The notes below the pieces were generated by a model. That model ran no database searches and was not told where the DNA came from. It saw only the letters and a program-made list of their open reading frames with translations. A stretch of 64,000 bases of DNA from Pseudomonadota bacterium. GTDB lineage: Bacteria > Desulfobacterota > Desulfobacteria > Desulfobacterales > Desulfolunaceae. The stretch lies in NCBI GenBank assembly GCA_018818835.1, contig JAHIRD010000141.1, forward strand, positions 130,608-194,607. The letters run 5' to 3'. The translations under genes were made by a program, and so were the position numbers. Positions 1-64,000 of this stretch are shown here, in pieces (the first letter of the stretch is position 1; each line of letters opens with the position of its first letter).

Positions 1-947
1 ACAAAACGGACATCGGGCTTGTCAATGCCCATGCCAAAGGCGATGGTGGCCACCATGATGGCGGATTCTTCACCAAGAAAACGGCGCTGGTTTTCCGCCC
101 GGTCTTCGCTGTTCATCCCGGCGTGATAGGGCATGGCATGGTAGCCTTTTTGCTGTAAAAAGGCGGCCATGGCATCGACTTTTTTCCGGCTCAAGCAATA
201 GACAATGCCCGAATCACCGGGGTGGTCCGAGTCGAGAAAGTCGGTCAGCTGTTTTTTGATATTGTCTTTGAGGATGATTCTGTAAAAGATATTGGGTCGG
301 TCGAAACTTGCCACAAACCACCGTGCCTGCTCCATGATCAGTTTTTTGCTGATTTCATTGCGGGTCTGGGGGTCGGCCGTGGCTGTGAGGGCAATACGGG
401 GTATCCCGGGAAAGCGTTTGAACAGCTGGGACAGCTGCATGTATTCGGGCCGGAAATCATGGCCCCACTGGGACACGCAATGGGCCTCGTCAATGGCAAA
501 TAAAGAGATGGGGATGCGGCTTAAAAGGTTCTGAAACCCTTCGGTCATCACACGTTCCGGTGCCACGTACAAAAGATCCAGGCCCCCTTTGAGGACGTGC
601 TGTTCAACTGCTGCAGCCTCCCTGGGCAAAAGGGTTGAATTTAAAAAACCCGCACGAATTCCCAGCTGGAGAAGGGCTGATACCTGGTCCTGCATCAGGG
701 CGATGAGGGGGGAAATCACGATACCCGTACCGGAGCGCAACAGGGCCGGGATCTGGTAACACATGGATTTACCGCCACCTGTGGGCATGAGCACCAGGGC
801 GTCACCCCCCTGGATAAGATGGTCAATGATGTCTTTTTGATGGCCCCTGAAGGAATCGTAGCCGAAAAAGTGCTTCAGTACAGACCCGGGGGATTCCAAG
901 GTGTTTTGTTCGGGGAATGGCCCCTTAGTTTTTGAAGAATATGCCAT
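1..947 (-). CDS. recQ: ATP-dependent DNA helicase RecQ (5' part; 3' end outside window)
   Basis: The reverse strand reads a continuous 315-codon frame that runs off the left edge, so the C-terminal part is missing. It shows the RecQ-type superfamily II helicase order: the N-terminal FGYDSFRGHQ segment, Walker A region PTGGGKSMCYQIPALL, a DEAHC Walker B box followed by SQWGHDFRPEY, ALTATAD, and the second RecA-like lobe with GIVYCLSRK and ATIAFGMGIDKPDVR. RecQ unwinds DNA 3'-5' in recombination repair and stalled-fork processing. The ATG at 947 is the first plausible start; no strong ribosome binding site is visible. The RQC and HRDC domains cannot be checked because they lie outside the window. 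Confidence 0.93.
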   Translation of the reverse strand, partial: MAYSSKTKGPFPEQNTLESPGSVLKHFFGYDSFRGHQKDIIDHLIQGGDALVLMPTGGGKSMCYQIPALLRSGTGIVISPLIALMQDQVSALLQLGIRAGFLNSTLLPREAAAVEQHVLKGGLDLLYVAPERVMTEGFQNLLSRIPISLFAIDEAHCVSQWGHDFRPEYMQLSQLFKRFPGIPRIALTATADPQTRNEISKKLIMEQARWFVASFDRPNIFYRIILKDNIKKQLTDFLDSDHPGDSGIVYCLSRKKVDAMAAFLQQKGYHAMPYHAGMNSEDRAENQRRFLGEESAIMVATIAFGMGIDKPDVRF

Positions 948-1075
948 GGCGCGCTCGGTTAAAAAAGGTGGTCCTTGAACAAATACACGATGTATTCAGG
1001 TACCACAGAGCATGGCAAAATACCAGAGACTGATATAAAAATTCATCAAAGAATGATAATCGGGTTTGCCGAAGG

Positions 1076-2128
1076 TCAGGGCGTGTTTGCCGTCTCCAAA
1101 TCCCGCTGGGTGGCAACCCGGTTCCGGCCCTTTTCCTTGGCCAGATAGAGGGACTTGTCAGACCGATCAATAAGGGCCTCCAGTGTTTCTCCCGGCTCAT
1201 ACATGGCAAGTCCCAGGGAAAGGGTGACCTTGCCCAGCCGAGTTGCTAAGGTCTGGGATTTTAATTCGGACAGATCGAAATAGGATCGGATCTGCTCTGC
1301 CACATGGAGAGCGCCGGCAAAGCCGGTCCGGGGAAGCAGGATCACAAATTCTTCACCCCCAAGCCGGGCCACAAAATCCTGGCCCTTGACCATACTTTTT
1401 ATTTTTTTTGCCACAAATTTTAAAACTTCATCCCCCACCAAATGACCGTGGGTGTCATTGAAATATTTGAAATAATCGATATCAGCCATGATCAAGGCCA
1501 GGGGTTCGGAACGGGTATTCGCATCCCGTATGACCTGTGTTGCCTCCTCCATGAAGGCCTTTCGATTGGCGATACCCGTCAGGGGGTCCTTTGCAGCTTC
1601 TTTTTTGGTGTGTTCGTATTCCTGTTGCAGGGCCTCAAGGTCCTGGGTTGTCTGTTCAAGCTTCTGCTGGATGGTTTTGCCGTATTGGACCAGGGATTTT
1701 GTCTCATCGATAATATCCTGAATGATAACGCCAAGCTTTTCACCGTTTCGATCATCAGAAAGAAGGACCATGGATCGGGAAAGAAGTTTTTCGTAATCCT
1801 CTGTGTGTATGGAAAGCCCCTGGACTTCACTGGCCAGGGTGATGAGAACCATGGTGAGCCCTTCCTGGAGTTTTTTTATTTTGACTTCGTCGTATAGAGC
1901 GCAAAATTTTGAATAAAGAACCTTGTTTTTTTCTTCGGTAAATTGGTCACCATGTTTGAGCATTATATCGATGGTTTCTTTTAACTTTGGGTTTTCACCG
2001 GTAACGTAGTTGTACCAGATACTGTAGTTCATCGGGGTGGTGGGTATGCCGTGATGGCCCATAAGAGGAAGTGCCATGCGTGTGTATGAATGAGCTTTTT
2101 CCAAAGACAAAGACATTAGTTCAGCCAT
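1076..2128 (-). CDS. diguanylate cyclase (GGDEF domain protein)
   Basis: A 350-residue soluble protein. Residues about 1-170 form a helical N-terminal region typical of cyclases that carry a YSIWYNYVTGENPKL-like segment, and residues 175-340 form a GGDEF domain starting at DPLTGIANR. The active-site loop is GGEEF at 257-261, preceded by the metal-binding region ADIDYFKYFND, so synthesis of c-di-GMP from two GTP is expected. The inhibitory I-site position eight residues before the loop reads KGQD instead of RxxD, so product inhibition may be weak. No transmembrane segment or known sensory domain is seen. It stands alone, between recQ and the heat shock genes. Confidence 0.93.
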   Translation of the reverse strand: MAELMSLSLEKAHSYTRMALPLMGHHGIPTTPMNYSIWYNYVTGENPKLKETIDIMLKHGDQFTEEKNKVLYSKFCALYDEVKIKKLQEGLTMVLITLASEVQGLSIHTEDYEKLLSRSMVLLSDDRNGEKLGVIIQDIIDETKSLVQYGKTIQQKLEQTTQDLEALQQEYEHTKKEAAKDPLTGIANRKAFMEEATQVIRDANTRSEPLALIMADIDYFKYFNDTHGHLVGDEVLKFVAKKIKSMVKGQDFVARLGGEEFVILLPRTGFAGALHVAEQIRSYFDLSELKSQTLATRLGKVTLSLGLAMYEPGETLEALIDRSDKSLYLAKEKGRNRVATQRDLETANTP

Positions 2129-2265
2129 GGTGATGCCTCCGATGCGTATGTGTTTGAGATTGAAAATGAGAAGTGATGCGTCTGACTATACGAAACCCCT
2201 GATTTTTAACACAAACAACGGGCCATAGCAAGAAAAGAAACGGTGTGTTCCTTGAATGAAGGCTC

Positions 2266-2293
2266 AAAAGGAGGGCGAAGAAGCCCTCCTTTT
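2266..2293 (-). terminator. terminator-like hairpin after the small heat shock operon
   Basis: A perfect 11-bp inverted repeat, AAAAGGAGGGC and its complement, with a 6-base loop lies 20 bases past the stop of the second Hsp20 gene. The arms end in A or T runs, so it could work in both directions. Confidence 0.75.
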
Positions 2294-2313
2294 CGGATCA
2301 GGGAATCCCAGGA

Positions 2314-2721
2314 CTATGATCCTGTGACCGTTATCTTGCGGGGCTTTGCTTTTTCAACTTTGGGCAGATTAAGCCTCAACACGCCGTCTGCAAGATCCGC
2401 TTTGATTTTGGCCTGGTCAATGACTTCGGATAAGGTGAATTTACGACTGTACTGACCCATTTCAAACTCCTTGAGTAAACGTGTTTCCCCTTGGGCTTTG
2501 TCAGGAACAATATTGCCGATAATGGAAAGGGTATCATCGTGGAGATCAATGTCCAGGCCCTCGGCACTGACACCAGGCAGGTCTGCAAGAAGTGTCAGGC
2601 TGGTTTCGGTTTCGAAAATATCAACGGACGGGGTGAAAACAGGCCCGGGTTTGGTCTGCTCGCCAGACGCTTTCAGCTCTTTTTTGTCTTTGGCCTGGAG
2701 TTCTATGCTTTTGTCTAACAT
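2314..2721 (-). CDS. Hsp20/alpha-crystallin small heat shock protein
   Basis: A 135-residue protein with an alpha-crystallin core: VDIFETETSLTLLADLPGVSAEGLDIDL, then the YSRKFTLSE strand and GVLRLNLPK near the C-terminus. The family forms oligomers that hold unfolding proteins in a refoldable state. The ATG at 2721 was chosen over an ATG at 2748 because AAGGAGG sits 7 bases upstream of it. It lies 33 bp after the preceding Hsp20 gene and is probably in the same transcript. The conserved A-x-x-x-G-V-L motif is present, but a classic C-terminal IxI motif is not evident; KPRKITV is the closest match. Confidence 0.93.
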   Translation of the reverse strand: MLDKSIELQAKDKKELKASGEQTKPGPVFTPSVDIFETETSLTLLADLPGVSAEGLDIDLHDDTLSIIGNIVPDKAQGETRLLKEFEMGQYSRKFTLSEVIDQAKIKADLADGVLRLNLPKVEKAKPRKITVTGS

Positions 2722-2754
2722 GGCTTTTCCTCCTTGATTATCATTCATTTAGAA

Positions 2755-3204
2755 TTAGTGGATACTGATTTTTCTGGGTTTGGCCTCATCGGCCTTGGGA
2801 ATTACAATGGTCAGGATTCCGTTTTTCAAGCGAGCATCCACCTTATCGGCATTCAAGGGTCCTGGAAGAGTCAGGGCCCGGCTGAATTTCCCAGCTTCAC
2901 GTTCCCTTCTGTGATATCGTGCTTGATTGTTTTCCTCGGGGATCTTCCTTTCTCCGGCCAGTGTCAGATTGTTACCGGTCACTTTGATGTCGAGTTCACC
3001 TGCCTTGATTCCGGGTAATTCAGCCCGAACAATGTAATGATCTGCCGTAGATGAAACATTGAGTAGGGGGAAAACACCTGCACCTGCGTCATCATAGGCA
3101 TTTCGATTCGGGGCTTCAAAGGTGTTGAGTAATCTCATTAACCTGCTGAATTCATTAAATGGATCTGACCATTTTGGTTCACTGTAAATCCGTTTGAGTA
3201 TCAT
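2755..3204 (-). CDS. Hsp20/alpha-crystallin small heat shock protein
   Basis: A 149-residue alpha-crystallin protein (PLLNVSSTADHYIVRAELPGIKAGELDIKV, YHRREREAGKFSRALTLP, NGILTIVIPK). The start at 3204 has AAAGGAGG 6 bases upstream; a longer frame to 3282 exists but lacks a binding site. It is the first gene of a two-gene heat shock operon. The two proteins differ, which fits the common pattern of two Hsp20 classes made together and possibly assembling into mixed oligomers (inference). It ends in KPRKISIH, similar to the tail of its partner. Confidence 0.93.
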   Translation of the reverse strand: MILKRIYSEPKWSDPFNEFSRLMRLLNTFEAPNRNAYDDAGAGVFPLLNVSSTADHYIVRAELPGIKAGELDIKVTGNNLTLAGERKIPEENNQARYHRREREAGKFSRALTLPGPLNADKVDARLKNGILTIVIPKADEAKPRKISIH

Positions 3205-3321
3205 GCCTGACCTCCTTTGATTAGGGTTAATATGACCGTTGAAACGGCTTATTACGTAAAAATAATTTTTACCATGATTCAATGTTTTTTATTCCATGCA
3301 CCCTATGGTTCCTATGTGAAA

Positions 3322-3350
3322 AAAATAAGCATGGCCCCCCATGGTGTCAA
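3322..3350 (-). promoter_or_regulatory. sigma-70-like promoter of the Hsp20 operon
   Basis: On the reverse strand TTGACA (3350-3345) is followed after 17 bases by TATTTT (3327-3322). The predicted leader to the first heat shock gene is about 110 bases. No CIRCE element was found. Confidence 0.5.
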
Positions 3351-3521
3351 GGTGTTAAAACTAAATTAAAGTTAAATATAACGGAGTGTTAACATGGAAA
3401 AACATGTAAAATAAACACGCTGTTTTTATCTGTCAAGGGGTGCGTTGTGATGGGCTGTCACGTTCGGTGTGGGGTTGCGCATAATGGTTGATATGTGTGT
3501 GCCCATAAAAATACAATTTCT

Positions 3522-3562
3522 AAAAAAAAATAGGTGGATTCAGAAAATCTGAAACCACCTAT
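3522..3562 (-). terminator. rho-independent terminator of ssb
   Basis: Read on the reverse strand, a 15-bp stem with one mismatch (arm starting ATAGGTGG) and a 3-base loop is followed by nine T. It lies about 100 bases past the ssb stop. Confidence 0.85.
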
Positions 3563-3597
3563 AAAATTAGATCTATTTGGTTTATAACTCATTTGCA

Positions 3598-3648
3598 CAG
3601 CTTTTTAAGCTTGTCCCCGCGAAGGCGGGGAAGCTGGCCACCGGAGGC
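3598..3648 (+). repeat. REP-like palindromic repeat, copy 1
   Basis: This 51-bp element has a CCCCGC/GCGGGG hairpin core flanked by AAGCTTGT on one side and AAGCTGGC on the other, then CCGGAGGC. A nearly identical copy in inverted orientation lies at 36976-37026. Copy 1 sits between the ssb stop and its terminator. Confidence 0.85.
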
Positions 3649-3661
3649 TTACCTAAACAAT

Positions 3662-4210
3662 TTAGAACGGAATATCATCATCCGGCGGCTGATGGAATGC
3701 CTGATCTGCTCCGTAAGGATCGAACTCGGGCTGGGGCTGTTGGTTGTGATTCGGGTTCTGGGGACCCCGGCTGGGTTGCTGGAAATTGGCTTTTGGGTTT
3801 TGGAACCCGCCGCCCTGGGGTCCGTTATTCTGTGGATAAGCACCGCCACCAGCACCGGCACCCTGGTAACTGCCTTCGCCTTTGGCCCCAAGAAACTGCA
3901 TGGTATTGGCGATGATATCCGTGGAATATCGCGTGATCCCGTCTTTTTCATAGGACGAGGTCTGGAGGCGTCCTTCAACGTAAATCTGCTTGCCTTTGGT
4001 CAGGTAACGGCCGCAGGTTTCGGCAAGCTTGGCAAAGGCAACGATTCTGTGCCATTCGGTCTTGTCTTTTCTTTCACCTGTGGCTTTGTCAGTCCAAAAA
4101 TCCGTGGTGGCTATGCTGAACTTGGCGATGGCCATACCGGAAGGCGTGTAGCTGACTTCAGGGTCCCTTCCCAGATTACCGATGAGCATGACTTTATTTA
4201 AACTGGCCAT
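3662..4210 (-). CDS. ssb: single-stranded DNA-binding protein
   Basis: A 182-residue SSB. Residues 1-110 form the OB fold (LNKVMLIGNLGRDPEVSYTPSG, EWHRIVAFAKLAETCGRYLTKG, VEGRLQTSSYEKDG), followed by a Gly/Gln/Pro-rich flexible linker and the acidic tip DDDIPF that docks DNA repair and replication partners. It coats single-stranded DNA as a tetramer. TAAGGAGGAG lies just upstream of the ATG at 4210. It reads away from the phosphate transporter gene. Confidence 0.97.
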   Translation of the reverse strand: MASLNKVMLIGNLGRDPEVSYTPSGMAIAKFSIATTDFWTDKATGERKDKTEWHRIVAFAKLAETCGRYLTKGKQIYVEGRLQTSSYEKDGITRYSTDIIANTMQFLGAKGEGSYQGAGAGGGAYPQNNGPQGGGFQNPKANFQQPSRGPQNPNHNQQPQPEFDPYGADQAFHQPPDDDIPF

Positions 4211-4537
4211 TTATCTCCTCCTTAAAAGAAATATCAAAAACGTTCAAGGTTTACCCGAAGCGTTTGGTCGTGGATTACAGCGAATTATGAATACTGTGAT
4301 TGATTACGAAAAATAGATACACAATAAAATCAGATCTGTCAATCATGGTTCCCATGAGATCTCCATGTCAGGTTTGGTGGCCATTTTTGATAAAAAATAT
4401 TGTCATTACGCTGTATTTCAGGTTTAATGCTTGATATGGGCACGGATCCCCGGACTGCCGTTTCCCGATGGTTGGTGGGGGAGATTCAGGGGACTTGGAC
4501 ATTGTTTTTTTAAAGGGAAGGGCGCCAAATATTATTT
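4211..4537. other. divergent intergenic region between ssb and the Na/Pi symporter
   Basis: This 327-base AT-rich spacer must hold the promoters of two divergent genes. No convincing small gene, hairpin or operator was seen in it. Confidence 0.5.
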
Positions 4538-6313
4538 ATGAAACGGATTCGAACCATCATTTTAGGTTTTTTTTTCTTAATGGTCCTGGCTGTGACAGCC
4601 TTTGCAGAAATAAGTGAAAAAAGCCAGTCTTTCTCGTGGACTCTTCAGATCATAGGACTTTTTGGGGGCCTTGCTTTTTTTCTTTTCGGGATGGAGTTGA
4701 TGAGCCAGGGCATGAAAAATGCCGCTGGAAATCGGATGCGCCATATTCTGGCGACCCTGACCGAAAACAGGTTCAAGGGCATGCTTCTGGGCATTCTGGT
4801 CACCATGATCATCCAGTCCGGCAGCGCCACCTCGGTGATGCTGGTTAGTTTTGTTCAGGCTGGGCTCATGGCCTTTTCCCAGACCATTGGCGTGCTGATC
4901 GGGGCGGGCATCGGCATGACTGTCACGGCCCAGCTGATTGCCTTTAAAATCACGGACTATGCTCTGGTTTTTATTGCCATAGCCATATTGATACGCATGA
5001 CCACACACAAAGATACCTTGAAAAGTCTGTCCGAGATTCTTCTGGGATTTGGCATTCTTTTCTATGGCCTTCACTTGATGGGGCAGTCCATGGCACCCCT
5101 GGGCCAAAGTCAGGAGGTGGTGGACATGCTCAAAGGCCTGGGCAACCCCTTTATCGGACTGCTTGTGGGGATCTGTATCACCGCCCTTATCCAGAGCAGC
5201 ACGGCTTTTATCGGTATTTTGATTATCCTTGGAAGCAGTGGCGTGATTCCCTCTCTGGGCACCCTGATCCCCATGATTCTCGGGGCCAACATCGGGACCT
5301 GCATTACGGCAGGGCTTGCCAGTATCGGCACCAATCGCGACGCAAAACGGGTGGCTGTGGCCAATGTTCTTTTCCGGGTTTTTGGCGTGGCCATGATCAT
5401 TGGCTGGGTCCCTGAGTTTTCAGCACTGGTTCAGGGTATTGACCGCCAGTTCGGGTCGGGCATTGCACGCCAGATTGCCAATGTCCACACCATTTTTAAC
5501 ATTGGCCTGGGGCTTGTTTTTTTACCCTTTACCTCCCTGTATGCCCGGTTGATTCTCTGGATTATGCCCGACAAGAAAGAAGATCTGTCCCTTAAACCTG
5601 CCACCACATTTCTGGATGAAAGCACGATTCTTTCTCCGGCCCTGGCCATTGATCTGGCCCGTGCGGAAATCTCCCGCATGGCAGGCTCACTTGAGCGCAT
5701 GCTCAGGGCCATTGCCGTACCCTTTGTGACCAGTCAGGTGAAAATGGACAAGGAACATCCCGAGTTGACTCTGATGCAGGGGGTGGACCATATCGAAGAA
5801 GAACTCGATTTTCTCGAGGAAAAGATCGTGTCCTACCTGGTCCGTGTGGCCCAGATGGGAGGTTCCAACGAGCATACACGCATCACCTATTCCATGATCT
5901 CCATTGTCAAGGACATGGAAAGTATCGGGGATATCGTGCATAGGAATGTGGTGCCTCTTCTTTATAAAAAAAACGAGTTGAAACATGATTTTTCAGCCGA
6001 GGGCAGGGAAGAGCTGACTATTTATCATCAGAAAGTCTGCAAACAGATTCGTCTTCTCAAGGAGGCGTTTTCTGAGAAAAATCCTGAGAAGGCCCAGGAT
6101 ATCATGATCAAGGAGCGGAAATATCTTGATCTGGAACTCCAGTACAGGATCAGACACCTGGACAGGCTTGTGAGCAAACGGGCCGAATCCCTTGAAACTC
6201 ACGAAGTCCATATGGAATTGATGAATCTGATGAGTCAGATTATTGTCTACACCTCCAATATCGCCAAAACATTTCTTCAGACCCAGGCCCAGGAGCGGCC
6301 TCTGCTTTTGTAG
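4538..6313 (+). CDS. Na+/phosphate symporter family protein with PhoU-like C-terminus
   Basis: A 591-residue membrane protein. After an N-terminal signal or membrane segment, residues about 35-350 carry the two inverted Na/Pi-cotransporter repeats, each with its QSS-type motif: QSGSATS at 93-99 and QSSTAF at 219-224. Residues about 370-585 form a helical PhoU-like domain, a common arrangement in the bacterial NptA/YjbB branch. The likely role is sodium-linked phosphate movement across the inner membrane; export is as possible as uptake in this branch. It is a single gene followed by a tandem 9-bp repeat that can form a terminator hairpin. Confidence 0.9.
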   Translation: MKRIRTIILGFFFLMVLAVTAFAEISEKSQSFSWTLQIIGLFGGLAFFLFGMELMSQGMKNAAGNRMRHILATLTENRFKGMLLGILVTMIIQSGSATSVMLVSFVQAGLMAFSQTIGVLIGAGIGMTVTAQLIAFKITDYALVFIAIAILIRMTTHKDTLKSLSEILLGFGILFYGLHLMGQSMAPLGQSQEVVDMLKGLGNPFIGLLVGICITALIQSSTAFIGILIILGSSGVIPSLGTLIPMILGANIGTCITAGLASIGTNRDAKRVAVANVLFRVFGVAMIIGWVPEFSALVQGIDRQFGSGIARQIANVHTIFNIGLGLVFLPFTSLYARLILWIMPDKKEDLSLKPATTFLDESTILSPALAIDLARAEISRMAGSLERMLRAIAVPFVTSQVKMDKEHPELTLMQGVDHIEEELDFLEEKIVSYLVRVAQMGGSNEHTRITYSMISIVKDMESIGDIVHRNVVPLLYKKNELKHDFSAEGREELTIYHQKVCKQIRLLKEAFSEKNPEKAQDIMIKERKYLDLELQYRIRHLDRLVSKRAESLETHEVHMELMNLMSQIIVYTSNIAKTFLQTQAQERPLLL

Positions 6314-6325
6314 AAGAATAAGATG

Positions 6326-6386
6326 TATGGGACTTATGAGACCCATGGGACCTATGGGACCTATGGGACGTATGGGTCTTTTTTTT
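6326..6386 (+). repeat. six tandem 9-bp repeats (TATGGGACC) ending in a terminator
   Basis: Six units in exact 9-bp register (6326-6379) follow the symporter stop by 12 bases. GACCCAT (6340-6346) can pair with ATGGGTC (6372-6378), which is followed by eight T, so the array probably doubles as a rho-independent terminator. Related arrays lie at 32150-32185 and 52590-52643. Confidence 0.8.
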
Positions 6387-6568
6387 GATTGAGGTATGTT
6401 TACACATTACACCGGGTATCCTTCCTTTTTTTCATTCACCGAATACGGCGACACTCACCATTTAGGGTGGGATTTTTCGATTCAAATCAGACCATGAAAT
6501 GGAATGAATGGATAGAACTGTTTGTGAATTCAGTCTGTTCGCTTCACTTAATGGTGGTTGTTAATCCC

Positions 6569-6584
6569 TGGCATGACTCTTGAT
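6569..6584 (+). promoter_or_regulatory. candidate sigma-54 promoter for the indolepyruvate oxidoreductase gene
   Basis: TGGCAT-GACTC-TTGAT matches the -24/-12 consensus (TGGCAC-N5-TTGC) at most positions, with the GG and TTG elements correctly spaced. It lies about 120 bp before the coding start. It is weaker than the promoters at 12908 and 14511, and no matching palindrome was found upstream. Confidence 0.45.
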
Positions 6585-6704
6585 ATGATATTTGGCCAAC
6601 AGGCGCTATCACGGCTTTCCCTTACTATATAGTTAGAGGTAAGTCCAACGTCCTCGCATATTTGGTGATTGTCGGGGAGATCCATAACTCAATACAGGTA
6701 CTTA

Positions 6705-9206
6705 ATGATTATGAAAGAAAATAAGATAAGGAAACTTTGCAAGGAAGAAGCCGGTAAGGCCGTCGTCCTTCAGGGAAATATAGCATTTGCCGTTGGCTGT
6801 GTCCGGTCAGGCATTCACAGTGCGGAGGGATATCCGGGAACCCCCAGCACGGAAGTTATTGACCGGGGCCTTTCCCAGGTCCAGGATATGATTACTGTGG
6901 GCTGGTCAGTGAACGAAGCCGTGGCTGTGGGTGTGGGTTTGGGACATACTCTGGCCGGCAGGGATACGGTGGTCACCATGAAAATTCCCGGACTTTTCCA
7001 GGCTGGGGATCTGTTTACCAGCGCATCCTGCTACACCGATCCCCGGGGTGCTCTTGTTTACTATATCGCCAGTGATTTTACACCAAGCTCGACCCAGCAC
7101 CTGGTCGATCCACGCTATCTTTTCAAATCCTGTTTTATTCCTGTTTTTGAGCCCGGAAACCACCAGGAGATGCTGGAGGCAGCAGAAATCGGAGCTGATA
7201 TCAGCCGCCAATTCAAAACACCCCTGGCCATTCTGGCCTCAGGGGCCTTGTGCCATAGCGAAGGCCTGGTCCGGTTGAACCCCGTCAGCAAGCGCGAACC
7301 CCTGGTCATGGGCGAAGATCTGACCGTGTTTAACTCTCTGCCGGGAATCGCCCGTAAAAACTACGATATTATTCAGGCCGAACGCATGAAGGCCTTGACA
7401 GCAATGGTTGAGGCTTCACCGTTGAATAAAGTGATTAAAGGCAGCGGCAAGACCGGTGTCATTACCTATGGGGCCAATACGGCCTATGTACAGGAGGTCA
7501 AGGAGGCCTTCGGTGCAGATATGGATATTTTGTCTTTGGCCTTCACCAATCCCTTGCCCGTGGATGTGATCCGTCATTTCCATGCATCCATAAAGGGTGA
7601 TGTGTATGTGATCGAGGATGGGTACCATTTTGTTCAGGATGAAATCGAAAGACTGGGCCTGGAGGTTAAGGGCAAGGCGCTTTTCAGCAATCTGACCGAG
7701 TACACCCCGGCCCTCATTGCAGAGAAACTGGGGTATGAGGTACAGAAAAAAACATTGACCACCCAGCCGGTCAAACGTCCGCCCATGATCTGCGCGGGGT
7801 GTCCTTACCGGCTGTTTGCCGAAGTGGTTTACAAAATGCGGAAACGGGGAAAACTCGAAACAATTTTCGGTGATATCGGCTGCAACTCCTTATTATGCTT
7901 CCTGGGTGCCGTTGATACGGGCGTGGCCATGGGCGCCAGCGAAAGCAAACGCACGGGCTACGTGCTTTCCCGGCCGGATAAGGCGGATAAATGTATTTCC
8001 GTAATCGGAGACAGCACCGAGTGCCACAGCGGTATGGATGCCACCCGCAACACGGTTTTCCGCAACGTCCCCGGCCTTAAAATCGTCCTGGACAACTACT
8101 GGACTGCCATGACAGGTGGTCAGCCTGCCCCCACGTCACCCGTCAATCTGGCCGGTGAGCCTTGCGCTTACGATCTGGTCAAGGAACTGGACGCCACGGG
8201 AGCCAGAACGACGGTGGTCAGCGCCTATGAGCGAAAGGAGATCCAGAAAGCCATGAAGCAGGCCTTGGATGATGCGGCAAACGGCGTGTTTACCACATTG
8301 GTCATACGGGGCTGCTGCATCAAGAAAGTACCGCCTAAAGAAAAAGGGATCAGGCTTAAAGTCAATGCTGACCTATGTGACACATGCCATACCTGTCTGA
8401 TTTGTCCTGGGATTGAGGCCAAGCCCGGTGACGTCCCTTCCTTTAACAACCTCTGCAGCGGATGCGGCGGCCAGCATCAGGCCTGTTTGCAGATGTGCCC
8501 GTTCAATGCCATCGAGACCCTGGCCGAGGAGGACCGGATCCGAACCAGCGGCCCGACCTATGATGATCCGCCGGTCATCCCATCCATCTCTTTGGATCAC
8601 GTGGCCCTTCCCAAACAATTGATTCTGGCCATACGGGGCGTGGGCGGACAGGGCAACCTGTTTTTTGGCCGGGTGATGACGCAGCTGGCCTTTCTGGCCG
8701 GTTACGGAGAGAAGAACATCGTCAAAGGGGAAACCCACGGTATGGCACAGATGGGCGGGCCGGTGATCAGTACCTTTGCCTGTGGCTCTGTATTCAGTCC
8801 CGTGCTGATGCCGGGCAAGGCGGATTGCGTTATTGCCATGGAAGTAAGTGAAATGCTGCGACCGGGATTTCTTGAGTTGCTGAAACCGGGAGGCACCATC
8901 CTGACGTCCCGAACCATGGTTGTGCCCCAATCCATATCGGCTGGGGAGTATCCGGACCTTGATCAGATCAAAAAAGCGTCTGACGGATATAACCTGATCG
9001 AGGTCGATGTGCTGGATAAAGCGGTTGAGATTGGCGATGCCACCGGCAAGATTGCCAATGTGGTGATGATGGGTGCTTTGAGCAAAATCGCCCCCTTTGA
9101 TCTTATTCCGGAGGCCGTCTGGCTTAATGCCTTGAAAGATGTCACCCCTGCCCAGGCGTGGGGGGGCAATTACAGGGCATTTGTTGCCGGTCGCGGCTTA
9201 TTGTAA
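6705..9206 (+). CDS. indolepyruvate ferredoxin oxidoreductase, fused alpha and beta subunits
   Basis: An 833-residue fusion. The first about 620 residues match IorA: an N-terminal pyrimidine-binding domain (SAEGYPGTPSTEVID), a thiamine-diphosphate domain with GDIGCNSLL, GDSTECHSGMDATRN and LDNYWTAMTGGQPAPTS, then a cysteine-rich ferredoxin-like region (CDTCHTCLIC, CSGCGGQHQACLQMCPFNAIE) for two 4Fe-4S clusters. The last about 190 residues match IorB (RGVGGQGNLFFGR, KGETHGMAQMGGPV). The family oxidises aryl pyruvates to aryl-acetyl-CoA and CO2, reducing ferredoxin. The two parts are usually separate genes. ATG at 6705 or 6711 is preferred over an upstream TTG at 6669. The acyl-CoA synthetase next to it would conserve the thioester energy as ATP. 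Confidence 0.88.
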   Translation: MIMKENKIRKLCKEEAGKAVVLQGNIAFAVGCVRSGIHSAEGYPGTPSTEVIDRGLSQVQDMITVGWSVNEAVAVGVGLGHTLAGRDTVVTMKIPGLFQAGDLFTSASCYTDPRGALVYYIASDFTPSSTQHLVDPRYLFKSCFIPVFEPGNHQEMLEAAEIGADISRQFKTPLAILASGALCHSEGLVRLNPVSKREPLVMGEDLTVFNSLPGIARKNYDIIQAERMKALTAMVEASPLNKVIKGSGKTGVITYGANTAYVQEVKEAFGADMDILSLAFTNPLPVDVIRHFHASIKGDVYVIEDGYHFVQDEIERLGLEVKGKALFSNLTEYTPALIAEKLGYEVQKKTLTTQPVKRPPMICAGCPYRLFAEVVYKMRKRGKLETIFGDIGCNSLLCFLGAVDTGVAMGASESKRTGYVLSRPDKADKCISVIGDSTECHSGMDATRNTVFRNVPGLKIVLDNYWTAMTGGQPAPTSPVNLAGEPCAYDLVKELDATGARTTVVSAYERKEIQKAMKQALDDAANGVFTTLVIRGCCIKKVPPKEKGIRLKVNADLCDTCHTCLICPGIEAKPGDVPSFNNLCSGCGGQHQACLQMCPFNAIETLAEEDRIRTSGPTYDDPPVIPSISLDHVALPKQLILAIRGVGGQGNLFFGRVMTQLAFLAGYGEKNIVKGETHGMAQMGGPVISTFACGSVFSPVLMPGKADCVIAMEVSEMLRPGFLELLKPGGTILTSRTMVVPQSISAGEYPDLDQIKKASDGYNLIEVDVLDKAVEIGDATGKIANVVMMGALSKIAPFDLIPEAVWLNALKDVTPAQAWGGNYRAFVAGRGLL

Positions 9207-9239
9207 TTGAACATAAGCTGATGAAAAGGTCCTCTCCTG

Positions 9240-9278
9240 GGCTCCCGTTTTTGTTAGTTTAAAGGCGGGAGCCTTTTT
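9240..9278 (+). terminator. rho-independent terminator
   Basis: GGCTCCCG pairs with CGGGAGCC across an 18-base loop and is followed by five T. It lies between the oxidoreductase and the acyl-CoA synthetase genes, so the two may be only partly co-transcribed. Confidence 0.7.
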
Positions 9279-9309
9279 AAACATTCTGATAAAAATTTTG
9301 GGTCGTATC

Positions 9310-11415
9310 ATGACATCTCACATAAAGCAGATTCCCGCAAACAATCCTGTGTCGGCCAGGTACACAAAGCTTTTTTCCCCCGAATCCATCGCGGTGATCG
9401 GGGCAAGCAATGACCTCCTAAAGCCGGGTGGCCGGGTGACAAAAAATATCAAGGAAAACGGCTACACGGGCCTTTTGTGGGCCGTGAACCCCAAAGCCGA
9501 CTCGGTTTTGGGATTGCCCACCTATCCGACCATCGAGGCCTTGCCCAAGTCCCCGGACCTGGCCATCCTGGCCATTCCCTCAAAATTCGTGCTGCCCGCC
9601 TTGGAAGAGCTGGCCAACCGAAAGACCGGAGCCGTTATTGTACTGACCTCGGGATTCGGGGAAAAAGACGAGGCGGGAAAAAAGGTGGAACACAACATGC
9701 TGAAGATTGCCAATGGGGCTGGCATGACACTGATCGGCCCCAACTGTTCCGGTTTCCTGACCCATGCCTACAAAGGCAAATTTGCCGGAATCATTCCCAC
9801 GCTGCCCGGCCAAGCCGTTGATTTTATCAGCGGTTCTGGGGCCACGGTGGATTATGTTATGGAACGGGCGTCCACCCGGGGTCTTTCATTTGGGACCGTC
9901 CTTAATCTGGGGAATTCGTTGCAGATGGGTGTGGAGGATCTGCTTGCTGTGCACGATGAAAACTATGGCCCGGACAGTGCTTCGATTCTGATGGTGTACA
10001 TGGAGGCCGTTAATAAACCTGCCAAACTGCTTCGGCACGCCCGCAGCCTGGTCAGCAAAGGATGCGTGCTTGTGGGCATCAAATCAGGTGCCACAGCCGC
10101 CGGAGAAAAGGCAGCGGCAAGCCATACCGGTGCCATGGCAACCAATGACACGGCCGTACAGGCCTTGTTTGAAAAAAGCGGCATTATTCGTGTCCAGGGA
10201 CGGGGCGATCTGATTAATGTGGCCTGTGTGCTGGCGGCAGCCAAGGGACGGATTGCAGGCAAGCGGATCTGCATTGTCACCGATGCCGGTGGCCCGGGGG
10301 TCATGCTCTCGGACGAATTGAACCGCCAGGGTTTGGAACTGCCGCAACTCCAAGAGCAAACCCGGGCCGAGTTATCAAAGATTTTACCTCCGGAAAGTTC
10401 AACACTCAATCCCATTGATGCTCTGCCCTCCCGTTCGGCCGAGCAAATCAAAGAGATCATCCGGGTGCTGAGAACGTTCGAAGGAGATCATATCGACGTG
10501 ATCACCGTTCTTTTGGGAGACTCTGGCCTGTCCGACAATGCCCCCATTTACCGGGAGATATCCAAGGTCATGCAAACCGGCCCCATACCCGTCATTCCCA
10601 TGTTCAGTTCGGTGGTCTCATCCCGGTTGAAAATCGCTGATTTCATTGATGAGGGGAATGTTTTCTTTCCGGATGAAGTGGAATTGGGACAAGCCCTGGG
10701 CAAGGTCATAAACTGGGTGCCGCCTGAAACGTGTTGTTCAATCCCGGAGGGATACGATCATGCCTTGGTTGCCGAGGCCTTGGAAGGGCATGAGGGAATC
10801 CTGGATCCCGAGGTCGTCAGTCAGGTTTTACGGGCAGCGGGTTTTCGGATAAGCGATCAGACCGAGGTTTTTGAGGAACAGCACCTTAGGGAAACCTGCC
10901 GGAAGATGGGTTATCCCTTGGTGATGAAAGTGATTGGCCCCTTGCACAAAACCGATGTGGGCGGTGTCAAACTGGACATAACCGATGATGACATGGCCCT
11001 GGCCGCCTGGAATGATCTACTGGGGATTGACGGCGCAAAAGGTGTTTTGCTCCAGCCTGTGATCAGAGGCCAGGAGGTCATCCTGGGTGCTTGCCGGGAA
11101 GGTGATTTCGGCCACCTGGTCATGTTCGGCCTGGGTGGAATTTATGCTGAGGTTTTAAAAGATGTCACCTTTGCACTGGCACCTCTGTCCAGGAACGAGA
11201 GCCTGAAGATGATTCGTGGCATTCAAAGTTATCCGGTCCTCAACGGGTTTCGTGGTGAGGTTGGAATGAATATGGATGTTCTGGCGGACACCATTCAGCG
11301 ATTGGGGCGTCTTGTCAGCGATTTTGGCCAAATCAGGGAAATCGATCTGAACCCCATCAAGGGATTTGATTCCGATCTGTTTGTTGTGGATGCTCGCATT
11401 ATCGTTCACCCATAA
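9310..11415 (+). CDS. ADP-forming acyl-CoA synthetase (acetate--CoA ligase family), fused alpha-beta
   Basis: A 701-residue protein with the NDP-forming acyl-CoA synthetase order: CoA-binding Rossmann domain (residues about 15-125, SIAVIGASNDLLKPGG), succinyl-CoA-ligase-like domains with the phospho-histidine motif ASHTGAMATND (about residue 275), and a C-terminal ATP-grasp domain (about 480-700, PLVMKVIGPLHKTDVGGV). The family turns acyl-CoA, ADP and phosphate into acid, CoA and ATP. Next to a CoA-forming keto-acid oxidoreductase this gives substrate-level phosphorylation from aryl or branched pyruvates, known from peptide-fermenting anaerobes. An in-frame TTG at 9298 is an alternative start. 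An MFS gene follows after 28 bp. Confidence 0.9.
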   Translation: MTSHIKQIPANNPVSARYTKLFSPESIAVIGASNDLLKPGGRVTKNIKENGYTGLLWAVNPKADSVLGLPTYPTIEALPKSPDLAILAIPSKFVLPALEELANRKTGAVIVLTSGFGEKDEAGKKVEHNMLKIANGAGMTLIGPNCSGFLTHAYKGKFAGIIPTLPGQAVDFISGSGATVDYVMERASTRGLSFGTVLNLGNSLQMGVEDLLAVHDENYGPDSASILMVYMEAVNKPAKLLRHARSLVSKGCVLVGIKSGATAAGEKAAASHTGAMATNDTAVQALFEKSGIIRVQGRGDLINVACVLAAAKGRIAGKRICIVTDAGGPGVMLSDELNRQGLELPQLQEQTRAELSKILPPESSTLNPIDALPSRSAEQIKEIIRVLRTFEGDHIDVITVLLGDSGLSDNAPIYREISKVMQTGPIPVIPMFSSVVSSRLKIADFIDEGNVFFPDEVELGQALGKVINWVPPETCCSIPEGYDHALVAEALEGHEGILDPEVVSQVLRAAGFRISDQTEVFEEQHLRETCRKMGYPLVMKVIGPLHKTDVGGVKLDITDDDMALAAWNDLLGIDGAKGVLLQPVIRGQEVILGACREGDFGHLVMFGLGGIYAEVLKDVTFALAPLSRNESLKMIRGIQSYPVLNGFRGEVGMNMDVLADTIQRLGRLVSDFGQIREIDLNPIKGFDSDLFVVDARIIVHP

Positions 11416-11443
11416 TAATATATGAGATTTAAGAGGACGATAC

Positions 11444-12760
11444 ATGTCAGATCATGCCCCACACCCCTTGTTCAGATATCGCTGGTTGATTTTTTCCGTA
11501 TTGGCTCTGGCCTATTTCTTTGTTTATTTTCACCGCCTGTCCCTTTCTGTTGTGGCTGACACCCTGGTGGACGATTTTAACACCACCGCCGGTACCATGG
11601 GCCTGTTGGGGTCCATTTATTTTTATTGTTATGCGGCCATGCAGCTGCCTGCGGGGTTGTTGTCGGATTCGGTGGGGCCCAGGCGAACCGTGACCTTCTT
11701 TTTGATAGCAGGTGCCGTGGGAAGCATTCTTTTCGGTCTGGCACCCACCATTGAAATAGCCTTTGTGGGGCGCATCCTGGTGGGGTTGGGCGTTTCAATG
11801 GTTTTCATCCCCACCATGAAAATTCTCTCACAGTGGTTTTATCCCCATGAGTTCGCCACCATGACCGGCATCCTGAACGCTGTGGGCGGGGTGGGGGTCC
11901 TGGCAGCCACCTGGCTTCTGGCGATCATGACCGGCTCTTTTGGCTGGCGTTTGTCATTTGAATTGATCGGCGGATGTACGTTTGTTCTTGTTTTCCTCCT
12001 TTGGGTTATCGTCAGGGACCGGCCCCAGGACAACGGATGGCCTTCCATAGAGGATCTGGACAATAGAGCCGGGTCGGTTGACTTGTCCGTTCAGACCATC
12101 GGTCTTTGGGCCGGGCTGAAAAAGGTGTTCAGCCATCCCCGTTTCTGGCCCTTGGCCTTGTGGTTCTTTTTTGATAACGGAATTTTCTTCGGATTTGGAG
12201 GCTTGTGGGGAGGACCCTATCTGATGCATGTGTATGGGCTGTCCCGGAATACCGCGGGTTCCGTCTTGAGCATGATTGCCTGGGGCATGATTTTCGGCAG
12301 CCCGCTCATGGGCTTTTTTTCAGATCGTGTGGTCAAGAGCCGTAAAATTCCCATTGTCATGTGCTCAACCCTACTGGTCCTTCTGATAACAGGTCTTTAC
12401 CTCTGCCCCACCGGCCTGCCACTTCCCCTGTTGTATGTGGTTTTCTTTGTGTTTGCCGTGTGTGCGGCAGCCATTGTGGCCATCGGGTTTACTTCAGCCA
12501 AGGAATTGTTTCCGGTGAACATGGCCGGGACCAGCGTGGGTATGGTCAATCTGTTCCCGTTTATAGGCGGTGCGGTTTACATGCCCCTGTTGGGAGCCTT
12601 GCTTGATGCCTACCCGGCTTCGCCGTCCGGTGTTTATTCAACCGAAGGGTATACCCGAATGCTGCTTGTGCTGTTGATTTCAGCCCTGATCGCTCTGGGG
12701 TGCGCCTTGATGATTAAAGAGACCCATATCCGCCGTCAGTCCAGCCCGGGCAGAGGATAG
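11444..12760 (+). CDS. MFS transporter
   Basis: A 438-residue protein with about 12 membrane segments. The loop 2-3 signature appears as GLLSDSVGPRRT and its second-half counterpart as GFFSDRVVKSRK. The opening, RYRWLIFSVLALAYFFVYFHR, resembles organic-anion MFS members. It follows the acyl-CoA synthetase by 28 bp with GAGG before the ATG, so it probably belongs to that transcript. The substrate is unknown; context suggests an aromatic or short-chain organic acid taken up or exported for the surrounding pathway (inference). Confidence 0.88.
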   Translation: MSDHAPHPLFRYRWLIFSVLALAYFFVYFHRLSLSVVADTLVDDFNTTAGTMGLLGSIYFYCYAAMQLPAGLLSDSVGPRRTVTFFLIAGAVGSILFGLAPTIEIAFVGRILVGLGVSMVFIPTMKILSQWFYPHEFATMTGILNAVGGVGVLAATWLLAIMTGSFGWRLSFELIGGCTFVLVFLLWVIVRDRPQDNGWPSIEDLDNRAGSVDLSVQTIGLWAGLKKVFSHPRFWPLALWFFFDNGIFFGFGGLWGGPYLMHVYGLSRNTAGSVLSMIAWGMIFGSPLMGFFSDRVVKSRKIPIVMCSTLLVLLITGLYLCPTGLPLPLLYVVFFVFAVCAAAIVAIGFTSAKELFPVNMAGTSVGMVNLFPFIGGAVYMPLLGALLDAYPASPSGVYSTEGYTRMLLVLLISALIALGCALMIKETHIRRQSSPGRG

Positions 12761-12775
12761 AACCATCCGGCCCAT

Positions 12776-12811
12776 CCCGCCTTATGTGGTGTATCCCGCC
12801 GCATAAGGCGG
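12776..12811. promoter_or_regulatory. 36-bp palindromic element, candidate enhancer site A
   Basis: Arms CCGCCTTATG (12777-12786) and CATAAGGCGG (12802-12811) are exact complements. The 36-mer matches the element at 14387-14422 at 30 of 36 positions. It ends 96 bp before the -24 box at 12908, the usual distance for a sigma-54 activator site. It also follows the first MFS gene and could be a structured 3' repeat. Confidence 0.55.
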
Positions 12812-12907
12812 TTCCAACCCTTCCGCACGGTCTTTTATCCTGCTTAAAATTATTTTATTATAAATAATATCAATTAGATAGTTTGCAATAGGTCAGGCAA
12901 AAAAACC

Positions 12908-12923
12908 TGGCACCTTTTTTGTA
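12908..12923 (+). promoter_or_regulatory. sigma-54 promoter of the second MFS gene
   Basis: TGGCAC-CTTTT-TTGTA matches the -24/-12 consensus with correct spacing; only the C of the -12 GC is replaced. It lies about 100 bp before the ATG at 13025. The same sequence (TGGCACCTTTTTTGT) recurs at 14511. Confidence 0.7.
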
Positions 12924-13024
12924 AATCATGAAGGTTATATCCAAGTTAAAAAAAATTAACACTGTTAAGCGAGGGGTACTTACTCAGGGGTAAATCATAA
13001 AACAGAAATAAAAGGTGATGTCTT

Positions 13025-14281
13025 ATGGAAAATGAAAATGGCTATCCAGGTACGCGATGGTTGATGCTTGCCGCTGTTGCGGTGGGCCAGGTTATGATTG
13101 GTACCACATTGATCTGTTATGCTCCTATTCTGGGGATCATTGCCGGGGATATCGGGGTATCTGTGGGTGAAATTTCGGCCGCAGCCATGGGTACCATCAT
13201 TATGGCGGCGGCGATTTCGTCCATTCTGTCCGGACCCATCCTGGACAAATTCGGGGTGGCCCGGGTCATTACCTTGGGTGCACTGATCACCACCATGGGT
13301 GTGCTGCTGGCACCGGTTTTTGATAACAGCCTCAGGGAAATCATTCTTGTCCGGCTCATTATGGGCATGGGGTGGGGACCGGTCACCGCCTGCACGTCCA
13401 CGGTGGCGGCACGCTGGTTTCCTGTGCATCAGCGAGGTATTGTGGCGGGTATGGTGGGTGCGGGAATTTCCCTGGGAATTATCCTCGGCTTCATCCTCAC
13501 GCCGGCCTTCATGGATGCCATGGGGCATTGGAGCTTGGCTATCCGCAGCCTCGTTGTCATTCCCGGCATCGCACTGATTCTGGCCTTTGCCACGAATTTT
13601 TTGACCGAACCCGAGATCCACGAGACAGTCACCGCCGAATACGATAGCCATAAAATCAGCAGTGATGTTGCCCTTGCGTTTAAATCCCTGCCCACATATG
13701 TCGGGATCCTGTGCATGTTTTTATTCACCTGGTATATGAACGCATTTAACGATCTGACTCCCGGTTTTATTGCCATTGAACCGCCCACGGGCTTGGGCAT
13801 GGGCCCGGCAGTGGCCGGACATTTCATGTCTGCGGTCCAGGTGGGCATGTTGCTGGGGTCTGCAGCTTCAGGCTTTATTCTAATGAAAATTTTCAAGGGT
13901 CGGATCAAACCGGTTTTGATCACAGGGTTCCTTTTCTCAGGGGTCTTTATGTTTGCCGTTAAATTTCCCCTTGTCAATTCCGCGCCTCCCTTGCTCACTG
14001 CAAGTCTGTTCCTGGCAGGTTTTTTTGAAGCCTTTATCATTCCCATGGTGGCAACGTTCATTGCAACCAATTATCCGTCCACCATTATGGGGCGTATTTA
14101 CGGAACGACGTTCGGTATCAGCATTTTCGGCGGTGCCATAGGCGTTTTTGTGGGTTCCACCTTTTTGCATATGACCGGAACATATATGATTTCGATCACC
14201 ATGGTCGGTGTCGTGGCCTTGCTGGGCATGGTTGCTTCCTTTGGAATAAATCCGCCCAAGGTATTTACTCATATCGATTAA
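13025..14281 (+). CDS. MFS transporter
   Basis: A 418-residue, 12-segment major facilitator protein. The first-half signature region is SGPILDKFGVARV. It resembles the preceding transporter only at fold level, so this is not a simple tandem copy. AAAGGTGATG lies upstream of the ATG. It has its own sigma-54 promoter and lies between the two matched palindromes, so it is likely induced with the DAPG-hydrolase-like operon. The substrate is not readable from sequence; a pathway substrate or product is the natural guess. Confidence 0.88.
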   Translation: MENENGYPGTRWLMLAAVAVGQVMIGTTLICYAPILGIIAGDIGVSVGEISAAAMGTIIMAAAISSILSGPILDKFGVARVITLGALITTMGVLLAPVFDNSLREIILVRLIMGMGWGPVTACTSTVAARWFPVHQRGIVAGMVGAGISLGIILGFILTPAFMDAMGHWSLAIRSLVVIPGIALILAFATNFLTEPEIHETVTAEYDSHKISSDVALAFKSLPTYVGILCMFLFTWYMNAFNDLTPGFIAIEPPTGLGMGPAVAGHFMSAVQVGMLLGSAASGFILMKIFKGRIKPVLITGFLFSGVFMFAVKFPLVNSAPPLLTASLFLAGFFEAFIIPMVATFIATNYPSTIMGRIYGTTFGISIFGGAIGVFVGSTFLHMTGTYMISITMVGVVALLGMVASFGINPPKVFTHID

Positions 14282-14386
14282 CACCCGGAATTTTAGAAAA
14301 ACCTATGGGGGTTCATTGGGTAAATCAAAACGATTACCTGTGTATGAAAACGGACCCAGGGCAGGGGATAGACATGTGCGTCATAT

Positions 14387-14423
14387 CCCGCCATATGTGG
14401 TGGATATCACCGCATATGGCGGG
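14387..14423. promoter_or_regulatory. 36/37-bp palindromic element, candidate enhancer site B
   Basis: Arms CCCGCCATATG (14387-14397) and CATATGGCGGG (14413-14423) are exact 11-bp complements, with a further near-palindromic centre GGTG-GATATC-ACC. It is the twin of the element at 12776 and ends 87 bp before the -24 box at 14511. Confidence 0.6.
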
Positions 14424-14510
14424 GCACTGAGGTGTCCTGGTATTGGAAACACACAGGGTATATTAAACAGAAACAGGGGGTTAAATCTATCTGGGCCGGA
14501 AAGGAGAAGC

Positions 14511-14526
14511 TGGCACCTTTTTTGTT
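14511..14526 (+). promoter_or_regulatory. sigma-54 promoter of the DAPG-hydrolase-like operon
   Basis: TGGCAC-CTTTT-TTGTT fits the -24/-12 pattern and is the same as the promoter at 12908 over 15 bases. It reads into the nitroreductase remnant and then the gene at 14798. Confidence 0.7.
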
Positions 14527-14550
14527 ATATAAACAGGTGGCTTTCCATAG

Positions 14551-14730
14551 CCATGCATCATAAGTTCGGCAGGCTTTCTGTTTGCCTCGGCCAAGGGCCA
14601 GGCCATGAAAAAAGAGCTGGGGATTCCCCAAGGGTTTGAACACATTTTTTCCGTGGCCCTGGGCTATATCGCATCTGAGAAACCCGTGACACCGCCAAGG
14701 AACCGGGAAGTATTCAGCTATATCAAATAA
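14551..14730 (+). pseudogene. C-terminal remnant of a nitroreductase-family protein
   Basis: The frame ending in TAA at 14728 reads AGFLFASAKGQAMKKELG, then IPQGFEHIFSVALGYIASEK and PVTPPRNREVF. This is the pattern of nitroreductase C-termini (ALGIPEG, then ALGYP, then K-PPR). The frame is closed upstream by TAG at 14548 and has no start codon with a binding site, so only about 60 of about 180 residues remain. It probably marks a deletion inside the island, since the sigma-54 promoter now sits directly before the remnant. Translation from the internal ATG is possible but would give a fragment. Confidence 0.6.
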
Positions 14731-14797
14731 ATAAAGCCCGTTGCTGAAAGAGTTCAGCGATGAAAATCATGAAATTGTTAACGTTGGAGTATAATAA

Positions 14798-15418
14798 ATG
14801 AATTTTTCAGTAACCCAAGACACCCTTGGGACGCACCTGGAGTGGACACTTGAAGGTGTCAACGCCCACATGGTGGACTGGTTCTGGTCCAATATGGAAA
14901 AAGGCTTCATCTTATGGCATCCGGCCCAGCATGAAGCCCTGGAGTGGGCCGTACCCCCGAAGAACGGCAACCCCATGGGCGCAATTCACATTGCCCCCCA
15001 GACATGGAATGACGGAAGACGCCAGAATCTTTACATCCGCTTTGAAGCACTGGAGGATGTTCCTGAAGAAATCCGGGATTACATCATCTATGAGCACGTG
15101 ATTATTGTAGCCGGTCTCGGGCTGGGTAAAGAGAGCCTTGTCACCCCGGATCCCATGGGCTTTCGCCTCCATCAATGGGAACGAAGGGACTATGGGATTA
15201 TCGGAAAGTCATCTGCCATAGGCACCCGGAAAAAAGAAACGCCGGAAGAGGGCCGGGTCTGGTCCGAACATTGTGCCGAAGAAATAGGCAACTGGGAAGT
15301 TTTCCTGCCCCGGTTGTACACCTTGTACAAGGTCGTGAAATGCCCTACGCGCAACCCTTTCGCTGATTTTTCCGTCGAAGGTAAAGGGCGTAATGCCAGG
15401 TATGCGTTCATCAAATAG
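14798..15418 (+). CDS. DAPG/phloretin-hydrolase-like protein (PhlG family)
   Basis: A 206-residue soluble protein. Family-like features are MVDWFWSNMEKGFILWHPAQH (residues 25-45) and SEHCAEEIGNWEVFLPRLY (156-174). The pattern resembles the zinc hydrolases PhlG and Phy, which split a carbon-carbon bond next to a phenolic ring in diacetylphloroglucinol or phloretin and release an acid. H41, H45, E99/H100, H158 and E161/E162 are candidate metal ligands. It is shorter than PhlG (about 290 residues), so the true substrate is open. TTGGAGT precedes the ATG. The EthD-like gene follows after 46 bp. Confidence 0.6.
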   Translation: MNFSVTQDTLGTHLEWTLEGVNAHMVDWFWSNMEKGFILWHPAQHEALEWAVPPKNGNPMGAIHIAPQTWNDGRRQNLYIRFEALEDVPEEIRDYIIYEHVIIVAGLGLGKESLVTPDPMGFRLHQWERRDYGIIGKSSAIGTRKKETPEEGRVWSEHCAEEIGNWEVFLPRLYTLYKVVKCPTRNPFADFSVEGKGRNARYAFIK

Positions 15419-15464
15419 TCCTTTGATTCAATGGCGAGGACCTTTAACGAGAGGAGTTGATGGG

Positions 15465-16256
15465 ATGATTAGAAGTTATCTGATTTTAAATCTGACAAGC
15501 TGGGATTATCTGCCATTGATGGACCGGTGGCTTTACAAAGACCATGCCATGGAAACCATGAACCAGGTCGGGCCAATATTGAGGCGTTATGCCACCTATC
15601 GTTCCATTCCCGAGCCAGGGGGGGCCTTTGACTATGGCTATTACAACTGGCGTATGACCGAGCACTGGTGGACAGAAAGTCCATTCCGGAAAGGCGTTAT
15701 GGGACATGGCAGCGCCATGTCGGAAGTCTGGCCGGAAAACTATCAAAAGGCCCTGGGCATCCCCGAGGGCGCGGGGCAGCGCGACCGCAAGTGGGAGGGC
15801 AAGGCGCCGACCTTTATCTTTGTCCCCTGCCGTCCCACTGAAGATTTTCTGGGCAGCAAGCTGACCATCAATGACGGAACCATCATCCGCTGGATCACGG
15901 TGTTCAAATACCCCGAGGGTGTTTCCTGTGATGAGGGCGATGCCTGGTACATCAATGTCCATGCACCTGAAGTGATAAAACAACCCGGATTGAAACGGTT
16001 TTTCAGCTTCGGTGCGGTGGACCCCAGTTCCAGGGTCGGGCCGTTTATGCGCGTATCCGAATTATGGTATGAGAACAACTCCGCATGGCGTAAAGCGGTT
16101 ATCGAAGAACCTCCGGCCTATACCAAGCCTGCATGGGCCACCTTTGATCAGTATCCTTTTTTGAAACCCGATGTCGATTTTATCAGTACCTTTACCCTTG
16201 AGCGGCCGGAATGCGATTTTCTCCGGGATTACCGGGGGTATAATGTCACGGCGTGA
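15465..16256 (+). CDS. EthD-like protein with two dimeric alpha/beta-barrel repeats
   Basis: A 263-residue soluble protein. Two halves look alike: residues about 1-75 contain RWLYKDHAMETMNQVGPILRRY followed by YNWRMTEHWW, and residues about 165-225 contain WYINVHAPEVIKQPGLKRFF followed by FMRVSELWYEN. The histidine followed by a proline- or glycine-marked helix is typical of EthD and related dimeric ferredoxin-like folds, which act on hydrophobic or aromatic compounds. The start at 15465 has GAGAGGAG upstream; a frame from 15393 would overlap the previous gene without a binding site. Function is not established; co-location suggests the same substrate as the PhlG-like protein. Confidence 0.55.
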   Translation: MIRSYLILNLTSWDYLPLMDRWLYKDHAMETMNQVGPILRRYATYRSIPEPGGAFDYGYYNWRMTEHWWTESPFRKGVMGHGSAMSEVWPENYQKALGIPEGAGQRDRKWEGKAPTFIFVPCRPTEDFLGSKLTINDGTIIRWITVFKYPEGVSCDEGDAWYINVHAPEVIKQPGLKRFFSFGAVDPSSRVGPFMRVSELWYENNSAWRKAVIEEPPAYTKPAWATFDQYPFLKPDVDFISTFTLERPECDFLRDYRGYNVTA

Positions 16257-16392
16257 TAGGTTCTGAGCCATTTATTGTCCATGCACGTCCTTGGGTGAGC
16301 TACCAAGTCATTTTGAAAAAAAAACAGACTCATGGGTAAAGCCTTCACGTGAGTCAAAAACAGTTTAACCATGAAGCACAAAGGGGGTAATA

Positions 16393-17358
16393 ATGAAAGT
16401 TCTGGGACTGACTTGCGGCCGGAAGATGAGCAATACTGAAATCGTTGTCAAAGAGGCGCTTATGGGTGCCGAGGAGATGGGGGCTTCGGTGGAAATCGTC
16501 CGTCTGATGGATCTTGACATCAAACCCTGCACGGGCTGCAATGCCTGCGTGATTGACCTTTTTGAAAAGGGGGGTTCCGGAGACTGCGTCATTAAAAACG
16601 ATGATTTCAAATTTATTGACGATAAGATTCTTGATTGTGACGGCATCATTGTGGGAACCCCCATTTATGAGAAGACCCCCCAGGGGCTTTTGAAATGCCT
16701 CAATGATCGGATGGGGCCAAGTCACGACCTGGCCTTTCGGATGATTGCCAAAAAAATTCGAGCAGAAAAAGGCATTACCAAAGGGAAGGGGCCGGACGAG
16801 CGTTCATTTAAACCCCATGTGGCATCCCTTTTTGCAGTGGGGGGATCTGATTGGACCACCCTGGCCCTGCCTTTGCTCCAGATTTTTGCACTGCCCATGA
16901 ACATGACGGTGGTGGACCAGCAGCTTTTCAACTGGACCGCCTTGCCGTCCACGGTGGTGTTAAAGGATGAGATGCTTAAAAGGGCGCGTCGCTCAGGACG
17001 CCATGTGGCAGAGACCCTTAAAAAACCCATCGAGGAGGCTGCCTATATCGGTCCCAAGGGCGTCTGCCCGGTGTGTCATTGTGATGTGATCGAACTGGGC
17101 AAAACAGGTGATAAGGCCGTTTGTGCGGTCTGCGGCGTTAAAGGGACCTTGAACACCACGGGGGCCGACTATGCCCTGGCCGTTACCGAGGACGATTGGG
17201 CCCATTCCCATGTCCTTCTGTCCGGGAAGTTCAAACACGGAGAAGAGCTAAAGACCAGGTCCCTGAAGCCAGACCCACGCATGAAGGAGATCCCCCTGTT
17301 GATTGAAAAATACAAATCGTATTTGACGTATTCAAGGCCGGAGACAGCTGTAAAATAG
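16393..17358 (+). CDS. iron-sulfur flavoprotein (flavodoxin-like NADPH-dependent FMN reductase family) with C-terminal zinc ribbon
   Basis: A 321-residue protein. Residues 1-190 form a flavodoxin-like fold (KVLGLTCGRKMSNTE, VGTPIYEKTPQG), with C46, C49, C52 and C65 in the compact cysteine motif (PCTGCNACV) that binds 4Fe-4S in archaeal-type iron-sulfur flavoproteins. A C-terminal CPVC...CAVC pair (about 221-243) looks like a rubredoxin or zinc-ribbon knuckle. Such proteins pass electrons from ferredoxin to small molecules. In this island it could reduce the aromatic substrate before or after C-C cleavage (inference). AAGGGGGT precedes the ATG. It is the last gene before the regulator. Confidence 0.82.
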   Translation: MKVLGLTCGRKMSNTEIVVKEALMGAEEMGASVEIVRLMDLDIKPCTGCNACVIDLFEKGGSGDCVIKNDDFKFIDDKILDCDGIIVGTPIYEKTPQGLLKCLNDRMGPSHDLAFRMIAKKIRAEKGITKGKGPDERSFKPHVASLFAVGGSDWTTLALPLLQIFALPMNMTVVDQQLFNWTALPSTVVLKDEMLKRARRSGRHVAETLKKPIEEAAYIGPKGVCPVCHCDVIELGKTGDKAVCAVCGVKGTLNTTGADYALAVTEDDWAHSHVLLSGKFKHGEELKTRSLKPDPRMKEIPLLIEKYKSYLTYSRPETAVK

Positions 17359-17383
17359 CCCTTGCCAACACCCATACCGGGTC

Positions 17384-17411
17384 GGGACCCGGAATCTATC
17401 CGCCGGGTCCC
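17384..17411. repeat. inverted repeat after the flavoprotein gene
   Basis: GGGACCCGG pairs exactly with CCGGGTCCC across a 10-base loop. There is no T tract, so it is a weak terminator candidate. It is followed by a degenerate 9-bp unit pair, TATGGTTCG-TATG. Confidence 0.55.
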
Positions 17412-17562
17412 TATGGTTCGTATGCCAGCGCTCTGTCACCAAATGAGGTGGGTTGTCTTGCGGTTGTTTCCTGCCTGTGTTACCATTTTATTCATGGTTT
17501 AATTGGATGAAGATGGTAAATATGCCCTTAATGTTTGAGTCATACCCAGGTAATGGTGCACT

Positions 17563-19695
17563 GTGAATCGTCCGGATATCATGAAAAATACCACAGATCA
17601 GAATCAAATGGCGGTCTTCCAGCAGTATATTTTTGATCTTTCCGCCGTGTTTATTGCTATCCCGGCAGATAATGTGCCCGCTGAAATCGATTTGCGACTC
17701 AGGGAAATTGCCCTGTTTTGGGGTTTTGATCAGGTTTTTCTCTGTAGGTTGACGGACAACGACAGCATATTGACCACCATTCACGCCTTCAATGCCCCGG
17801 GAGTAACCTCTGCCCCCAGCAAGACCAAAACCGCCACCTTGCCATGGTTGATAGAGGCCATTTATAATGGGCAAGCCATCACCTTGACCCATGTGCTGGA
17901 TGAACTCCCTGATGATGCCCGAATTGATCGGGATCTGGTTGAACGGCTTGGCATCAAGTCGGCCCTTATTCTGCCCTTTATTGTGGGAGGACAGGTTCAA
18001 GGCGGTCTTTTTTTCAACAGCGTTCGCAGACACCGGGAATGGCCGCCGGAACTGGTTAAGTCAATGGAGCATCTGGGCCAGATTCTGGCCGGAGCCCTGG
18101 AGCGGCTCAAAGCGTTTGACCGTCTGCAGTATGCCATGCGTTTTGATCGTCTTCTGTCTGAGATTTCAGCGACCTATATTGATCTTCCTGCCAGGGATAT
18201 TGTTCAGTATATCCAAAAGGATCTGGGGCGGCTGGGTTCATTTTTGAATGTTGAACGGTGCGTTTTTTATTTGGCGGGGAAAAAGGGGACGTTTCAGATC
18301 GATGACCTGTTCAACTGGTGGCACGAAGAAGATAGTGAAAATATCAAGAAGGTCCAGGCATGGATAAGAGCCAATCCCGGTTATATCCATACGCTTAAAT
18401 ATTTTTTTGATAAATGGAACCGGGGTGAAGTTGTTCAGTTTACGAGTCTGGAAGAGCTGCCACCGGAAGCGCTTGAATTGAAGCAGGTGCATCAGCGGTT
18501 TGGAACCCAATCGTGGCTCTCGGTGCCCATTTCAGTGGGGGGGCGAATCGTGGGTGCGCTGGTTATTGCAACCATTCGTTCCCAACGCGTCTGGCCCGAA
18601 GAGTTGATTCCCCGTATTCGTCTGTTTGGTGAAATTTTTGCCAATGCCATAAACCGGAAAGACCATGAAACCACCTTGCAAAATGCCTTTAATGAAATCA
18701 AACGATTAAAACGGCAAATCGAAGCTGATTATGTTTATCTGCGTGACGAATTGACACTGGAGCATAATTTCGAGGAAATTATCGGGAAAAGCGATGCCCT
18801 GAAAAACGTACTTTTCAAGGTCGAGCAAGTCGCACCCACCGATGCCAGCGTCTTAATCCTGGGAGAGACAGGAACCGGCAAGGAACTCATTGCAAGGGCC
18901 ATTCACCATGCCGGCAACCGCAGTGAACGCCCCTTGATCAAGGTGAACTGTGCCGCACTGCCCCCCAATCTGATCGAAAGCGAGTTGTTTGGTCATGAAA
19001 AAGGGGCCTTTACCGGGGCGGATAAACAACGCATCGGCAGATTCGAGCTGGCCCACGGCGCCTCATTGTTTCTGGATGAAATAGGGGAACTGCCCCTGGA
19101 ACTCCAGCCTAAATTGTTGCGTGTCCTTCAGGAAGGGGAGTTTGAACGGCTGGGCGGCAGCCATACCCACCGCGTGGATGTCCGTATTATTGCCGCCACC
19201 AACCGCAATCTGGAAAAGGAAGTGGAGGGGGGGCGGTTCCGAAGTGATCTGTGGTATCGTTTGAATTCCTTTCCCATTTCTATTCCTCCCCTGAGGGATC
19301 GTATGGACGATATCCCCTTGTTCGTGACCTATTTTATCAATCAGTACTGTGCTAAAATCGGAAAACGGTTTGATAAGATTCCAAGAAAGATCATCCAGGA
19401 TTTGACCGACTATTCATGGCCGGGAAATATTCGTGAGCTTGGCAATATCATTTCACAGGCTGTAATCATCAGTGAAGAAGGTAATCTTCAAATTTCCATT
19501 CCCAATTCCCCGAACCGACTCCATGCCGATAAAAAATCCTTCAAGGAGATGGAAAAAACATTTCTCCTTGGGGTTTTGGAAGACTCCGGCTGGAAAATTG
19601 AAGGCCGCATGGGCGCAGCGAAAAAGCTGGATCTCAAACCCAGCACATTGCGTAACAAAATGATAAAATTGGATATTAAGCGGCCGGATCGATAG
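17563..19695 (+). CDS. GAF-domain sigma-54-dependent transcriptional activator
   Basis: A 710-residue enhancer-binding protein. Two GAF-like sensor regions (about residues 20-190 and 205-370) are followed by a linker coiled coil, an AAA+ domain (about 400-640, [30 protein letters not shown]) and a Fis-type helix-turn-helix near the C-terminus ([20 protein letters not shown]). The GAFTGA loop is intact, so sigma-54 contact is expected. GAF inputs suggest it senses a small molecule, as in XylR/DmpR-type regulators. It lies next to a set of genes with sigma-54 promoters and twin palindromes, and is the obvious candidate activator. The start is uncertain: GTG at 17563 or ATG at 17581. Confidence 0.92.
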
Positions 19696-19708
19696 AGCAA
19701 AAAATAAT

Positions 19709-20185
19709 TTAATCAAGAACGCATACGTTTTTTTCATCATCCGGACTGACAAGAATTGCCATGGTTCGGATCAGGCCAAGTGAAAACAACAGGACACTGA
19801 AACTGATAAGAATATAACCTGTAAGTTCCTGGTGCATGTACAGTTTGACAATAAGCTCACGCAAAATAAAGATGATGGCCGGGTCAATCATGCTGTGAAG
19901 TCTTATTCGTCCTGCCTTGAAATATTCAATGAAGCTTCTGAAAAGCTCAACCATAACAAGAAAGGATAAAATATCGGCAACAATGCTTGAAAGACTCGAA
20001 CTCATGGATTCGGCGTTCAATAAAAATCGTGTGGCATATAAGGTTTTCGCCAGTCCCAGAATAAGGATGATAATGATAAAAAGTATGATCACATTGATGA
20101 TACAGCTAATAACTTTGTCGAAAATCATTTGAATTGTCATGGATCTCAGTTCTTCTCTTTTTAAAAATTTGGATGTTAATGACAT
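19709..20185 (-). CDS. PsiE-family membrane protein
   Basis: A 158-residue inner-membrane protein with about four hydrophobic segments (residues about 28-50, 68-88, 100-120 and 125-148). The pattern VADILSFLVMVELFRSFIEYF and IDPAIIFILRELIVKLY matches the phosphate-starvation-inducible PsiE family. Molecular role is unknown. It converges with the regulator gene, leaving 13 bases between stops. No Pho box was recognised upstream. Confidence 0.82.
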   Translation of the reverse strand: MSLTSKFLKREELRSMTIQMIFDKVISCIINVIILFIIIILILGLAKTLYATRFLLNAESMSSSLSSIVADILSFLVMVELFRSFIEYFKAGRIRLHSMIDPAIIFILRELIVKLYMHQELTGYILISFSVLLFSLGLIRTMAILVSPDDEKNVCVLD

Positions 20186-20416
20186 AAAGGTCCCATTGGA
20201 CGTATCTGTCCCATTTAGTTCAATTACTATAAATCGATTGAATAATGATTCTGACCATTTTAAATCAGAGCCGGATTTTGTTTATCTGGAATATATTTAG
20301 GAATGATGTGACGTGTGATTGGGGATTGTTATTTTTGAACACCATTGAATAGCACATCGAAGAAATGAGATATCCCAGAGCTTTTAAAAAATGAACAACA
20401 TAGACGTGGTTGTTCC

Positions 20417-21784
20417 CTATCGGTCCTGTAGGCCAATTCCGTTGTCGGCAACCGCTTTCACATGGTAATAGCTGGTCAGGTCATTGAATCCGGCATAACC
20501 CAGTTCAAGATGAACATACCAGGCGGAGATGAAGGTGCACAGGTCACTGCTCCACAGCCATTTTTGGTTGGAGTCGAACACGGATGGCATGCAATAGTCT
20601 TTGCCCTGGGGGGGGCGGTTGATCAGGGAGAGTAACTCGCAGGTGGTGGGCAGGCGCCAGGTGGCTATTCCGGCATGGGTTTCACTGTTCAGGTGATTGA
20701 TGTACTCCCTGGCCTGAACCATGGTCACGGGGAAGCGGGTGCCTGAAGTCTGCCAGAGCAGGTTCGTGGTGCGATCGTGGATGATCTGGTCCTTAAGAGC
20801 ATCAAAACGGTTTTCCGTGTAGATACGGGGTCGCATCAACTCGTCGGTATCAAAGGTTATCCGGGCATCTTTTTTCGATATTTTTAAGGGGGTCGACCGG
20901 ATGCGCTTTGTGTCAGGCAGCGTTGGCTCGTCGTCAAACAAACTATCCGGGGCCTTGCAGCTGACCTGTTTTTTTTTATTCCAGCGATGTTTGAGTTCGT
21001 CAAGATCCCCGATCATGGCATGGGCATCTCGGTAGCGATTCCGGGGATCAGGGTCACTGGCCTTGAGGATGAACCGGTCCCAGTGGGGGTCCAGATCGTT
21101 GTTGAACCGGCTGGGCAGGATGTCCGGGGGCTGGGGAAGACGGCCTGTGACCATTCTGAAAAGCATCACGCCCACGGCATAAAGGTCCGATGAGAAATCC
21201 ACCGAATCCGGGTCCTTTTCCTGCTCGGGAGGGGCGTAGTAGGGTGAACCTACTTTCAGGCTTGCATGGCGTTTGAAGGATTCGTTCCGTAGCTTGGAAA
21301 GGCCGAAATCACAGATTTTCACCTGGTCTTCGTCGGTGACAAGGATATTGAAGGGCTTGATATCCCGGTGAATCAGGCCAGAAAAATGCAGACGAGAAAG
21401 GCCGGAAAGAATTTGCCGGGTGTAGTCGATTGACTTGTCCAGATTGATGATTCGGGATTTTTTTTCAGTTTCGTAGGATTCGCCGATCATGGTGCCCAGG
21501 TTGTTGCAGTAATACTCCATGATGTAGTAAGGTTGACCTTCAAAGGAATCGAAGTCCAGAATTTCAGCCACGTGGGGGTGGCGGATACCCGCCATGGTGA
21601 CGGCTTCCTGGGTGAACATGGCCTTAATGGTGTCCAGGCCCAGAAGGCTCACGAGAAAGGGATTGGGTTCTAAACGTTTCAATGCGCCGATTTTTCCGGT
21701 GACCGGGTAGGATATCTTGTAGACCTTGCCCATGCCACCCTGGCCAAGGAGTCCGCAGATTGTGTATTTTCCTATTTTTTTCAT
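20417..21784 (-). CDS. Ser/Thr protein kinase with C-terminal DUF1566 (Lcl) domain
   Basis: A 455-residue cytoplasmic protein. The Hanks-type kinase domain covers residues about 8-285: glycine loop GQGGMG at 14-19, K36, HRDIKPFN from 139, and DFG at 159-161. Residues about 320-450 form a DUF1566 fold (TTNLLWQTSGTRFPVTMVQA, WRLPTTCELLSL, WLWSSD). No transmembrane helix separates the two, which is unusual since DUF1566 is often extracytoplasmic. The start at 21784 has GGGAGTG upstream and lies 19 bp after the phosphoesterase stop, so the pair is co-transcribed. Confidence 0.9.
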   Translation of the reverse strand: MKKIGKYTICGLLGQGGMGKVYKISYPVTGKIGALKRLEPNPFLVSLLGLDTIKAMFTQEAVTMAGIRHPHVAEILDFDSFEGQPYYIMEYYCNNLGTMIGESYETEKKSRIINLDKSIDYTRQILSGLSRLHFSGLIHRDIKPFNILVTDEDQVKICDFGLSKLRNESFKRHASLKVGSPYYAPPEQEKDPDSVDFSSDLYAVGVMLFRMVTGRLPQPPDILPSRFNNDLDPHWDRFILKASDPDPRNRYRDAHAMIGDLDELKHRWNKKKQVSCKAPDSLFDDEPTLPDTKRIRSTPLKISKKDARITFDTDELMRPRIYTENRFDALKDQIIHDRTTNLLWQTSGTRFPVTMVQAREYINHLNSETHAGIATWRLPTTCELLSLINRPPQGKDYCMPSVFDSNQKWLWSSDLCTFISAWYVHLELGYAGFNDLTSYYHVKAVADNGIGLQDR

Positions 21785-21803
21785 CACACGGCACTCCCGT
21801 TTG

Positions 21804-22529
21804 TTATAAAAGTTTCTGGGCGTATTGTTCAGGAATCCCCGCCTTGATGATTTTATCGGCCGTGGTCCTGTTGTCATAGGGCACAGCCTCTAACGTCAGA
21901 ATTCGTGTCCGGGTGTCGTAAAGAACATATTTGGCGCGATTGTCGCCATCCCGGGGCTGTCCAACGCTGCCCACATTGATCAGATATTTCAAATCAGGAT
22001 CAAGCCGGGTTTCACCAAAGGGGAGAGTCGAGTGGACCAGATGTGTGCCATCATAGGTGATCAGGCCAAGATCATGGGTGTGTCCTGCAAAACAGAGGGA
22101 TTCATCCATGGCATGGAGGCGTTTGGCCAGTTTGTCGTCGGTGAGTTGAAACAGGTAAAGCACCGGGGATGATGGCGGTGCCCCATGAACAAAACGTATT
22201 TTCTCAAAGACCCTGCTTTTGGGGTAGTCTTTGATGGCAAGGAGCGACTGGTCCGACAGGTGATCACGGGTGTACCTGACCGCCTTCTGTGCCAGGGGGT
22301 TGAACCAGGATATAAACGATTCCTCGTTCATGGCTTTTTCATGGTTGCCAAGGACGGATTCGATGGTGTTTTTCCGGATCAGTTCCATGACGGCTTCGGG
22401 GTCGGGGCCATAGCCCACATTGTCGCCCAGGGAAAAGATCCGGTCCACCTTGCGCGTCCTGATTCGGGCCAAAACGTCCCTGAATGCTTCCAGATTTCCG
22501 TGGATGTCTGCCAAGACAGCGATAAACAT
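21804..22529 (-). CDS. metallophosphoesterase (calcineurin-like)
   Basis: A 241-residue soluble enzyme with the full two-metal set: ADIHGN (residues 7-12), SLGDNVGYGPDP, GNHE, a histidine in RFVHGAPP and AGHTHDLG. Members hydrolyse phosphate esters or diesters, including phosphoproteins in some branches. Being directly upstream of a Ser/Thr kinase gene, it may remove the phosphate groups the kinase adds (inference). A GGAAAAAATA sequence precedes the ATG. Confidence 0.88.
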   Translation of the reverse strand: MFIAVLADIHGNLEAFRDVLARIRTRKVDRIFSLGDNVGYGPDPEAVMELIRKNTIESVLGNHEKAMNEESFISWFNPLAQKAVRYTRDHLSDQSLLAIKDYPKSRVFEKIRFVHGAPPSSPVLYLFQLTDDKLAKRLHAMDESLCFAGHTHDLGLITYDGTHLVHSTLPFGETRLDPDLKYLINVGSVGQPRDGDNRAKYVLYDTRTRILTLEAVPYDNRTTADKIIKAGIPEQYAQKLL

Positions 22530-22763
22530 TATTTTTTCCTGATATGAAAATGAAGATTAAGGAATAAACGATTTTTTTAGTGAACTATGTAGCATATTTT
22601 TAAAATAAGAACTATATTTCTCGGCCTGTTCATCCGATAAATTGTGTGTTGCAATACTTTTTTGCACCATGGTACAGTTTAGATAACGACTCTTGGGGTA
22701 AATAGACTGTCATTCGCTGTATCATATTAATCACCATCTAAAACGAAAAACCATATTAATACC

Positions 22764-24656
22764 ATGTCACTGAAAATAAAAACACTGGGAAGTCTTCTGG
22801 CCCTTGTCATTGTGTATACGGCAGCCCAGGGATTCATCCATCGACGTATAATTCTTCCGGGTTTTCTGGCCCTTGAAAAGGTGGAGGCGGATAAGAATAT
22901 CCAACGACCCATCCAGGCCATTGACCGTGAGCTGTTCCATCTGTCAGCCCTGGTGCATGACTGGTCTGCCTGGGATGATACCTATGATTTCATGGTGACA
23001 CAATCGGAAACCTATGCCCAGGTAAACCTTCTGCCCGATGATACATTTTCAATGAATCACATCCAAATGTTCTATTTCTGTGATCCTTCGGGTAAGGTCC
23101 TCTGGTCAAAAATCATTGACCCCGTGACACACGAGACACTGACACGACAGGATATCCCCGGTCAGCGGTTTCTGGAAAGTCAGGCTGTTTTTCCACAGGA
23201 ATCGGACGGGGGCTCTTTTTCGGATATGGAACGGACAGGCATCTTGCCCACGCCTCTGGGGCCGCTGATGATCTCCATGAGGCCGGTTTTGACTTCTTCA
23301 AACCAGGGTCCGCTCCGGGGCACCATTATCATGGGTCGGTTTATCACAAAGGATGCGCTTAAGGATATGGTCAACCAAACCGAGGTCCCCTTTGAGCTCA
23401 TTCCTCTTAATAATGCGACGGAGGCTACTGAAGAAAAGGGCGTTTTGGATGTGGTTCAGGGCAGGAAGTCCTCCTATATTGACACCAGGGATGCCCAGAA
23501 TCTTTTTTTGTATACTGCCCTTTACGACATTTCAAAAAAACCGGTTTATCTGGTCAAAACGACCATGCCCCGGAGTATTCTTGAAAAAGGGCGGACCACC
23601 CTGGGATACAGCATGATATCGATTGTTGTCTCTGGTGTCCTTTTGATCATTTTGTCCATGGTTCTTCTCCATATCTCCATCTTGAAACCGATTTCGGATC
23701 TATCAAGGCATGTTCAAGCCGTTGAAGAAAAAGGGGATCTTTTAACCCGATTGGATCTTGGAAGGGGTGATGAACTGGGGCACCTTGCAGGCCGTTTTGA
23801 TGATATGCTTGAAAAATTATCTGTCACCCGTTCAGAACTTCTGGACAAATCCTACAATTCGGGTCTGGCAGGAATGACCTCGGATATCCTTCACCATGGC
23901 CGAAACATTCTTATGCCCATGTCCCATAAAATAGGAAAAATGAAGGATGTGTGCAGGAATCTGCCCAGGGAAAACATCCAAAAGGCCATGGACGAGCTGA
24001 GCCGGGGAGAGGCGGAACTTGATCGGGTAAAAAATTTGAATCGTTTTCTCTTTTTGTCTACAGGGCAAATGCTTACGGCCCTTGGGGAAGCACAACAGCT
24101 GCTGGAAGACATTTCAATCCAGAACAACGAGATGGAACGTCTTTTCGGGGACCTGGAAAAATTCAGCCGAAGCGGATCCCCCACCTTGGAGATAGCCCCC
24201 GGGGTTCTGGTCCAAAAAGCCTTGCAAATGGTGCCTGATGAATTGAAGGAACGCTGTGAAATCCATGTGGGGCAGGCTGTGAGTACATTGCCCATTATGA
24301 AGGCTGAATCTCTGGTTCTGATGAATGTGATCGCATCTGTCCTTGTTCATTCAGCCATCTTTGCCGCTATGGGATCCGATGGGCCGGCTAAGGTGCAGAT
24401 TGACGCCCGGACAGAAACACGGGGTGATAAGACACTGATCCGTTTCATGGTATCTGGCAACGGGCCGAAGCAGGATGAGGGAGATTTGAAAAAGATGTTT
24501 GCAAGAAACTATGCAGAGAATGACAAAACCCCACGGTTTTCAAGTCTCCACTGGTGCAGTAACGTGATTTCTGCCATGGGGGGTGAACTTGAGCTTATGA
24601 GCAGCAGTCATGGGACTGAACTGGATATTATCTTGCCCATGGGAGGTGTGGCATGA
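22764..24656 (+). CDS. CHASE4-HAMP sensor protein with degenerate histidine-kinase-like C-terminus
   Basis: A 630-residue membrane sensor: transmembrane helix (about 8-28), periplasmic CHASE4 domain (about 30-270, including HDWSAWDDTYDFM), second membrane helix (about 285-308) and HAMP (about 309-360). After that comes a helical segment where ILHHGRNILMP takes the place of a phosphoacceptor helix. The ATP-binding part is degraded: no clear N box, and SGNGPKQD replaces the DxGxG motif. It may therefore act as a sensor that steers its partner. The next gene overlaps by 4 bp, indicating coupled translation. Confidence 0.85.
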   Translation: MSLKIKTLGSLLALVIVYTAAQGFIHRRIILPGFLALEKVEADKNIQRPIQAIDRELFHLSALVHDWSAWDDTYDFMVTQSETYAQVNLLPDDTFSMNHIQMFYFCDPSGKVLWSKIIDPVTHETLTRQDIPGQRFLESQAVFPQESDGGSFSDMERTGILPTPLGPLMISMRPVLTSSNQGPLRGTIIMGRFITKDALKDMVNQTEVPFELIPLNNATEATEEKGVLDVVQGRKSSYIDTRDAQNLFLYTALYDISKKPVYLVKTTMPRSILEKGRTTLGYSMISIVVSGVLLIILSMVLLHISILKPISDLSRHVQAVEEKGDLLTRLDLGRGDELGHLAGRFDDMLEKLSVTRSELLDKSYNSGLAGMTSDILHHGRNILMPMSHKIGKMKDVCRNLPRENIQKAMDELSRGEAELDRVKNLNRFLFLSTGQMLTALGEAQQLLEDISIQNNEMERLFGDLEKFSRSGSPTLEIAPGVLVQKALQMVPDELKERCEIHVGQAVSTLPIMKAESLVLMNVIASVLVHSAIFAAMGSDGPAKVQIDARTETRGDKTLIRFMVSGNGPKQDEGDLKKMFARNYAENDKTPRFSSLHWCSNVISAMGGELELMSSSHGTELDIILPMGGVA

Positions 24657-25963
24657 CCAATGAAAAACCCAGAATCCTCGTGGCCGATGATGAAGCACGG
24701 ATTCATGATTTTTTTATTGAAGCGTTGAAATCTGAACCTATAGGCGACCGGGCCTCTGAAATTAAGACTCTTGAAAGGGAGCTTTTCAGAACAGTCAAAC
24801 CCTCCTCACCGTTTTCAGGCAACCCGGGTCAGGGATATGATCTGGACCTTTGCACCAGCGGGTCAGATGCGGTGGATCATGTGATACGTTCTTTGGAGAA
24901 TGATACGCCCTACTCGGTGGTTTTTCTGGATGTGCGCATGCCTCCGGGGCCAGACGGAATCTGGGCCGCCGAAAAAATTCGGTCATTGGACAGGGACATT
25001 GAAATTGTCATTGTTACGGCATTTTCAGACATCCATCCGGCGGATATTCTGAAACGTGTTCCCCCGGTCCATAAACTGCTTTATCTTCAAAAACCCTGTT
25101 ATGTCCTTGAAATCAGGCACATGGCCGCATCCTTGACCTCCAAGTGGTCCATGGAACGAGAATTGAAACGTATTCAGGAACAGCAGGAACGTCGGATAGA
25201 GACCCAGAAATCTGCCCTGGATGAGGCTTACCAAACCCTGGAACGCATGCAGAAACTTGATGCCCTGGGCATGTTTGCAGGGGCGGTGGCCCACGATTTC
25301 AATAATATCATGACAGCAATCATCGGTCATACAGAGATTGCATTGCTGGACACCCAGGCCTATCAGGGGCTGCACGCGCGCATGGAGTATATCCATAAAG
25401 CCTGTTTTAAGGCCAAGGATCTTGTGAATCGGATTTTGACGTTCAGCAGGCAGAATGAACCCGAGTTTGTTGTTCTGGCCCTTGGGGGTGTCATCATGGA
25501 TGTCATCAAACTGATCCATGCCTCAACACCGTCAAATATAACCGTCCAAAGCCATGTGGCCGATGATGCGGGATGGATATTGGCCGATCCGACTCAGATC
25601 CACCAAATCCTTATGAATTTGTTCAGCAACGCGGTTTATGCCATGCGTCAACAGGGCGGAATCCTTGGAATCAGGCTGGGCAAATCCGGGGATTTCAGGG
25701 AATTGTCAGGCATGAACCTGGATTTTGACCCGTCGCCCTGTGTTGTCCTCTGTGTCTCGGACACGGGCTGCGGCATGGATGTAAAGACCATGGAAAAGAT
25801 GTTTGATCCGTATTTTACCACCAAGGGCAAGAATGAAGGAACCGGTCTGGGACTGGCTGTGATCCATGGCATCGTGAAAAAGCAAGGGGGCTTCATCCAC
25901 GTTGAAAGCAAGCCGTTGGAAGGAACACAATTCTACGTATTTTTCAAGTCCTGTTCCGCATGA
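24653..25963 (+). CDS. receiver-histidine kinase hybrid protein
   Basis: A 436-residue soluble protein. A receiver domain comes first (ADDE near residue 11, phospho-acceptor D93 in FLDVRMP, K148 in LQKP). D93 lies about 40 residues later than usual because of an insertion at about 25-65. A coiled coil follows (165-200), then a HisKA helix with H214 in AHDFNNIM, and an intact ATPase domain (NLFSNAVYAM, DTGCGMD, GTGLGLAV). It overlaps the CHASE4 sensor gene, so the two probably form one signalling unit. No output gene is adjacent. Confidence 0.9.
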   Translation: MTNEKPRILVADDEARIHDFFIEALKSEPIGDRASEIKTLERELFRTVKPSSPFSGNPGQGYDLDLCTSGSDAVDHVIRSLENDTPYSVVFLDVRMPPGPDGIWAAEKIRSLDRDIEIVIVTAFSDIHPADILKRVPPVHKLLYLQKPCYVLEIRHMAASLTSKWSMERELKRIQEQQERRIETQKSALDEAYQTLERMQKLDALGMFAGAVAHDFNNIMTAIIGHTEIALLDTQAYQGLHARMEYIHKACFKAKDLVNRILTFSRQNEPEFVVLALGGVIMDVIKLIHASTPSNITVQSHVADDAGWILADPTQIHQILMNLFSNAVYAMRQQGGILGIRLGKSGDFRELSGMNLDFDPSPCVVLCVSDTGCGMDVKTMEKMFDPYFTTKGKNEGTGLGLAVIHGIVKKQGGFIHVESKPLEGTQFYVFFKSCSA

Positions 25964-26058
25964 TTTGAAACCGACTGGACAGATTTACCGGTAATTTAGT
26001 CAGGACATAAATGATCCGTTTTTCGTCCTCAAAGGCATAACCATCCTCAAGTATAGAA

Positions 26059-26667
26059 TTACTCAATTCCCCGATTAAGATCGTCCATCAGCTCTCGTTT
26101 CATTTTATCGGCCTGATCTGGTCCCATAGCCTTGTCATTGACCTGATCCGGGATCATGTCAATCAGTTGCTTTGCAAGTAAATGACGCCTTTCCGGGTCA
26201 CCTTTTGATGCAATCAAGGATTGCCAGGCTTCCTGTTTTTTGGTGAACAGGAGTTTGTTGACAAGGTGTGTCAACTGCGTGTCACTTTCCGGTCCTGTTT
26301 TGGCCACACCTTGCAGGACCTGCCATTCCAGTTGCGATACAAAATCTGGACGCTGGGTGACGACACCGCTGACGGGTTTTCCTGAAAGGGCTGCCTGGGC
26401 TGCTGTGGTTTGCTGGGTTTTCACAAGGGCCAGTCTTTCCTCCGAAGTCATTTCCTCGCTCAAGGTCTTACCATCAGTTGGTAGCGCCTTGCCAGGCATT
26501 ATTTTTTGAGACGTCTCATCCTGGGAGTTCACGGGAGAAACCGTGTCTAACGTCATGGGCTGTTTATCCTTTTGCCATAAGACATAGGCTGAAAGAATAA
26601 GGCCCGCCAGCACCAAAGTAAAAACCAATATGTTTGTTGCGTTTCGGTTCAAATGAACCTGGTTCAT
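26059..26667 (-). CDS. hypothetical protein with one N-terminal membrane helix
   Basis: Not recognised. It has 202 residues: a basic N-terminus, one hydrophobic helix at about 13-31 (NILVFTLVLAGLILSAYVLW), then a polar, helix-rich periplasmic part with many Gln and Lys residues. GGAG lies just before the ATG. It stands alone between the two-component genes and a repeat region. Confidence 0.7.
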   Translation of the reverse strand: MNQVHLNRNATNILVFTLVLAGLILSAYVLWQKDKQPMTLDTVSPVNSQDETSQKIMPGKALPTDGKTLSEEMTSEERLALVKTQQTTAAQAALSGKPVSGVVTQRPDFVSQLEWQVLQGVAKTGPESDTQLTHLVNKLLFTKKQEAWQSLIASKGDPERRHLLAKQLIDMIPDQVNDKAMGPDQADKMKRELMDDLNRGIE

Positions 26668-27260
26668 TGTTTATTCTCCTATGCGGTTCTCCATAAAGCG
26701 TTGATATCGATCTGAACGGTAGACACCGTTTGGATTGGCAGATTCCTTATATACATAAGGGATTCGTCGGTTGAAAGACGATAGACATCCGTCTTTCGTA
26801 TCCATGTGTCATTTTATTTCCTCCAATCGCTAACCCCTTCGCTACTATATCGTAAAATTTAGTTTTTTTGCTTGAAGTTGTATGCAATGCCTAAATTTTT
26901 CTCACAGAGGCACAAAGATCGCAAAGAAAAAACTATCATTACCAAGCTTTTAGCCTTATCTCCCTGATCTCTGTGCCTCTGTGAGAGACGAGGCTTTTTG
27001 GTTGTGGCTTTGCCGCACTGTGTTCTTCAGTTAGCTTTGCGAACGGGTGGTGCGTAAAAAGTGGTTCGTCTCTATAGAGAAAATGACTCCGATCCACACA
27101 AAAAAAAGTATGGACCGGAGAGAGTATATGGCCATCGTCATCATTCATGTCCCGGTTTGGTCAAACCCCGATTCCAAGCGAGTATTGTGTCGTATGCCAT
27201 TGGGTGAATCCGGCACGGAAACATAGGGCTGACAATGACTATATATCATATGCCTGAAAA
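26668..27260. repeat. 593-base intergenic region with 20-bp inverted arms (26901-26920 / 26966-26985)
   Basis: The arms begin CTCACAGAGGCACA and match with a single mismatch, enclosing 45 bases that include GCAAAGAAAA. Such cereal-box-like sequences are scattered in many anaerobe genomes, often near small GxxExxY genes. A second small inverted repeat (GAAAGACG / CGTCTTTC) lies near 26776-26800. A 69-codon frame at 26939-27148 crosses the arm and is probably not a gene. Confidence 0.6.
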
Positions 27261-29069
27261 CTACCAGGTCGTTGGTTCAGGCGGTGACACATTGTATGAA
27301 TAGGTCTGTCCCGGCCCGGACATCAGGGTCGTGAACAGTGAGTTGAACATACCGCATCCTGTCATGGGCGGAAAGGTTGTGGTGCCGGTGAATGTCAGAT
27401 TCCCGTCCCCAAGGGAAGAGATGGGCCCGTCAAAGTCGATGGGGAAATCGACCTGTGATTCGGTTTCACACCCAAAGGGGATCTGGATAAAGGATATTCC
27501 GGCAGTTTGAATTTTGATATTTGTGTAGGCATGACCATGAACGTGCAGCATGCCCTCATCATCCAGGGACACATCGCCGACCATGGGATCGGCGGGTGTG
27601 ATGGCCAGTTTTATTTTCAAGGGAATAATGGTCAGCCAGATTGAACTGTAAAATTCAGGAATCGACAGAGAACCGGTGATCTCATTGGTGGTCATATTTG
27701 TATCGGCTGAGAAGGTCGATTCTTCAGGCATTGCGATGGACTGATTCAGTGTTTTCAGGTGAACGGACGCGTCAAGGGGCCATTCATTCAGGGAGACGAT
27801 AAAGTCTCCGTCAAGGGGATTGGCCGTTGTAACAGGTCGTGGATTTGCGGGTTCACATGTGTCTGACAAACGGACACCTTTAAACCGGTCTTTGAGCCAG
27901 GATAATACATGGGGTGCAGCCTGGAACTGGGTGATGATGTGCTCGCCGGGGAATACTGCGAAGGAGGTGTTGACACCCAGGTCGCAATAGGCTTCTTTTA
28001 ACTTTAAGGCTTGCTCCAGGGGGATAAACTCATCGGCTGTGCCATGGTACAGATAAACGGGAGCCTCGATGGGGGTTCCTCCGAGTTTCTGGGATGTCAA
28101 TTGGTCGTAGACATAGGTATCAATGAGCTCCTCAAGTGAGGGGTTCCCGATGACCAGATCCGATAGCGGCAGATACATGAATTGGAACAGGGCTTCGAAA
28201 ACACACATATTTCGGGACTCGGCCAATGCCACCAGGCCTTGCTCATTTGCCATGGTGTCCAAGGGAATATCATCCGGATACTGAGACCACAAGCCCATGA
28301 CTACCTGAAGAAGAAACGATGAACCCATCAGGCCATCAATGTAATTCCCCACATCAATCAGGTCCGCAGGAACGCCACCGGCGGCCACACCGACCAGTTT
28401 AATATTCGGCATATAAGTGGGTTGCAATTGTCCTGCCCATGCGGCGGTCTGGCCACCCTGGGAAAAACCCCAGATACCCACTTTTGCATTTTTACTGAGG
28501 GGGGACGCGGGGATTTGGGTTGCCGCTTTGATGATGTCGAGAGCCGCATGACCCTGGGCTGTGCCGACCATATACGAAGGCATGGTTCCGGTGGTGTAAC
28601 CGGGATTATCCGTTACGAGTACCGCGTAACCGGCTTGAAGAATGGCCGCAATGTTCGCGTTCTCGTAATCGGTGCCCATTTCCATCTGGATAGAGGGTGC
28701 GCATATCTTACCAAGACCATGGGTACCCACAGCATAGGAAATGATTGGGCGAGGCTCCCATATGGACCAACGTGTGTTAGGGATCAGCACCGTACCGGTC
28801 ACGACGTTGGGCTCATCAATCCCGTCTGTCGAGTGGTACAGAACATTCCAGGCACTGGATTCCGGTGCATTGGGAATCGTAATGGATGCCTGGCGATACC
28901 AGATCAGATCACCATGACTCCCGGAAGGGAGCGGAGACGGAGGCGTGTAAAATTCATATCCGGAAGGGCCGGTCACAGGTGCGGCAGTGACCGATATCCC
29001 GGAGGACACTGTTACGATTGCAGCCACAAGAAGCAGAAGCAATGGTTTACACATTAGCAGTCGGTTCAT
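27261..29069 (-). CDS. secreted lipase/esterase (secretory lipase family)
   Basis: A 602-residue exported hydrolase with a signal peptide (about 1-29, LLLLLVAAIVTVSSG). The alpha/beta-hydrolase part covers about 35-390, with nucleophile elbow GFSQGG, acid in HGTADEFIP and histidine in FPGEHIITQ. The sequence style (TGTVLIPN, NPGYTTGTMPSYM) matches the secretory lipase family known from fungi and actinobacteria. Residues about 420-600 are a beta-rich region I do not recognise. The start at 29069 has AAAGGAG upstream. Likely role: extracellular or periplasmic ester hydrolysis. Confidence 0.85.
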   Translation of the reverse strand: MNRLLMCKPLLLLLVAAIVTVSSGISVTAAPVTGPSGYEFYTPPSPLPSGSHGDLIWYRQASITIPNAPESSAWNVLYHSTDGIDEPNVVTGTVLIPNTRWSIWEPRPIISYAVGTHGLGKICAPSIQMEMGTDYENANIAAILQAGYAVLVTDNPGYTTGTMPSYMVGTAQGHAALDIIKAATQIPASPLSKNAKVGIWGFSQGGQTAAWAGQLQPTYMPNIKLVGVAAGGVPADLIDVGNYIDGLMGSSFLLQVVMGLWSQYPDDIPLDTMANEQGLVALAESRNMCVFEALFQFMYLPLSDLVIGNPSLEELIDTYVYDQLTSQKLGGTPIEAPVYLYHGTADEFIPLEQALKLKEAYCDLGVNTSFAVFPGEHIITQFQAAPHVLSWLKDRFKGVRLSDTCEPANPRPVTTANPLDGDFIVSLNEWPLDASVHLKTLNQSIAMPEESTFSADTNMTTNEITGSLSIPEFYSSIWLTIIPLKIKLAITPADPMVGDVSLDDEGMLHVHGHAYTNIKIQTAGISFIQIPFGCETESQVDFPIDFDGPISSLGDGNLTFTGTTTFPPMTGCGMFNSLFTTLMSGPGQTYSYNVSPPEPTTW

Positions 29070-29791
29070 GGGTACTCCTTTCATTCATTTGGTTTGGTTG
29101 CATTTAAGGGTGTGTCCATCCAAGAAGTCTAACTCTGCATATCTGAACATAAGCGTATATGCGTGTGGGTGGACACCGTATGCGACAGTGAACGTTTGTT
29201 TTTACTTTTAGGATGTAAAAAGTTTACCGTCTGGCCAAAAAAATATTTTTTTATTTTGGCCACAATTTGTCTCAAAAAAAATAGATTGATCTTTTCTTGT
29301 CCGAAAAACAGACATTTTGATGGAGGGGGGGGGACTCATTATCTGCGCATTGATTAATTATAACATTAAATTCAGCATATTATATTGCGCAATGGGCTTG
29401 ATTTATTTGTTTTTGGTTTAGCCAAATGGGGAGCTATCCTTTTTTCGTCCCTTGGATTTATAGAGTATTATGTTGGAATGCAGTGATGATGTATGGCGGT
29501 TAACTATCTTAAATTGTTAAATGAAATTGTTGGAGTGCTTCATTTGACCATGTGTGGCAATTTGTTAAGGCATGGGGGGGCTTAATTGGATGATTGTTTC
29601 TTAACTAGGATTCTGATTATACAGGTGAAGGTAAGGGCCAGCAAAACAATAGAACGGTGATTGAAAAATCAGGACGTATACGTTAGGATACATGAAATGA
29701 ATAAAAAATTATAGAAAGTCCAGGTCTTTTTCCAAGAGATAAAAGATTCTGGCCATGACGGATAGGGGCACACGACCCTGGGGAGGAGACT
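29070..29791. other. 722-base divergent intergenic region with one inverted repeat
   Basis: TGGCCAAAA (29232-29240) pairs exactly with TTTTGGCCA (29254-29262), upstream of the lipase gene; it could be an operator or a terminator hairpin. A run of nine G lies near 29326. Base composition is AT-rich and no coding frame is convincing. No thiamine riboswitch was seen before the genes at 29792 and 30661. Confidence 0.5.
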
Positions 29792-30658
29792 GTGAGAAAA
29801 GGATTTATAGGTTTGGGACATCTGGGAAAGGCCATGGCAACCCGCCTTATTGACTGCGGCCATGAACTGGGTGTCTACAACAGGACACCTGAAAAAGCCA
29901 GGGATCTGAAGGCGGTGGTTTTTGATTCACCCCGGTACCTGGCAGAACATTCGGATCTGATATGCATCTGCCTTTCGGACAGCCGGGCCGTGATGAGCCT
30001 GTTTGACGGTCCTGATGGGTTTATGTCCCTTGATATTTGCGGTAAAATCATGGTGGATTTCTCCACCCACCAGCACAGCCAGGTGGAAAAGATCTATGCC
30101 CTGTTTAAGCAACAGGGTGCCTTGTACCTGGAATGTCCGGTGCTGGGCAGCGTGGTTCCGGCCCTCCAGGGAAACCTTACCCTGGTTGCGGGAGGTGATG
30201 CCAAGGCCTTTGAAAAGGCTAAATCTCTGCTTTCTGACCTTTCACAGACCCTGTTTTTTCTGGATAAACCCGGCCAGGCCACAACCATCAAGCTTCTGAA
30301 TAACATGATTTTGGCCAGTCTGATGATCAGCCTGACCGAAGCCCTTGCGTTTGGCGAATCGTCGGGGATGGGTAAAGACACGATTCTTGATATCCTGTCC
30401 CAGGGGGCTGGCGGCTCGATTATTTTAAACGCTAAGAAAAACAAGCTGCTCACCGAAGATTTTACCGCTCATTTTTCAAATGCATTGCTGTACAAGGATC
30501 TGACCTGTGCCCGGGACATGGCCCAGGATTTGGGCAAAATTCTTTTTTCCAATGATTTCGCCCGTGACATCTATGCAAAAACCTTTGAAAAGGGCCATGA
30601 AGATGACGATTTTTCAGGAATCTACAAGCTTTTCAAAGAATCAAAGGAAGGTGTTTGA
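29792..30658 (+). CDS. NAD(P)-dependent beta-hydroxyacid dehydrogenase
   Basis: A 288-residue enzyme of the 3-hydroxyisobutyrate dehydrogenase/glyoxylate reductase family. It shows the Rossmann motif GLGHLGKAMA (residues 7-16), the substrate motif VDFSTHQHSQVEKI (the usual T-x-x-P is altered to TxxHS), and the catalytic lysine in IKLLNNM. Oxidation of a short beta-hydroxy acid or reduction of a semialdehyde is expected; the exact substrate is unknown. It begins with GTG, with GGGGAGGAG upstream, and overlaps the region of the thiM start. Confidence 0.87.
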   Translation: MRKGFIGLGHLGKAMATRLIDCGHELGVYNRTPEKARDLKAVVFDSPRYLAEHSDLICICLSDSRAVMSLFDGPDGFMSLDICGKIMVDFSTHQHSQVEKIYALFKQQGALYLECPVLGSVVPALQGNLTLVAGGDAKAFEKAKSLLSDLSQTLFFLDKPGQATTIKLLNNMILASLMISLTEALAFGESSGMGKDTILDILSQGAGGSIILNAKKNKLLTEDFTAHFSNALLYKDLTCARDMAQDLGKILFSNDFARDIYAKTFEKGHEDDDFSGIYKLFKESKEGV

Positions 30659-30660
30659 AC

Positions 30661-31470
30661 ATGGACATAATAACACACACACGGACCTGTCTTGCCAAAA
30701 TCAAAAAAACATCTCCCCTGATCCATAACATCACCAATTTTGTGGTCATGAATTCATCGGCCAATATTCTTCTTGCCCTGGGTGCCTCCCCAGTCATGGC
30801 CCATGCCAAGGAAGAGGTCAACGATATGGCCGCCCTGGCAGGTGCCTTGGTTTTAAATATCGGCACCCTCCAGGAAGACTGGGTGGATGCCATGATCCGC
30901 GCGGGAAAAGCTGCCAATGAAAAGAAAATCCCGGTGATCCTTGACCCTGTGGGGGCAGGAGCCACATCATTTCGGACCCTTTCTGTGAAACGGATCATGG
31001 ATGAATGTAAGGTTTCCGTTCTCCGGGGCAATGCCTCGGAAATTTTGTCTCTGGTTGACAGTTCAGTGAAAACAAAAGGCGTGGACTCATCCATAGGGCT
31101 TACGGATAATATGGTGGAAACATTTTCCCATCTGGCGTCTCAGAACAAGATGGTTGTGGCTGTATCCGGCGAGGTTGATTGTATTACCGATGGCACACAG
31201 GTGTTCCGGGTGAAAAACGGACATCCCCTGATGACGAGGGTCACCGGAATCGGTTGCGGTCTTTCAGCTGTGGTTGGGGCCTTCTGTGCCGTGATGCCCG
31301 AGGATTTGGCCTGCACAACGGCCGCTGCATTAGGATTCTACGGGCTTTGCGGCGAAGTGGCCGCCCGGATAAACGACAAACCCGGTAGCTTCTACACTGC
31401 TTTTGTTGATTGTCTTTATACGGTAGGCCCAGGTGATATCCAGAACTGCCTTCGGGTATATAACGATTAA
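30661..31470 (+). CDS. thiM: hydroxyethylthiazole kinase
   Basis: A 269-residue salvage enzyme that phosphorylates 4-methyl-5-(2-hydroxyethyl)thiazole with ATP for thiamine synthesis. Clear ThiM motifs: SPLIHNITNFVVMNSSAN, LALGASPVM, LDPVGAGAT and the anion-hole region TRVTGIGCGLSAVVGAF. The ATG at 30661 directly follows the stop of the dehydrogenase gene (TGA at 30656-30658). No other thiamine gene is nearby, so it works as a lone salvage step. It fits with the thiamine-diphosphate-dependent oxidoreductase at 6.7 kb only in a general way. Confidence 0.95.
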   Translation: MDIITHTRTCLAKIKKTSPLIHNITNFVVMNSSANILLALGASPVMAHAKEEVNDMAALAGALVLNIGTLQEDWVDAMIRAGKAANEKKIPVILDPVGAGATSFRTLSVKRIMDECKVSVLRGNASEILSLVDSSVKTKGVDSSIGLTDNMVETFSHLASQNKMVVAVSGEVDCITDGTQVFRVKNGHPLMTRVTGIGCGLSAVVGAFCAVMPEDLACTTAAALGFYGLCGEVAARINDKPGSFYTAFVDCLYTVGPGDIQNCLRVYND

Positions 31471-31480
31471 GGAGAACCAG

Positions 31481-32134
31481 ATGACCATTCGGGCACAGTT
31501 CCTTCTTTTTATGATATTCCCCCTGATGACCATGGCATGTGCCGGACACCTGGTCCACGTGAAAGGCGTTGGTCACGATTCTTTACACAGCGGGGTTGCT
31601 CCGGGTTCGAATATCTATGTCCTTGAAAGCAATAAAATGGAAAAAAAGGATATGTACAAACACGTCACTGTGTTGAAGGATGTGCACCGGATGCTTAAGC
31701 AAAAAGGCTTTAATCCCAGCGATATCAGCGATGCCGATTATTATATGGTTCTGGGTTACGGGATCGGGCCAGCCCGCAAAATGCCGGAAGAAATCTCCCT
31801 GGTAACCACCTACGCCTCGTTTGGCGATATCACCGTGGCCAATCCCCAATTTTCATCGCCCACGGTCCAGCCCACCAATCCGGTTCCCATGTCCGGTTCC
31901 CATGTCAGGATTGTGTACGACATATGGATGACCTGCAAACTCATCGATGCAAAAAAATACAAAGAAAACAAAACCATGGACGACATCTGGACAGGCCGGG
32001 CATGGATCAGTGAAAACCACCTGTCAACCTATGAAAATGCCGTTGAAGCCATGCTTCCTTTACTGCTGGATTGTCTTGGGAAAACCGCCGACATCGAAAA
32101 AATGGTCAAAGGAAAAGACTATTATCTGAAATAA
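31481..32134 (+). CDS. hypothetical lipoprotein
   Basis: Not assigned to a family. It has 217 residues with a lipoprotein signal (FLLFMIFPLMTMAC, cysteine at about residue 20) and a soluble part that reads like outer-membrane-anchored proteins of unknown role. The start at 31481 has AAGGAGAACC upstream. It follows thiM by 10 bp. Four tandem 9-bp repeats start 15 bases after its stop. Confidence 0.78.
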   Translation: MTIRAQFLLFMIFPLMTMACAGHLVHVKGVGHDSLHSGVAPGSNIYVLESNKMEKKDMYKHVTVLKDVHRMLKQKGFNPSDISDADYYMVLGYGIGPARKMPEEISLVTTYASFGDITVANPQFSSPTVQPTNPVPMSGSHVRIVYDIWMTCKLIDAKKYKENKTMDDIWTGRAWISENHLSTYENAVEAMLPLLLDCLGKTADIEKMVKGKDYYLK

Positions 32135-32149
32135 CAACCCTCTGCACCC

Positions 32150-32185
32150 CATCCCATAAGTCCCATAGGTCCTATACGTCCCATA
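32150..32185 (-). repeat. four tandem 9-bp repeats
   Basis: On the reverse strand the units read TATGGGACG, TATAGGACC, TATGGGACT and TATGGGATG in exact 9-bp register. On the plus strand the array is followed by CCC and seven T. It belongs to the same family as the arrays at 6326 and 52590. Confidence 0.75.
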
Positions 32186-32289
32186 CCCTTTTTTTGTTTC
32201 AGCTTTGCAGCCCGAAGCTCTTGATTTGCTGAGTACCCTGAAAAAAAATCGATGGATGGCTATGGAAAAAGGTCCATAGGCAAGGCATG

Positions 32290-32347
32290 GTGTTTGGCCG
32301 GGCGTGAAGGCATACTTTGCTCGTATGTCGAACGTCCGGCCAAACAC
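32290..32347. repeat. structured element: 12-bp inverted repeat enclosing a second hairpin
   Basis: GTGTTTGGCCGG (32290-32301) pairs exactly with CCGGCCAAACAC (32336-32347). Inside, CATAC (32311-32315) pairs with GTATG (32323-32327). The element lies 34 bases past the stop of the FadL gene and could end its transcript or be a mobile palindromic repeat. Confidence 0.7.
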
Positions 32348-32381
32348 TATAACGCCGCATATGGGACTTTTTACGACGCCA

Positions 32382-33860
32382 TCAGAAATTGTATGTCAGA
32401 GACATACCATAGCCCATCAGATACCCGCCGGCAGAAGTCTCAACCGTGTATCCTGTCAGGCCCGGAGCATTATAAGGATCGTTTATGTTGTCGCTTTCTC
32501 CACCGATGATGCGTTTTGTTTCAGCATAGGCAAACTGAACCGAGGTATCCAGGGTCCATTGACCGAAATTGAAACCGGCACCAATGGAATAGGTTTTACG
32601 GTCAGCATCTGGCCACATGATATCAAACGTATCATCGGGAACAGGAGATGGATCATAGAAATAACCACTTCTGAGAGTCAGTAAATCGTTTACTGTCCAT
32701 TCAACACCAAGGCGGATTTGGTTGGTATCGCTCCAGTCTCTCTCCAGTGTTTCAGAAGGAAGAATGCCCAGAAGGGGAGATGAAAATTCAGTGACCTGGG
32801 TGCTGTTGATGCTCCATTTGGTCCAGACCACGTCCATTTCCACAGATACATTGGAGACGGGTTTGATCATGACGCCCACCTGGACCTGCTCGGGGTGATC
32901 ATAGGACATATCCGCTGTGGTTACCTTCACACCGTTGATGGTGACATCACCGGAAAAATCAGCTTCTGCACGCCCCCTGTAAGTCAAACCAAGGGAGACC
33001 TGATCCGTCGGGGTATAAAGAAAACCTAAATTAGCTGAATAGTTGAACGAATCTTCCAGTTCCAGTTCAAGGCGTGATCCGTTGACCGCATGGGTTAGAG
33101 CAAGGCCTGTATATGATGCGGCGCCCTGGGTCGCTGCGGCAGTCGCCACGGCTTCAGGTTGAGACAATGTGTTCAAATAATAATCGTAAACCCGGGTGTA
33201 TGCTGTTGCTGCATTGTCAGGTGTATAGGTGTCCAGGCCTGTAAATAGGGCATTGGCCTGTGAGGGAGCCACCGGGTAATTCAGGATTTTTTCAGCGCCG
33301 GATTTGGATTTACCCAGGGGCACACCCACACCGACCGAGAATTTATCATTGACTTTGTATGACAGGGTAGGCGTGACTGTTTCACGGACATAGTAAGAAT
33401 GAAACCAGTTGTAAGCACCGGGATTCACCGCAGGGTTTTTGTCCCATTCCACATCAAGACCAAAGGGAACATAGGCTGCCACACCAAAAGCCAGATTCGA
33501 GGTGATGGGCTGGGCATAGCCCAGAAAGGGAACATACAGATTGTCCGAGGCGTCTTTGATGCTGGTTGGCCCCATATCCGGTAGAGTCGTCCCAGAGAGT
33601 GTTTTGCCACCGGTGACAGTGTACCCGCTGAACTCCAGGTTGGGATCCGCCATTTGGATGGCCATGGACAACTGGCCGCCTTTGAGCTGGGACAAGGCTG
33701 CCGGGTTGTAATAAATGGAATAGACATCACCGGACGACGCACTGACCGCTCCACCCAGTGCCGTGGCCCGTGGGCCGATGCCAAAGGTGTCAACGCTGGC
33801 AGCAAAGGCATTCGTTCCCACAAAAACAGACAGGATCACACCCAAAATGATTTTTTTCAT
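32382..33860 (-). CDS. FadL/TodX-family outer membrane transport protein
   Basis: A 492-residue outer-membrane beta-barrel with a signal peptide (KKIILGVILSVFVGTNAFA). The N-terminal hatch reads SVDTFGIGPRATALGGAVSASSGDVYSIYYNPAAL, the classic FadL/TodX NPA-type motif, and the chain ends in an aromatic residue (LTYNF). The family lets long-chain fatty acids or hydrophobic aromatics cross the outer membrane. The start at 33860 has GGGGGAG upstream. A single gene. Confidence 0.93.
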   Translation of the reverse strand: MKKIILGVILSVFVGTNAFAASVDTFGIGPRATALGGAVSASSGDVYSIYYNPAALSQLKGGQLSMAIQMADPNLEFSGYTVTGGKTLSGTTLPDMGPTSIKDASDNLYVPFLGYAQPITSNLAFGVAAYVPFGLDVEWDKNPAVNPGAYNWFHSYYVRETVTPTLSYKVNDKFSVGVGVPLGKSKSGAEKILNYPVAPSQANALFTGLDTYTPDNAATAYTRVYDYYLNTLSQPEAVATAAATQGAASYTGLALTHAVNGSRLELELEDSFNYSANLGFLYTPTDQVSLGLTYRGRAEADFSGDVTINGVKVTTADMSYDHPEQVQVGVMIKPVSNVSVEMDVVWTKWSINSTQVTEFSSPLLGILPSETLERDWSDTNQIRLGVEWTVNDLLTLRSGYFYDPSPVPDDTFDIMWPDADRKTYSIGAGFNFGQWTLDTSVQFAYAETKRIIGGESDNINDPYNAPGLTGYTVETSAGGYLMGYGMSLTYNF

Positions 33861-34626
33861 TGATTTCTCCCCCTTCATTGAGAACAGGGCAATTTTATAT
33901 AAGGACCCTGTTCAAAAAAATTATAACAAACCCATTGCGATGCAGTAACGCAATGGGAAAACCCCCGCTACATGTGAAGGCATCACCCCCGATACCTGAT
34001 TTGATAACTGACCTGACAACTCACATGCCAACAATCAGACTCATCCTTATTCGAATGAGCATCATCATGATTTTCATTGGTTCGTATGAAAAACACGGGT
34101 TATAATTATCATTCAACAAGTAAAAAAACAATTAATTTGTAGCATAAACAAAGGTAATCATTGAGTTTTCCAATTTACTATAACGTATGATAGGTGGATA
34201 AAGAAACAGCGTTTATGCATGCGGATATTATTCTGTCTCAGCCGATATTTATGTGTTGACGAGTCCTACACTGCAGGAATACCCCTATAAACAAAGGGCA
34301 AGCAAAGTGTGAGAGTAAATTTTTATGAATAGTTATATTCCGTAGAAAAACACTGCTTGCTTATAAGGATATAAAAGGAAGGGTAATTAAAACGGGGACA
34401 GGCCACTGCTTCAATAGTGAGAACTATCCATGTCCTCAATCATACATGGCCCGGATCCTATTACGGATGCTGGGATCCGGGAAACGTATGCTGGTTAATA
34501 ATTGACAATTAAGGTGGTTGAAAAAATGGTGTCGGTCCTTTCAAGGGTAACAAGGTGCAATGTAAAAATCGGGAATGCCTATATTTTTTTTAAGTTTGTA
34601 TATGGGCTCTATTGAGTGCTTACATT
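33861..34626. other. 766-base intergenic region with two inverted repeats
   Basis: CCCATTGCG (33931-33939) pairs exactly with CGCAATGGG (33949-33957), about 75 bp upstream of the FadL start, a plausible operator. A second element spans 34441-34490 (listed separately). The rest is AT-rich with no convincing gene. Confidence 0.5.
34441..34490. repeat. bipartite perfect inverted repeat
   Basis: CATAC-N4-CCCGGATCC (34441-34458) pairs with GGATCCGGG-N4-GTATG (34473-34490) across a 14-base loop, giving two perfect stems separated by a symmetric 4 x 4 internal loop. Confidence 0.65.
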
Positions 34627-35619
34627 TTAAAGTTTAACCATCAGTTTACCCATATTGCCTCCGGTGAACAGTAAATTAATACCGTCTATGGCACTTTCCA
34701 GGCCTTCCAGTACATGTGCGCGGTATTTGATTTTGCCTTGCAGCAGGTATGTTGCAACATTGTTTGAAAGTTCCGGAAATTTATCCCAGTAATCAGGCAT
34801 GGTAAATCCCTGAATTCGTAAACGTTTTCGAACAATATTAACCCAGCTTGGGCCGGGTGAGGGTTTGTCCGAATTGTACTCGGAAATGACACCGCACACC
34901 ACAATTCGGCCATGGGCATTCATGAGATTAAATGCCGCCTGCTGAATCGGGCCGCCTGTATTTTCAAAAAAAATATCAATTCCATCCGGGGCGGCTTTTA
35001 AAAGATCTTTGAACAGACGGTTAGATTTATAATTCACGGCTGCATCAAAACCCAGCTCGTCCTTGAGCCAGCGGCATTTTTCTTCAGATCCGGCTGAGCC
35101 GATGACCCTCAAACCTTCCGCTTTGGCGATTTGGCCCACAATCGTTCCCACAGATCCTGCTGCACCGGACACAAGCAGCGTCTCGCCTGCTTTAGGTTTT
35201 CCGATATTCATCAGGCCCTGATAGGCCGTCACCCCCGGCAGGGCTAAAACGCACAGGACAGCTTCCGGTTCAATTCCTTTGGGTAATGGCTGGAGGCCCT
35301 GTCCCTGGCTGACTGAATATTCGGTCCATCCGAACATGCCGCTGACCCGTGTTCCTTTCGGAAAATTTTCGTTGAGTGATTCGACAACGTCTCCAACGCC
35401 GCTGGATCGCATGATTTCACCCAGTTCAACCGGAGGGATATAGCTGCCCCTGTCTGCATTCATCCATCCGCGCATGGCAGGATCAAGGGACATATGGGTT
35501 TGTTTGATCAGGATGTCACCTTCTTTTAAAAGGGGTGTTTCAAGGGTTACCACGTTAAATATATCCGCCGTGATAGCCGTTTCAGGTCTCTTAACCAGTA
35601 GGACTGCTTTGTATTTCAT
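34627..35619 (-). CDS. CurA-like NADP-dependent oxidoreductase (medium-chain reductase, zinc-free branch)
   Basis: A 330-residue medium-chain dehydrogenase/reductase. Seen: the N-terminal SLDPAMRGWMNADRGSYIPPVELGEIMRS segment typical of the prostaglandin/leukotriene reductase branch and the nucleotide motif SGAAGSVGTIVGQIAK. Zinc ligands are not apparent. The branch reduces alkenals and enones with NADPH, as in curcumin reductase CurA. It lies 12 bp after the ATPase gene stop, possibly in one transcript. Confidence 0.9.
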   Translation of the reverse strand: MKYKAVLLVKRPETAITADIFNVVTLETPLLKEGDILIKQTHMSLDPAMRGWMNADRGSYIPPVELGEIMRSSGVGDVVESLNENFPKGTRVSGMFGWTEYSVSQGQGLQPLPKGIEPEAVLCVLALPGVTAYQGLMNIGKPKAGETLLVSGAAGSVGTIVGQIAKAEGLRVIGSAGSEEKCRWLKDELGFDAAVNYKSNRLFKDLLKAAPDGIDIFFENTGGPIQQAAFNLMNAHGRIVVCGVISEYNSDKPSPGPSWVNIVRKRLRIQGFTMPDYWDKFPELSNNVATYLLQGKIKYRAHVLEGLESAIDGINLLFTGGNMGKLMVKL

Positions 35620-35631
35620 TTTAAACCTCCA

Positions 35632-36846
35632 TTAATATAGAAATCCAAATAACCACAGGGGGATTTTATTCTTAAACCCCACTTCGATATCATCGGCCAC
35701 GACAAAACTATTTTCCACACCGCTGATCTGCTGAAATACTTTGTTCTTTCCCCCAATTTCAAAGGTATAGTGCGAATTGACGATAAAATCAGCTTTGCCG
35801 GATAGCTCGACACAGTGTTCAACCAATGAGGGATGAGAACTGTGAGCGTTTTTTAATTGGTTAACAAAGAAAAGCTCTCTCATGGACCCTGTATTTGCCT
35901 GATCAGCTATGGCATACATCAGGTTGCTGTTTTCCAGGAAAATTTTATCGGGTTTAGTGAGAATGTCATATCCCCTGCCTTTCGACCGCACCAGGTTCAA
36001 TAATTTTGCGTCCTGAAGCCGCTCCAGGTATTCATATAAGGTGGGCCGTGATATCTGTGTTGCCTCAGAAAGTTTGGCGATATTGGGAGTAAATGGAACG
36101 CTGATGGACAAAAGATAAAGGAGTTTCTTGATTTTGGATATCTGCCTGGGTTCGATTCGGTTGACAAGGGGCAGATCAACCTCGAGTATATGATTGATGA
36201 CCTCGCGGACTTTGAGCATGTAATAGGATTCGCCTTCAAGAAAAAAAGGATAATATCCTTCCTTAAGATAATCTCTGAAATGCCTGAGGACTTTTATGCC
36301 CTTGCTTATATCTCCGGCGATTTGCTGATGTTTTTCAATGATTTCTTCAAGTGAAAATGCATTGAAATCCGTTTTTAACGTAAAGTTGACATATTCACGT
36401 AATGAAAGACCATTGAGGTTGTATATGATCGCCCTCCTGCTTAAATCCGCTTTCTGTTTTGTGATTTGTAACAAGCTGGAACCGGAAAAGACGATTTTCA
36501 AGTCTGGAAAGGAATCGTATAATGATTTGATATGGACCGACCAGTCAGGATATTTATGAATTTCATCCACGAGAAGTATTTCACCTCCCATGTTATGAAA
36601 ATCCCTGGCAAATTCAAAAAGATTATGGGCTTGGAAATAAGGGCTGTCGACTGAAATATAAAGAGCTTTGTCATTACCGGAATAATGCTCCTTTATGTGC
36701 TGGAGCATTAAAGTTGTTTTTCCTGTGCCCCTGGCTCCCAGAATGCCAAAGCAACGCAAATCCCAATCAATTGAATCATAGATGTAACGCTTTGTCGCAC
36801 TGATCGATTCAATCATGCGGAGCTGCTCACGTATAAAATTTTCCAT
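35632..36846 (-). CDS. AAA-type ATPase with DUF4143 domain
   Basis: A 404-residue protein: AAA_14-type ATP-binding domain (about 20-170) with Walker A GARGTGKT and Walker B ILLVDEIHKY, a winged-helix-like middle (SEATQISRPTLYEYLERLQDAKL) and a C-terminal DUF4143 nuclease-like fold (CVELSGKADFIVN, YTFEIGGKNK). Such proteins are common in variable genome regions with no clear role. The start at 36846 is preferred over an ATG at 36882 because an 18-bp palindrome overlaps the latter. The acidic D and E-x-K residues of a restriction-like fold are visible near the end. Confidence 0.85.
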   Translation of the reverse strand: MENFIREQLRMIESISATKRYIYDSIDWDLRCFGILGARGTGKTTLMLQHIKEHYSGNDKALYISVDSPYFQAHNLFEFARDFHNMGGEILLVDEIHKYPDWSVHIKSLYDSFPDLKIVFSGSSLLQITKQKADLSRRAIIYNLNGLSLREYVNFTLKTDFNAFSLEEIIEKHQQIAGDISKGIKVLRHFRDYLKEGYYPFFLEGESYYMLKVREVINHILEVDLPLVNRIEPRQISKIKKLLYLLSISVPFTPNIAKLSEATQISRPTLYEYLERLQDAKLLNLVRSKGRGYDILTKPDKIFLENSNLMYAIADQANTGSMRELFFVNQLKNAHSSHPSLVEHCVELSGKADFIVNSHYTFEIGGKNKVFQQISGVENSFVVADDIEVGFKNKIPLWLFGFLY

Positions 36847-36870
36847 TGCCAGCCCTTTTATTGTCAGTGA

Positions 36871-36921
36871 TGCAAAATACATATTACACTATTATGCTAA
36901 TAATGTAAAATACATTTTACA
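36871..36921. promoter_or_regulatory. two copies of an 18-bp palindromic operator-like motif
   Basis: TGCAAAATACATATTACA (36871-36888) and TGTAAAATACATTTTACA (36904-36921) match at 16 of 18 positions and start 33 bp apart, about three helix turns. They lie directly upstream of the AAA/DUF4143 gene and look like sites for a dimeric repressor. Confidence 0.6.
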
Positions 36922-36929
36922 AATATGAT

Positions 36930-37160
36930 TTTCATAAATTTAACCGTAGAGCACACGAAGAGCACTAAGAAATATGCCTCCGGCAGCCAGCTTCCCCGCG
37001 TTCGCGGGGACAAGCTTAAAAAGCTGGCCAAATGGGTCCAGTGATTGAAGACTATGGCAAACAATCCAAAAATATATTTGTCAAACTTTTTAAAAGTTTG
37101 GCTCCCGGCAGGGCCGCCGGAGGCCATTTTTGCGTTCTTAGTTATCGAAAGAAGATGACA
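36930..37160. repeat. decayed repeat region, including REP-like copy 2 (36976-37026)
   Basis: The 51-bp copy is the inverse of the element at 3598-3648, with the GCGAAG core changed to GCGAAC. It is embedded in low-information sequence with GCACACGAAGAGCACTAAG and a short palindrome ACTTTTTAAAAGT at 37084-37096. No gene is convincing here. Confidence 0.7.
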
Positions 37161-37193
37161 AAAAAAAGCCCGGATAATTCATCCGGGCTTTTA
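37160..37193 (-). terminator. rho-independent terminator
   Basis: AGCCCGGAT and ATCCGGGCT pair across 5 bases, followed on the reverse strand by seven T. It ends the transcript of the cyclic-nucleotide-binding protein and perhaps of the whole antiporter operon. Confidence 0.88.
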
Positions 37194-37217
37194 AGTGGTC
37201 AGATTACAGGGGTGAAA

Positions 37218-37697
37218 TCAGTCTCCGAGTTCGTGTATTTCGGGGTGGCTGGTCATGGCCCGTAAAAATTGTTCGGTACGTCTTTGGATACGGCTTCCAA
37301 AGACAATGGCGATGTTTTGCATGATGTAAAATCCCATGGAGTGGTCGTTTTTAAGGAGGTCCATCAGGGCTTCGCCGTTGATGACGATCAGCTCACACTG
37401 GTCAGCACATACGGCATTGGTGCTGTATGTTCCTTCTTTGAATAATGAGGAAAACCCGAAGGACTCGCCAGCGGTGGTGGTTCCTGCGGTTACGGTTATC
37501 TTATCGGAGATGCGCTGCTCAATGAGTACAGTGCCGCGTTTGATCGTAAAAAGATTCTCAACGGCATCGCCTTCCTTGAAAACAAAATCCCGAGCCTCCA
37601 TATGCAGAACCTCCGCAAGGGGAAGAAGTTTATCGAGCATATCATCGGTCAGATTGCCAAATATATTGTTGTTTCTGAAATCTTCCTTAGAGACCAT
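37218..37697 (-). CDS. cyclic-nucleotide-binding domain protein without DNA-binding domain
   Basis: A 159-residue Crp-like sensor domain: FGNLTDDMLDKLLPLAEV, FVFKEGDAVENLFTIKRGTV and GESFGFSSLF, with helices after the beta roll but no helix-turn-helix. It may bind cAMP or another ligand. The start at 37697 has AAAAGGAA upstream and lies 36 bp after the last antiporter subunit, so it may be the last gene of that operon and report on or regulate ion transport (inference). Confidence 0.85.
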   Translation of the reverse strand: MVSKEDFRNNNIFGNLTDDMLDKLLPLAEVLHMEARDFVFKEGDAVENLFTIKRGTVLIEQRISDKITVTAGTTTAGESFGFSSLFKEGTYSTNAVCADQCELIVINGEALMDLLKNDHSMGFYIMQNIAIVFGSRIQRRTEQFLRAMTSHPEIHELGD

Positions 37698-37733
37698 GTT
37701 CAATTCCTTTTATGTTAATTTAAATCCCATATG

Positions 37734-39536
37734 TTATTTCAAGATAAAAAGCGCCACGATAAACAAGGTGGTCACTGCTGCCGTGATGCCCACAGGCAGG
37801 GACCCGGTTGCAAAGGCCTGGTTGACCCTGTCCTTGAATGAAGGCTCCCCCTCTTTGGATGACATCATGCCTTTGAAAGGCAAAAGAACAAGTAGGGCAA
37901 GGGTTGCAGGGGCATTTTTGGCAAAGGTGTTGATCATTGATGTGAGCTTGTTGGCAAAAAGAAAATCACAAACCTTATTTATTGTATTCATGCAGACATC
38001 GGCCAGAGCGTAAAACAGGACGGCCCCTTTTCTGTAAAACCAGTCCGTATCCAGATGTTCGGCACGGATTTCCGACGGGTAGATACCAGAAAGAATAAGG
38101 AGGCAGAAAGCCAGGGCACCGAACATCAAAAGCTGTAATTGTCCCACCACATGGGCGCTGGTATAGGGCACATAATCCACGGGGAAGGGAAGCAGGTTGT
38201 AAAGGGTTTTAAAATCAACGGCCAGATAGATGCATAAAAATGCGGCCATGCCCATGGCGATGAGCATATTTGTCGGTGCTTCTTTGGGTCGAAGGCCCGA
38301 ATCGTGGCCAAAGAACATGAAAAAGGGCACCTTGATACCCGCATGATGGAAAACGCCGGCAGAGGCAAACTGGAAGATAAACCAGACCAAAACCAGATGT
38401 TCGTATCCGGCCGCGCTGATGATCATGGATTTGCTCACAAAACCGCTGAAAAGCGGGAAGGCGGAAATGGAAGCGGCCCCGATGATACAGAAAATGCAGG
38501 TCAGGGGCATGGTCCGGTAAAGACCGCCCAGATCCGTACACCGTGTCTTTCCCGTCATTTCCATGACAGCCCCGGCAGACATGAACAAAAGCGCCTTGTA
38601 GAGAATATGGCAGAAGGCATGGGCCGCAGCCCCGTTGAGGGCCAGCTGGGTGCCGATGCCGATGCCGCAGAGCATGAATCCCACCTGATTGATCAGACTG
38701 TAAGCCAGTACCCTTCGGATGTCGTTTTCAAGAACAGCATAGAAAATCGGCAGTGCGGTCATGGCCGCGCCCAGCCAGATCAGGAGATCCGCTCCCGGAA
38801 ACATGCGTGCCATGACATAGACGGCGCTTTTGGTGGTAAAGGCGCTTAGAAATACAGCCCCGGCAGCCGTGGCTTCGGGGTAGGCATCCTTGAGCCAGCC
38901 GTGAAGGGGAATGACCGCCGCATTTACGGCAACCCCGAAGAAAATGAACCAGGACGCAGGGCCTGTCAGGCCGATATAGGAGAATTGGGTGGTGTGATAG
39001 GTCTGGATATAAAGAACAATGCCGGCAAGAAGGCTCAAGCCACCCACAATGTGGACCATTACGTAGCGGAATGCCGCGGCTTGGGATGCCTTGGTCCTGC
39101 GTGCCAGGATAAGAAAGGTGGAGGCAATGGCCATGATTTCCCAGAAGATGTACAGGGAAAAAAGGTCTCCTGCAAAGGTGACGCCCAGGGCACCCCCGGC
39201 ATAAAAAAGACCGGCCATGTACTGGAGGTCATCATTGACCTTGATGGCGTAGATCAGGGAGATGAAGGTGATGATCATGAAGATGAACCCGAAAATCCGG
39301 CTCAGGGAGTCTATGCGCCCCAAAATGAGATTGTATTCGGGGCCGAAGGTCAGAAGACTGTAGACCCACCGGGAGCCGCCATGGATGTCCACACCGGCCA
39401 CAATGGCAAAACTTACTATGGGAATCAGAAGCATGTATGCGGCTTTGACTTTTCCTTTGAGAAAAGGAACCAGCAAGGCGCCGAAAATGTAGATCAATGA
39501 AGGGGGACAACCGGTTTCTATGAGCGTATGAATCAT
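37734..39536 (-). CDS. Mrp-type antiporter subunit D-like protein (third copy)
   Basis: A 600-residue, roughly 14-16-helix protein of the NuoL/M/N-MrpA/D family. Conserved features are the TM5 glutamate in LYIFWEIMA, PLHGWLKDAY and the TM8 region TTKSAVYVMAR. Where the other two D-like subunits have the key TM7 lysine, this one has GVAVNAAVIPLHGW, an asparagine, so the proton path may be altered. It is the last large gene of the antiporter operon and has a long C-terminal extension with a final membrane helix. Confidence 0.88.
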   Translation of the reverse strand: MIHTLIETGCPPSLIYIFGALLVPFLKGKVKAAYMLLIPIVSFAIVAGVDIHGGSRWVYSLLTFGPEYNLILGRIDSLSRIFGFIFMIITFISLIYAIKVNDDLQYMAGLFYAGGALGVTFAGDLFSLYIFWEIMAIASTFLILARRTKASQAAAFRYVMVHIVGGLSLLAGIVLYIQTYHTTQFSYIGLTGPASWFIFFGVAVNAAVIPLHGWLKDAYPEATAAGAVFLSAFTTKSAVYVMARMFPGADLLIWLGAAMTALPIFYAVLENDIRRVLAYSLINQVGFMLCGIGIGTQLALNGAAAHAFCHILYKALLFMSAGAVMEMTGKTRCTDLGGLYRTMPLTCIFCIIGAASISAFPLFSGFVSKSMIISAAGYEHLVLVWFIFQFASAGVFHHAGIKVPFFMFFGHDSGLRPKEAPTNMLIAMGMAAFLCIYLAVDFKTLYNLLPFPVDYVPYTSAHVVGQLQLLMFGALAFCLLILSGIYPSEIRAEHLDTDWFYRKGAVLFYALADVCMNTINKVCDFLFANKLTSMINTFAKNAPATLALLVLLPFKGMMSSKEGEPSFKDRVNQAFATGSLPVGITAAVTTLFIVALFILK

Positions 39537-39559
39537 GGTTTACCTGACAGATTTATAAG

Positions 39560-39883
39560 TTATTTTTTTTCGTAATAGTCTTCATTCCGTTTAATGGCCA
39601 GACGGAGGACTTTTGCGATGAAAATCAAGGCCACACAGGATACAAAACCGTAGACCGCGTAAAATTCAGGAGCATTGCCCATATGGATGTGATCATGTTT
39701 GTGTACAAAAAAATCGTAGATCAGCAAGGCCACCAGGGACAAATAAAACACCAGAAGAAATCCCTTAACGTTTTTGGGACGGTCAAAGAATGTCAGGGTG
39801 TTTTCCCGGCTGTACCGGACAAGCAGCCAGCACAGGATGAAAAAAACCGTTCCGGATGCCAAAAGAGTGTATATCAGTTTCAT
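39560..39883 (-). CDS. small membrane protein of the antiporter operon
   Basis: Not recognised. It has 107 residues with about three hydrophobic segments (about 3-22, 40-60, 72-95) and a His-rich loop HKHDHIHMG between the second and third. It lies 24-25 bp from each neighbour in the antiporter operon, so it is very likely an accessory subunit or assembly factor of the complex. The histidines could bind metal or sit at a proton entry (speculation). Confidence 0.75.
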   Translation of the reverse strand: MKLIYTLLASGTVFFILCWLLVRYSRENTLTFFDRPKNVKGFLLVFYLSLVALLIYDFFVHKHDHIHMGNAPEFYAVYGFVSCVALIFIAKVLRLAIKRNEDYYEKK

Positions 39884-39907
39884 GTCATCGCCTCATCAGA
39901 CCGGAAA

Positions 39908-40039
39908 TTACAAAAAGTTATAAAAAAGATACCCCAGATAAACACAGGCCACAGCCAACACCCCATAAAAAACGGGTTTGTAACCGGGGACAGCCTCATG
40001 CCCGAGTTCCATCAGTTCCTTGTCAGGATCATGGCTCAT
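39908..40039 (-). CDS. 43-residue single-helix membrane protein of the antiporter operon
   Basis: A very short gene: M-S-H-D-P-D-K-E-L-M-E-L-G-H-E, then a tail helix ending in VACVYLGYLFYNFL and stop. GGAGG lies 6 bases before the ATG at 40039, one base past the stop of the preceding antiporter subunit. The spacing, binding site and conserved-looking hydrophobic helix support a real gene. It resembles in size the tiny subunits of other membrane complexes; function is unknown. Confidence 0.72.
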   Translation of the reverse strand: MSHDPDKELMELGHEAVPGYKPVFYGVLAVACVYLGYLFYNFL

Positions 40040-40040
40040 G

Positions 40041-41519
40041 TCAACCTCCGATCAATGTCTGGGCCGTCATGTGGGCCAGTTTTAAAAAGGGTTGGGGAAA
40101 GAAAAACAAAATCACCGATATGGATGCTGTGATGCAAAGGGGCACCAGGCACCAGGTCGGAACTTCATTCACCGTGTTTTCAAACATGGATTCCTCGTCG
40201 GTGCAGAAAAAGGCCCGGTATACAATGGGCAGAAAATAGGCCGCATTCAAAAGTGAGCTGACCAGAAGCACAAATAAAAAGAACATCTTTCCGGCTTCCA
40301 GGGTTCCCAGCACCAGATACCATTTACTGATAAAGCCTCCGCAGGGCGGAAGACCGATCACCGAGAGGGAGCCGATGAGAAAGCAGGTCATGGTAATGGG
40401 CATGCGTTTTCCAATGCCCACCATGTCGCTGATGTTCTTGATGCCCGATGCGGCAAAAATGGCACCTGCACAGAAGAACAGGGTGATTTTACCAAAGGCG
40501 TGCATGGCAATGTGAAGAATTCCGCCGGTGACAGCCAGGGGAGATAAAAGCGCCACGCCCAGAACAATGTATGACAACTGGCCGATGGTGGAAAAGGCCA
40601 GTCTGCGTTTGAGCCCGTCCTGGGACAGGGCGATCAGGGATGCGGCGATGATGGTAAAGGAGGCAATGTAACAGACCACCGTGTTTAGATCCGTTGAAAG
40701 GAGAAGCTTGGTCCCGAAAACACCGGTGATGACCCGGGCCACACAGAACACCCCGACTTTAACGACGGCAACGGCATGAAGAAGCGCACTGACCGGCGTG
40801 GGAGCCACCATGGCCGCAGGCAGCCAGGAATGGAAGGGCATGATTCCCGCTTTGGCAAATCCGAAAACGAACATCAGAAGCAGGACCAGTAAGGTGCCGT
40901 GGGTAAAATGGCCAGCCATGAAGCCCTGGGGGACAAATTCAAAGGTCCCGGTTTTGATATAAATGAACAGCATGGCCGGAAGCACAAAGGCAATGGACGA
41001 ACCCAGGATGTAGAGGAGGTATTTTCGTCCTGAACTTCGGGCTTCCTGATCCTGGTGGTGGGTGACCAGGGGATAGGTGGCAAAGGACAGCATTTCGTAA
41101 AACAGGTAAAGGGTCAACAGGTTTGCCGAGAATGCCACGCCGATGGTGGCGGACAGGGACATGGCGAAATAGCAATAATAGCGGGTCTGGCTGTGCTCTT
41201 TCAGGGTCCGCATGTACCCGATGGAATAGACCGAGGTGATGATCCAAAGGGGCGAGGATACCAGGGCAAACAAAAGACCAAAGGAATCCACTTTGAGCTT
41301 GATGGCCAGATGGGGCATCACCTCGAAAAGGGTGAATTGGATCTGGGCGCCTTTGAGAACCAGGGGGGCCATGGAGGCAATAATGATGAATTTCAGGATG
41401 GCGGCCACAAAGGTCCAGGCCTCCCTGGTATTATCCGATCTGCTGGAAATCAGGATGGGAATGACGAACAGTGAGACCAGAATCGCTATGAGCGGTTTGG
41501 CAGAGTAAATAATGTCCAT
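40041..41519 (-). CDS. Mrp-type antiporter subunit D-like protein (second copy)
   Basis: A 492-residue, about 14-helix NuoN/MrpD-family protein. It carries the TM5 glutamate (TLYLFYEMLSFATYPL), the TM7 lysine (GFAKAGIMPFHSWLPAAM), and TM8 lysine region HAVAVVKVGVFCVAR, so it has the residues for proton or sodium-linked antiport. It lies 3 bp after the first D subunit. Confidence 0.92.
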   Translation of the reverse strand: MDIIYSAKPLIAILVSLFVIPILISSRSDNTREAWTFVAAILKFIIIASMAPLVLKGAQIQFTLFEVMPHLAIKLKVDSFGLLFALVSSPLWIITSVYSIGYMRTLKEHSQTRYYCYFAMSLSATIGVAFSANLLTLYLFYEMLSFATYPLVTHHQDQEARSSGRKYLLYILGSSIAFVLPAMLFIYIKTGTFEFVPQGFMAGHFTHGTLLVLLLMFVFGFAKAGIMPFHSWLPAAMVAPTPVSALLHAVAVVKVGVFCVARVITGVFGTKLLLSTDLNTVVCYIASFTIIAASLIALSQDGLKRRLAFSTIGQLSYIVLGVALLSPLAVTGGILHIAMHAFGKITLFFCAGAIFAASGIKNISDMVGIGKRMPITMTCFLIGSLSVIGLPPCGGFISKWYLVLGTLEAGKMFFLFVLLVSSLLNAAYFLPIVYRAFFCTDEESMFENTVNEVPTWCLVPLCITASISVILFFFPQPFLKLAHMTAQTLIGG

Positions 41520-41522
41520 AAT

Positions 41523-43019
41523 TTATACGATCCCTGCCGGTATGGCGGATTGAATGATTTTTGTCACAATGTCACCTGAGTAAATACCGAGTACGATGAG
41601 AGCTGCCGCCACGACCAGAAGGGGGACCACCATGGACAGGGGGGCCTCGTTCACGGTTTCCGAATGACCGTGATGGTGATGGTCATGGGGGTCGGCAAAG
41701 GGCTCAAAATGGGCGATTTCAAAGATCCTGAAAAACAGAACCGCATTGACCAGACTGCTGAACAGAAGGGCTGCCACAAAGCCGTATTGACCGGCTTCCA
41801 TGCCCCCTGTGATCAGATACCATTTGGAAAAAAAACCGCAGGTGGGCGGGATACCGATGACGGCCAGAGCCCCGGCCCCGAAACCGATCATGGTCACGGG
41901 CATTTTCCGGAACAGCCCTTTCATGGACGCAAAGGAGTCGTCTTTGAGCTTATAGCTGATGGCACCGGCTGCCATGAACAGGCATAAGGTCATGGCGGCA
42001 TCGTTGATGATATGAAGGGTGGCACCGGTTATGCCCATGCGGTTTCCAAGAAAGAATCCCCCTACCATGTAGCCCACTTCGGCCACAATGATGTAGGTGA
42101 GCATTTTGAGCAGGCTTTTCTGGGCCAGGGCAAGAAGGGAACCCATGACAATGGCGGCAATGGCCACCCAGACAATGGCCTTACTCATATGGAGGGTATT
42201 GAATATGTATGCCGGCGTAAACACATAGAGCCCCACACGGATCATGGCGTAAATCATGACCTTGGTGGTCAAGGGGGCGATGACGCCTGTGGCTGCGGTG
42301 GATGAGAAGCTGTAGGCATTGGGCAGCCAGCCGTGCATGGGAAAGAGGGCCATTTTGATGAACAGCCCTGTCATGCAGATGATAAAGGCAAAAAGGACCA
42401 TGGAATTGTCTGCCATCTGGGGCATGAACCGGGCAAGATCCGCCATGTTCAAGGTCCCTGTGGCGATGTACAGGTAACCCACGCCCAGCAGGTAAAAGGA
42501 GGCCCCGATGGTACCGATGAACAGATAGTTGAGGCTGGCAAGGGGGGCACGGTCATTCCCAAGGCCGATCAGGGAATAGCCGGTCAGGGCGGCGATTTCC
42601 AGAAGAACGTACAGGTTGAACGCATCTCCGGTGGCCACGATGCCGATCATCCCGGTGGTGAACAGGATATAAAGGGAATAAAAGGCGCCGGTTTTCCCGG
42701 GAAAGCTTTCTTCGACGCTTTTTCGGGCTGAAATAAGATTGAGAATGGCCACGGATGTGATCACAACCAGAATGGGTGAAGACAGGTAGTCAATCACATA
42801 GACGATACCCATGGGAGCGTTCCAGCCGCCCATGGTATAGGTCACGGGGCCATGGGCGATCACCTCCATGAGGACACCGATGGACGCGGCCAGAGACAGG
42901 GCAAGCCCGGAAAAGGTCAAGGGTAAGCATAGCCTTGGACTGATCCAGGATGCCATGGCGACCACAAGGGCTGTGAGAAGCGGAACAATGATGAGAAGTG
43001 CTGGAAGCTGCTGAACCAT
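41523..43019 (-). CDS. mrpD: Na+/H+ antiporter subunit D (first copy)
   Basis: A 498-residue MrpD/MnhD-like protein of about 14 helices with the TM5 glutamate (NLYVLLEIAALTGYSLIG), TM7 lysine (GLFIKMALFPMHGWLPNAYSF) and TM8 lysine (PLTTKVMIYAMIRVG). MrpD exchanges sodium and protons across the membrane as part of a large Mrp complex. A His-rich stretch DHHHHGHSE lies near the C-terminus. It overlaps subunit C by 1 base (TAATG). Confidence 0.93.
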   Translation of the reverse strand: MVQQLPALLIIVPLLTALVVAMASWISPRLCLPLTFSGLALSLAASIGVLMEVIAHGPVTYTMGGWNAPMGIVYVIDYLSSPILVVITSVAILNLISARKSVEESFPGKTGAFYSLYILFTTGMIGIVATGDAFNLYVLLEIAALTGYSLIGLGNDRAPLASLNYLFIGTIGASFYLLGVGYLYIATGTLNMADLARFMPQMADNSMVLFAFIICMTGLFIKMALFPMHGWLPNAYSFSSTAATGVIAPLTTKVMIYAMIRVGLYVFTPAYIFNTLHMSKAIVWVAIAAIVMGSLLALAQKSLLKMLTYIIVAEVGYMVGGFFLGNRMGITGATLHIINDAAMTLCLFMAAGAISYKLKDDSFASMKGLFRKMPVTMIGFGAGALAVIGIPPTCGFFSKWYLITGGMEAGQYGFVAALLFSSLVNAVLFFRIFEIAHFEPFADPHDHHHHGHSETVNEAPLSMVVPLLVVAAALIVLGIYSGDIVTKIIQSAIPAGIV

Positions 43020-43420
43020 TATTTTCCTGCCTGAATTCTTATCTGGGAATTAATGTCATCTTCCTCAAGGGTTCCATACTGGCGGTATACCTTGATGGCC
43101 AGGGCCAGAGCAACGCCAAGAGTGGCCACGGAAACAACGATGGCCGTCAGCATGAGAACATGGGGAAGGGGGTTGATGTAGTCGGTGGCGTGGATCACGG
43201 AATGGGCGCCATGGCCATGCTCGACAATGGGAATGGCTTTTCCGGTTTTATATGCGGTGGATACATAAAAAAGAATGATGGACGTCTGGAATATACTCAT
43301 ACCGATGATTTTTTTGACCAGATTGTTCTTGGCAATCAAGGCGTAGAGTCCGATCATCATCAGAATAATATAAGCAATATAATTGAATTTGGCGCCGATC
43401 ATGTGAATGAGGTTTTCCAT
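43019..43420 (-). CDS. mrpC: Na+/H+ antiporter subunit C (NuoK-like)
   Basis: A 133-residue, three-helix NuoK/MrpC-like subunit (YIILMMIGLYALIAKNNLVKKIIGMSIFQTSIILFYV and HVLMLTAIVVSVATLGVALALAIKVY). It contributes to the proton channel of Mrp complexes. A linker of about 25 residues between helices 2 and 3 contains VEHGHGAHSV. It starts 2 bp after the MbhE-MnhB fusion stop. Confidence 0.92.
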   Translation of the reverse strand: MENLIHMIGAKFNYIAYIILMMIGLYALIAKNNLVKKIIGMSIFQTSIILFYVSTAYKTGKAIPIVEHGHGAHSVIHATDYINPLPHVLMLTAIVVSVATLGVALALAIKVYRQYGTLEEDDINSQIRIQAGK

Positions 43421-43421
43421 A

Positions 43422-44255
43422 TCAAAGCCCCTCGTCGTGTTTTCCTGCCGAAGACAGGTTGTAGTAAATCCAGATCATGACGGCCATGACGGCAAATGCC
43501 ACGCCGATTTCGACACAGAGAATCCCATGGGACCGGGCCATGGCTGCGGTGCTCCTGAAAATGGGGGCCAGGGCTTTGTAGTTGAGAAAATGGGCTCCCA
43601 GAAGAAGGCATAAAAAACCGGTTCCTGCATAGAGCAAAACGCCCAGTGCGCCCAGAATAGCCGATGTCTTTTCATTGAAGCGTTTGATGGATCGTCTCAA
43701 GTCGTTTGAAATGGCAAAGAGTATAATGGATGAGCCCAGGAGAACCCCGCCCTGGAATCCGCCGCCGGGGCTGTGATGGCCATGGGCAACCACATACAGG
43801 GCAAAAAGCTGGATAAAGGCAATGACCAGGCGGCAGGTGTTCTTGATGATCAGGGAGTCCGGAGCCCAGAGAGAATCAATGCGCATGAACACCTTCGATC
43901 CCTCGGCAGGGAGTTTGCCGCCTTCCTCAATCCGCAAGGTGATGCCGGTGGGTGTGTGGCGGTAGAACCGTGCGGGGGGGTTTTGGCTTTCCTTGCGTCT
44001 GAGCAGGAAAAAACAGGCCAGGCCCGCCGTGAACACCACGGTGGTTTCATACATGGTATCATACCCCCTGTAGTCGGCAAGAACCGTGGTCACGATGTTG
44101 GGGACATTGGCATCTTCAATGGTATGTTCAATAAAATAGGGCGACAGATAGGTGCTTGCCGGAGAAGTGCCATCCCCGAAATCAGGGAAATCCATGGCAT
44201 AGAAAATCAGAAGCGCTCCGCAAATGATGACTGTGACAAGTCCTGTGATTTTCAA
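43422..44255 (-). CDS. fused MbhE-like and MnhB-like antiporter subunit
   Basis: A 277-residue membrane protein. The N-terminal part (1-90, TVIICGALLIFYAMDFPDFGD, TVLADYRGYDTMYETTVVFTAG) matches MbhE, the C-terminal tail of MrpA. The C-terminal part (about 145-275, RLVIAFIQLFALYVVAHGHHSPGGGFQGGVLLGSSI) matches MnhB/MrpB. The start is a TTG at 44255 that overlaps the TGA of the previous gene (TTGA), with AAGGAGGA 8 bases upstream. The MbhE and B parts are usually separate or attached to MrpA. Confidence 0.87.
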   Translation of the reverse strand: MKITGLVTVIICGALLIFYAMDFPDFGDGTSPASTYLSPYFIEHTIEDANVPNIVTTVLADYRGYDTMYETTVVFTAGLACFFLLRRKESQNPPARFYRHTPTGITLRIEEGGKLPAEGSKVFMRIDSLWAPDSLIIKNTCRLVIAFIQLFALYVVAHGHHSPGGGFQGGVLLGSSIILFAISNDLRRSIKRFNEKTSAILGALGVLLYAGTGFLCLLLGAHFLNYKALAPIFRSTAAMARSHGILCVEIGVAFAVMAVMIWIYYNLSSAGKHDEGL

Positions 44256-44497
44256 TCTTTGGTCCTCCTTGTGGTATGGAATACCGCGGCCACACAAAAG
44301 ACCGTGCTGACTCCGGCACCCACCGTGGCTTCGGTAAAGGCCACGTCCACGGCTCCCATGACTGCCCAGGACAGGCACATGAGGAAGCTGTATGCGCTGA
44401 ATACAATAGCTGCGCCCAGAAGGTCCTTGACGGAAATGGCGGCAATGCCGCTGACCACAACCAGGCTGAGTATGATCATATCAATGGGCAGGCTCAT
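44252..44497 (-). CDS. MbhD-like antiporter subunit (DUF4040)
   Basis: An 81-residue, two- to three-helix protein matching the MbhD/DUF4040 segment found inside MrpA: ISVKDLLGAAIVFSAYSFLMCLSWAVMGAVDVAFTEATVGAG. Together with the next gene it replaces the C-terminal half of MrpA. It overlaps subunit G by 4 bp. Confidence 0.9.
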   Translation of the reverse strand: MSLPIDMIILSLVVVSGIAAISVKDLLGAAIVFSAYSFLMCLSWAVMGAVDVAFTEATVGAGVSTVFCVAAVFHTTRRTKD

Positions 44498-44853
44498 TTG
44501 CTTTGTGGATTCCTTTTCTTGGTCCAGGGTTTAAGCCCGGCTCTCATGCCTGCATCAATGATGGCATGGGTGGCTGTGGGGCTGGTGATATAAACGAATA
44601 CGACGATCAGAGCGATTTTCAGGCTGTTCAGGACGGATGCAAGGCAAAGGCCCCCGTCAAACAGGGTGAACAGGGCCAGTCCGGACATGGAAAGAAGGAG
44701 GCCCATGCTGTCGATCATTCCCGCCGGATGAAGACGGGAATAGAAATCCGGAAAGCGGATGATGCCGATGGCTCCGGCAAGGAAGAAGAACAGGCCAATG
44801 GCAAGCAGCCCGCCAACGATGATGGTCATGATGTCAATCTCCATAAAGGGCAT
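44494..44853 (-). CDS. mrpG: Na+/H+ antiporter subunit G
   Basis: A 119-residue, three-helix MrpG/MnhG protein: FFFLAGAIGIIRFPDFYSRLHPAGMIDSMG and SLKIALIVVFVYITSPTATHAIIDA are the family signatures. It is needed for assembly of the complex. It starts 3 bp after subunit F. Confidence 0.93.
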   Translation of the reverse strand: MPFMEIDIMTIIVGGLLAIGLFFFLAGAIGIIRFPDFYSRLHPAGMIDSMGLLLSMSGLALFTLFDGGLCLASVLNSLKIALIVVFVYITSPTATHAIIDAGMRAGLKPWTKKRNPQSK

Positions 44854-44856
44854 CTC

Positions 44857-45144
44857 CTAATAATCATTGGACTCGTCAGACAGTCCCTTTCGTTTGTGAA
44901 AATACCGTGCAGAGGCCAGGACCGCGATGAAATTCAAAAGGGCATAGGCCAGGGCAATGTCGATGAACATGTCGACTTTCTTATAAAGAACGCCGATGAT
45001 GATCAAAAGGACCGTGGTTTCACTGCCAATGGCGTTAACCCCGATCAACCGGTCAAGGATGGTGGGCCCCACCAGGGTCCGGTAAAGGGACAGGGCCATG
45101 ATGAGAGCAAGAGCAATGCCGGAATACAAGATAACCTGTTCCAT
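44857..45144 (-). CDS. mrpF: Na+/H+ antiporter subunit F
   Basis: A 95-residue, three-helix MrpF/MnhF protein (LYRTLVGPTILDRLIGVNAIGSETTVLLIIIG, MFIDIALAYALLNFIAVLASARYF). It lies 2 bp after subunit E. Confidence 0.93.
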   Translation of the reverse strand: MEQVILYSGIALALIMALSLYRTLVGPTILDRLIGVNAIGSETTVLLIIIGVLYKKVDMFIDIALAYALLNFIAVLASARYFHKRKGLSDESNDY

Positions 45145-45146
45145 AG

Positions 45147-45722
45147 TTATTCACCAAAAATCCGCCCCGATTTGCTTTCCATGTCCCCGGGAAGAGGTGA
45201 AGCAGAGGCGTCGTCTATAGCATGAACAGAAAAATCACCGTAAAGGGACAGGGAAACGGTGATGGTCCCAGGGGTCAGGGTGATGGAATTGGCAAAGGTG
45301 ACCAGCGCCATATCGTTTTTGAGCTTGCTTTTGAAGTGAACCATCTGGGGGTTGATTCGGTTGATCATGTCCGGATGAAAAACAAGCTTGAGTACATGGA
45401 TGTTGGCCAGAACGATCTGCCAGAGCAGCCAGGGAAAATAAAAAAGAAAGCCTCCCCAGAGCAGGGGGATTTTTCTCAATGTTGTGGCAGTGATTAATAG
45501 ATCCGATGACAGATAGGCTACGATCAGGCAGGATATCACTCCCAGAGTCAGATGGAAGGGATCGAATTTACCTGAAAAAATGACCCACATGCTCATCATG
45601 ACAAGGAACGTGATGATAAATGGGATGGGTCGTAACCTTCTTTCGGGGGCGTTTTCCCGGCTGTCGTGAAGCGGTTTCACCATGCCTGCCGTTGATTTGT
45701 CTGCCCGGGTAGTCAATGTCAT
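45147..45722 (-). CDS. mrpE: Na+/H+ antiporter subunit E
   Basis: A 191-residue MrpE/MnhE protein and first gene of the antiporter operon. About 28 polar residues precede two or three helices (PFIITFLVMMSMWVIFSG, HLTLGVISCLIVAYLSS), then LLWQIVLANIHVLKLVFHP and the soluble tail NSITLTPGTITVSL. GGAAGG precedes the ATG. No sigma-54 site was found upstream, and the 214 bases before it are AT-rich. Confidence 0.93.
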   Translation of the reverse strand: MTLTTRADKSTAGMVKPLHDSRENAPERRLRPIPFIITFLVMMSMWVIFSGKFDPFHLTLGVISCLIVAYLSSDLLITATTLRKIPLLWGGFLFYFPWLLWQIVLANIHVLKLVFHPDMINRINPQMVHFKSKLKNDMALVTFANSITLTPGTITVSLSLYGDFSVHAIDDASASPLPGDMESKSGRIFGE

Positions 45723-45936
45723 TTTCCTTCCAGGTGTTTTTCAACCGGTGTTTCATGAGTAAAATATGAACACGAAAACCGGTCGATGATTTAACGGTTT
45801 TGGCCTTATTCCTGTATAGAATAAGCCGGTTTTTGATTGATGCAAATGCAGTAATTTATTATTTTAAATAAACGATGACCATATATTAATATTGCTTGAT
45901 TTGTCAATCATTTTTCAATATTCCAGGGCGTGAATT

Positions 45937-46365
45937 TTACCATCCCTGGTGATTGATAATCCGCTGGATTTCGGCCTGGCGGATACGTTCCTCATGGTCA
46001 TGTTTGATTTTGTAAGCCTCATTGATTTTTTCAACCAGCAGCTCTGTCTCCACAGGTTTCATCAGATAGTCATAAGCCCCTTTTTTCATGCCTTGGATGG
46101 CATTTTCAACGGTGGCATTCCCAGTGAGCATGATCACCTCGACCAGAGGGGCCGAGGTCTTGAATCTCTCCAGGGTTTCAATGCCGCTGATACCTGGCAT
46201 GAGGACATCAAGGATGATGACGTCTGTTTCATCCTGGTTGAATTGTGACAGGGCCTGCTCTCCGGAATAGGCCACATTGACTGAAAAATCCCTGATTTCA
46301 AGACGTTGTTTGAGTGTGTCCGTAAACTCTTGCTCGTCGTCCACCAGAAGCAGTCTTATTTTCAT
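45937..46365 (-). CDS. single-domain response regulator
   Basis: A 142-residue receiver with no output domain: LLVDDEQEFTDTLKQRLEIR, acceptor aspartate in ILDVLMPG, MLTGNATVENAIQGMKKGAYDYLMKPV. A 20-residue tail ends RIRQAEIQRIINHQGW. The protein at 48669 is a clear paralogue and shares this tail. With no DNA-binding part it probably signals by protein contact. It is the last gene of the DASS-transporter region, 146 bp after the CBS gene. Confidence 0.93.
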   Translation of the reverse strand: MKIRLLLVDDEQEFTDTLKQRLEIRDFSVNVAYSGEQALSQFNQDETDVIILDVLMPGISGIETLERFKTSAPLVEVIMLTGNATVENAIQGMKKGAYDYLMKPVETELLVEKINEAYKIKHDHEERIRQAEIQRIINHQGW

Positions 46366-46511
46366 GGTGCCTCCTTGTTGTCAGTTTATATGCCCCCATG
46401 GGGATTTGCGGCGGAGTGATCTATGACCATAAGCCATAGAGTCCAGCTGGTCAATCCTGTTTGAGGGCATAATAGTAAGATTTATTTTTTTATCACCCAT
46501 GCAAGAGTTTT

Positions 46512-47075
46512 TCAATCCGCGGCAACCAGATCACAGACCTTGCTGAAGATGTCCACCAGGCGAAGGACCCCCACAATGTCTTTGCCCGAAAGAACCAGAA
46601 GGGACTGGTGATGCCCAAGTACAATCTGGTGAATGGCCTCAGAAAGGGGAGAGTCTATCCGGACATACTCCCCTTCAAGGGGGGTGTACATGAATTCCTT
46701 GACTTTCAGGGCCGATGCTTTTTGGATTAGTTCTTCCAGGGGTACATCCCAGAGGTTGTACTGGACAATGAGGGATTTCAGAAAATCCGGGCTCAGTCCG
46801 AAGCGTGAAAGGCCGATGGTGGACAAGGGGTCTGAATGGCCGAGTAGCCTGTATTTGGGCTCAAGACCCCTTATGATATCAAGGGGGCTGATCTTGCCGC
46901 AGATATGATTGCTCGTGTCATAAACCAGGACCGTTACCTGGGGGTATTGATTGTTTGGAGCTATTTTCCGGATTTGGTTAAGGCATTTAACGGCCTCATA
47001 CAAACTGGCATCTTCCGATACAGTGGCGTATTCGGAAATGGGAATCATGATTTCTTCTACTTTTCGAGTTTTCAT
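46512..47075 (-). CDS. CBS-domain protein
   Basis: A 187-residue protein with two CBS repeats: VEEIMIPISEYATVSEDASLYEAVKCL near the N-terminus, and VKEFMYTPLEGEYVRIDSPLSEAIHQIV with LLVLSGKDIVGVLRLVDIF at the C-terminus. CBS pairs bind adenine nucleotides and gate transporters or enzymes. Its place directly after the anion transporter suggests it regulates that protein in response to energy state (inference). The start at 47075 is chosen over an upstream in-frame TTG. Confidence 0.88.
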   Translation of the reverse strand: MKTRKVEEIMIPISEYATVSEDASLYEAVKCLNQIRKIAPNNQYPQVTVLVYDTSNHICGKISPLDIIRGLEPKYRLLGHSDPLSTIGLSRFGLSPDFLKSLIVQYNLWDVPLEELIQKASALKVKEFMYTPLEGEYVRIDSPLSEAIHQIVLGHHQSLLVLSGKDIVGVLRLVDIFSKVCDLVAAD

Positions 47076-47126
47076 TGTTGTGTCATCCTTCAACTAATTG
47101 GGGTCAACGTTTGCTCATGCCCGCAT

Positions 47127-47156
47127 AAAAGGCCGACAGAGCGGACCCTGTCCGCC
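47127..47156 (-). terminator. terminator after the DASS transporter gene
   Basis: GGCGGACAG and CTGTCGGCC (reverse strand) pair with one mismatch around 8 bases and are followed by TTTT. It may partly uncouple the CBS gene. Confidence 0.55.
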
Positions 47157-47171
47157 CTGCCGTGTGGAGAC

Positions 47172-48650
47172 TTAAACGGGTTTGACAAGAATCGGCATGC
47201 CCATCAGTGGCCAGACCACAAGAACGAAAATGGCCACAACGATCATCAGGATAATGCTTGCAGGTACGCCGTATCCGAAAAATTCACCGGTGGTGAACTG
47301 CTTGGAATCATAGGCAATGGCGTTTGGGGCAGCCCCCACAAGGAGAATGAAGGGCATGCCTGCCGTCACCAGGGAGGCAAACAGAATCACTTCGGGAGCA
47401 ACCCCGAGATACGGTGCAATAACAAGTGCCACGGGCAGCGAGATGGCAATGGCCGCCACGTTCATGATAAAGTTTGTCATGATCATGACAAAGAAGGCGA
47501 TGCTCATGACAAAGACAAACCAATGGGATTTCTGGAACAAGGTCAGCCAGTTGATGGCCAGCCATTCGGCCGCACCGGTTTCCCACAGGCAGAAGCCGAT
47601 GCTCATGGCACCGCCGAACAGAAGGATGATGTTCCAGGGAATGGCTTCCAGATCCTTGAGATCCAGGATGCCCAGGATAAAAAACAAAATGGTTGAAACA
47701 AGAATGACAGCCGTCTTGTCCAGGGGTTTGAGAAAGGGGATAAAGGACCGCATGGACATGATGAAGATGCAGGCAAAGATGATGGATGCGGCAATCACTT
47801 CCTTGCGGGTGATGGATCCCATTTCAGCGCTGAGTCTTTTTGCTTTTTCTCGCAGGCCCGGAATGGTCTTTTTTTCGGGTTTGAGGAAGAACATGAAAAA
47901 GACCCAGAGAATCAGGACCATGAGCCAGCCAACGGGAAACATGTAGTAGCTGAGATCGAAGAAGCTGATCTCCTTTCCGATGATGTCCCTGTAAAAACCG
48001 ATGGCCACAGCACCCCGGGCAGCTCCCAGAAGGGTGATGATGCTGCCCGCACCCGCCACATAGGCCATGCCGATGAACAAGGCTTTTCCGAATCGGGTCG
48101 GCTTGTTGTCGTCCGAATACATGCTGTAGATGGTGATCATAAGGGGATACATGGTGGCAGCAACAGCCGTATGGGCCATGATATGGGTGAGAAGCGCCGT
48201 CACCACAAAACAGCCCAGAAGGATCATGCTTGTGTTTTCTCCCACAATGGCAAGCATCTTGTAAGCCAGTCGCCGGGTTAATCCTGTTTTGGTGAAGACC
48301 ATTCCGATGACCAGGGATGCAAAGATGAACAGGACCGAGGGGTCCATGAAGTCCTTGAATGCCGAGTTTGCCGGACGGATCATGAACAGAACCTGGAGAA
48401 CACCGATGGTCAGGCTTGTGATTCCGATGGGGACCACTTCAAAGACCCACCAGGTTCCGGCAAGTAAAAAAACAGCCAGGGCACCCTGGGCCGATCGGCC
48501 CAAGGCAAAATGTTTGCCCAGGGGGTCAACCGCGTCCGGGAAAGAGGGGGCGAAGTTGACCAGTGCAAAGAGGATCAGGCCTGTAAAAAGAAAGATCAGG
48601 CGTTTCCAGTCAATTTGGGTATGGGTGAGTGTCATTGTATCTGTTGTCAT
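47172..48650 (-). CDS. DASS/SLC13-family anion symporter
   Basis: A 492-residue, about 12-helix protein of the divalent anion:sodium symporter family. Seen: VFEVVPIGITSLTIGVLQVLF, the first hairpin region with LTHIMAHTAVAATMYPL, and NFIMNVAAIAISLPVALVIAPYLG near the second. SNT motifs are altered to AHTA and MNVA, so the substrate may differ from dicarboxylates; sulfate is plausible in a sulfate reducer. It is surrounded by CBS and receiver proteins that look dedicated to it. Confidence 0.88.
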   Translation of the reverse strand: MTTDTMTLTHTQIDWKRLIFLFTGLILFALVNFAPSFPDAVDPLGKHFALGRSAQGALAVFLLAGTWWVFEVVPIGITSLTIGVLQVLFMIRPANSAFKDFMDPSVLFIFASLVIGMVFTKTGLTRRLAYKMLAIVGENTSMILLGCFVVTALLTHIMAHTAVAATMYPLMITIYSMYSDDNKPTRFGKALFIGMAYVAGAGSIITLLGAARGAVAIGFYRDIIGKEISFFDLSYYMFPVGWLMVLILWVFFMFFLKPEKKTIPGLREKAKRLSAEMGSITRKEVIAASIIFACIFIMSMRSFIPFLKPLDKTAVILVSTILFFILGILDLKDLEAIPWNIILLFGGAMSIGFCLWETGAAEWLAINWLTLFQKSHWFVFVMSIAFFVMIMTNFIMNVAAIAISLPVALVIAPYLGVAPEVILFASLVTAGMPFILLVGAAPNAIAYDSKQFTTGEFFGYGVPASIILMIVVAIFVLVVWPLMGMPILVKPV

Positions 48651-48668
48651 GGTCTTGGTCTCCTTGTC

Positions 48669-49097
48669 CTACCAGCCCCGTCGTTTCAAAATGGTTTCAA
48701 TTTCGGCCTGTCTGATGCGTTCATCATGTTTTTCTTTGATGTCATGGGCCTCTGTGATTTTTTGTACCAAAAGGTCCGTGTCTGCAGGTTTGAGCAGAAA
48801 ATCAAAGGCCCCCTGCTTCATGCCTTCGATGGCATTGTTGACGGTCCCCTCGCCGGTGAGCATGATCACCGGGGTGAGTGGCTTGAGTTTTTTCATGATT
48901 TTCAGGGCATCTAATCCTGAAATTTCGGGCATGTTCACATCCAGCACTACCGCGTCAAAATCCACTTTTTCCATGATGTCCAGAGCGCTTTGACCTGAAA
49001 AAACCGGTGTGACGGAAAAGCCTCTGAGCTCTAACCGTGTTGCCAGTGTTTCGGTGTACTCCTTTTCATCATCTGCAATGAGCACCTTCACTTTCAT
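48669..49097 (-). CDS. single-domain response regulator
   Basis: A 142-residue receiver: LIADDEKEYTETLATRLELRGFSV, acceptor in VLDVNMPE, MLTGEGTVNNAIEGMKQGAFDFLLKPAD, tail RIRQAEIETILKRRGW. It is paralogous to the receiver at 45937 over its whole length. It lies 18 bp before the transporter start, so all these genes form one unit read leftward from 50420. Confidence 0.93.
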   Translation of the reverse strand: MKVKVLIADDEKEYTETLATRLELRGFSVTPVFSGQSALDIMEKVDFDAVVLDVNMPEISGLDALKIMKKLKPLTPVIMLTGEGTVNNAIEGMKQGAFDFLLKPADTDLLVQKITEAHDIKEKHDERIRQAEIETILKRRGW

Positions 49098-49134
49098 CTT
49101 TCGTTCTCCAAATGGGTATCCTTCGTGGCTAAGG

Positions 49135-49166
49135 AGCAGGTGCCGGAAAGATTCCGGCTCCCTGCT
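49135..49166 (-). repeat. hairpin between the fusion gene and the receiver gene
   Basis: On the reverse strand AGCAGGGAGCCGGAA pairs with TTCCGGCACCTGCT with one bulge. No T tract follows, so it may be an RNA processing or stability element rather than a terminator. Confidence 0.5.
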
Positions 49167-49193
49167 TCGCTTCGTTTTATGTCTAATCGCCCC

Positions 49194-50420
49194 CTAAACG
49201 GCCGGGGCGGTTTTTTTCAGGTTGATCTTTTCGTAGGCTTTCCTCATGGTGTCGGTGAGAATGTCAATGTCCGCCGGTTTTTGAAGATAGGCAAAGGCAC
49301 CCAGGTCCATACAGGTTTTCTTGTCGTCCTCGGACCCATGACCCGTGAGGATGATCACCTCAATATGGGGTTTGGTGGCCTTGATCTGTTTGAGGACTTC
49401 GAATCCGTCAATGCCGGGCATTTTGAGATCCAGAACCATCACTTCGGTGGCCTCACGGTCGGCAAATTCCAGGGCGTCTTTCCCGTTGAATACCACGTCG
49501 CTCTTGACCTGGCGCATTTTCAGCCGTTCTGACAGAGTCTGGACAAACTCTTTTTCATCATCCACCAGGAGCACGTTAAGGGGTGTTTCAAAATCAAAAT
49601 TATGTATGATATCGGTCTTGTAGTAGTTTTTTCCAATTTTGGTGTCCACGGAACGCACGCCGGGCACAGCTTGGGCAATTCGGGTGATTTTCTGTTTGAA
49701 CATGCTGAGCATCAGGACGTTCTTTTCAATGGTGATGGTCACGTTCCCATTTTTGACTTCAACCTCAAGGCCGCTGGCCGAGTCGGACAGGGCGATGTCC
49801 ACGTCGGCACACAATTGTAGGTCACGGGATTCCTGGGTCTGGACGTCTACGGGGATTTCATCCAGTCTTTTCAGATGTTCTGTGATCAGACGAACGGACT
49901 GGGCAGAGTCTGTTTTATCCGAGGGGATGACCATATCGTACAGGGATTCATCCCAGGATTTTTTCCCAAACAGTGCATTGGTCCATATGATGGCCCGCTT
50001 GTCCGCCTGGTTGACTTTGCTTGTTGCCTCCTTTTGGCTGAGGCCCAATTCTTTCATACCGCCGGCAATACGGGTTTTTTTATCCGAGATGATCAACACG
50101 CGCATGGCATGGCTTACCCATTCCGGGATCAGGTGACCCAGGATGCCGTGGAAGATGCAATTTCCTTTTTCAGTATGCCCGGCAATGGTTTTTTTGAGGC
50201 AGGCCAGGCATTTTTCCTTTTCATGGGTGAAATCATTGAATGCCAGTGTCTTGCTTTCAATGACCTTGGCCAGGGTGTTCATCTTGATCTGGTGACGGGC
50301 TGAGGTTTCCTCCATGATCTCAGTATCTGTGACAATGGTCAGCCCCATGCTTTCCGAAAGTTTTTTGGCTGTTTGGTCAGCGTGGGTAAATAATCCGCTG
50401 GTCAGTATTAATGTGGTCAT
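49194..50420 (-). CDS. cytidylate-kinase-like / BON / receiver fusion protein
   Basis: A 408-residue soluble protein with an odd domain order. Residues about 1-195 look like the cytidylate-kinase-like family (LTSGLFTHADQTAKKLSESMG, TDTEIMEETSARHQI, WTNALFGKKSWDESLYDMVIPSDK), but the Walker A lysine is missing. Residues about 205-270 look like a BON domain (DVDIALSDSASGLEVEVKNG, VPGVRSVDTKIG). Residues about 282-405 are a receiver (LLVDDEKEFVQTLSERLKMR, VLDLKMPGIDG, LTGHGSEDDKKTCMDLGAFAYLQKP) of the same subfamily as its neighbours. GAGGAGGGAG precedes the ATG at 50420. It is the first gene behind a strong sigma-54 promoter. Confidence 0.82.
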   Translation of the reverse strand: MTTLILTSGLFTHADQTAKKLSESMGLTIVTDTEIMEETSARHQIKMNTLAKVIESKTLAFNDFTHEKEKCLACLKKTIAGHTEKGNCIFHGILGHLIPEWVSHAMRVLIISDKKTRIAGGMKELGLSQKEATSKVNQADKRAIIWTNALFGKKSWDESLYDMVIPSDKTDSAQSVRLITEHLKRLDEIPVDVQTQESRDLQLCADVDIALSDSASGLEVEVKNGNVTITIEKNVLMLSMFKQKITRIAQAVPGVRSVDTKIGKNYYKTDIIHNFDFETPLNVLLVDDEKEFVQTLSERLKMRQVKSDVVFNGKDALEFADREATEVMVLDLKMPGIDGFEVLKQIKATKPHIEVIILTGHGSEDDKKTCMDLGAFAYLQKPADIDILTDTMRKAYEKINLKKTAPAV

Positions 50421-50484
50421 GGCTCCCTCCTCGTATGTATGAATCCGTTTGAATGATTGTTTTGTTTGTGTCGTCAATCATTAA

Positions 50485-50500
50485 AGCAAGGGGTGTGCCA
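50485..50500 (-). promoter_or_regulatory. sigma-54 promoter of the DASS-transporter operon
   Basis: The reverse strand reads TGGCAC-ACCCC-TTGCT, a full match to the -24/-12 consensus. The start of transcription would fall near 50473, about 50 bases before the ATG at 50420. Confidence 0.8.
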
Positions 50501-50751
50501 TTATATTAATAATGAATTATATTAGCATGTTGAAATTATAAAATTCAATTCGAAGGTGTCGAATAATACTTAATGAAACAATACGAGACATTATGAAAAA
50601 AACAAAATGATACGAAATGAAACGCTGTCTTCAAGTCTCACCCTTATCTCCAAGCCTCCATGGGATAGATTCACGAATTTATCCATGAGCGAAGATCATT
50701 TATTTGATTTTATTAAATAATAACAGTTATATAACTTGCATTGCTTTAAAA

Positions 50752-50765
50752 TTGAGCGCGTTCAA
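50752..50765. promoter_or_regulatory. operator-like palindrome 1
   Basis: TTGAGCGCGTTCAA, a near-palindrome matching the site at 50813 (shared TTGA-R-C-R-Y-GTTCAA). It lies 9 bp upstream of the -35 box of the esterase promoter. Confidence 0.6.
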
Positions 50766-50774
50766 AAATTTATG

Positions 50775-50803
50775 TTGACAAGCAGGTCTCTCTTCAATAT
50801 TAT
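50775..50803 (+). promoter_or_regulatory. sigma-70 promoter of the carboxylesterase gene
   Basis: TTGACA (50775-50780), 17-base spacer, TATTAT (50798-50803). The leader to the coding start is about 175 bases. Confidence 0.72.
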
Positions 50804-50812
50804 TGATAATAA

Positions 50813-50826
50813 TTGAACATGTTCAA
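50813..50826. promoter_or_regulatory. operator-like palindrome 2
   Basis: TTGAACATGTTCAA, a perfect 14-bp palindrome lying at about the transcription start. It suits a dimeric repressor such as the TetR-family protein encoded at 52762. Confidence 0.65.
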
Positions 50827-50983
50827 GTCTGTGCCCTAAACCATTGACCCTCATTATGGAATCCCTTTGACCATCCGAGGGTGTTTTTTTACCAAAAGAA
50901 CGAACCATGTTTACCAACGGGATCGCTGTAATGATGCCCCATAGGCATTCGACTGTGACGGTGATCTATGCAGGAGGTGGATT

Positions 50984-52543
50984 TTGAAAACAAAACAGAT
51001 ATACCGTGTCATGGTCATGCTTCTCGTGGCAACGCTATGTGCAATGATGGGTTGCGATGAGGAGACGGAAGAGATTCTTGGGACCGTGGAACGTGAAACC
51101 ATTTATGGAACGTTCATTGGACAGCATTATGCCCATAACGGGTATGAAAGTCAGAGGTTTTTGGGCATCCCCTATGCCAAGGCCCCGGTGGGGGATTTGC
51201 GGTTCCGGCCACCCCAGGACCCGGAACGCTTTGACGAAAAGCCCCTGGAAGCCTTTGCCTTTGCCCCGGTCTGCCCCCAAAAAATGATGGCGACCTCGCT
51301 TCTGGAGTTGACCGGTGATGAGGACTGCCTTTATTTAAATGTCTGGGCTCCGGCTGATGCAAAACCCGGAGACACCTATCCGGTCATGGTTTTTCTGCAT
51401 GGTGGGTCCAATGCCCTGGGCAGCGGTGATCAGACCATTGGCGATTTTCTGGAAATGGTGAAATTATCAAACTCGAGCATTGATCTGGGGCCCATTGTGG
51501 ATCAGATCAACAGCCCGGCCCTGGATTCACGGGTCTACACCGGACATTATTTTGCCGGGGCCCAGGATGTTATTTTGGTGACCATCAACTACAGGCTGGG
51601 CCCCCTGGGCCATCTGGCAAATCCGGCCGTGGGGGAGGGCAGCGGGAATTTTACCTTTCTGGATATCCGAAAGGCCCTGGAATGGGTCCAGTTTGCCATC
51701 AAGGATTTCGGAGGAAATGCAGACAACGTGACCCTGTTCGGTGAGTCGTCCGGGGCCTGGGATACCTGTGCCATGATGAACATGCCGTCGGCCAAGGGCC
51801 TGTTTCACAAGGCCATCATGGAAAGCCAGTCCTGTTTGTCCAGGACCCTGGAACAGGCTGAGGAATATGGGGCATACTACACTCGAAATGTGGGATGTGA
51901 CGACGCCTATGATGTGGCCAAATGCCTGAGAGATGCCGACGTAAATGCTTTTTTTATCATGAATACACGTGGCCGTCCTGTGGGTGAGACTCCGTTTCTT
52001 CCTGCCATTGACGGTGACATTTTCCCGGAGCATTTTGCAGATGCCGTGAAAACCGAGGCATTCAACCATGTGCCCCTGATCATCGGAAGCAACGAGCATG
52101 AACTGTACCTGAACGGACTCACAGACATCGGGTTCAATTGTCAACGTGAAGCCAATCTGGCGATTTTCGATGATTACCTCAGGGCACCTATCTATGAATA
52201 CAGATTTGATAACCGGCCCCTTTCGAGTCTGATACCGGTGGTTCACTCCTTTGAGCTTCCCTATGTGTTTGGTTCGGCCGATGAAATGTTCAACCACTCC
52301 AAGCGGGAAATCACTGTGTCACGGATTGTCAATGCTTACTGGGCCAGTTTTGCCCGAACCGGGAACCCCAATTTTTCCGGCCAGCCCTACTGGCCCGAGT
52401 ATAATGGGAAAAGCCAGCGTTATCTTCGTTTGAATGCCTCACCCTCGGTGGGTTCGGGTTCCCTGATCTATCATGAGGTGAACTGTTTGTATTCCCTTGA
52501 AATGAACGCCCTGGTCCTGGGGAAACAAATCGATTTCTGGTAA
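50984..52543 (+). CDS. carboxylesterase family lipoprotein
   Basis: A 519-residue type-B carboxylesterase with a signal sequence and a cysteine at residue 24 (ATLCAMMGC) that suggests lipid anchoring. Family marks: FLGIPYAKAPVGDLRFRPP, EDCLYLNVWAP, FLHGGSNALGSG, nucleophile elbow FGESSGAWDTC (serine near residue 254), HSFELPYVFG with the catalytic histidine, and YWASFARTGNPN. It would hydrolyse esters outside the inner membrane. Translation starts at TTG, with AGGAGGTG upstream. The oxyanion-hole HGG is present. Expression is probably set by the two operators around its promoter. Confidence 0.92.
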   Translation: MKTKQIYRVMVMLLVATLCAMMGCDEETEEILGTVERETIYGTFIGQHYAHNGYESQRFLGIPYAKAPVGDLRFRPPQDPERFDEKPLEAFAFAPVCPQKMMATSLLELTGDEDCLYLNVWAPADAKPGDTYPVMVFLHGGSNALGSGDQTIGDFLEMVKLSNSSIDLGPIVDQINSPALDSRVYTGHYFAGAQDVILVTINYRLGPLGHLANPAVGEGSGNFTFLDIRKALEWVQFAIKDFGGNADNVTLFGESSGAWDTCAMMNMPSAKGLFHKAIMESQSCLSRTLEQAEEYGAYYTRNVGCDDAYDVAKCLRDADVNAFFIMNTRGRPVGETPFLPAIDGDIFPEHFADAVKTEAFNHVPLIIGSNEHELYLNGLTDIGFNCQREANLAIFDDYLRAPIYEYRFDNRPLSSLIPVVHSFELPYVFGSADEMFNHSKREITVSRIVNAYWASFARTGNPNFSGQPYWPEYNGKSQRYLRLNASPSVGSGSLIYHEVNCLYSLEMNALVLGKQIDFW

Positions 52544-52589
52544 GGAGAACTCATTCAGGTTCTATTTTACAACACATCAAGATAAATGA

Positions 52590-52643
52590 CATAAGTCCTA
52601 TGAGTCCTATAGGTCCCATGAGTCTTACGGGACCTATAGGGCC
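52590..52643 (+). repeat. six degenerate 9-bp tandem repeats with a 12-bp hairpin
   Basis: Six units keep the 9-bp register of the TATGGGACC family, partly in inverted sense. CCTATAGGTCCC pairs exactly with GGGACCTATAGG, giving a strong stem after the esterase gene. No T tract follows directly. Confidence 0.72.
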
Positions 52644-52761
52644 TATGAAGATTTTGCCGCTGGCGTCCGGGAATCCCCGCTTGAGGAATTTGTGGTGATG
52701 ATGTAAGGTACCTCCATTGAATCAGAACACGGTTTTAGAATTCTGCAGGTGGGGTTGCCAT

Positions 52762-53409
52762 ATGAAGCGGTCGGAAAAGAGCCTTGAGCTCAGGAATATC
52801 ATTATTGATGTGACGCGGGACTTGTTGCTTGCCCAGGGGTATCAGAAAACAACAATCCGTCAGATCATCAAAAAAGCAGGAATCAACACAGGCTCTCTGT
52901 ACCATTTTTTTCGTGATAAAGACGATATTTTCAGGCACTTTGTGACACAGACCTACAATGAATTCATCGAATATGCCGACCGGCTGACGGAAAATGAGAC
53001 CGACAACACCCTGCGCTATGCCCTGACCCGGGCCCTTGAAATGAAGGCCGTGGAACGATATGACCGTATTGCCGAACTTTATCATACGGCTTACAGTTCA
53101 TGGACCGTAACCCAGACCATGCTGCCGATCAATATCCAGAGAAAACGGATATTTTTTGAGGCATTCAACCCGGACTTCACCGAGGCGGATTATTACAATC
53201 GCACCCTGGCCCTCAGGGGCATGCGCTTGAGCTTTTTTTCCCAGCGTCTTTATGAAGGCCCCGGACAATTTGAAACCCAATGCCCCTTTCTTCTGGAAGC
53301 CGCCTTCAACCTGTTTCATGTGCCCAAGCCCCACACAGACACCGTGATCGCACGAACCATGGAGCTGGTCAAGCAGGATTCCATGGCCGTTTACGGATTT
53401 ACTTTATAA
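52762..53409 (+). CDS. TetR/AcrR-family transcriptional regulator
   Basis: A 215-residue regulator. The N-terminal helix-turn-helix is clear (RNIIIDVTRDLLLAQGYQKTTIRQIIKKAGINTGSLYHFFRDKDDIF), followed by an all-helical ligand domain. ATG at 52762 was chosen over an in-frame TTG at 52717. It lies 219 bp after the esterase gene on the same strand and is the best candidate to bind the TTGA...TTCAA palindromes at that gene's promoter. Confidence 0.9.
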   Translation: MKRSEKSLELRNIIIDVTRDLLLAQGYQKTTIRQIIKKAGINTGSLYHFFRDKDDIFRHFVTQTYNEFIEYADRLTENETDNTLRYALTRALEMKAVERYDRIAELYHTAYSSWTVTQTMLPINIQRKRIFFEAFNPDFTEADYYNRTLALRGMRLSFFSQRLYEGPGQFETQCPFLLEAAFNLFHVPKPHTDTVIARTMELVKQDSMAVYGFTL

Positions 53410-53421
53410 GATTTCCTTAGC

Positions 53422-54831
53422 CTATTGACTGCAGTCTTTATTCCCTTCAATGGTGATATAGAAATTTTTCCGGTCCGGATCGTCCAGATGAGCCACAAGC
53501 TCTTCGGCAAGGCTGGTGCAGAGTTGAGGGTTGTCCGTGATCTTCAGATAGGTGGAGCTAGGCCAATCATCCTTTACGTCTTTCAGATTGTCCAGTCCGA
53601 GTTCAAAAAGCCGGTCGTTCTTTTCTACCGTAAGACGCCTGAGGTGCTCAATATTCTTAAAAACATGAAGGGTTTCAATCCCAGCACAGCCCCCCACATA
53701 AAAGTCCTCAAGTGTTTCGATGTTTTCAAACACGTCCAGGTTAACAAGTCTGTCTGCGTTGAATATCATCAACCTGTCAAGACTCTTGATGTTGCTGAAG
53801 ACTGAAAGATCTTCGATGACCGGATTGTCACTGATCCCTATTCTGTTTGCATTCTCAAGGTTTTGCATGGCCCCGATGTCGGAAATCTGCCCACGGATGG
53901 AGATACCGCCGACGGACGTCAGGTTTTCAATACCGTGGAGGGTCATGCCGGATTGCGAACTGATGAGCATGGAGCCTGAAAATTCCGATGGCACGACAAT
54001 TCCTGCCAGGTCTTTCAACCCGTCGTTGTCCATGATCCATAACCGGCCGGGATGTTCGGGAACGGAAAGGCCGGTAAGATTTTCCAGCATTGGATTAAAA
54101 CAGATCTCTACGTTGCAGTTTTGAGCTTTGCTTAAATCCAGGCCGCTCAGATGTTTCAGCGATCCATTGTCCTCAACAATCATGGAGCCGAAACGGAGAT
54201 TTGAAAAATCCGTCAGTGCTTCGAGGGCTGGGTTGCTTTTCACGAGTATCTCGGAACCGATGGTTCTCAGCCCATTAAGGCCATCGAGATTGATGAGTCC
54301 CGGGTTTTCAGAAATGATTAATCTACCCATGACGGCTTTGAGGTTGGACAGCGCTGAGAGATCTGCCACATTCAGGCCTGAAAGAGTTAACGATTTCGTG
54401 ACGGTGCTGTACTCGGAAATTAAGTGCAAATCCTCGTCTCCGGAAATCGTTATATCCCCGTTATAGACTTCCGGGTTTTCGAGTTTCACCGCGAAACTGT
54501 TCTGAATCTGTTCACCGTTCGCCGGAACATTTTTTCGTGGGGGGAACAGATCATAGCCCTCTTTTGAGTACTCCACCAGTACGTACCCTTCTTTTTTCGA
54601 AAACCAGGATGAAATGGTGTACTTCCCGTTGCTGTCTGTTTTCGTTGAATAAATCGGTTCAAAATGAATCGGGTCCTGGGCGGTTAACGGACCGTAGTAC
54701 GATGTGACCTTGACGCTGACCCCTTCAACGGGTTCGCCTGTGGCTGGGTCCGTGATTGTACCCGTAATCTTGCAGCCGCAAAGAGCAACTAGAAAAATCA
54801 ACATGAATGCATAACCACGAATTCTTTTCAT
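53422..54831 (-). CDS. leucine-rich lipoprotein with N-terminal carboxypeptidase-regulatory-like domain
   Basis: A 469-residue surface-type lipoprotein: signal with lipobox LVALCGC (cysteine at about 20), a beta-sandwich of the CarboxypepD_reg type (GTITDPATGEPVEGVSVKV, residues about 22-110), then about 12 irregular leucine-rich or receptor-L-like repeats (LSGLNVADLSALSNLKAV, NLDGLNGLRTIGSEILVKSN and so on). Such proteins bind other proteins or carbohydrates. Convergent with the TetR gene, 12 bases apart. Confidence 0.85.
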   Translation of the reverse strand: MKRIRGYAFMLIFLVALCGCKITGTITDPATGEPVEGVSVKVTSYYGPLTAQDPIHFEPIYSTKTDSNGKYTISSWFSKKEGYVLVEYSKEGYDLFPPRKNVPANGEQIQNSFAVKLENPEVYNGDITISGDEDLHLISEYSTVTKSLTLSGLNVADLSALSNLKAVMGRLIISENPGLINLDGLNGLRTIGSEILVKSNPALEALTDFSNLRFGSMIVEDNGSLKHLSGLDLSKAQNCNVEICFNPMLENLTGLSVPEHPGRLWIMDNDGLKDLAGIVVPSEFSGSMLISSQSGMTLHGIENLTSVGGISIRGQISDIGAMQNLENANRIGISDNPVIEDLSVFSNIKSLDRLMIFNADRLVNLDVFENIETLEDFYVGGCAGIETLHVFKNIEHLRRLTVEKNDRLFELGLDNLKDVKDDWPSSTYLKITDNPQLCTSLAEELVAHLDDPDRKNFYITIEGNKDCSQ

Positions 54832-55171
54832 ACGTCACCTCATTTTCAACAGGTTTGATATATCGTTGTATAGTATGTATTGGAGCAGATGAACCAGTGT
54901 GGCCTATACCTTGACATGACGTGTCAGGATGAACACACGTCATGATGCAAACGTGATTGTTCGGTTTATGAAATTTAGTCAATATCACTTCGGTTTTAAA
55001 AAATCAAGTTTTTATTGATTGTTCAGGTAACGTGGACAACGAATTTTTGCCCTATTCATAGGTTTTTAAATGGTTTTGTAAATAAAGCAACATAAAGCAT
55101 AACAATTGGATTGGCAAATAACTCATTCTATTTGTAAAATTGGATTCAGTTAAACATATATTGAGGTTAAT
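54832..55171. other. 340-base intergenic region with one inverted repeat
   Basis: CATGACGTGT (54915-54924) pairs exactly with ACACGTCATG (54935-54944), about 85 bp upstream of the leucine-rich lipoprotein start; a possible operator. The remainder is AT-rich. Confidence 0.45.
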
Positions 55172-56146
55172 ATTAATAATTTTCAGCATATTGCATTTTC
55201 TAAGCGTTGGGAAATAACACCGGAGATATCTTACATTTTAGGTCAGTGTAAGACACTTACCCGTGCAATATCCGATACACCCATCCAACCGGAATACCAC
55301 GAGAGGCTTCTGAGCCTATCATTTAATAAGGGAGCGCAGGCCACAACAGCAATCGAGGGAAACACATTAAGCCAGGAAGAAATTCAAAAAATACAATGTG
55401 GGGAAAAACTTCCACCAAGCAAGGAATATCAAGAAATCGAAGTTAGAAACACTCTAAATGCGTTCAATATCCTTTTGAATGACGTAACCGTTAAAAATAA
55501 TATTCGTTATATTACACCCGCCTTTATCGAGGAAATGCATCGATTGATTGGCATTAATCTTGGTAAACACCTTGACGCAAAACCAGGGCATTTTCGTGAA
55601 GATTCTCGGGTGGTAGGTTCATATAGGTGCCCGGATCACAGGAATGTTGTTGAATATATGACCTCGCTGTGCGAATGGCTAAAAAAAGAATTTAATTTTG
55701 GGAAAGACAGCAGTTTTAGAAGCACAGTCATACAAGCCATTGTTACGCATATCTACATCGAATGGATACACCCATTCGGTGACGGGAACGGAAGAACCGG
55801 AAGACTTGCGGAATTTTATATTCTACTCAGATCAGGTCTTCCAAACATAGCGACCCACATCCTATCAAATTATTACAATCAAACCCGCCCGGAGTATTAC
55901 AGACAAATTGAACATGTCAGAATCAACAATGATCTGAACGAGTTTCTCCATTATGCTGTGCTTGGCTTCAGGGACGGTTTAAGCGAGACCCTGGACAGCA
56001 TCAGAAAGAGCCAGTTTGATATTCACTGGAAGTTTTTTATTTATGAAAAATTCAAAAACATTCATTACCGAGCAAAAGGCAAAGGCCTTTCCTACAGGGG
56101 CACGGGTGCCGTGCCCCTACGCGGCAGACAGCACCGATACGTTTGA
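55172..56146 (+). CDS. Fic-domain protein with atypical start and truncated C-terminus (possible pseudogene)
   Basis: The frame carries a whole Fic N-terminus: KRWEITPEISYILGQCKTLTRAISDTPI, inhibitory helix TTAIEGN, PPSKEYQEIEVRN, then the catalytic loop HPFGDGNGRTGR with its histidine. Fic enzymes transfer AMP from ATP to protein hydroxyls, and the N-terminal (S/T)xxxE(G/N) helix holds them inactive. No ATG, GTG or TTG lies between the in-frame stop at 55151 and the Fic start region; the first such codon is TTG 55475, which would remove the inhibitory helix. ATT at 55172 has GAGG 5 bases upstream and may serve. The C-terminus ends in about 20 unrelated residues coded by a repeat at 56096, so the usual winged-helix tail is missing. 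Confidence 0.7.
   Translation: MNNFQHIAFSKRWEITPEISYILGQCKTLTRAISDTPIQPEYHERLLSLSFNKGAQATTAIEGNTLSQEEIQKIQCGEKLPPSKEYQEIEVRNTLNAFNILLNDVTVKNNIRYITPAFIEEMHRLIGINLGKHLDAKPGHFREDSRVVGSYRCPDHRNVVEYMTSLCEWLKKEFNFGKDSSFRSTVIQAIVTHIYIEWIHPFGDGNGRTGRLAEFYILLRSGLPNIATHILSNYYNQTRPEYYRQIEHVRINNDLNEFLHYAVLGFRDGLSETLDSIRKSQFDIHWKFFIYEKFKNIHYRAKGKGLSYRGTGAVPLRGRQHRYV
56096..56118. repeat. 10-bp inverted repeat at the end of the Fic gene
   Basis: AGGGGCACGG and CCGTGCCCCT pair exactly across three bases. It resembles dispersed GGGGCACGG palindromes seen in many bacterial genomes and appears to have replaced the Fic C-terminus. Confidence 0.6.
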
Positions 56147-56226
56147 TGCCATGGCTGTTCAATCCGAATCTGGCTCGATGCTCATGCCCGTGATCATATA
56201 CCCATGATTTTATGGAAACGACGCCA

Positions 56227-56868
56227 TCAAGGAAAGCCAAGGCATATGCCCGGGCAGGTGTCCGTGAGTGATAATTCAACGCCATACTGACAGCAGGCTT
56301 CGGCCAGGTCATTCCAGTTGGGCCAGGTTCGGATCAATGGTGCGCTGTCCATGGGAAGGCCAGGGCAGGCGAATCCGATGCGGGCGCCTTTGCCAGGGGA
56401 TTCGGGTGTGATGACAAGGGCCTGCCCGCTGGGCAGGGTTTGTTCAAGGGCTTCCAGGCAAAGGAAGCATAGTGTCTGGAACGCGACCGGGTCGTGGTTG
56501 ATCGTGTGAGATGCTCCCGGTGCAAGGCTGAGGGAAAAGCCCTTGTTGCGGGCCATGCGTTCGGTGAGAAGGACAAGCCGGTCAAGGATGTCCCTGATGT
56601 CAATGGGGCAGTGAAGATGATCGGCCGTATGGGCGAATCGATTAAGGCCCTGGGTAAGACCCACACCCCGTGACACCTGGTTCTTGATGCTGGCGAGGCC
56701 GGTTGAAAGCCGGTTCTCAAAATCTTGGCAGGCATCTCCCATCATCATGAAATCCTGCATCAATCCGGCAGTTTCTCGGATGATGGCCAGGACGTTCTGG
56801 AGTTCATGGGCCACCGATGCGGTGACTCTGCCCATAAAAAATGATTTATCGTTGGGGCTGTTTTTCAT
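56227..56868 (-). CDS. histidine-kinase-like protein with degenerate ATPase domain
   Basis: A 213-residue soluble protein: HisKA-like helix pair with SVAHELQNVLAII (H at about residue 21) followed by a shrunken ATPase-like region without a clear N box or glycine loops (ACPGLPMDSAPL is the closest). It may be a phosphotransfer protein or phosphatase for the receiver encoded just upstream (12 bp apart). Last gene of the NifX-HK-RR operon. Confidence 0.72.
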   Translation of the reverse strand: MKNSPNDKSFFMGRVTASVAHELQNVLAIIRETAGLMQDFMMMGDACQDFENRLSTGLASIKNQVSRGVGLTQGLNRFAHTADHLHCPIDIRDILDRLVLLTERMARNKGFSLSLAPGASHTINHDPVAFQTLCFLCLEALEQTLPSGQALVITPESPGKGARIGFACPGLPMDSAPLIRTWPNWNDLAEACCQYGVELSLTDTCPGICLGFP

Positions 56869-56880
56869 GATGTTTTGATC

Positions 56881-57255
56881 CTATTTATGCTGTACGGCCT
56901 GGGTAATTCGTTTAATGAGCTCATTGATATCCAGAGGCTTCATCAGATAATCCAGAGCGCCCAGACGCATGCCCTCCATGCCTTCCTTGGTGGAGCCGTG
57001 ACCGGTCAGAAGGATGACAGGCAGTGTGGGTTTTATGTTTTTAATCTGTTTCAGGGTTTCCAGACCGTTCATGCCAGGCATCATCAAATCAAGAACGGCA
57101 ATATCAATATCCCGGTTGATGATGCATTGAATACCCGCTTCCCCGTCACTGGCGGTGACGGCGGTGTATCCTCTGATTTCAAGTCGTTCGCCCAGGGTTG
57201 ATGTAAATTCATCTTCGTCATCCACAAGCAGGACCGTAATAGTGTTAGAGCTCAT
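56881..57255 (-). CDS. single-domain response regulator
   Basis: A 124-residue receiver: LLVDDEDEFTSTLGERLEIRGYTAV, VLDLMMPGMNG, LLTGHGSTKEGMEGMRLGALDYLMKPLD. It belongs to the same subfamily as the receivers at 45937, 48669 and 49194 but lacks their GW tail. ATG at 57255 has AGAGGA upstream and overlaps the kinase stop by 11 bases. Confidence 0.92.
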   Translation of the reverse strand: MSSNTITVLLVDDEDEFTSTLGERLEIRGYTAVTASDGEAGIQCIINRDIDIAVLDLMMPGMNGLETLKQIKNIKPTLPVILLTGHGSTKEGMEGMRLGALDYLMKPLDINELIKRITQAVQHK

Positions 57256-58978
57256 TTTGTTCCTCTTTGTTGATTTGGGGTTCTTGGGGTAGCACAATCG
57301 TGAATACGGCCCCTTCACCTTCCTTGCTTTGCACCGTGATGGTCCCACTCAGTTTTTTGATGATGCCGTAGGTGATGGACAGGCCGAGCCCTGTGCCTTT
57401 TTCCTTTTTGGTTGAGAAAAATGGATCGAAAATATGTTTGATAATGCTTGCAGGAATGCCGCATCCATTATCTGAAATGGTCAGCTGGATGCCGTTGTTT
57501 TGTCTGTTTTCGGTCTTGACGGTGATAATACCTCCATCCTGAACAGCGGCAAATGCATTGGTCAGAAGGTTCAGGCAGACCTGCTGGAGTTGCCCCCGGT
57601 CCGATGAAATCAGGTGGAGGTTATCCCCAAGGCGCAGCCGTAAATCGATTTTCCGGTAAACAGCCTCCCTTTCAAGAAAACCCATCACCTCCGTGATCAC
57701 GGAATTGATGTTGATGGGTTCGATCTGTATGTCAATGCGTTTGGCAAAGCCAAGAAGTCGGTGGGTGATTTTTCGGCAGCGGTCCACCGAGGTGATGACC
57801 GACTCGGTGAGCTCAAGGAATTTGGCCTTGCTTTTGAAATCGTCGGAAAATTCCAGGATGTCGTTCATGAGGCCGGCTTTTTCATTGATAATGGCCAGGG
57901 GGTTGTTGATTTCGTGGGCCACGCCCGCAGCCAGGCGCCCGATGGACGAGAGCTTCTGGTTATGCTGAAGTTCCGTGAGGGCGGTTTCACGTTTTTCGTC
58001 CGAGACCCGGATTCGTTTGATCAGCGTGTCCGTGATTCGAATGATAGCAAAGACAATGATAATGACACTGATGGCAAACACGATCAGAAGCTCTGTTTTC
58101 AGGGCATACCAGGATTTGAGCACCACGGATTGGGGTTTGACGATGACCAGCACGTAATTGCTACTGGTAAAGGCTGTATAGGCGATCAAAATGTCCCGGC
58201 CCAGTTGATCCTTGGTCTCAAAGATATCACTGCCATACATGCCCGTGGGAAGTTTCAGGGGACAGGTCTCAAGGACCTGACCATAGTATTTGGAATGGGT
58301 CTGAAGCACACCGGCACTGTCCACAAGAAAGGCATCGCTTAAAGGATCCAGCCCCATGCTCCGTATCAGACCGTCAAATTGATCCGTGTCGATGGTGGCG
58401 CGGAGAATCCAGGATTGACCGGAATCGGTTAGATGCTGCACGGCAATAATCAGATGGGGGTATCTGCGGTGCCCCATGAAAACATTGCTGATAAACTGGC
58501 CTTTGAGCTGGGTTTCCTGGAACGAGGACTGGTCGGAATAGTTTTTACCCAGAAGGGAATAGGGGCCGGCGTAGCTGACCAGATCGCCCTGGTAGTTGAT
58601 AACGCCAAGGTCCACAAAGCCCCCCAGTTCCATTTTTAAAAAACTCAGGATGCGGCTGATGTTCTGATCGTCCTTGAGATCATCATAGGTGTATGCCGCG
58701 GCAATAAATCGAACCGTGGAAAGACGTTCTTTGAGAAAAAGCTCAAAGGAATGCCTGGTTTTATTGGCCAGGGTGATCAGGGGATTGGTGATTTCGTTTC
58801 GAAGATGCGCCCGGTACTGGAAATGATTGATGATAATCATGGAGGTCAGGGGCAGAATGGTTATGATTAACATGGTAATGATAATATTTCTTCGAAGTCT
58901 GCTGTAGTGTTCGGGAGATGTGATTACCGTGTTGAAAAGTTTATCGATGATCTGTTTAAAAAAACGTGTTTTAAACAT
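57245..58978 (-). CDS. membrane histidine kinase with Cache-type sensor
   Basis: A 577-residue kinase: membrane helix about 25-45, periplasmic double-Cache-like domain about 46-285 (YTYDDLKDDQNISRIL, GPYSLLGKNYSDQSSF, GRDILIAYTAFTSSNYVLV), second helix about 292-315, then HisKA with GVAHEINNPLAII, and an intact ATPase domain (NLLTNAFAAV, DNGCGIP, GTGLGLSI). It would sense a small extracytoplasmic ligand and phosphorylate the receiver encoded downstream. ATG at 58978 has GAGGG upstream and overlaps the NifX-like gene by 8 bases. Confidence 0.93.
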   Translation of the reverse strand: MFKTRFFKQIIDKLFNTVITSPEHYSRLRRNIIITMLIITILPLTSMIIINHFQYRAHLRNEITNPLITLANKTRHSFELFLKERLSTVRFIAAAYTYDDLKDDQNISRILSFLKMELGGFVDLGVINYQGDLVSYAGPYSLLGKNYSDQSSFQETQLKGQFISNVFMGHRRYPHLIIAVQHLTDSGQSWILRATIDTDQFDGLIRSMGLDPLSDAFLVDSAGVLQTHSKYYGQVLETCPLKLPTGMYGSDIFETKDQLGRDILIAYTAFTSSNYVLVIVKPQSVVLKSWYALKTELLIVFAISVIIIVFAIIRITDTLIKRIRVSDEKRETALTELQHNQKLSSIGRLAAGVAHEINNPLAIINEKAGLMNDILEFSDDFKSKAKFLELTESVITSVDRCRKITHRLLGFAKRIDIQIEPININSVITEVMGFLEREAVYRKIDLRLRLGDNLHLISSDRGQLQQVCLNLLTNAFAAVQDGGIITVKTENRQNNGIQLTISDNGCGIPASIIKHIFDPFFSTKKEKGTGLGLSITYGIIKKLSGTITVQSKEGEGAVFTIVLPQEPQINKEEQNEL

Positions 58979-59330
58979 GGCGTCCCTCAATCTGTCTTTC
59001 CCACAAGATGTCTCCGGGTTTCAAGGTGTGTTCCATGTAACGGGCCAGGGCTTCTTTGAATGGGCCGGCCACGGAATCGCAGACAATGATTTTTTTCCAT
59101 TTCAAAAATTGATAAAATTCCTCTTCAATGGCGCCGCAAATCACGGTATTGATATTCTCGGTCAGGATCAGATGGCAGAGTTTTTCACTGGATGCCTGGG
59201 GAAGGACCACGGTTCGTTGCTCCTCCAGCCGGTTTTCCCGGGACAGGGTTATGATAATGGCCTCGGTGGCCAGATCAAAACGAGGTGCCACCTCATCTAA
59301 AAAACGTGGAATAAGAATTTTTTTAATCAT
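58971..59330 (-). CDS. NifX/NifB-C-terminal-like (dinitrogenase iron-molybdenum cofactor) family protein
   Basis: A 119-residue protein of the NifX/NafY fold: KILIPRFLDEVAPRFDLATEA at the N-terminus and INTVICGAIEEEFYQFLKWKKIIVCDSVAGP in the second half. Members bind metal-sulfur clusters; many have no link with nitrogen fixation in sulfate reducers. It is the first gene of an operon with a kinase, a receiver and a kinase-like protein, so it may deliver a redox or metal signal (inference). Confidence 0.8.
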   Translation of the reverse strand: MIKKILIPRFLDEVAPRFDLATEAIIITLSRENRLEEQRTVVLPQASSEKLCHLILTENINTVICGAIEEEFYQFLKWKKIIVCDSVAGPFKEALARYMEHTLKPGDILWERQIEGRHV

Positions 59331-59438
59331 ATCAGACCTGTAAGCGACCGATGAGTGCCCATGCCCAGGGCATGGTCAGTCGGGCGTCCCTGTTTGTTTC
59401 AAAATGTTTCGTCACCATGGGGGTGACGCAGCTTTGGA

Positions 59439-60869
59439 TCACTGATCCAGGCCATAGTGTTTCATTTTTCTCCACAGGGTGCTTCTCCCCCAGCCCAGGG
59501 TTTCGGCGGCCTGGTTTTTTTTGCCTTTTGCCTGGATCAGGGCTTCCATGATCATATCCCGCTCGGCCAGTGCCCATGTTTTGGGAAGGCTGACAGGTGC
59601 CGGGGTAGGGCCCCCGTTGTTTTCCACATCTGTATTATTCCTTTCGTAAGGAAGGCTGTCCTCGTCAGCAGACGCCCTGTCTGTGGCCTGTTCCGTGAGA
59701 TAGGCCGGAAGGTGCTCCGGGCCTATGACCGGCTCATTGGCGATGTTGGCGGCATACTCCACAATATTCCTGAGTTCCCTGATGTTGCCCGGGTATGCAT
59801 ATTCAGTGAGGATATTCAGGGCTTTGGATGAGAAACCCTGGATGGTTTTGTCCATCTGGGACGAAAAATTGTTCAGGAAGTGGTCCAGAAGAAGGCGGAC
59901 ATCTCCGTCTCGTTTTCGTAAGGGAGGCAGATGAATCCGGGCCACATTCAGGCGGAAAAGAAGATCCTGGCGGAAGCGTTTGTCACGGACCATCTGTTCC
60001 AGGTCCCTGTGGGTGGCCGCGATCATGCGGACATTGACCTTAAAACCCTGGGTACTTCCCAGGGGAAAGATCACCTTATCATCGAGAAAGGTCAGGAGTT
60101 TGACCTGGAGGGCCAGGGGAAGATCTCCGATTTCCGTAAGAAAGATGGTGCCGTTGTGGGCCAGTCGAAACCGTCCGGGTTTGTTTTCCACAGCGCCGGT
60201 AAAGGCCCCTTTCTGGTGTCCGAAAATTTCCGATTCAAGAAGGGTTTCCGGCAGGGCTCCGCAGTTGATTTTGATAAAGGGGCCCGAGGCCCGATTGGAT
60301 GTCTGGTGAATGGCCTCGGCCACCAGGTCTTTGCCCGTGCCTGTCTCGCCGGTGATCAGGATGGATGCGTCGCTCTGGGCCAGCACGGGCAGGGTCTGGA
60401 ATACCCGCTCCAGCTGGGGGCTCCGCCCCACAATGTCCGCAAAACTGTAGGCATGGCTTTTTTTGACATGGAGCTCTTTGATCATTCTCATGTCTTCCAG
60501 GGTTTCCACAAACCCCACGGGATTCCCCTCTTTGTCATGGATGGGGGCAAGGGTCATACGGACAGGGATGTTCTGGCGGTCCCGGTTGATGATATCGTTT
60601 TCAAAGGAATGGGGCCGACTCTTTTTTTTGCTGTTTCGGGCCGGGCAGTTCTGGATACAGGCACGGCTCCGCAAAATGGTCCGGCAGGGAAAGCCGTAGG
60701 CTTCGGGCAAAGAATAGCCGGTCATGGCTTCAAAGGTCTGGTTGATAAAAACAATCCGGTGGTCCAGGTCAAGCACAGCAATCCCCACAGGGATGTCACT
60801 GAACATTCGTGTGAAATCGATCCCGGGTGTTAAAAGCTCTGTGATTAGGGGTGACGGGATGGTTGTCAT
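59439..60869 (-). CDS. PAS-domain sigma-54-dependent transcriptional activator
   Basis: A 476-residue enhancer-binding protein. A PAS domain (about 15-135) contains a cysteine set CRTILRSRACIQNCP, a pattern seen in PAS-type activators that may respond to redox or bind a metal. The AAA+ domain (about 148-385) has GETGTGKD, EIFGHQKGAFTGA and FLTEIGDLP, and the C-terminus carries a Fis-type helix-turn-helix (NQAAETLGWGRSTLWRKMKHYG). The ATG at 60869 faces the divergent kinase gene at 61007. It precedes the NifX-like operon on the same strand. Confidence 0.93.
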   Translation of the reverse strand: MTTIPSPLITELLTPGIDFTRMFSDIPVGIAVLDLDHRIVFINQTFEAMTGYSLPEAYGFPCRTILRSRACIQNCPARNSKKKSRPHSFENDIINRDRQNIPVRMTLAPIHDKEGNPVGFVETLEDMRMIKELHVKKSHAYSFADIVGRSPQLERVFQTLPVLAQSDASILITGETGTGKDLVAEAIHQTSNRASGPFIKINCGALPETLLESEIFGHQKGAFTGAVENKPGRFRLAHNGTIFLTEIGDLPLALQVKLLTFLDDKVIFPLGSTQGFKVNVRMIAATHRDLEQMVRDKRFRQDLLFRLNVARIHLPPLRKRDGDVRLLLDHFLNNFSSQMDKTIQGFSSKALNILTEYAYPGNIRELRNIVEYAANIANEPVIGPEHLPAYLTEQATDRASADEDSLPYERNNTDVENNGGPTPAPVSLPKTWALAERDMIMEALIQAKGKKNQAAETLGWGRSTLWRKMKHYGLDQ

Positions 60870-61006
60870 GCCCTGGGTTCCTTATTAGTGTAAAAATGTT
60901 TTAATATGTTTCATATTGCATCTTGAAGAATATTTCAATATGTTTTAATAAATTTCATCGGGACGGTTTATACGAATCGTTGATCCTGTATTGCGGAAGG
61001 AGAATC
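60870..61006. promoter_or_regulatory. divergent promoter region with two direct repeats
   Basis: TTTTAATATGTTTCAT near 60899 and TTTCAATATGTTTTAAT near 60933 are near-copies about 34 bp apart, in the spacer between two divergent regulators. Possible binding sites; no protein can be assigned. Confidence 0.35.
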
Positions 61007-62494
61007 ATGAACGTTAAAACGGATTTGAGGACCAGGGTAGCCTTGACGCTATGCATGCTGGTGGCTGTTTCTCTTATTGGGTGCGGAACCATGATCTGGT
61101 ACACATTTCGTGTGGAAACCATGGTTCATCATGTGTTCACCGAAAATATTTCCGCGTATCAATCGGCCGAATCACTGGAAATAGCCCTGGTGAACCAGAA
61201 AGGATTTGTGTCCTATTATGTCATGGACAAAGACCCGGGCTGGCTCCGCCAGCTGGGCGAATGGCGCCAGGTGTTCAAGGAGCGGCTTGTCTCTGCCCGG
61301 CAAAAGGAAAAAGACACCATCGCCGCCAATATTCTCAGTCGGATTGACAACCGTTACACAGAGTATATCAAAAACAAGGATGTGGTCCTTGCCTATTATG
61401 CCCAGGGAGATCAACAGGGTGCAAACACACTTCACAATGAAATCCGAGAAGAATTTTTTAAGATACTGGATCTGTGCGAAGCGTATAAAGATATACAGGC
61501 CAAACAGATCCGACAGGTCAGTGAACAAAGTGTCAAAGAAAACAAACGCCTCAGGAAAATCTCCGGGGCGGCCTTACTGGTCCAGGTGGGGGCAGGGCTT
61601 TTCCTGGCCTTTATGCTGATCGGCCAAGTGCTGGAGCCCCTCAGGGCCCTTGCGGAAAAAACCGAACGGGGCCGGGGGGAAAAACAGCCGGGAAACCTGG
61701 TCAAGGCCTTGAGTGAAAATGTGGATAATCTTCTCAAGGATGCGGGTGAAACCCATCATGCCCTGGAAAAGAGCCGGGAAACCTTGGTCATGGCCGAGAA
61801 AATGGCCATGGTGGGAAAGTTGGCTGCCGGTATGGCCCACAGTGTCAGAAACCCTTTGACCTCGGTAAAGATGCGGCTCTTTTCCCTGAACAGGTCCTTG
61901 AAGCTCAACGAGGACCAGGCCGAAGACCTGATGGTCATCTCCGAGGAAATCGAACATATTGATACCATTGTCCAGAATTTTTTGGAATTTTCACGACCCC
62001 CCAAACTTCAGATGCAGATCATCAGTCCGTCTTCGGTGGTGGATATGATGCTTCAGTTGCTCACCCACCGTTTGAAATCATACGACGTCACGGTTCGGCT
62101 GGAACGAAATGGGCCTCTTGCCGAAATTAAGGGGGATCCCGAGCAGTTGAAGGAGGTCTTTGTGAATCTTATGGAAAATGCCTGCCAGGCCATGGGTCGG
62201 GGTGGGACAATAACCATTCGTGAGCGTATGGTGGAAACACCCCGGGGACAAAAAGCCTGTGCAGTTTACCTCAAGGACACGGGGCCGGGAATGAACGCCC
62301 ATGCATTGGAAAAGGCATTCAACCCTTTTTTCACCACCAAGGAAGAAGGGACCGGCCTGGGCCTTAGTATTGCCGAGAGAATCATTGAAAATCATGGGGG
62401 CACAATCACCGTGGAGAGCCGACTGGGTGAGGGGGCCACCTTTATTATTTTACTGCCCCCTGTAAACGGGGAAAACATGGGAGGGGCACGATGA
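61007..62494 (+). CDS. membrane histidine kinase of an NtrBC-type pair
   Basis: A 495-residue kinase. Membrane helix about 12-35, a helical-bundle periplasmic sensor about 36-180 (like four-helix-bundle chemoreceptor sensors), second helix about 185-207, linker, HisKA with AAGMAHSVRNPLTSV, and an intact ATPase domain (VNLMENACQAM, DTGPGMN, GTGLGLSIA). GGAAGGAG lies just before the ATG at 61007. The next gene overlaps by 4 bp. Confidence 0.93.
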   Translation: MNVKTDLRTRVALTLCMLVAVSLIGCGTMIWYTFRVETMVHHVFTENISAYQSAESLEIALVNQKGFVSYYVMDKDPGWLRQLGEWRQVFKERLVSARQKEKDTIAANILSRIDNRYTEYIKNKDVVLAYYAQGDQQGANTLHNEIREEFFKILDLCEAYKDIQAKQIRQVSEQSVKENKRLRKISGAALLVQVGAGLFLAFMLIGQVLEPLRALAEKTERGRGEKQPGNLVKALSENVDNLLKDAGETHHALEKSRETLVMAEKMAMVGKLAAGMAHSVRNPLTSVKMRLFSLNRSLKLNEDQAEDLMVISEEIEHIDTIVQNFLEFSRPPKLQMQIISPSSVVDMMLQLLTHRLKSYDVTVRLERNGPLAEIKGDPEQLKEVFVNLMENACQAMGRGGTITIRERMVETPRGQKACAVYLKDTGPGMNAHALEKAFNPFFTTKEEGTGLGLSIAERIIENHGGTITVESRLGEGATFIILLPPVNGENMGGAR

Positions 62495-63927
62495 GTAGGG
62501 TTCTTATCATAGATGACGATGACAATCTTCGGACCAGTTTTGAACGGTTGCTGTCCAATGAAGGCTATGCGGTCACCACAGCTCCATCGGCAGAAGCTGG
62601 AATTCAAATCATTCGAACAGCCCTGCCTGATCTGGTTGTTTTGGATATGCAAATGCCGGGTATGAACGGCCTTGCGGCCTTTAAAATCATACACAAGATG
62701 GAACCCAAATTGCCGGTGATCATCATGACCGCCTACGGCACCACGGAATCGGCCATCGAAACCATCAAGCAAGGGGCCTTTGATTATATCTTAAAACCCT
62801 TTGACATTCCGTCCCTGCTTAAAGTGATCGGGCAGGCCGTGGATGCTGGCCGCTTCATGCGCCTTCCCGTCAAAGTGGATGCCGGGGTTTCCGACGGTTT
62901 TTCCTTTGAAGGGGAATCCATCGTGGGCAGAAGTCCGTCCATGCAGGAGGTATATAAAGTTATTGGCCGGGTTTCAGCCAGTGATGCCACGGTGCTTATA
63001 CGGGGTGACTCCGGAACGGGTAAGGAACTGGTGGCCCGTGCCATTTATCAGCATAGTGAGCGGGCAGAAAAACCCTTTACCGTGATCAACTGTGTTGCCA
63101 TTCCTGAAACGCTTCTGGAAAGTGAGCTGTTCGGTTATGAAAAGGGTGCGTTTACCGGGGCCAATACCCGGAAAATCGGTAAAATTGAACAGGCCAATGG
63201 TGGTACCGTCTTTCTGGATGAAATCGGGGACATGCCTTCGGGGCTTCAGTCCAAGATTTTAAGGCTGCTCCAGGAAAAGAGCATTGAGCGCATCGGGGGG
63301 CGTGAGACCATACCCGTGGATGTCCGGATTATTGCTGCCACCAACAGAGATCTGGAGGCCGCCATGGAATCAGGGCATTTCCGGGAGGATATCTATTTCA
63401 GGCTCAAGGTTGTGACGGTTCTTTTACCGCCCTTGCGTGAAAGGGCCGGGGATATCCCCCTCTTGTCCAGGTATTTTATGGGCAGGTATGCCAAAGAAAG
63501 CCAGATGGCAAACCCGGGGATCACCGAAGATGCCCTGCTTAGTCTTGACAGCTATAACTGGCCCGGCAATGTGAGGGAATTGTCCAATGTGATCCGTAAA
63601 ATACTGATTTTCAACAGAGGTAACCCTGTCTCCCGTGATGATGTGTTGAAAAACACCCGGCTTCCTGATAAGAAAATAAGTTCGGAACAACGTGAGGAAA
63701 GCATGACATCCTGGGTCCGGAATCGTATGGCCCAGGGACCCGAAGAGAATTTTTTTGACCGGTGTGTTGATGAATTTTCAGCCCTTCTGGTCACAGAGGC
63801 CTTGAAAGCCGCCGATGGTAACCGGTCCAAGGCTGCCAAGATCCTGGGATTGTCCCGGCCCACCCTCCATGCCAAGATTGCCAAATATGAAATCGAAATC
63901 GGGGCATCGGTGGTTAAAAGCTCTTGA
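62491..63927 (+). CDS. NtrC-family sigma-54 response regulator
   Basis: A 478-residue activator: receiver (about 3-115, acceptor aspartate in VVLDMQMPGMNG, MTAYGTTESAIETIKQGAFDYILKP), AAA+ domain (about 150-380, [31 protein letters not shown]) and Fis-type helix-turn-helix (NRSKAAKILGLSRPTLHAKI). It is the partner of the kinase encoded just before it and could drive the sigma-54 promoters in this window, though no target is proven. Confidence 0.95.
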   Translation: MSRVLIIDDDDNLRTSFERLLSNEGYAVTTAPSAEAGIQIIRTALPDLVVLDMQMPGMNGLAAFKIIHKMEPKLPVIIMTAYGTTESAIETIKQGAFDYILKPFDIPSLLKVIGQAVDAGRFMRLPVKVDAGVSDGFSFEGESIVGRSPSMQEVYKVIGRVSASDATVLIRGDSGTGKELVARAIYQHSERAEKPFTVINCVAIPETLLESELFGYEKGAFTGANTRKIGKIEQANGGTVFLDEIGDMPSGLQSKILRLLQEKSIERIGGRETIPVDVRIIAATNRDLEAAMESGHFREDIYFRLKVVTVLLPPLRERAGDIPLLSRYFMGRYAKESQMANPGITEDALLSLDSYNWPGNVRELSNVIRKILIFNRGNPVSRDDVLKNTRLPDKKISSEQREESMTSWVRNRMAQGPEENFFDRCVDEFSALLVTEALKAADGNRSKAAKILGLSRPTLHAKIAKYEIEIGASVVKSS

Positions 63928-63952
63928 TCACGGTCTATTAAGGATATGTGGT

Positions 63953-64000
63953 ATGCAATATAACGGGGAAAACGATTTTGAAACCCTGCTTGAAGGGTCG
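63953..64000 (+). CDS. start of a gene running off the right edge
   Basis: ATG at 63953 opens a frame, M-Q-Y-N-G-E-N-D-F-E-T-L-L-E-G-S, to the window end. AAGGAT lies 9 bases before it, and it follows the NtrC-type gene by 25 bp. Too short to identify. Confidence 0.45.
   Translation, partial: MQYNGENDFETLLEGS

Follow-up and report, generated by a model that had tools for sequence, protein, structure and literature searches.

In environmental anaerobes sigma-54 activators number in the dozens, and most of them have no known targets. The locus studied here, in a window of 64,000 nucleotides from a member of the Desulfobacterales (probably a sulfate reducer, as inferred from this placement alone), raises this question in a concrete form: two similar palindromes stand ahead of two promoter-like motifs of the sigma-54 type, and we ask what the palindromes do, which protein would bind them and which genes would respond. 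Our reading, to which we assign a probability of about 0.88, is that the palindromes are predicted sigma-54 enhancers (upstream activating sequences, UAS) bound by the activator encoded at 17563, and that they would serve a dedicated regulon through which an aromatic compound, perhaps a flavonoid-like one, is taken up and broken down.

The preliminary description had reported twin palindromes at 12776-12811 (element A) and 14387-14422 (element B), identical at 30 of 36 positions, and direct comparison confirmed this count. The inverted-repeat arms are 13 nt long and 92% complementary in A, and 16 nt long and 94% complementary in B. Such strong stems are scarce, since only 24 with at least 13 Watson-Crick pairs were counted in 853,445 bases of the same genome (40 stretches plus the window), and A and B are two of these 24. 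The inverted repeats are confirmed; for the length of the symmetric unit, 35 bp (16+3+16) is a better fit than 36 bp. Each half-site is itself an imperfect 16-bp dyad with 4 to 7 of 8 pairs, so the element consists of two 16-bp dyads, CCRCCNTATRYGGYGG, separated by 3 bp. From 14 half-sites of seven elements (A, B and those described below) the consensus is C C R C C N T A T R Y G G Y G G, in which C at positions 2, 4 and 5 and G at positions 12, 13 and 15 are invariant. The exact half-site CCGCCNTATGNGGNG occurs in elements A and B only, across the whole 6.75-Mb genome. With at most one mismatch it was found 13 times forward and 8 times reverse, i.e. not above the reversed control (11 and 20), and among these one-mismatch loci a new element was seen in one only (L019). 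Neither the double-dyad structure nor a third element in the window figured in the preliminary description.

The promoter motif said to be common to both sites is indeed identical, TGGCACCTTTTTTGT, at 12908-12922 and 14511-14525; of the distances given for it, 96 and 87 bp, the first was reproduced and the second was counted as 88. Among 41 genome matches to TGGCACNNNNNTTGY (23 for the reversed control), TGGCACCTTTTTTGT is confined to promoters 1 and 2. The loose -24/-12 consensus has 67 matches in the window against 70.8 expected, i.e. it is not enriched above chance; single promoter matches thus mean little, and it is the recurrence of the whole arrangement that carries the promoter call. 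The motifs behind all seven elements have GG and the spacing, and their -12 element is GC in two (G117 and the first copy in G033, two genomes introduced below), GT in three and GA in two; it is GT, not GC, in promoters 1 and 2, and GA behind element F, departures that count against the reading. Sigma-54 scoring weights were approximate, and the limits for matrix, promoter and gap (80-105, 80-109 or up to 219) were set during the analysis, so that no formal probability is claimed. Motifs scoring at least 15 have a density of 0.00084 per base per strand, so that, with both strands counted, chance would put one into a set of five chosen gaps at ∼0.8% of random places. The features of the window are collected in Table 1.

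Table 1. Predicted regulatory sites and genes of the window, in order of position (gap, base pairs between element and motif)
Feature	Position	Strand	Basis or remark
Third enhancer element F, TCACCGAATACGGCGACACTCACCATTTAGGGTGG, weaker (predicted)	6436..6470	+	matrix 24.7 bits; gap 98
-24/-12-like motif TGGCATGACTCTTGA	6569..6583	+	98 bp past F; 2 mismatches in the loose-consensus list
Indolepyruvate ferredoxin oxidoreductase-like, 845 aa, first gene after F	6669..9206	+	POR and TPP domains
ADP-forming acyl-CoA synthetase-like	9298..11415	+	ATP-grasp_5, Succ_CoA_lig, CoA_binding; putative operon with 6669
MFS transporter 1	11444..12760	+	MFS_1 1.8e-57; putative operon with 6669
Enhancer element A (predicted)	12777..12811	+	first palindrome; gap 96 to promoter 1 motif
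-24/-12-like motif TGGCACCTTTTTTGT, promoter 1 (predicted)	12908..12922	+	sequence match; 96 bp past element A
MFS transporter 2, behind promoter 1	13025..14281	+	MFS_1 3.6e-35
Enhancer element B (predicted)	14388..14422	+	second palindrome; gap 88 to promoter 2 motif
-24/-12-like motif TGGCACCTTTTTTGT, promoter 2 (predicted)	14511..14525	+	sequence match; 88 bp past element B
57-codon open stretch, promoter 2 leader	14557..14730	+	no ATG near the beginning
206-aa protein	14798..15418	+	PF18089 E 0.0041; 17.1 bits, cut-off of 22.7 not reached
Bacterial chalcone-isomerase-like protein	15465..16256	+	Chalcone_N 1e-12; PDB 3zph E 5.7e-32, residues 2-259
NADPH-dependent FMN reductase-like protein	16393..17358	+	FMN_red 1.2e-15
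Sigma-54 activator: GAF, GAF, AAA+, C-terminal HTH	17563..19695	+	Sigma54_activat (PF00158) 1.1e-72, GAF 6.6e-17, GAF_2

When 389 genomes of the class were searched for the palindrome with at most 3 mismatches, it was found in its own genome and in one other, G117, only. Among 76 genomes related to G117 and scanned with a relaxed pattern, three matched, namely G117 itself, G033 and G013; G117 and G033 belong to two other families of the same order. In G117 a sigma-54 activator gene ends 26 bp ahead of the element (L065:9782-9816). The gap from the element to TGGCCCACAACTTGC is 99 bp, and a small ABM-domain gene follows this motif; the activator is 46% identical to that of the window over 541 aa, HTH included. 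The first copy in G033 lies 54 bp after an activator gene with a gap of 96, and the next long frame encodes an AMP-binding protein; the second copy, on another contig, has a gap of 95 and stands before a small frame that is ABM-like by eye and a thiolase. The G033 activator (50% identity over 521 aa) has the best BLAST score to the window activator among ten activators found; these ten were found by a text test in 23 sources, and most loci picked by GAF matches hold none. The pairing of element and activator is thus kept in G117 and G033, where a homologous activator adjoins one site each, and this supports the earlier suggestion of the GAF activator at 17563 as partner of the palindromes. The match in G013 (contig C976, 34.9 bits) is a tandem array of a 16-mer, with no activator seen and no good promoter, and was dropped from the counts; its score indicates that the matrix described below can be fooled by repeats.

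A matrix built from five sites (A, B, the one in G117 and the two in G033) picked up element F, upstream of the genes for the ferredoxin oxidoreductase, the acyl-CoA synthetase and MFS transporter 1. A fourth element of the same genome, on contig C306 (37.5 bits; its locus came from the half-site search), lies 97 bp before TGGCATCTTTTTTGTTATAT, a motif nearly identical to promoter 2, and the gene behind it matches Pfam Phenol_MetA_deg (1.6e-39), presumably an outer-membrane channel. A matrix from the foreign sites only still picked A, B and F (28.9, 29.6 and 25.0 bits), and in 864,446 bases its sole other match above 15 bits was a half-shifted overlap of A. A scan of 2,347,451 bases, roughly one third of the genome, in 122 loci (the window among them, overlaps included) gave six places above 14 bits; four of them are A, B, F and the C306 copy, and the two others (16.5 and 16.2 bits) have no promoter-like motif at gaps 80-109. 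The matrix scan found no element above 14 bits in front of the activator gene 17563 itself. Further copies thus precede -24/-12-like motifs, as the preliminary description had asked of its enhancer reading, both in the same genome (6436 in the window and C306) and beyond it (three copies in two other genomes). The gaps are 98 (F), 96 (A), 88 (B) and 97 (C306) in the genome of the window and 99 (G117), 96 and 95 (G033) elsewhere, i.e. 88-99 for all seven elements, which agrees with a dyad-symmetric site at about 80-200 bp upstream. This near-constant spacing supports the enhancer role. Additional motifs are within reach of some elements, at a gap of 148 from element B and, with lesser score and on the other strand, at gaps of 106 and 148 from the G117 element.

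In the same genome the sigma-54 activator domain is matched 48 times, in 44 cases with E 4e-42 or better, and the elements could be enhancers of another of these activators, e.g. a paralogue on contig C110 that shares the FhlA-type HTH. We consider this improbable: the C110 gene is followed by two double dyads of its own with other letters, of the GGTCGACATTTCGACC type and with gaps of 87 and 87, whereas the homologues of the 17563 activator adjoin CCRCC-type elements in G033 and G117.

The palindromes could also act in RNA, as terminators or as stabilisers of MFS 3′-ends that stand before promoters by chance. Both fold into perfect stems if G-U pairs are admitted (-27.3 kcal/mol, z -6.8 for A; -32.4 kcal/mol, z -5.1 for B), they lie 16 bp (A) and 106 bp (B) past MFS stop codons, and 12892-12911, just before the T-run of promoter 1, is listed as terminator-like. 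However, no T-run follows A or B, whose tails are TTCCAACCC and CACTGAGG, and the sense-strand mismatches across the long axis of the seven elements are 8 G-U, 10 A-C and 7 other, so that without a bias towards G-U an RNA hairpin is unlikely. A hairpin also leaves the near-constant distance to the -24/-12 motif and the inner dyad of each arm unexplained, and we give this reading a chance of the order of one in twenty. That the palindromes are a dispersed repeat, which the preliminary description had itself named as a refutation of its reading if it lay at many unrelated 3′-ends, or a relic of local duplication without regulatory function can practically be set aside: A and B do both come after MFS genes, but only four matrix-level copies with promoter-like motifs exist in the 2.35 Mb examined, four of the six places above 14 bits being these sites, no further exact half-site exists in the whole genome, the 96-bp and 88-bp stretches between element and promoter are by eye unlike each other while both ends are alike, and in other genomes the element precedes different genes.

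The layout was further assessed with a symmetry score that ignores the letters. It was computed for 757 -24/-12-like motifs, over upstream gaps of 80-105, in 21 loci that comprise the window, the loci around GAF-half or palindrome matches, and C306. Its mode is 13, and the 12 places with at least 21 comprise the seven elements, two sites in genome G157 and three unclaimed outliers, i.e. the G013 array, L182 (G061; 26) and L176 (G191; 22), the motifs of the latter two being poor. The two G157 sites, with gaps of 98 and 97, each follow an activator gene, and a related element in G161, with a spacer of 2 and a gap of 96, comes directly after its activator. More remote relatives of the window activator, the C110 paralogue and that of G161 among them, thus keep the layout while the letters of their dyads differ. 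Over 12 sites (the seven elements, two each in G157 and at C110, and one in G161) the gaps fall into two classes, 87-88 and 95-99, which differ by about one helical turn. Among 28 activators examined within 1500 bp of their genes, a tally that excludes the two G157 activators, four are directly followed by a double dyad (score 22-25), and all four have an FhlA-type HTH; for the 23 activators that lack it the highest score was 21, and there the motif was poor and lay on the opposite strand. A fifth activator with this HTH is that of the window; beside its own gene the score is 16, and its elements stand before neighbouring genes.

A wider proposal, to which we would give somewhat less than an even chance, is that Desulfobacterales activators with GAF and AAA domains and an FhlA-type HTH form a group whose enhancers have a format of their own, in which two 16-bp dyads are fused (spacer 2-4 bp) and set in a register of ∼87 or ∼97 bp from -24, that the activator gene is often followed by its own enhancer, and that the residue after STL/STLR in the recognition helix tracks the letters of the dyad. 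The correspondences are STLRN/H with CCRCC, STLRA/G with the G157 type, STLRF with CCACA and STLYS with GGTCGAC. If this is true, activator and operator sequence could be read together, because the activator gene often directly precedes its own enhancer, and a large and mostly orphan group of activators would have a readable DNA-specificity code. The double-dyad layout with its near-fixed distance would be a simple rule, with few genomes behind it, for finding the targets of related activators, and the near-fixed distance offers a direct test of helix-phase dependence.

Alongside the observed sequences, copies, near-constant spacing and synteny with homologous activators, we propose that the protein encoded at 17563..19695 is the binder of A, B, F and the C306 copy. 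Its translation contains GAFTGA; HTH_8 was unreported at E 0.001, and its C-terminus aligns with those of homologues, one of which has HTH_8. Short exact peptide patterns, which detect close relatives only, gave no relative of its GAF half in the genome contigs. As in sigma-54 biology generally, a small molecule would be sensed through the GAF domains, and the effector-bound activator would assemble on the double dyad, most likely as two dimers since each element is a fused pair of 16-bp dyads. A loop of ∼97 bp, or one helical turn less, would then allow contact with the sigma-54 polymerase at -24/-12, where the activator would drive ATP-dependent opening; the near-constant distance between element and promoter suggests dependence on the helix face.

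The single dedicated regulon of the preliminary description is retained as the best reading, with four copies and their -24/-12-like motifs in this genome. Its targets would be the ferredoxin-oxidoreductase, acyl-CoA synthetase and MFS transporter 1 genes, MFS transporter 2, the hydrolase-like, chalcone-isomerase-like and FMN-reductase genes, and Phenol_MetA_deg on C306. Two MFS transporters, Phenol_MetA_deg, a chalcone-isomerase-like and a weakly DAPG-hydrolase-like protein, an FMN reductase, a ferredoxin oxidoreductase and an acyl-CoA synthetase together suggest an aromatic compound; a flavonoid-like substrate is our guess from the chalcone-isomerase-like protein. In this locus sequence alone sufficed to assign an activator, its enhancer, the spacing to the promoter and four groups of target genes.

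Some of these genes call for comment. The 6669..9206 product scores 345 bits against IOR_alpha, below the equivalog cut-off of 651. The open stretch at 14557..14730 is probably a C-terminal nitroreductase remnant, to judge from a weak match to residues 137-183 of the nitroreductase PDB 3pxv (E 0.042); it has no Pfam match and no other genome match at E 0.001. The 206-aa protein is possibly DAPG/phloretin-hydrolase-like, and its relatives with 59-64% identity adjoin chalcone-isomerase-like genes in five distinct loci. Relatives of the chalcone-isomerase-like protein were collected in 28 loci from other records (L137-L164), of which only 3 are at least 56% identical, so that substrates may differ. 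Related gene sets accompany such relatives in Acidobacteria, Gammaproteobacteria and Fusibacter, and none of the 28 loci has an element above 14 bits; hence the regulation is not tied to these enzymes across phyla.

Sets of activator, UAS and promoter are well known. The 15465-16256 product aligns almost over its full length with PDB 3zph, which we take to be the chalcone isomerase of Eubacterium ramulus (PMC9694015), and its neighbour is weakly DAPG-hydrolase-like. On the regulatory side, FhlA shares GAF domains, AAA+ with GAFTGA, a C-terminal HTH and a UAS upstream of a -24/-12 promoter, and no NCBIfam model matches the window activator better than that of FhlA (NF011958; 384 bits, under the equivalog cut-off of 830), whereas the target genes in the window are unlike formate hydrogenlyase. 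FhlA-like UAS are described as TGT and ACA separated by 10-12 bp (PMC6615313), unlike the CCRCC/GGYGG of the window elements; in Clostridiales most UAS lie 100-250 bp upstream, and many are of this FhlA-like TGT/ACA kind (PMC6615313). For Desulfovibrio vulgaris Hildenborough, PMC4641369 describes one-component activators that, as here, are often co-located with sigma-54 promoters, and a majority of sigma-54 regulons of one to four operons. The sites it mentions differ (yGTCA-N6-TGACr, TGT/ACA half-sites), as do its distances, which are variable with four above 300 bp, and a text search gave neither 'tandem' nor 'spacing'.

DmpR is likewise a one-component activator of aromatic catabolism with a palindromic UAS about 100-200 bp upstream and, with phenol, forms a dimer of dimers (PMC7264223), which makes it a possible analogue since such an assembly would suit two adjacent dyads. 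DmpR senses its effector through V4R, whereas the window activator carries GAF domains and gave no match to V4R. EtpR of Aromatoleum aromaticum, a denitrifying betaproteobacterium, is a predicted sigma-54 activator essential for anaerobic degradation of p-ethylphenol and p-hydroxyacetophenone (PMC4630880, in which a text search gave no 'palindrom', 'upstream activating' or 'GAF'). Within a limited literature check of passages of main text, no description of a fused double dyad with fixed spacing was met.

Between promoter 2, the -24/-12-like motif behind the second palindrome, and the next gene, the window probably retains the C-terminal remnant of a nitroreductase, the match being weak (E 0.042); the gene originally transcribed from this promoter may thus have been a different one. 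On contig C306 of the same genome, a candidate frame identified by eye as a second acyl-CoA synthetase-like gene is convergent with the Phenol_MetA_deg gene of the regulon.

The genome also encodes on contig C110 a paralogue of the GAF-type activator. Downstream of this gene lie double dyads of its own, with GGTCGAC-type letters and a gap of 87 bp to two -24/-12-like motifs. In another genome (G013), a near-palindromic 16-mer of the CCGCCGTACATGGTGG type, similar to the enhancer dyad, is repeated in a tandem array, and no activator was seen near this array. The double dyad TGCCGAAATAGCGGCC..TGCCGATATTTCGGCA of genome G061 is highly symmetric and lies 98 bp upstream of a poor -24/-12-like motif. 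Separately, the hairpin GTTTCAATCCCAGGCGTTGCCTGGGATTGAAAC occurs with similar flanks at three places of the window's genome, and is possibly a CRISPR-related or mobile repeat.

Coordinates of the features described
Feature	Locus and positions	Genome, contig	Remark
Nitroreductase remnant (probable)	window 14557-14730
Second acyl-CoA synthetase-like frame	L189 14294-16750	G000 (window's genome), C306	818 aa
Paralogous GAF-type activator	L248 8578-10855	G000, C110
Tandem 16-mer array	L172 9609-9721	G013, C976
Double dyad	L182, dyad and motif within 2046-2193	G061, C190
Hairpin copy	L120 10363-10395
Hairpin copy	L130 18437-18469
Hairpin copy	L117 10080-10110		31 nt of the hairpin

Chalcone-isomerase-like and hydrolase-like genes are found together repeatedly across phyla, in Fusibacter sp. 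3D3 (L143), an Acidobacteria MAG (L137) and Gammaproteobacteria MAGs (L138 and L150), and the sets of L143 and L137 additionally contain an FMN-reductase-like gene. The isomerases of the window and of the Acidobacteria MAG share 71% identity, which suggests gene transfer.
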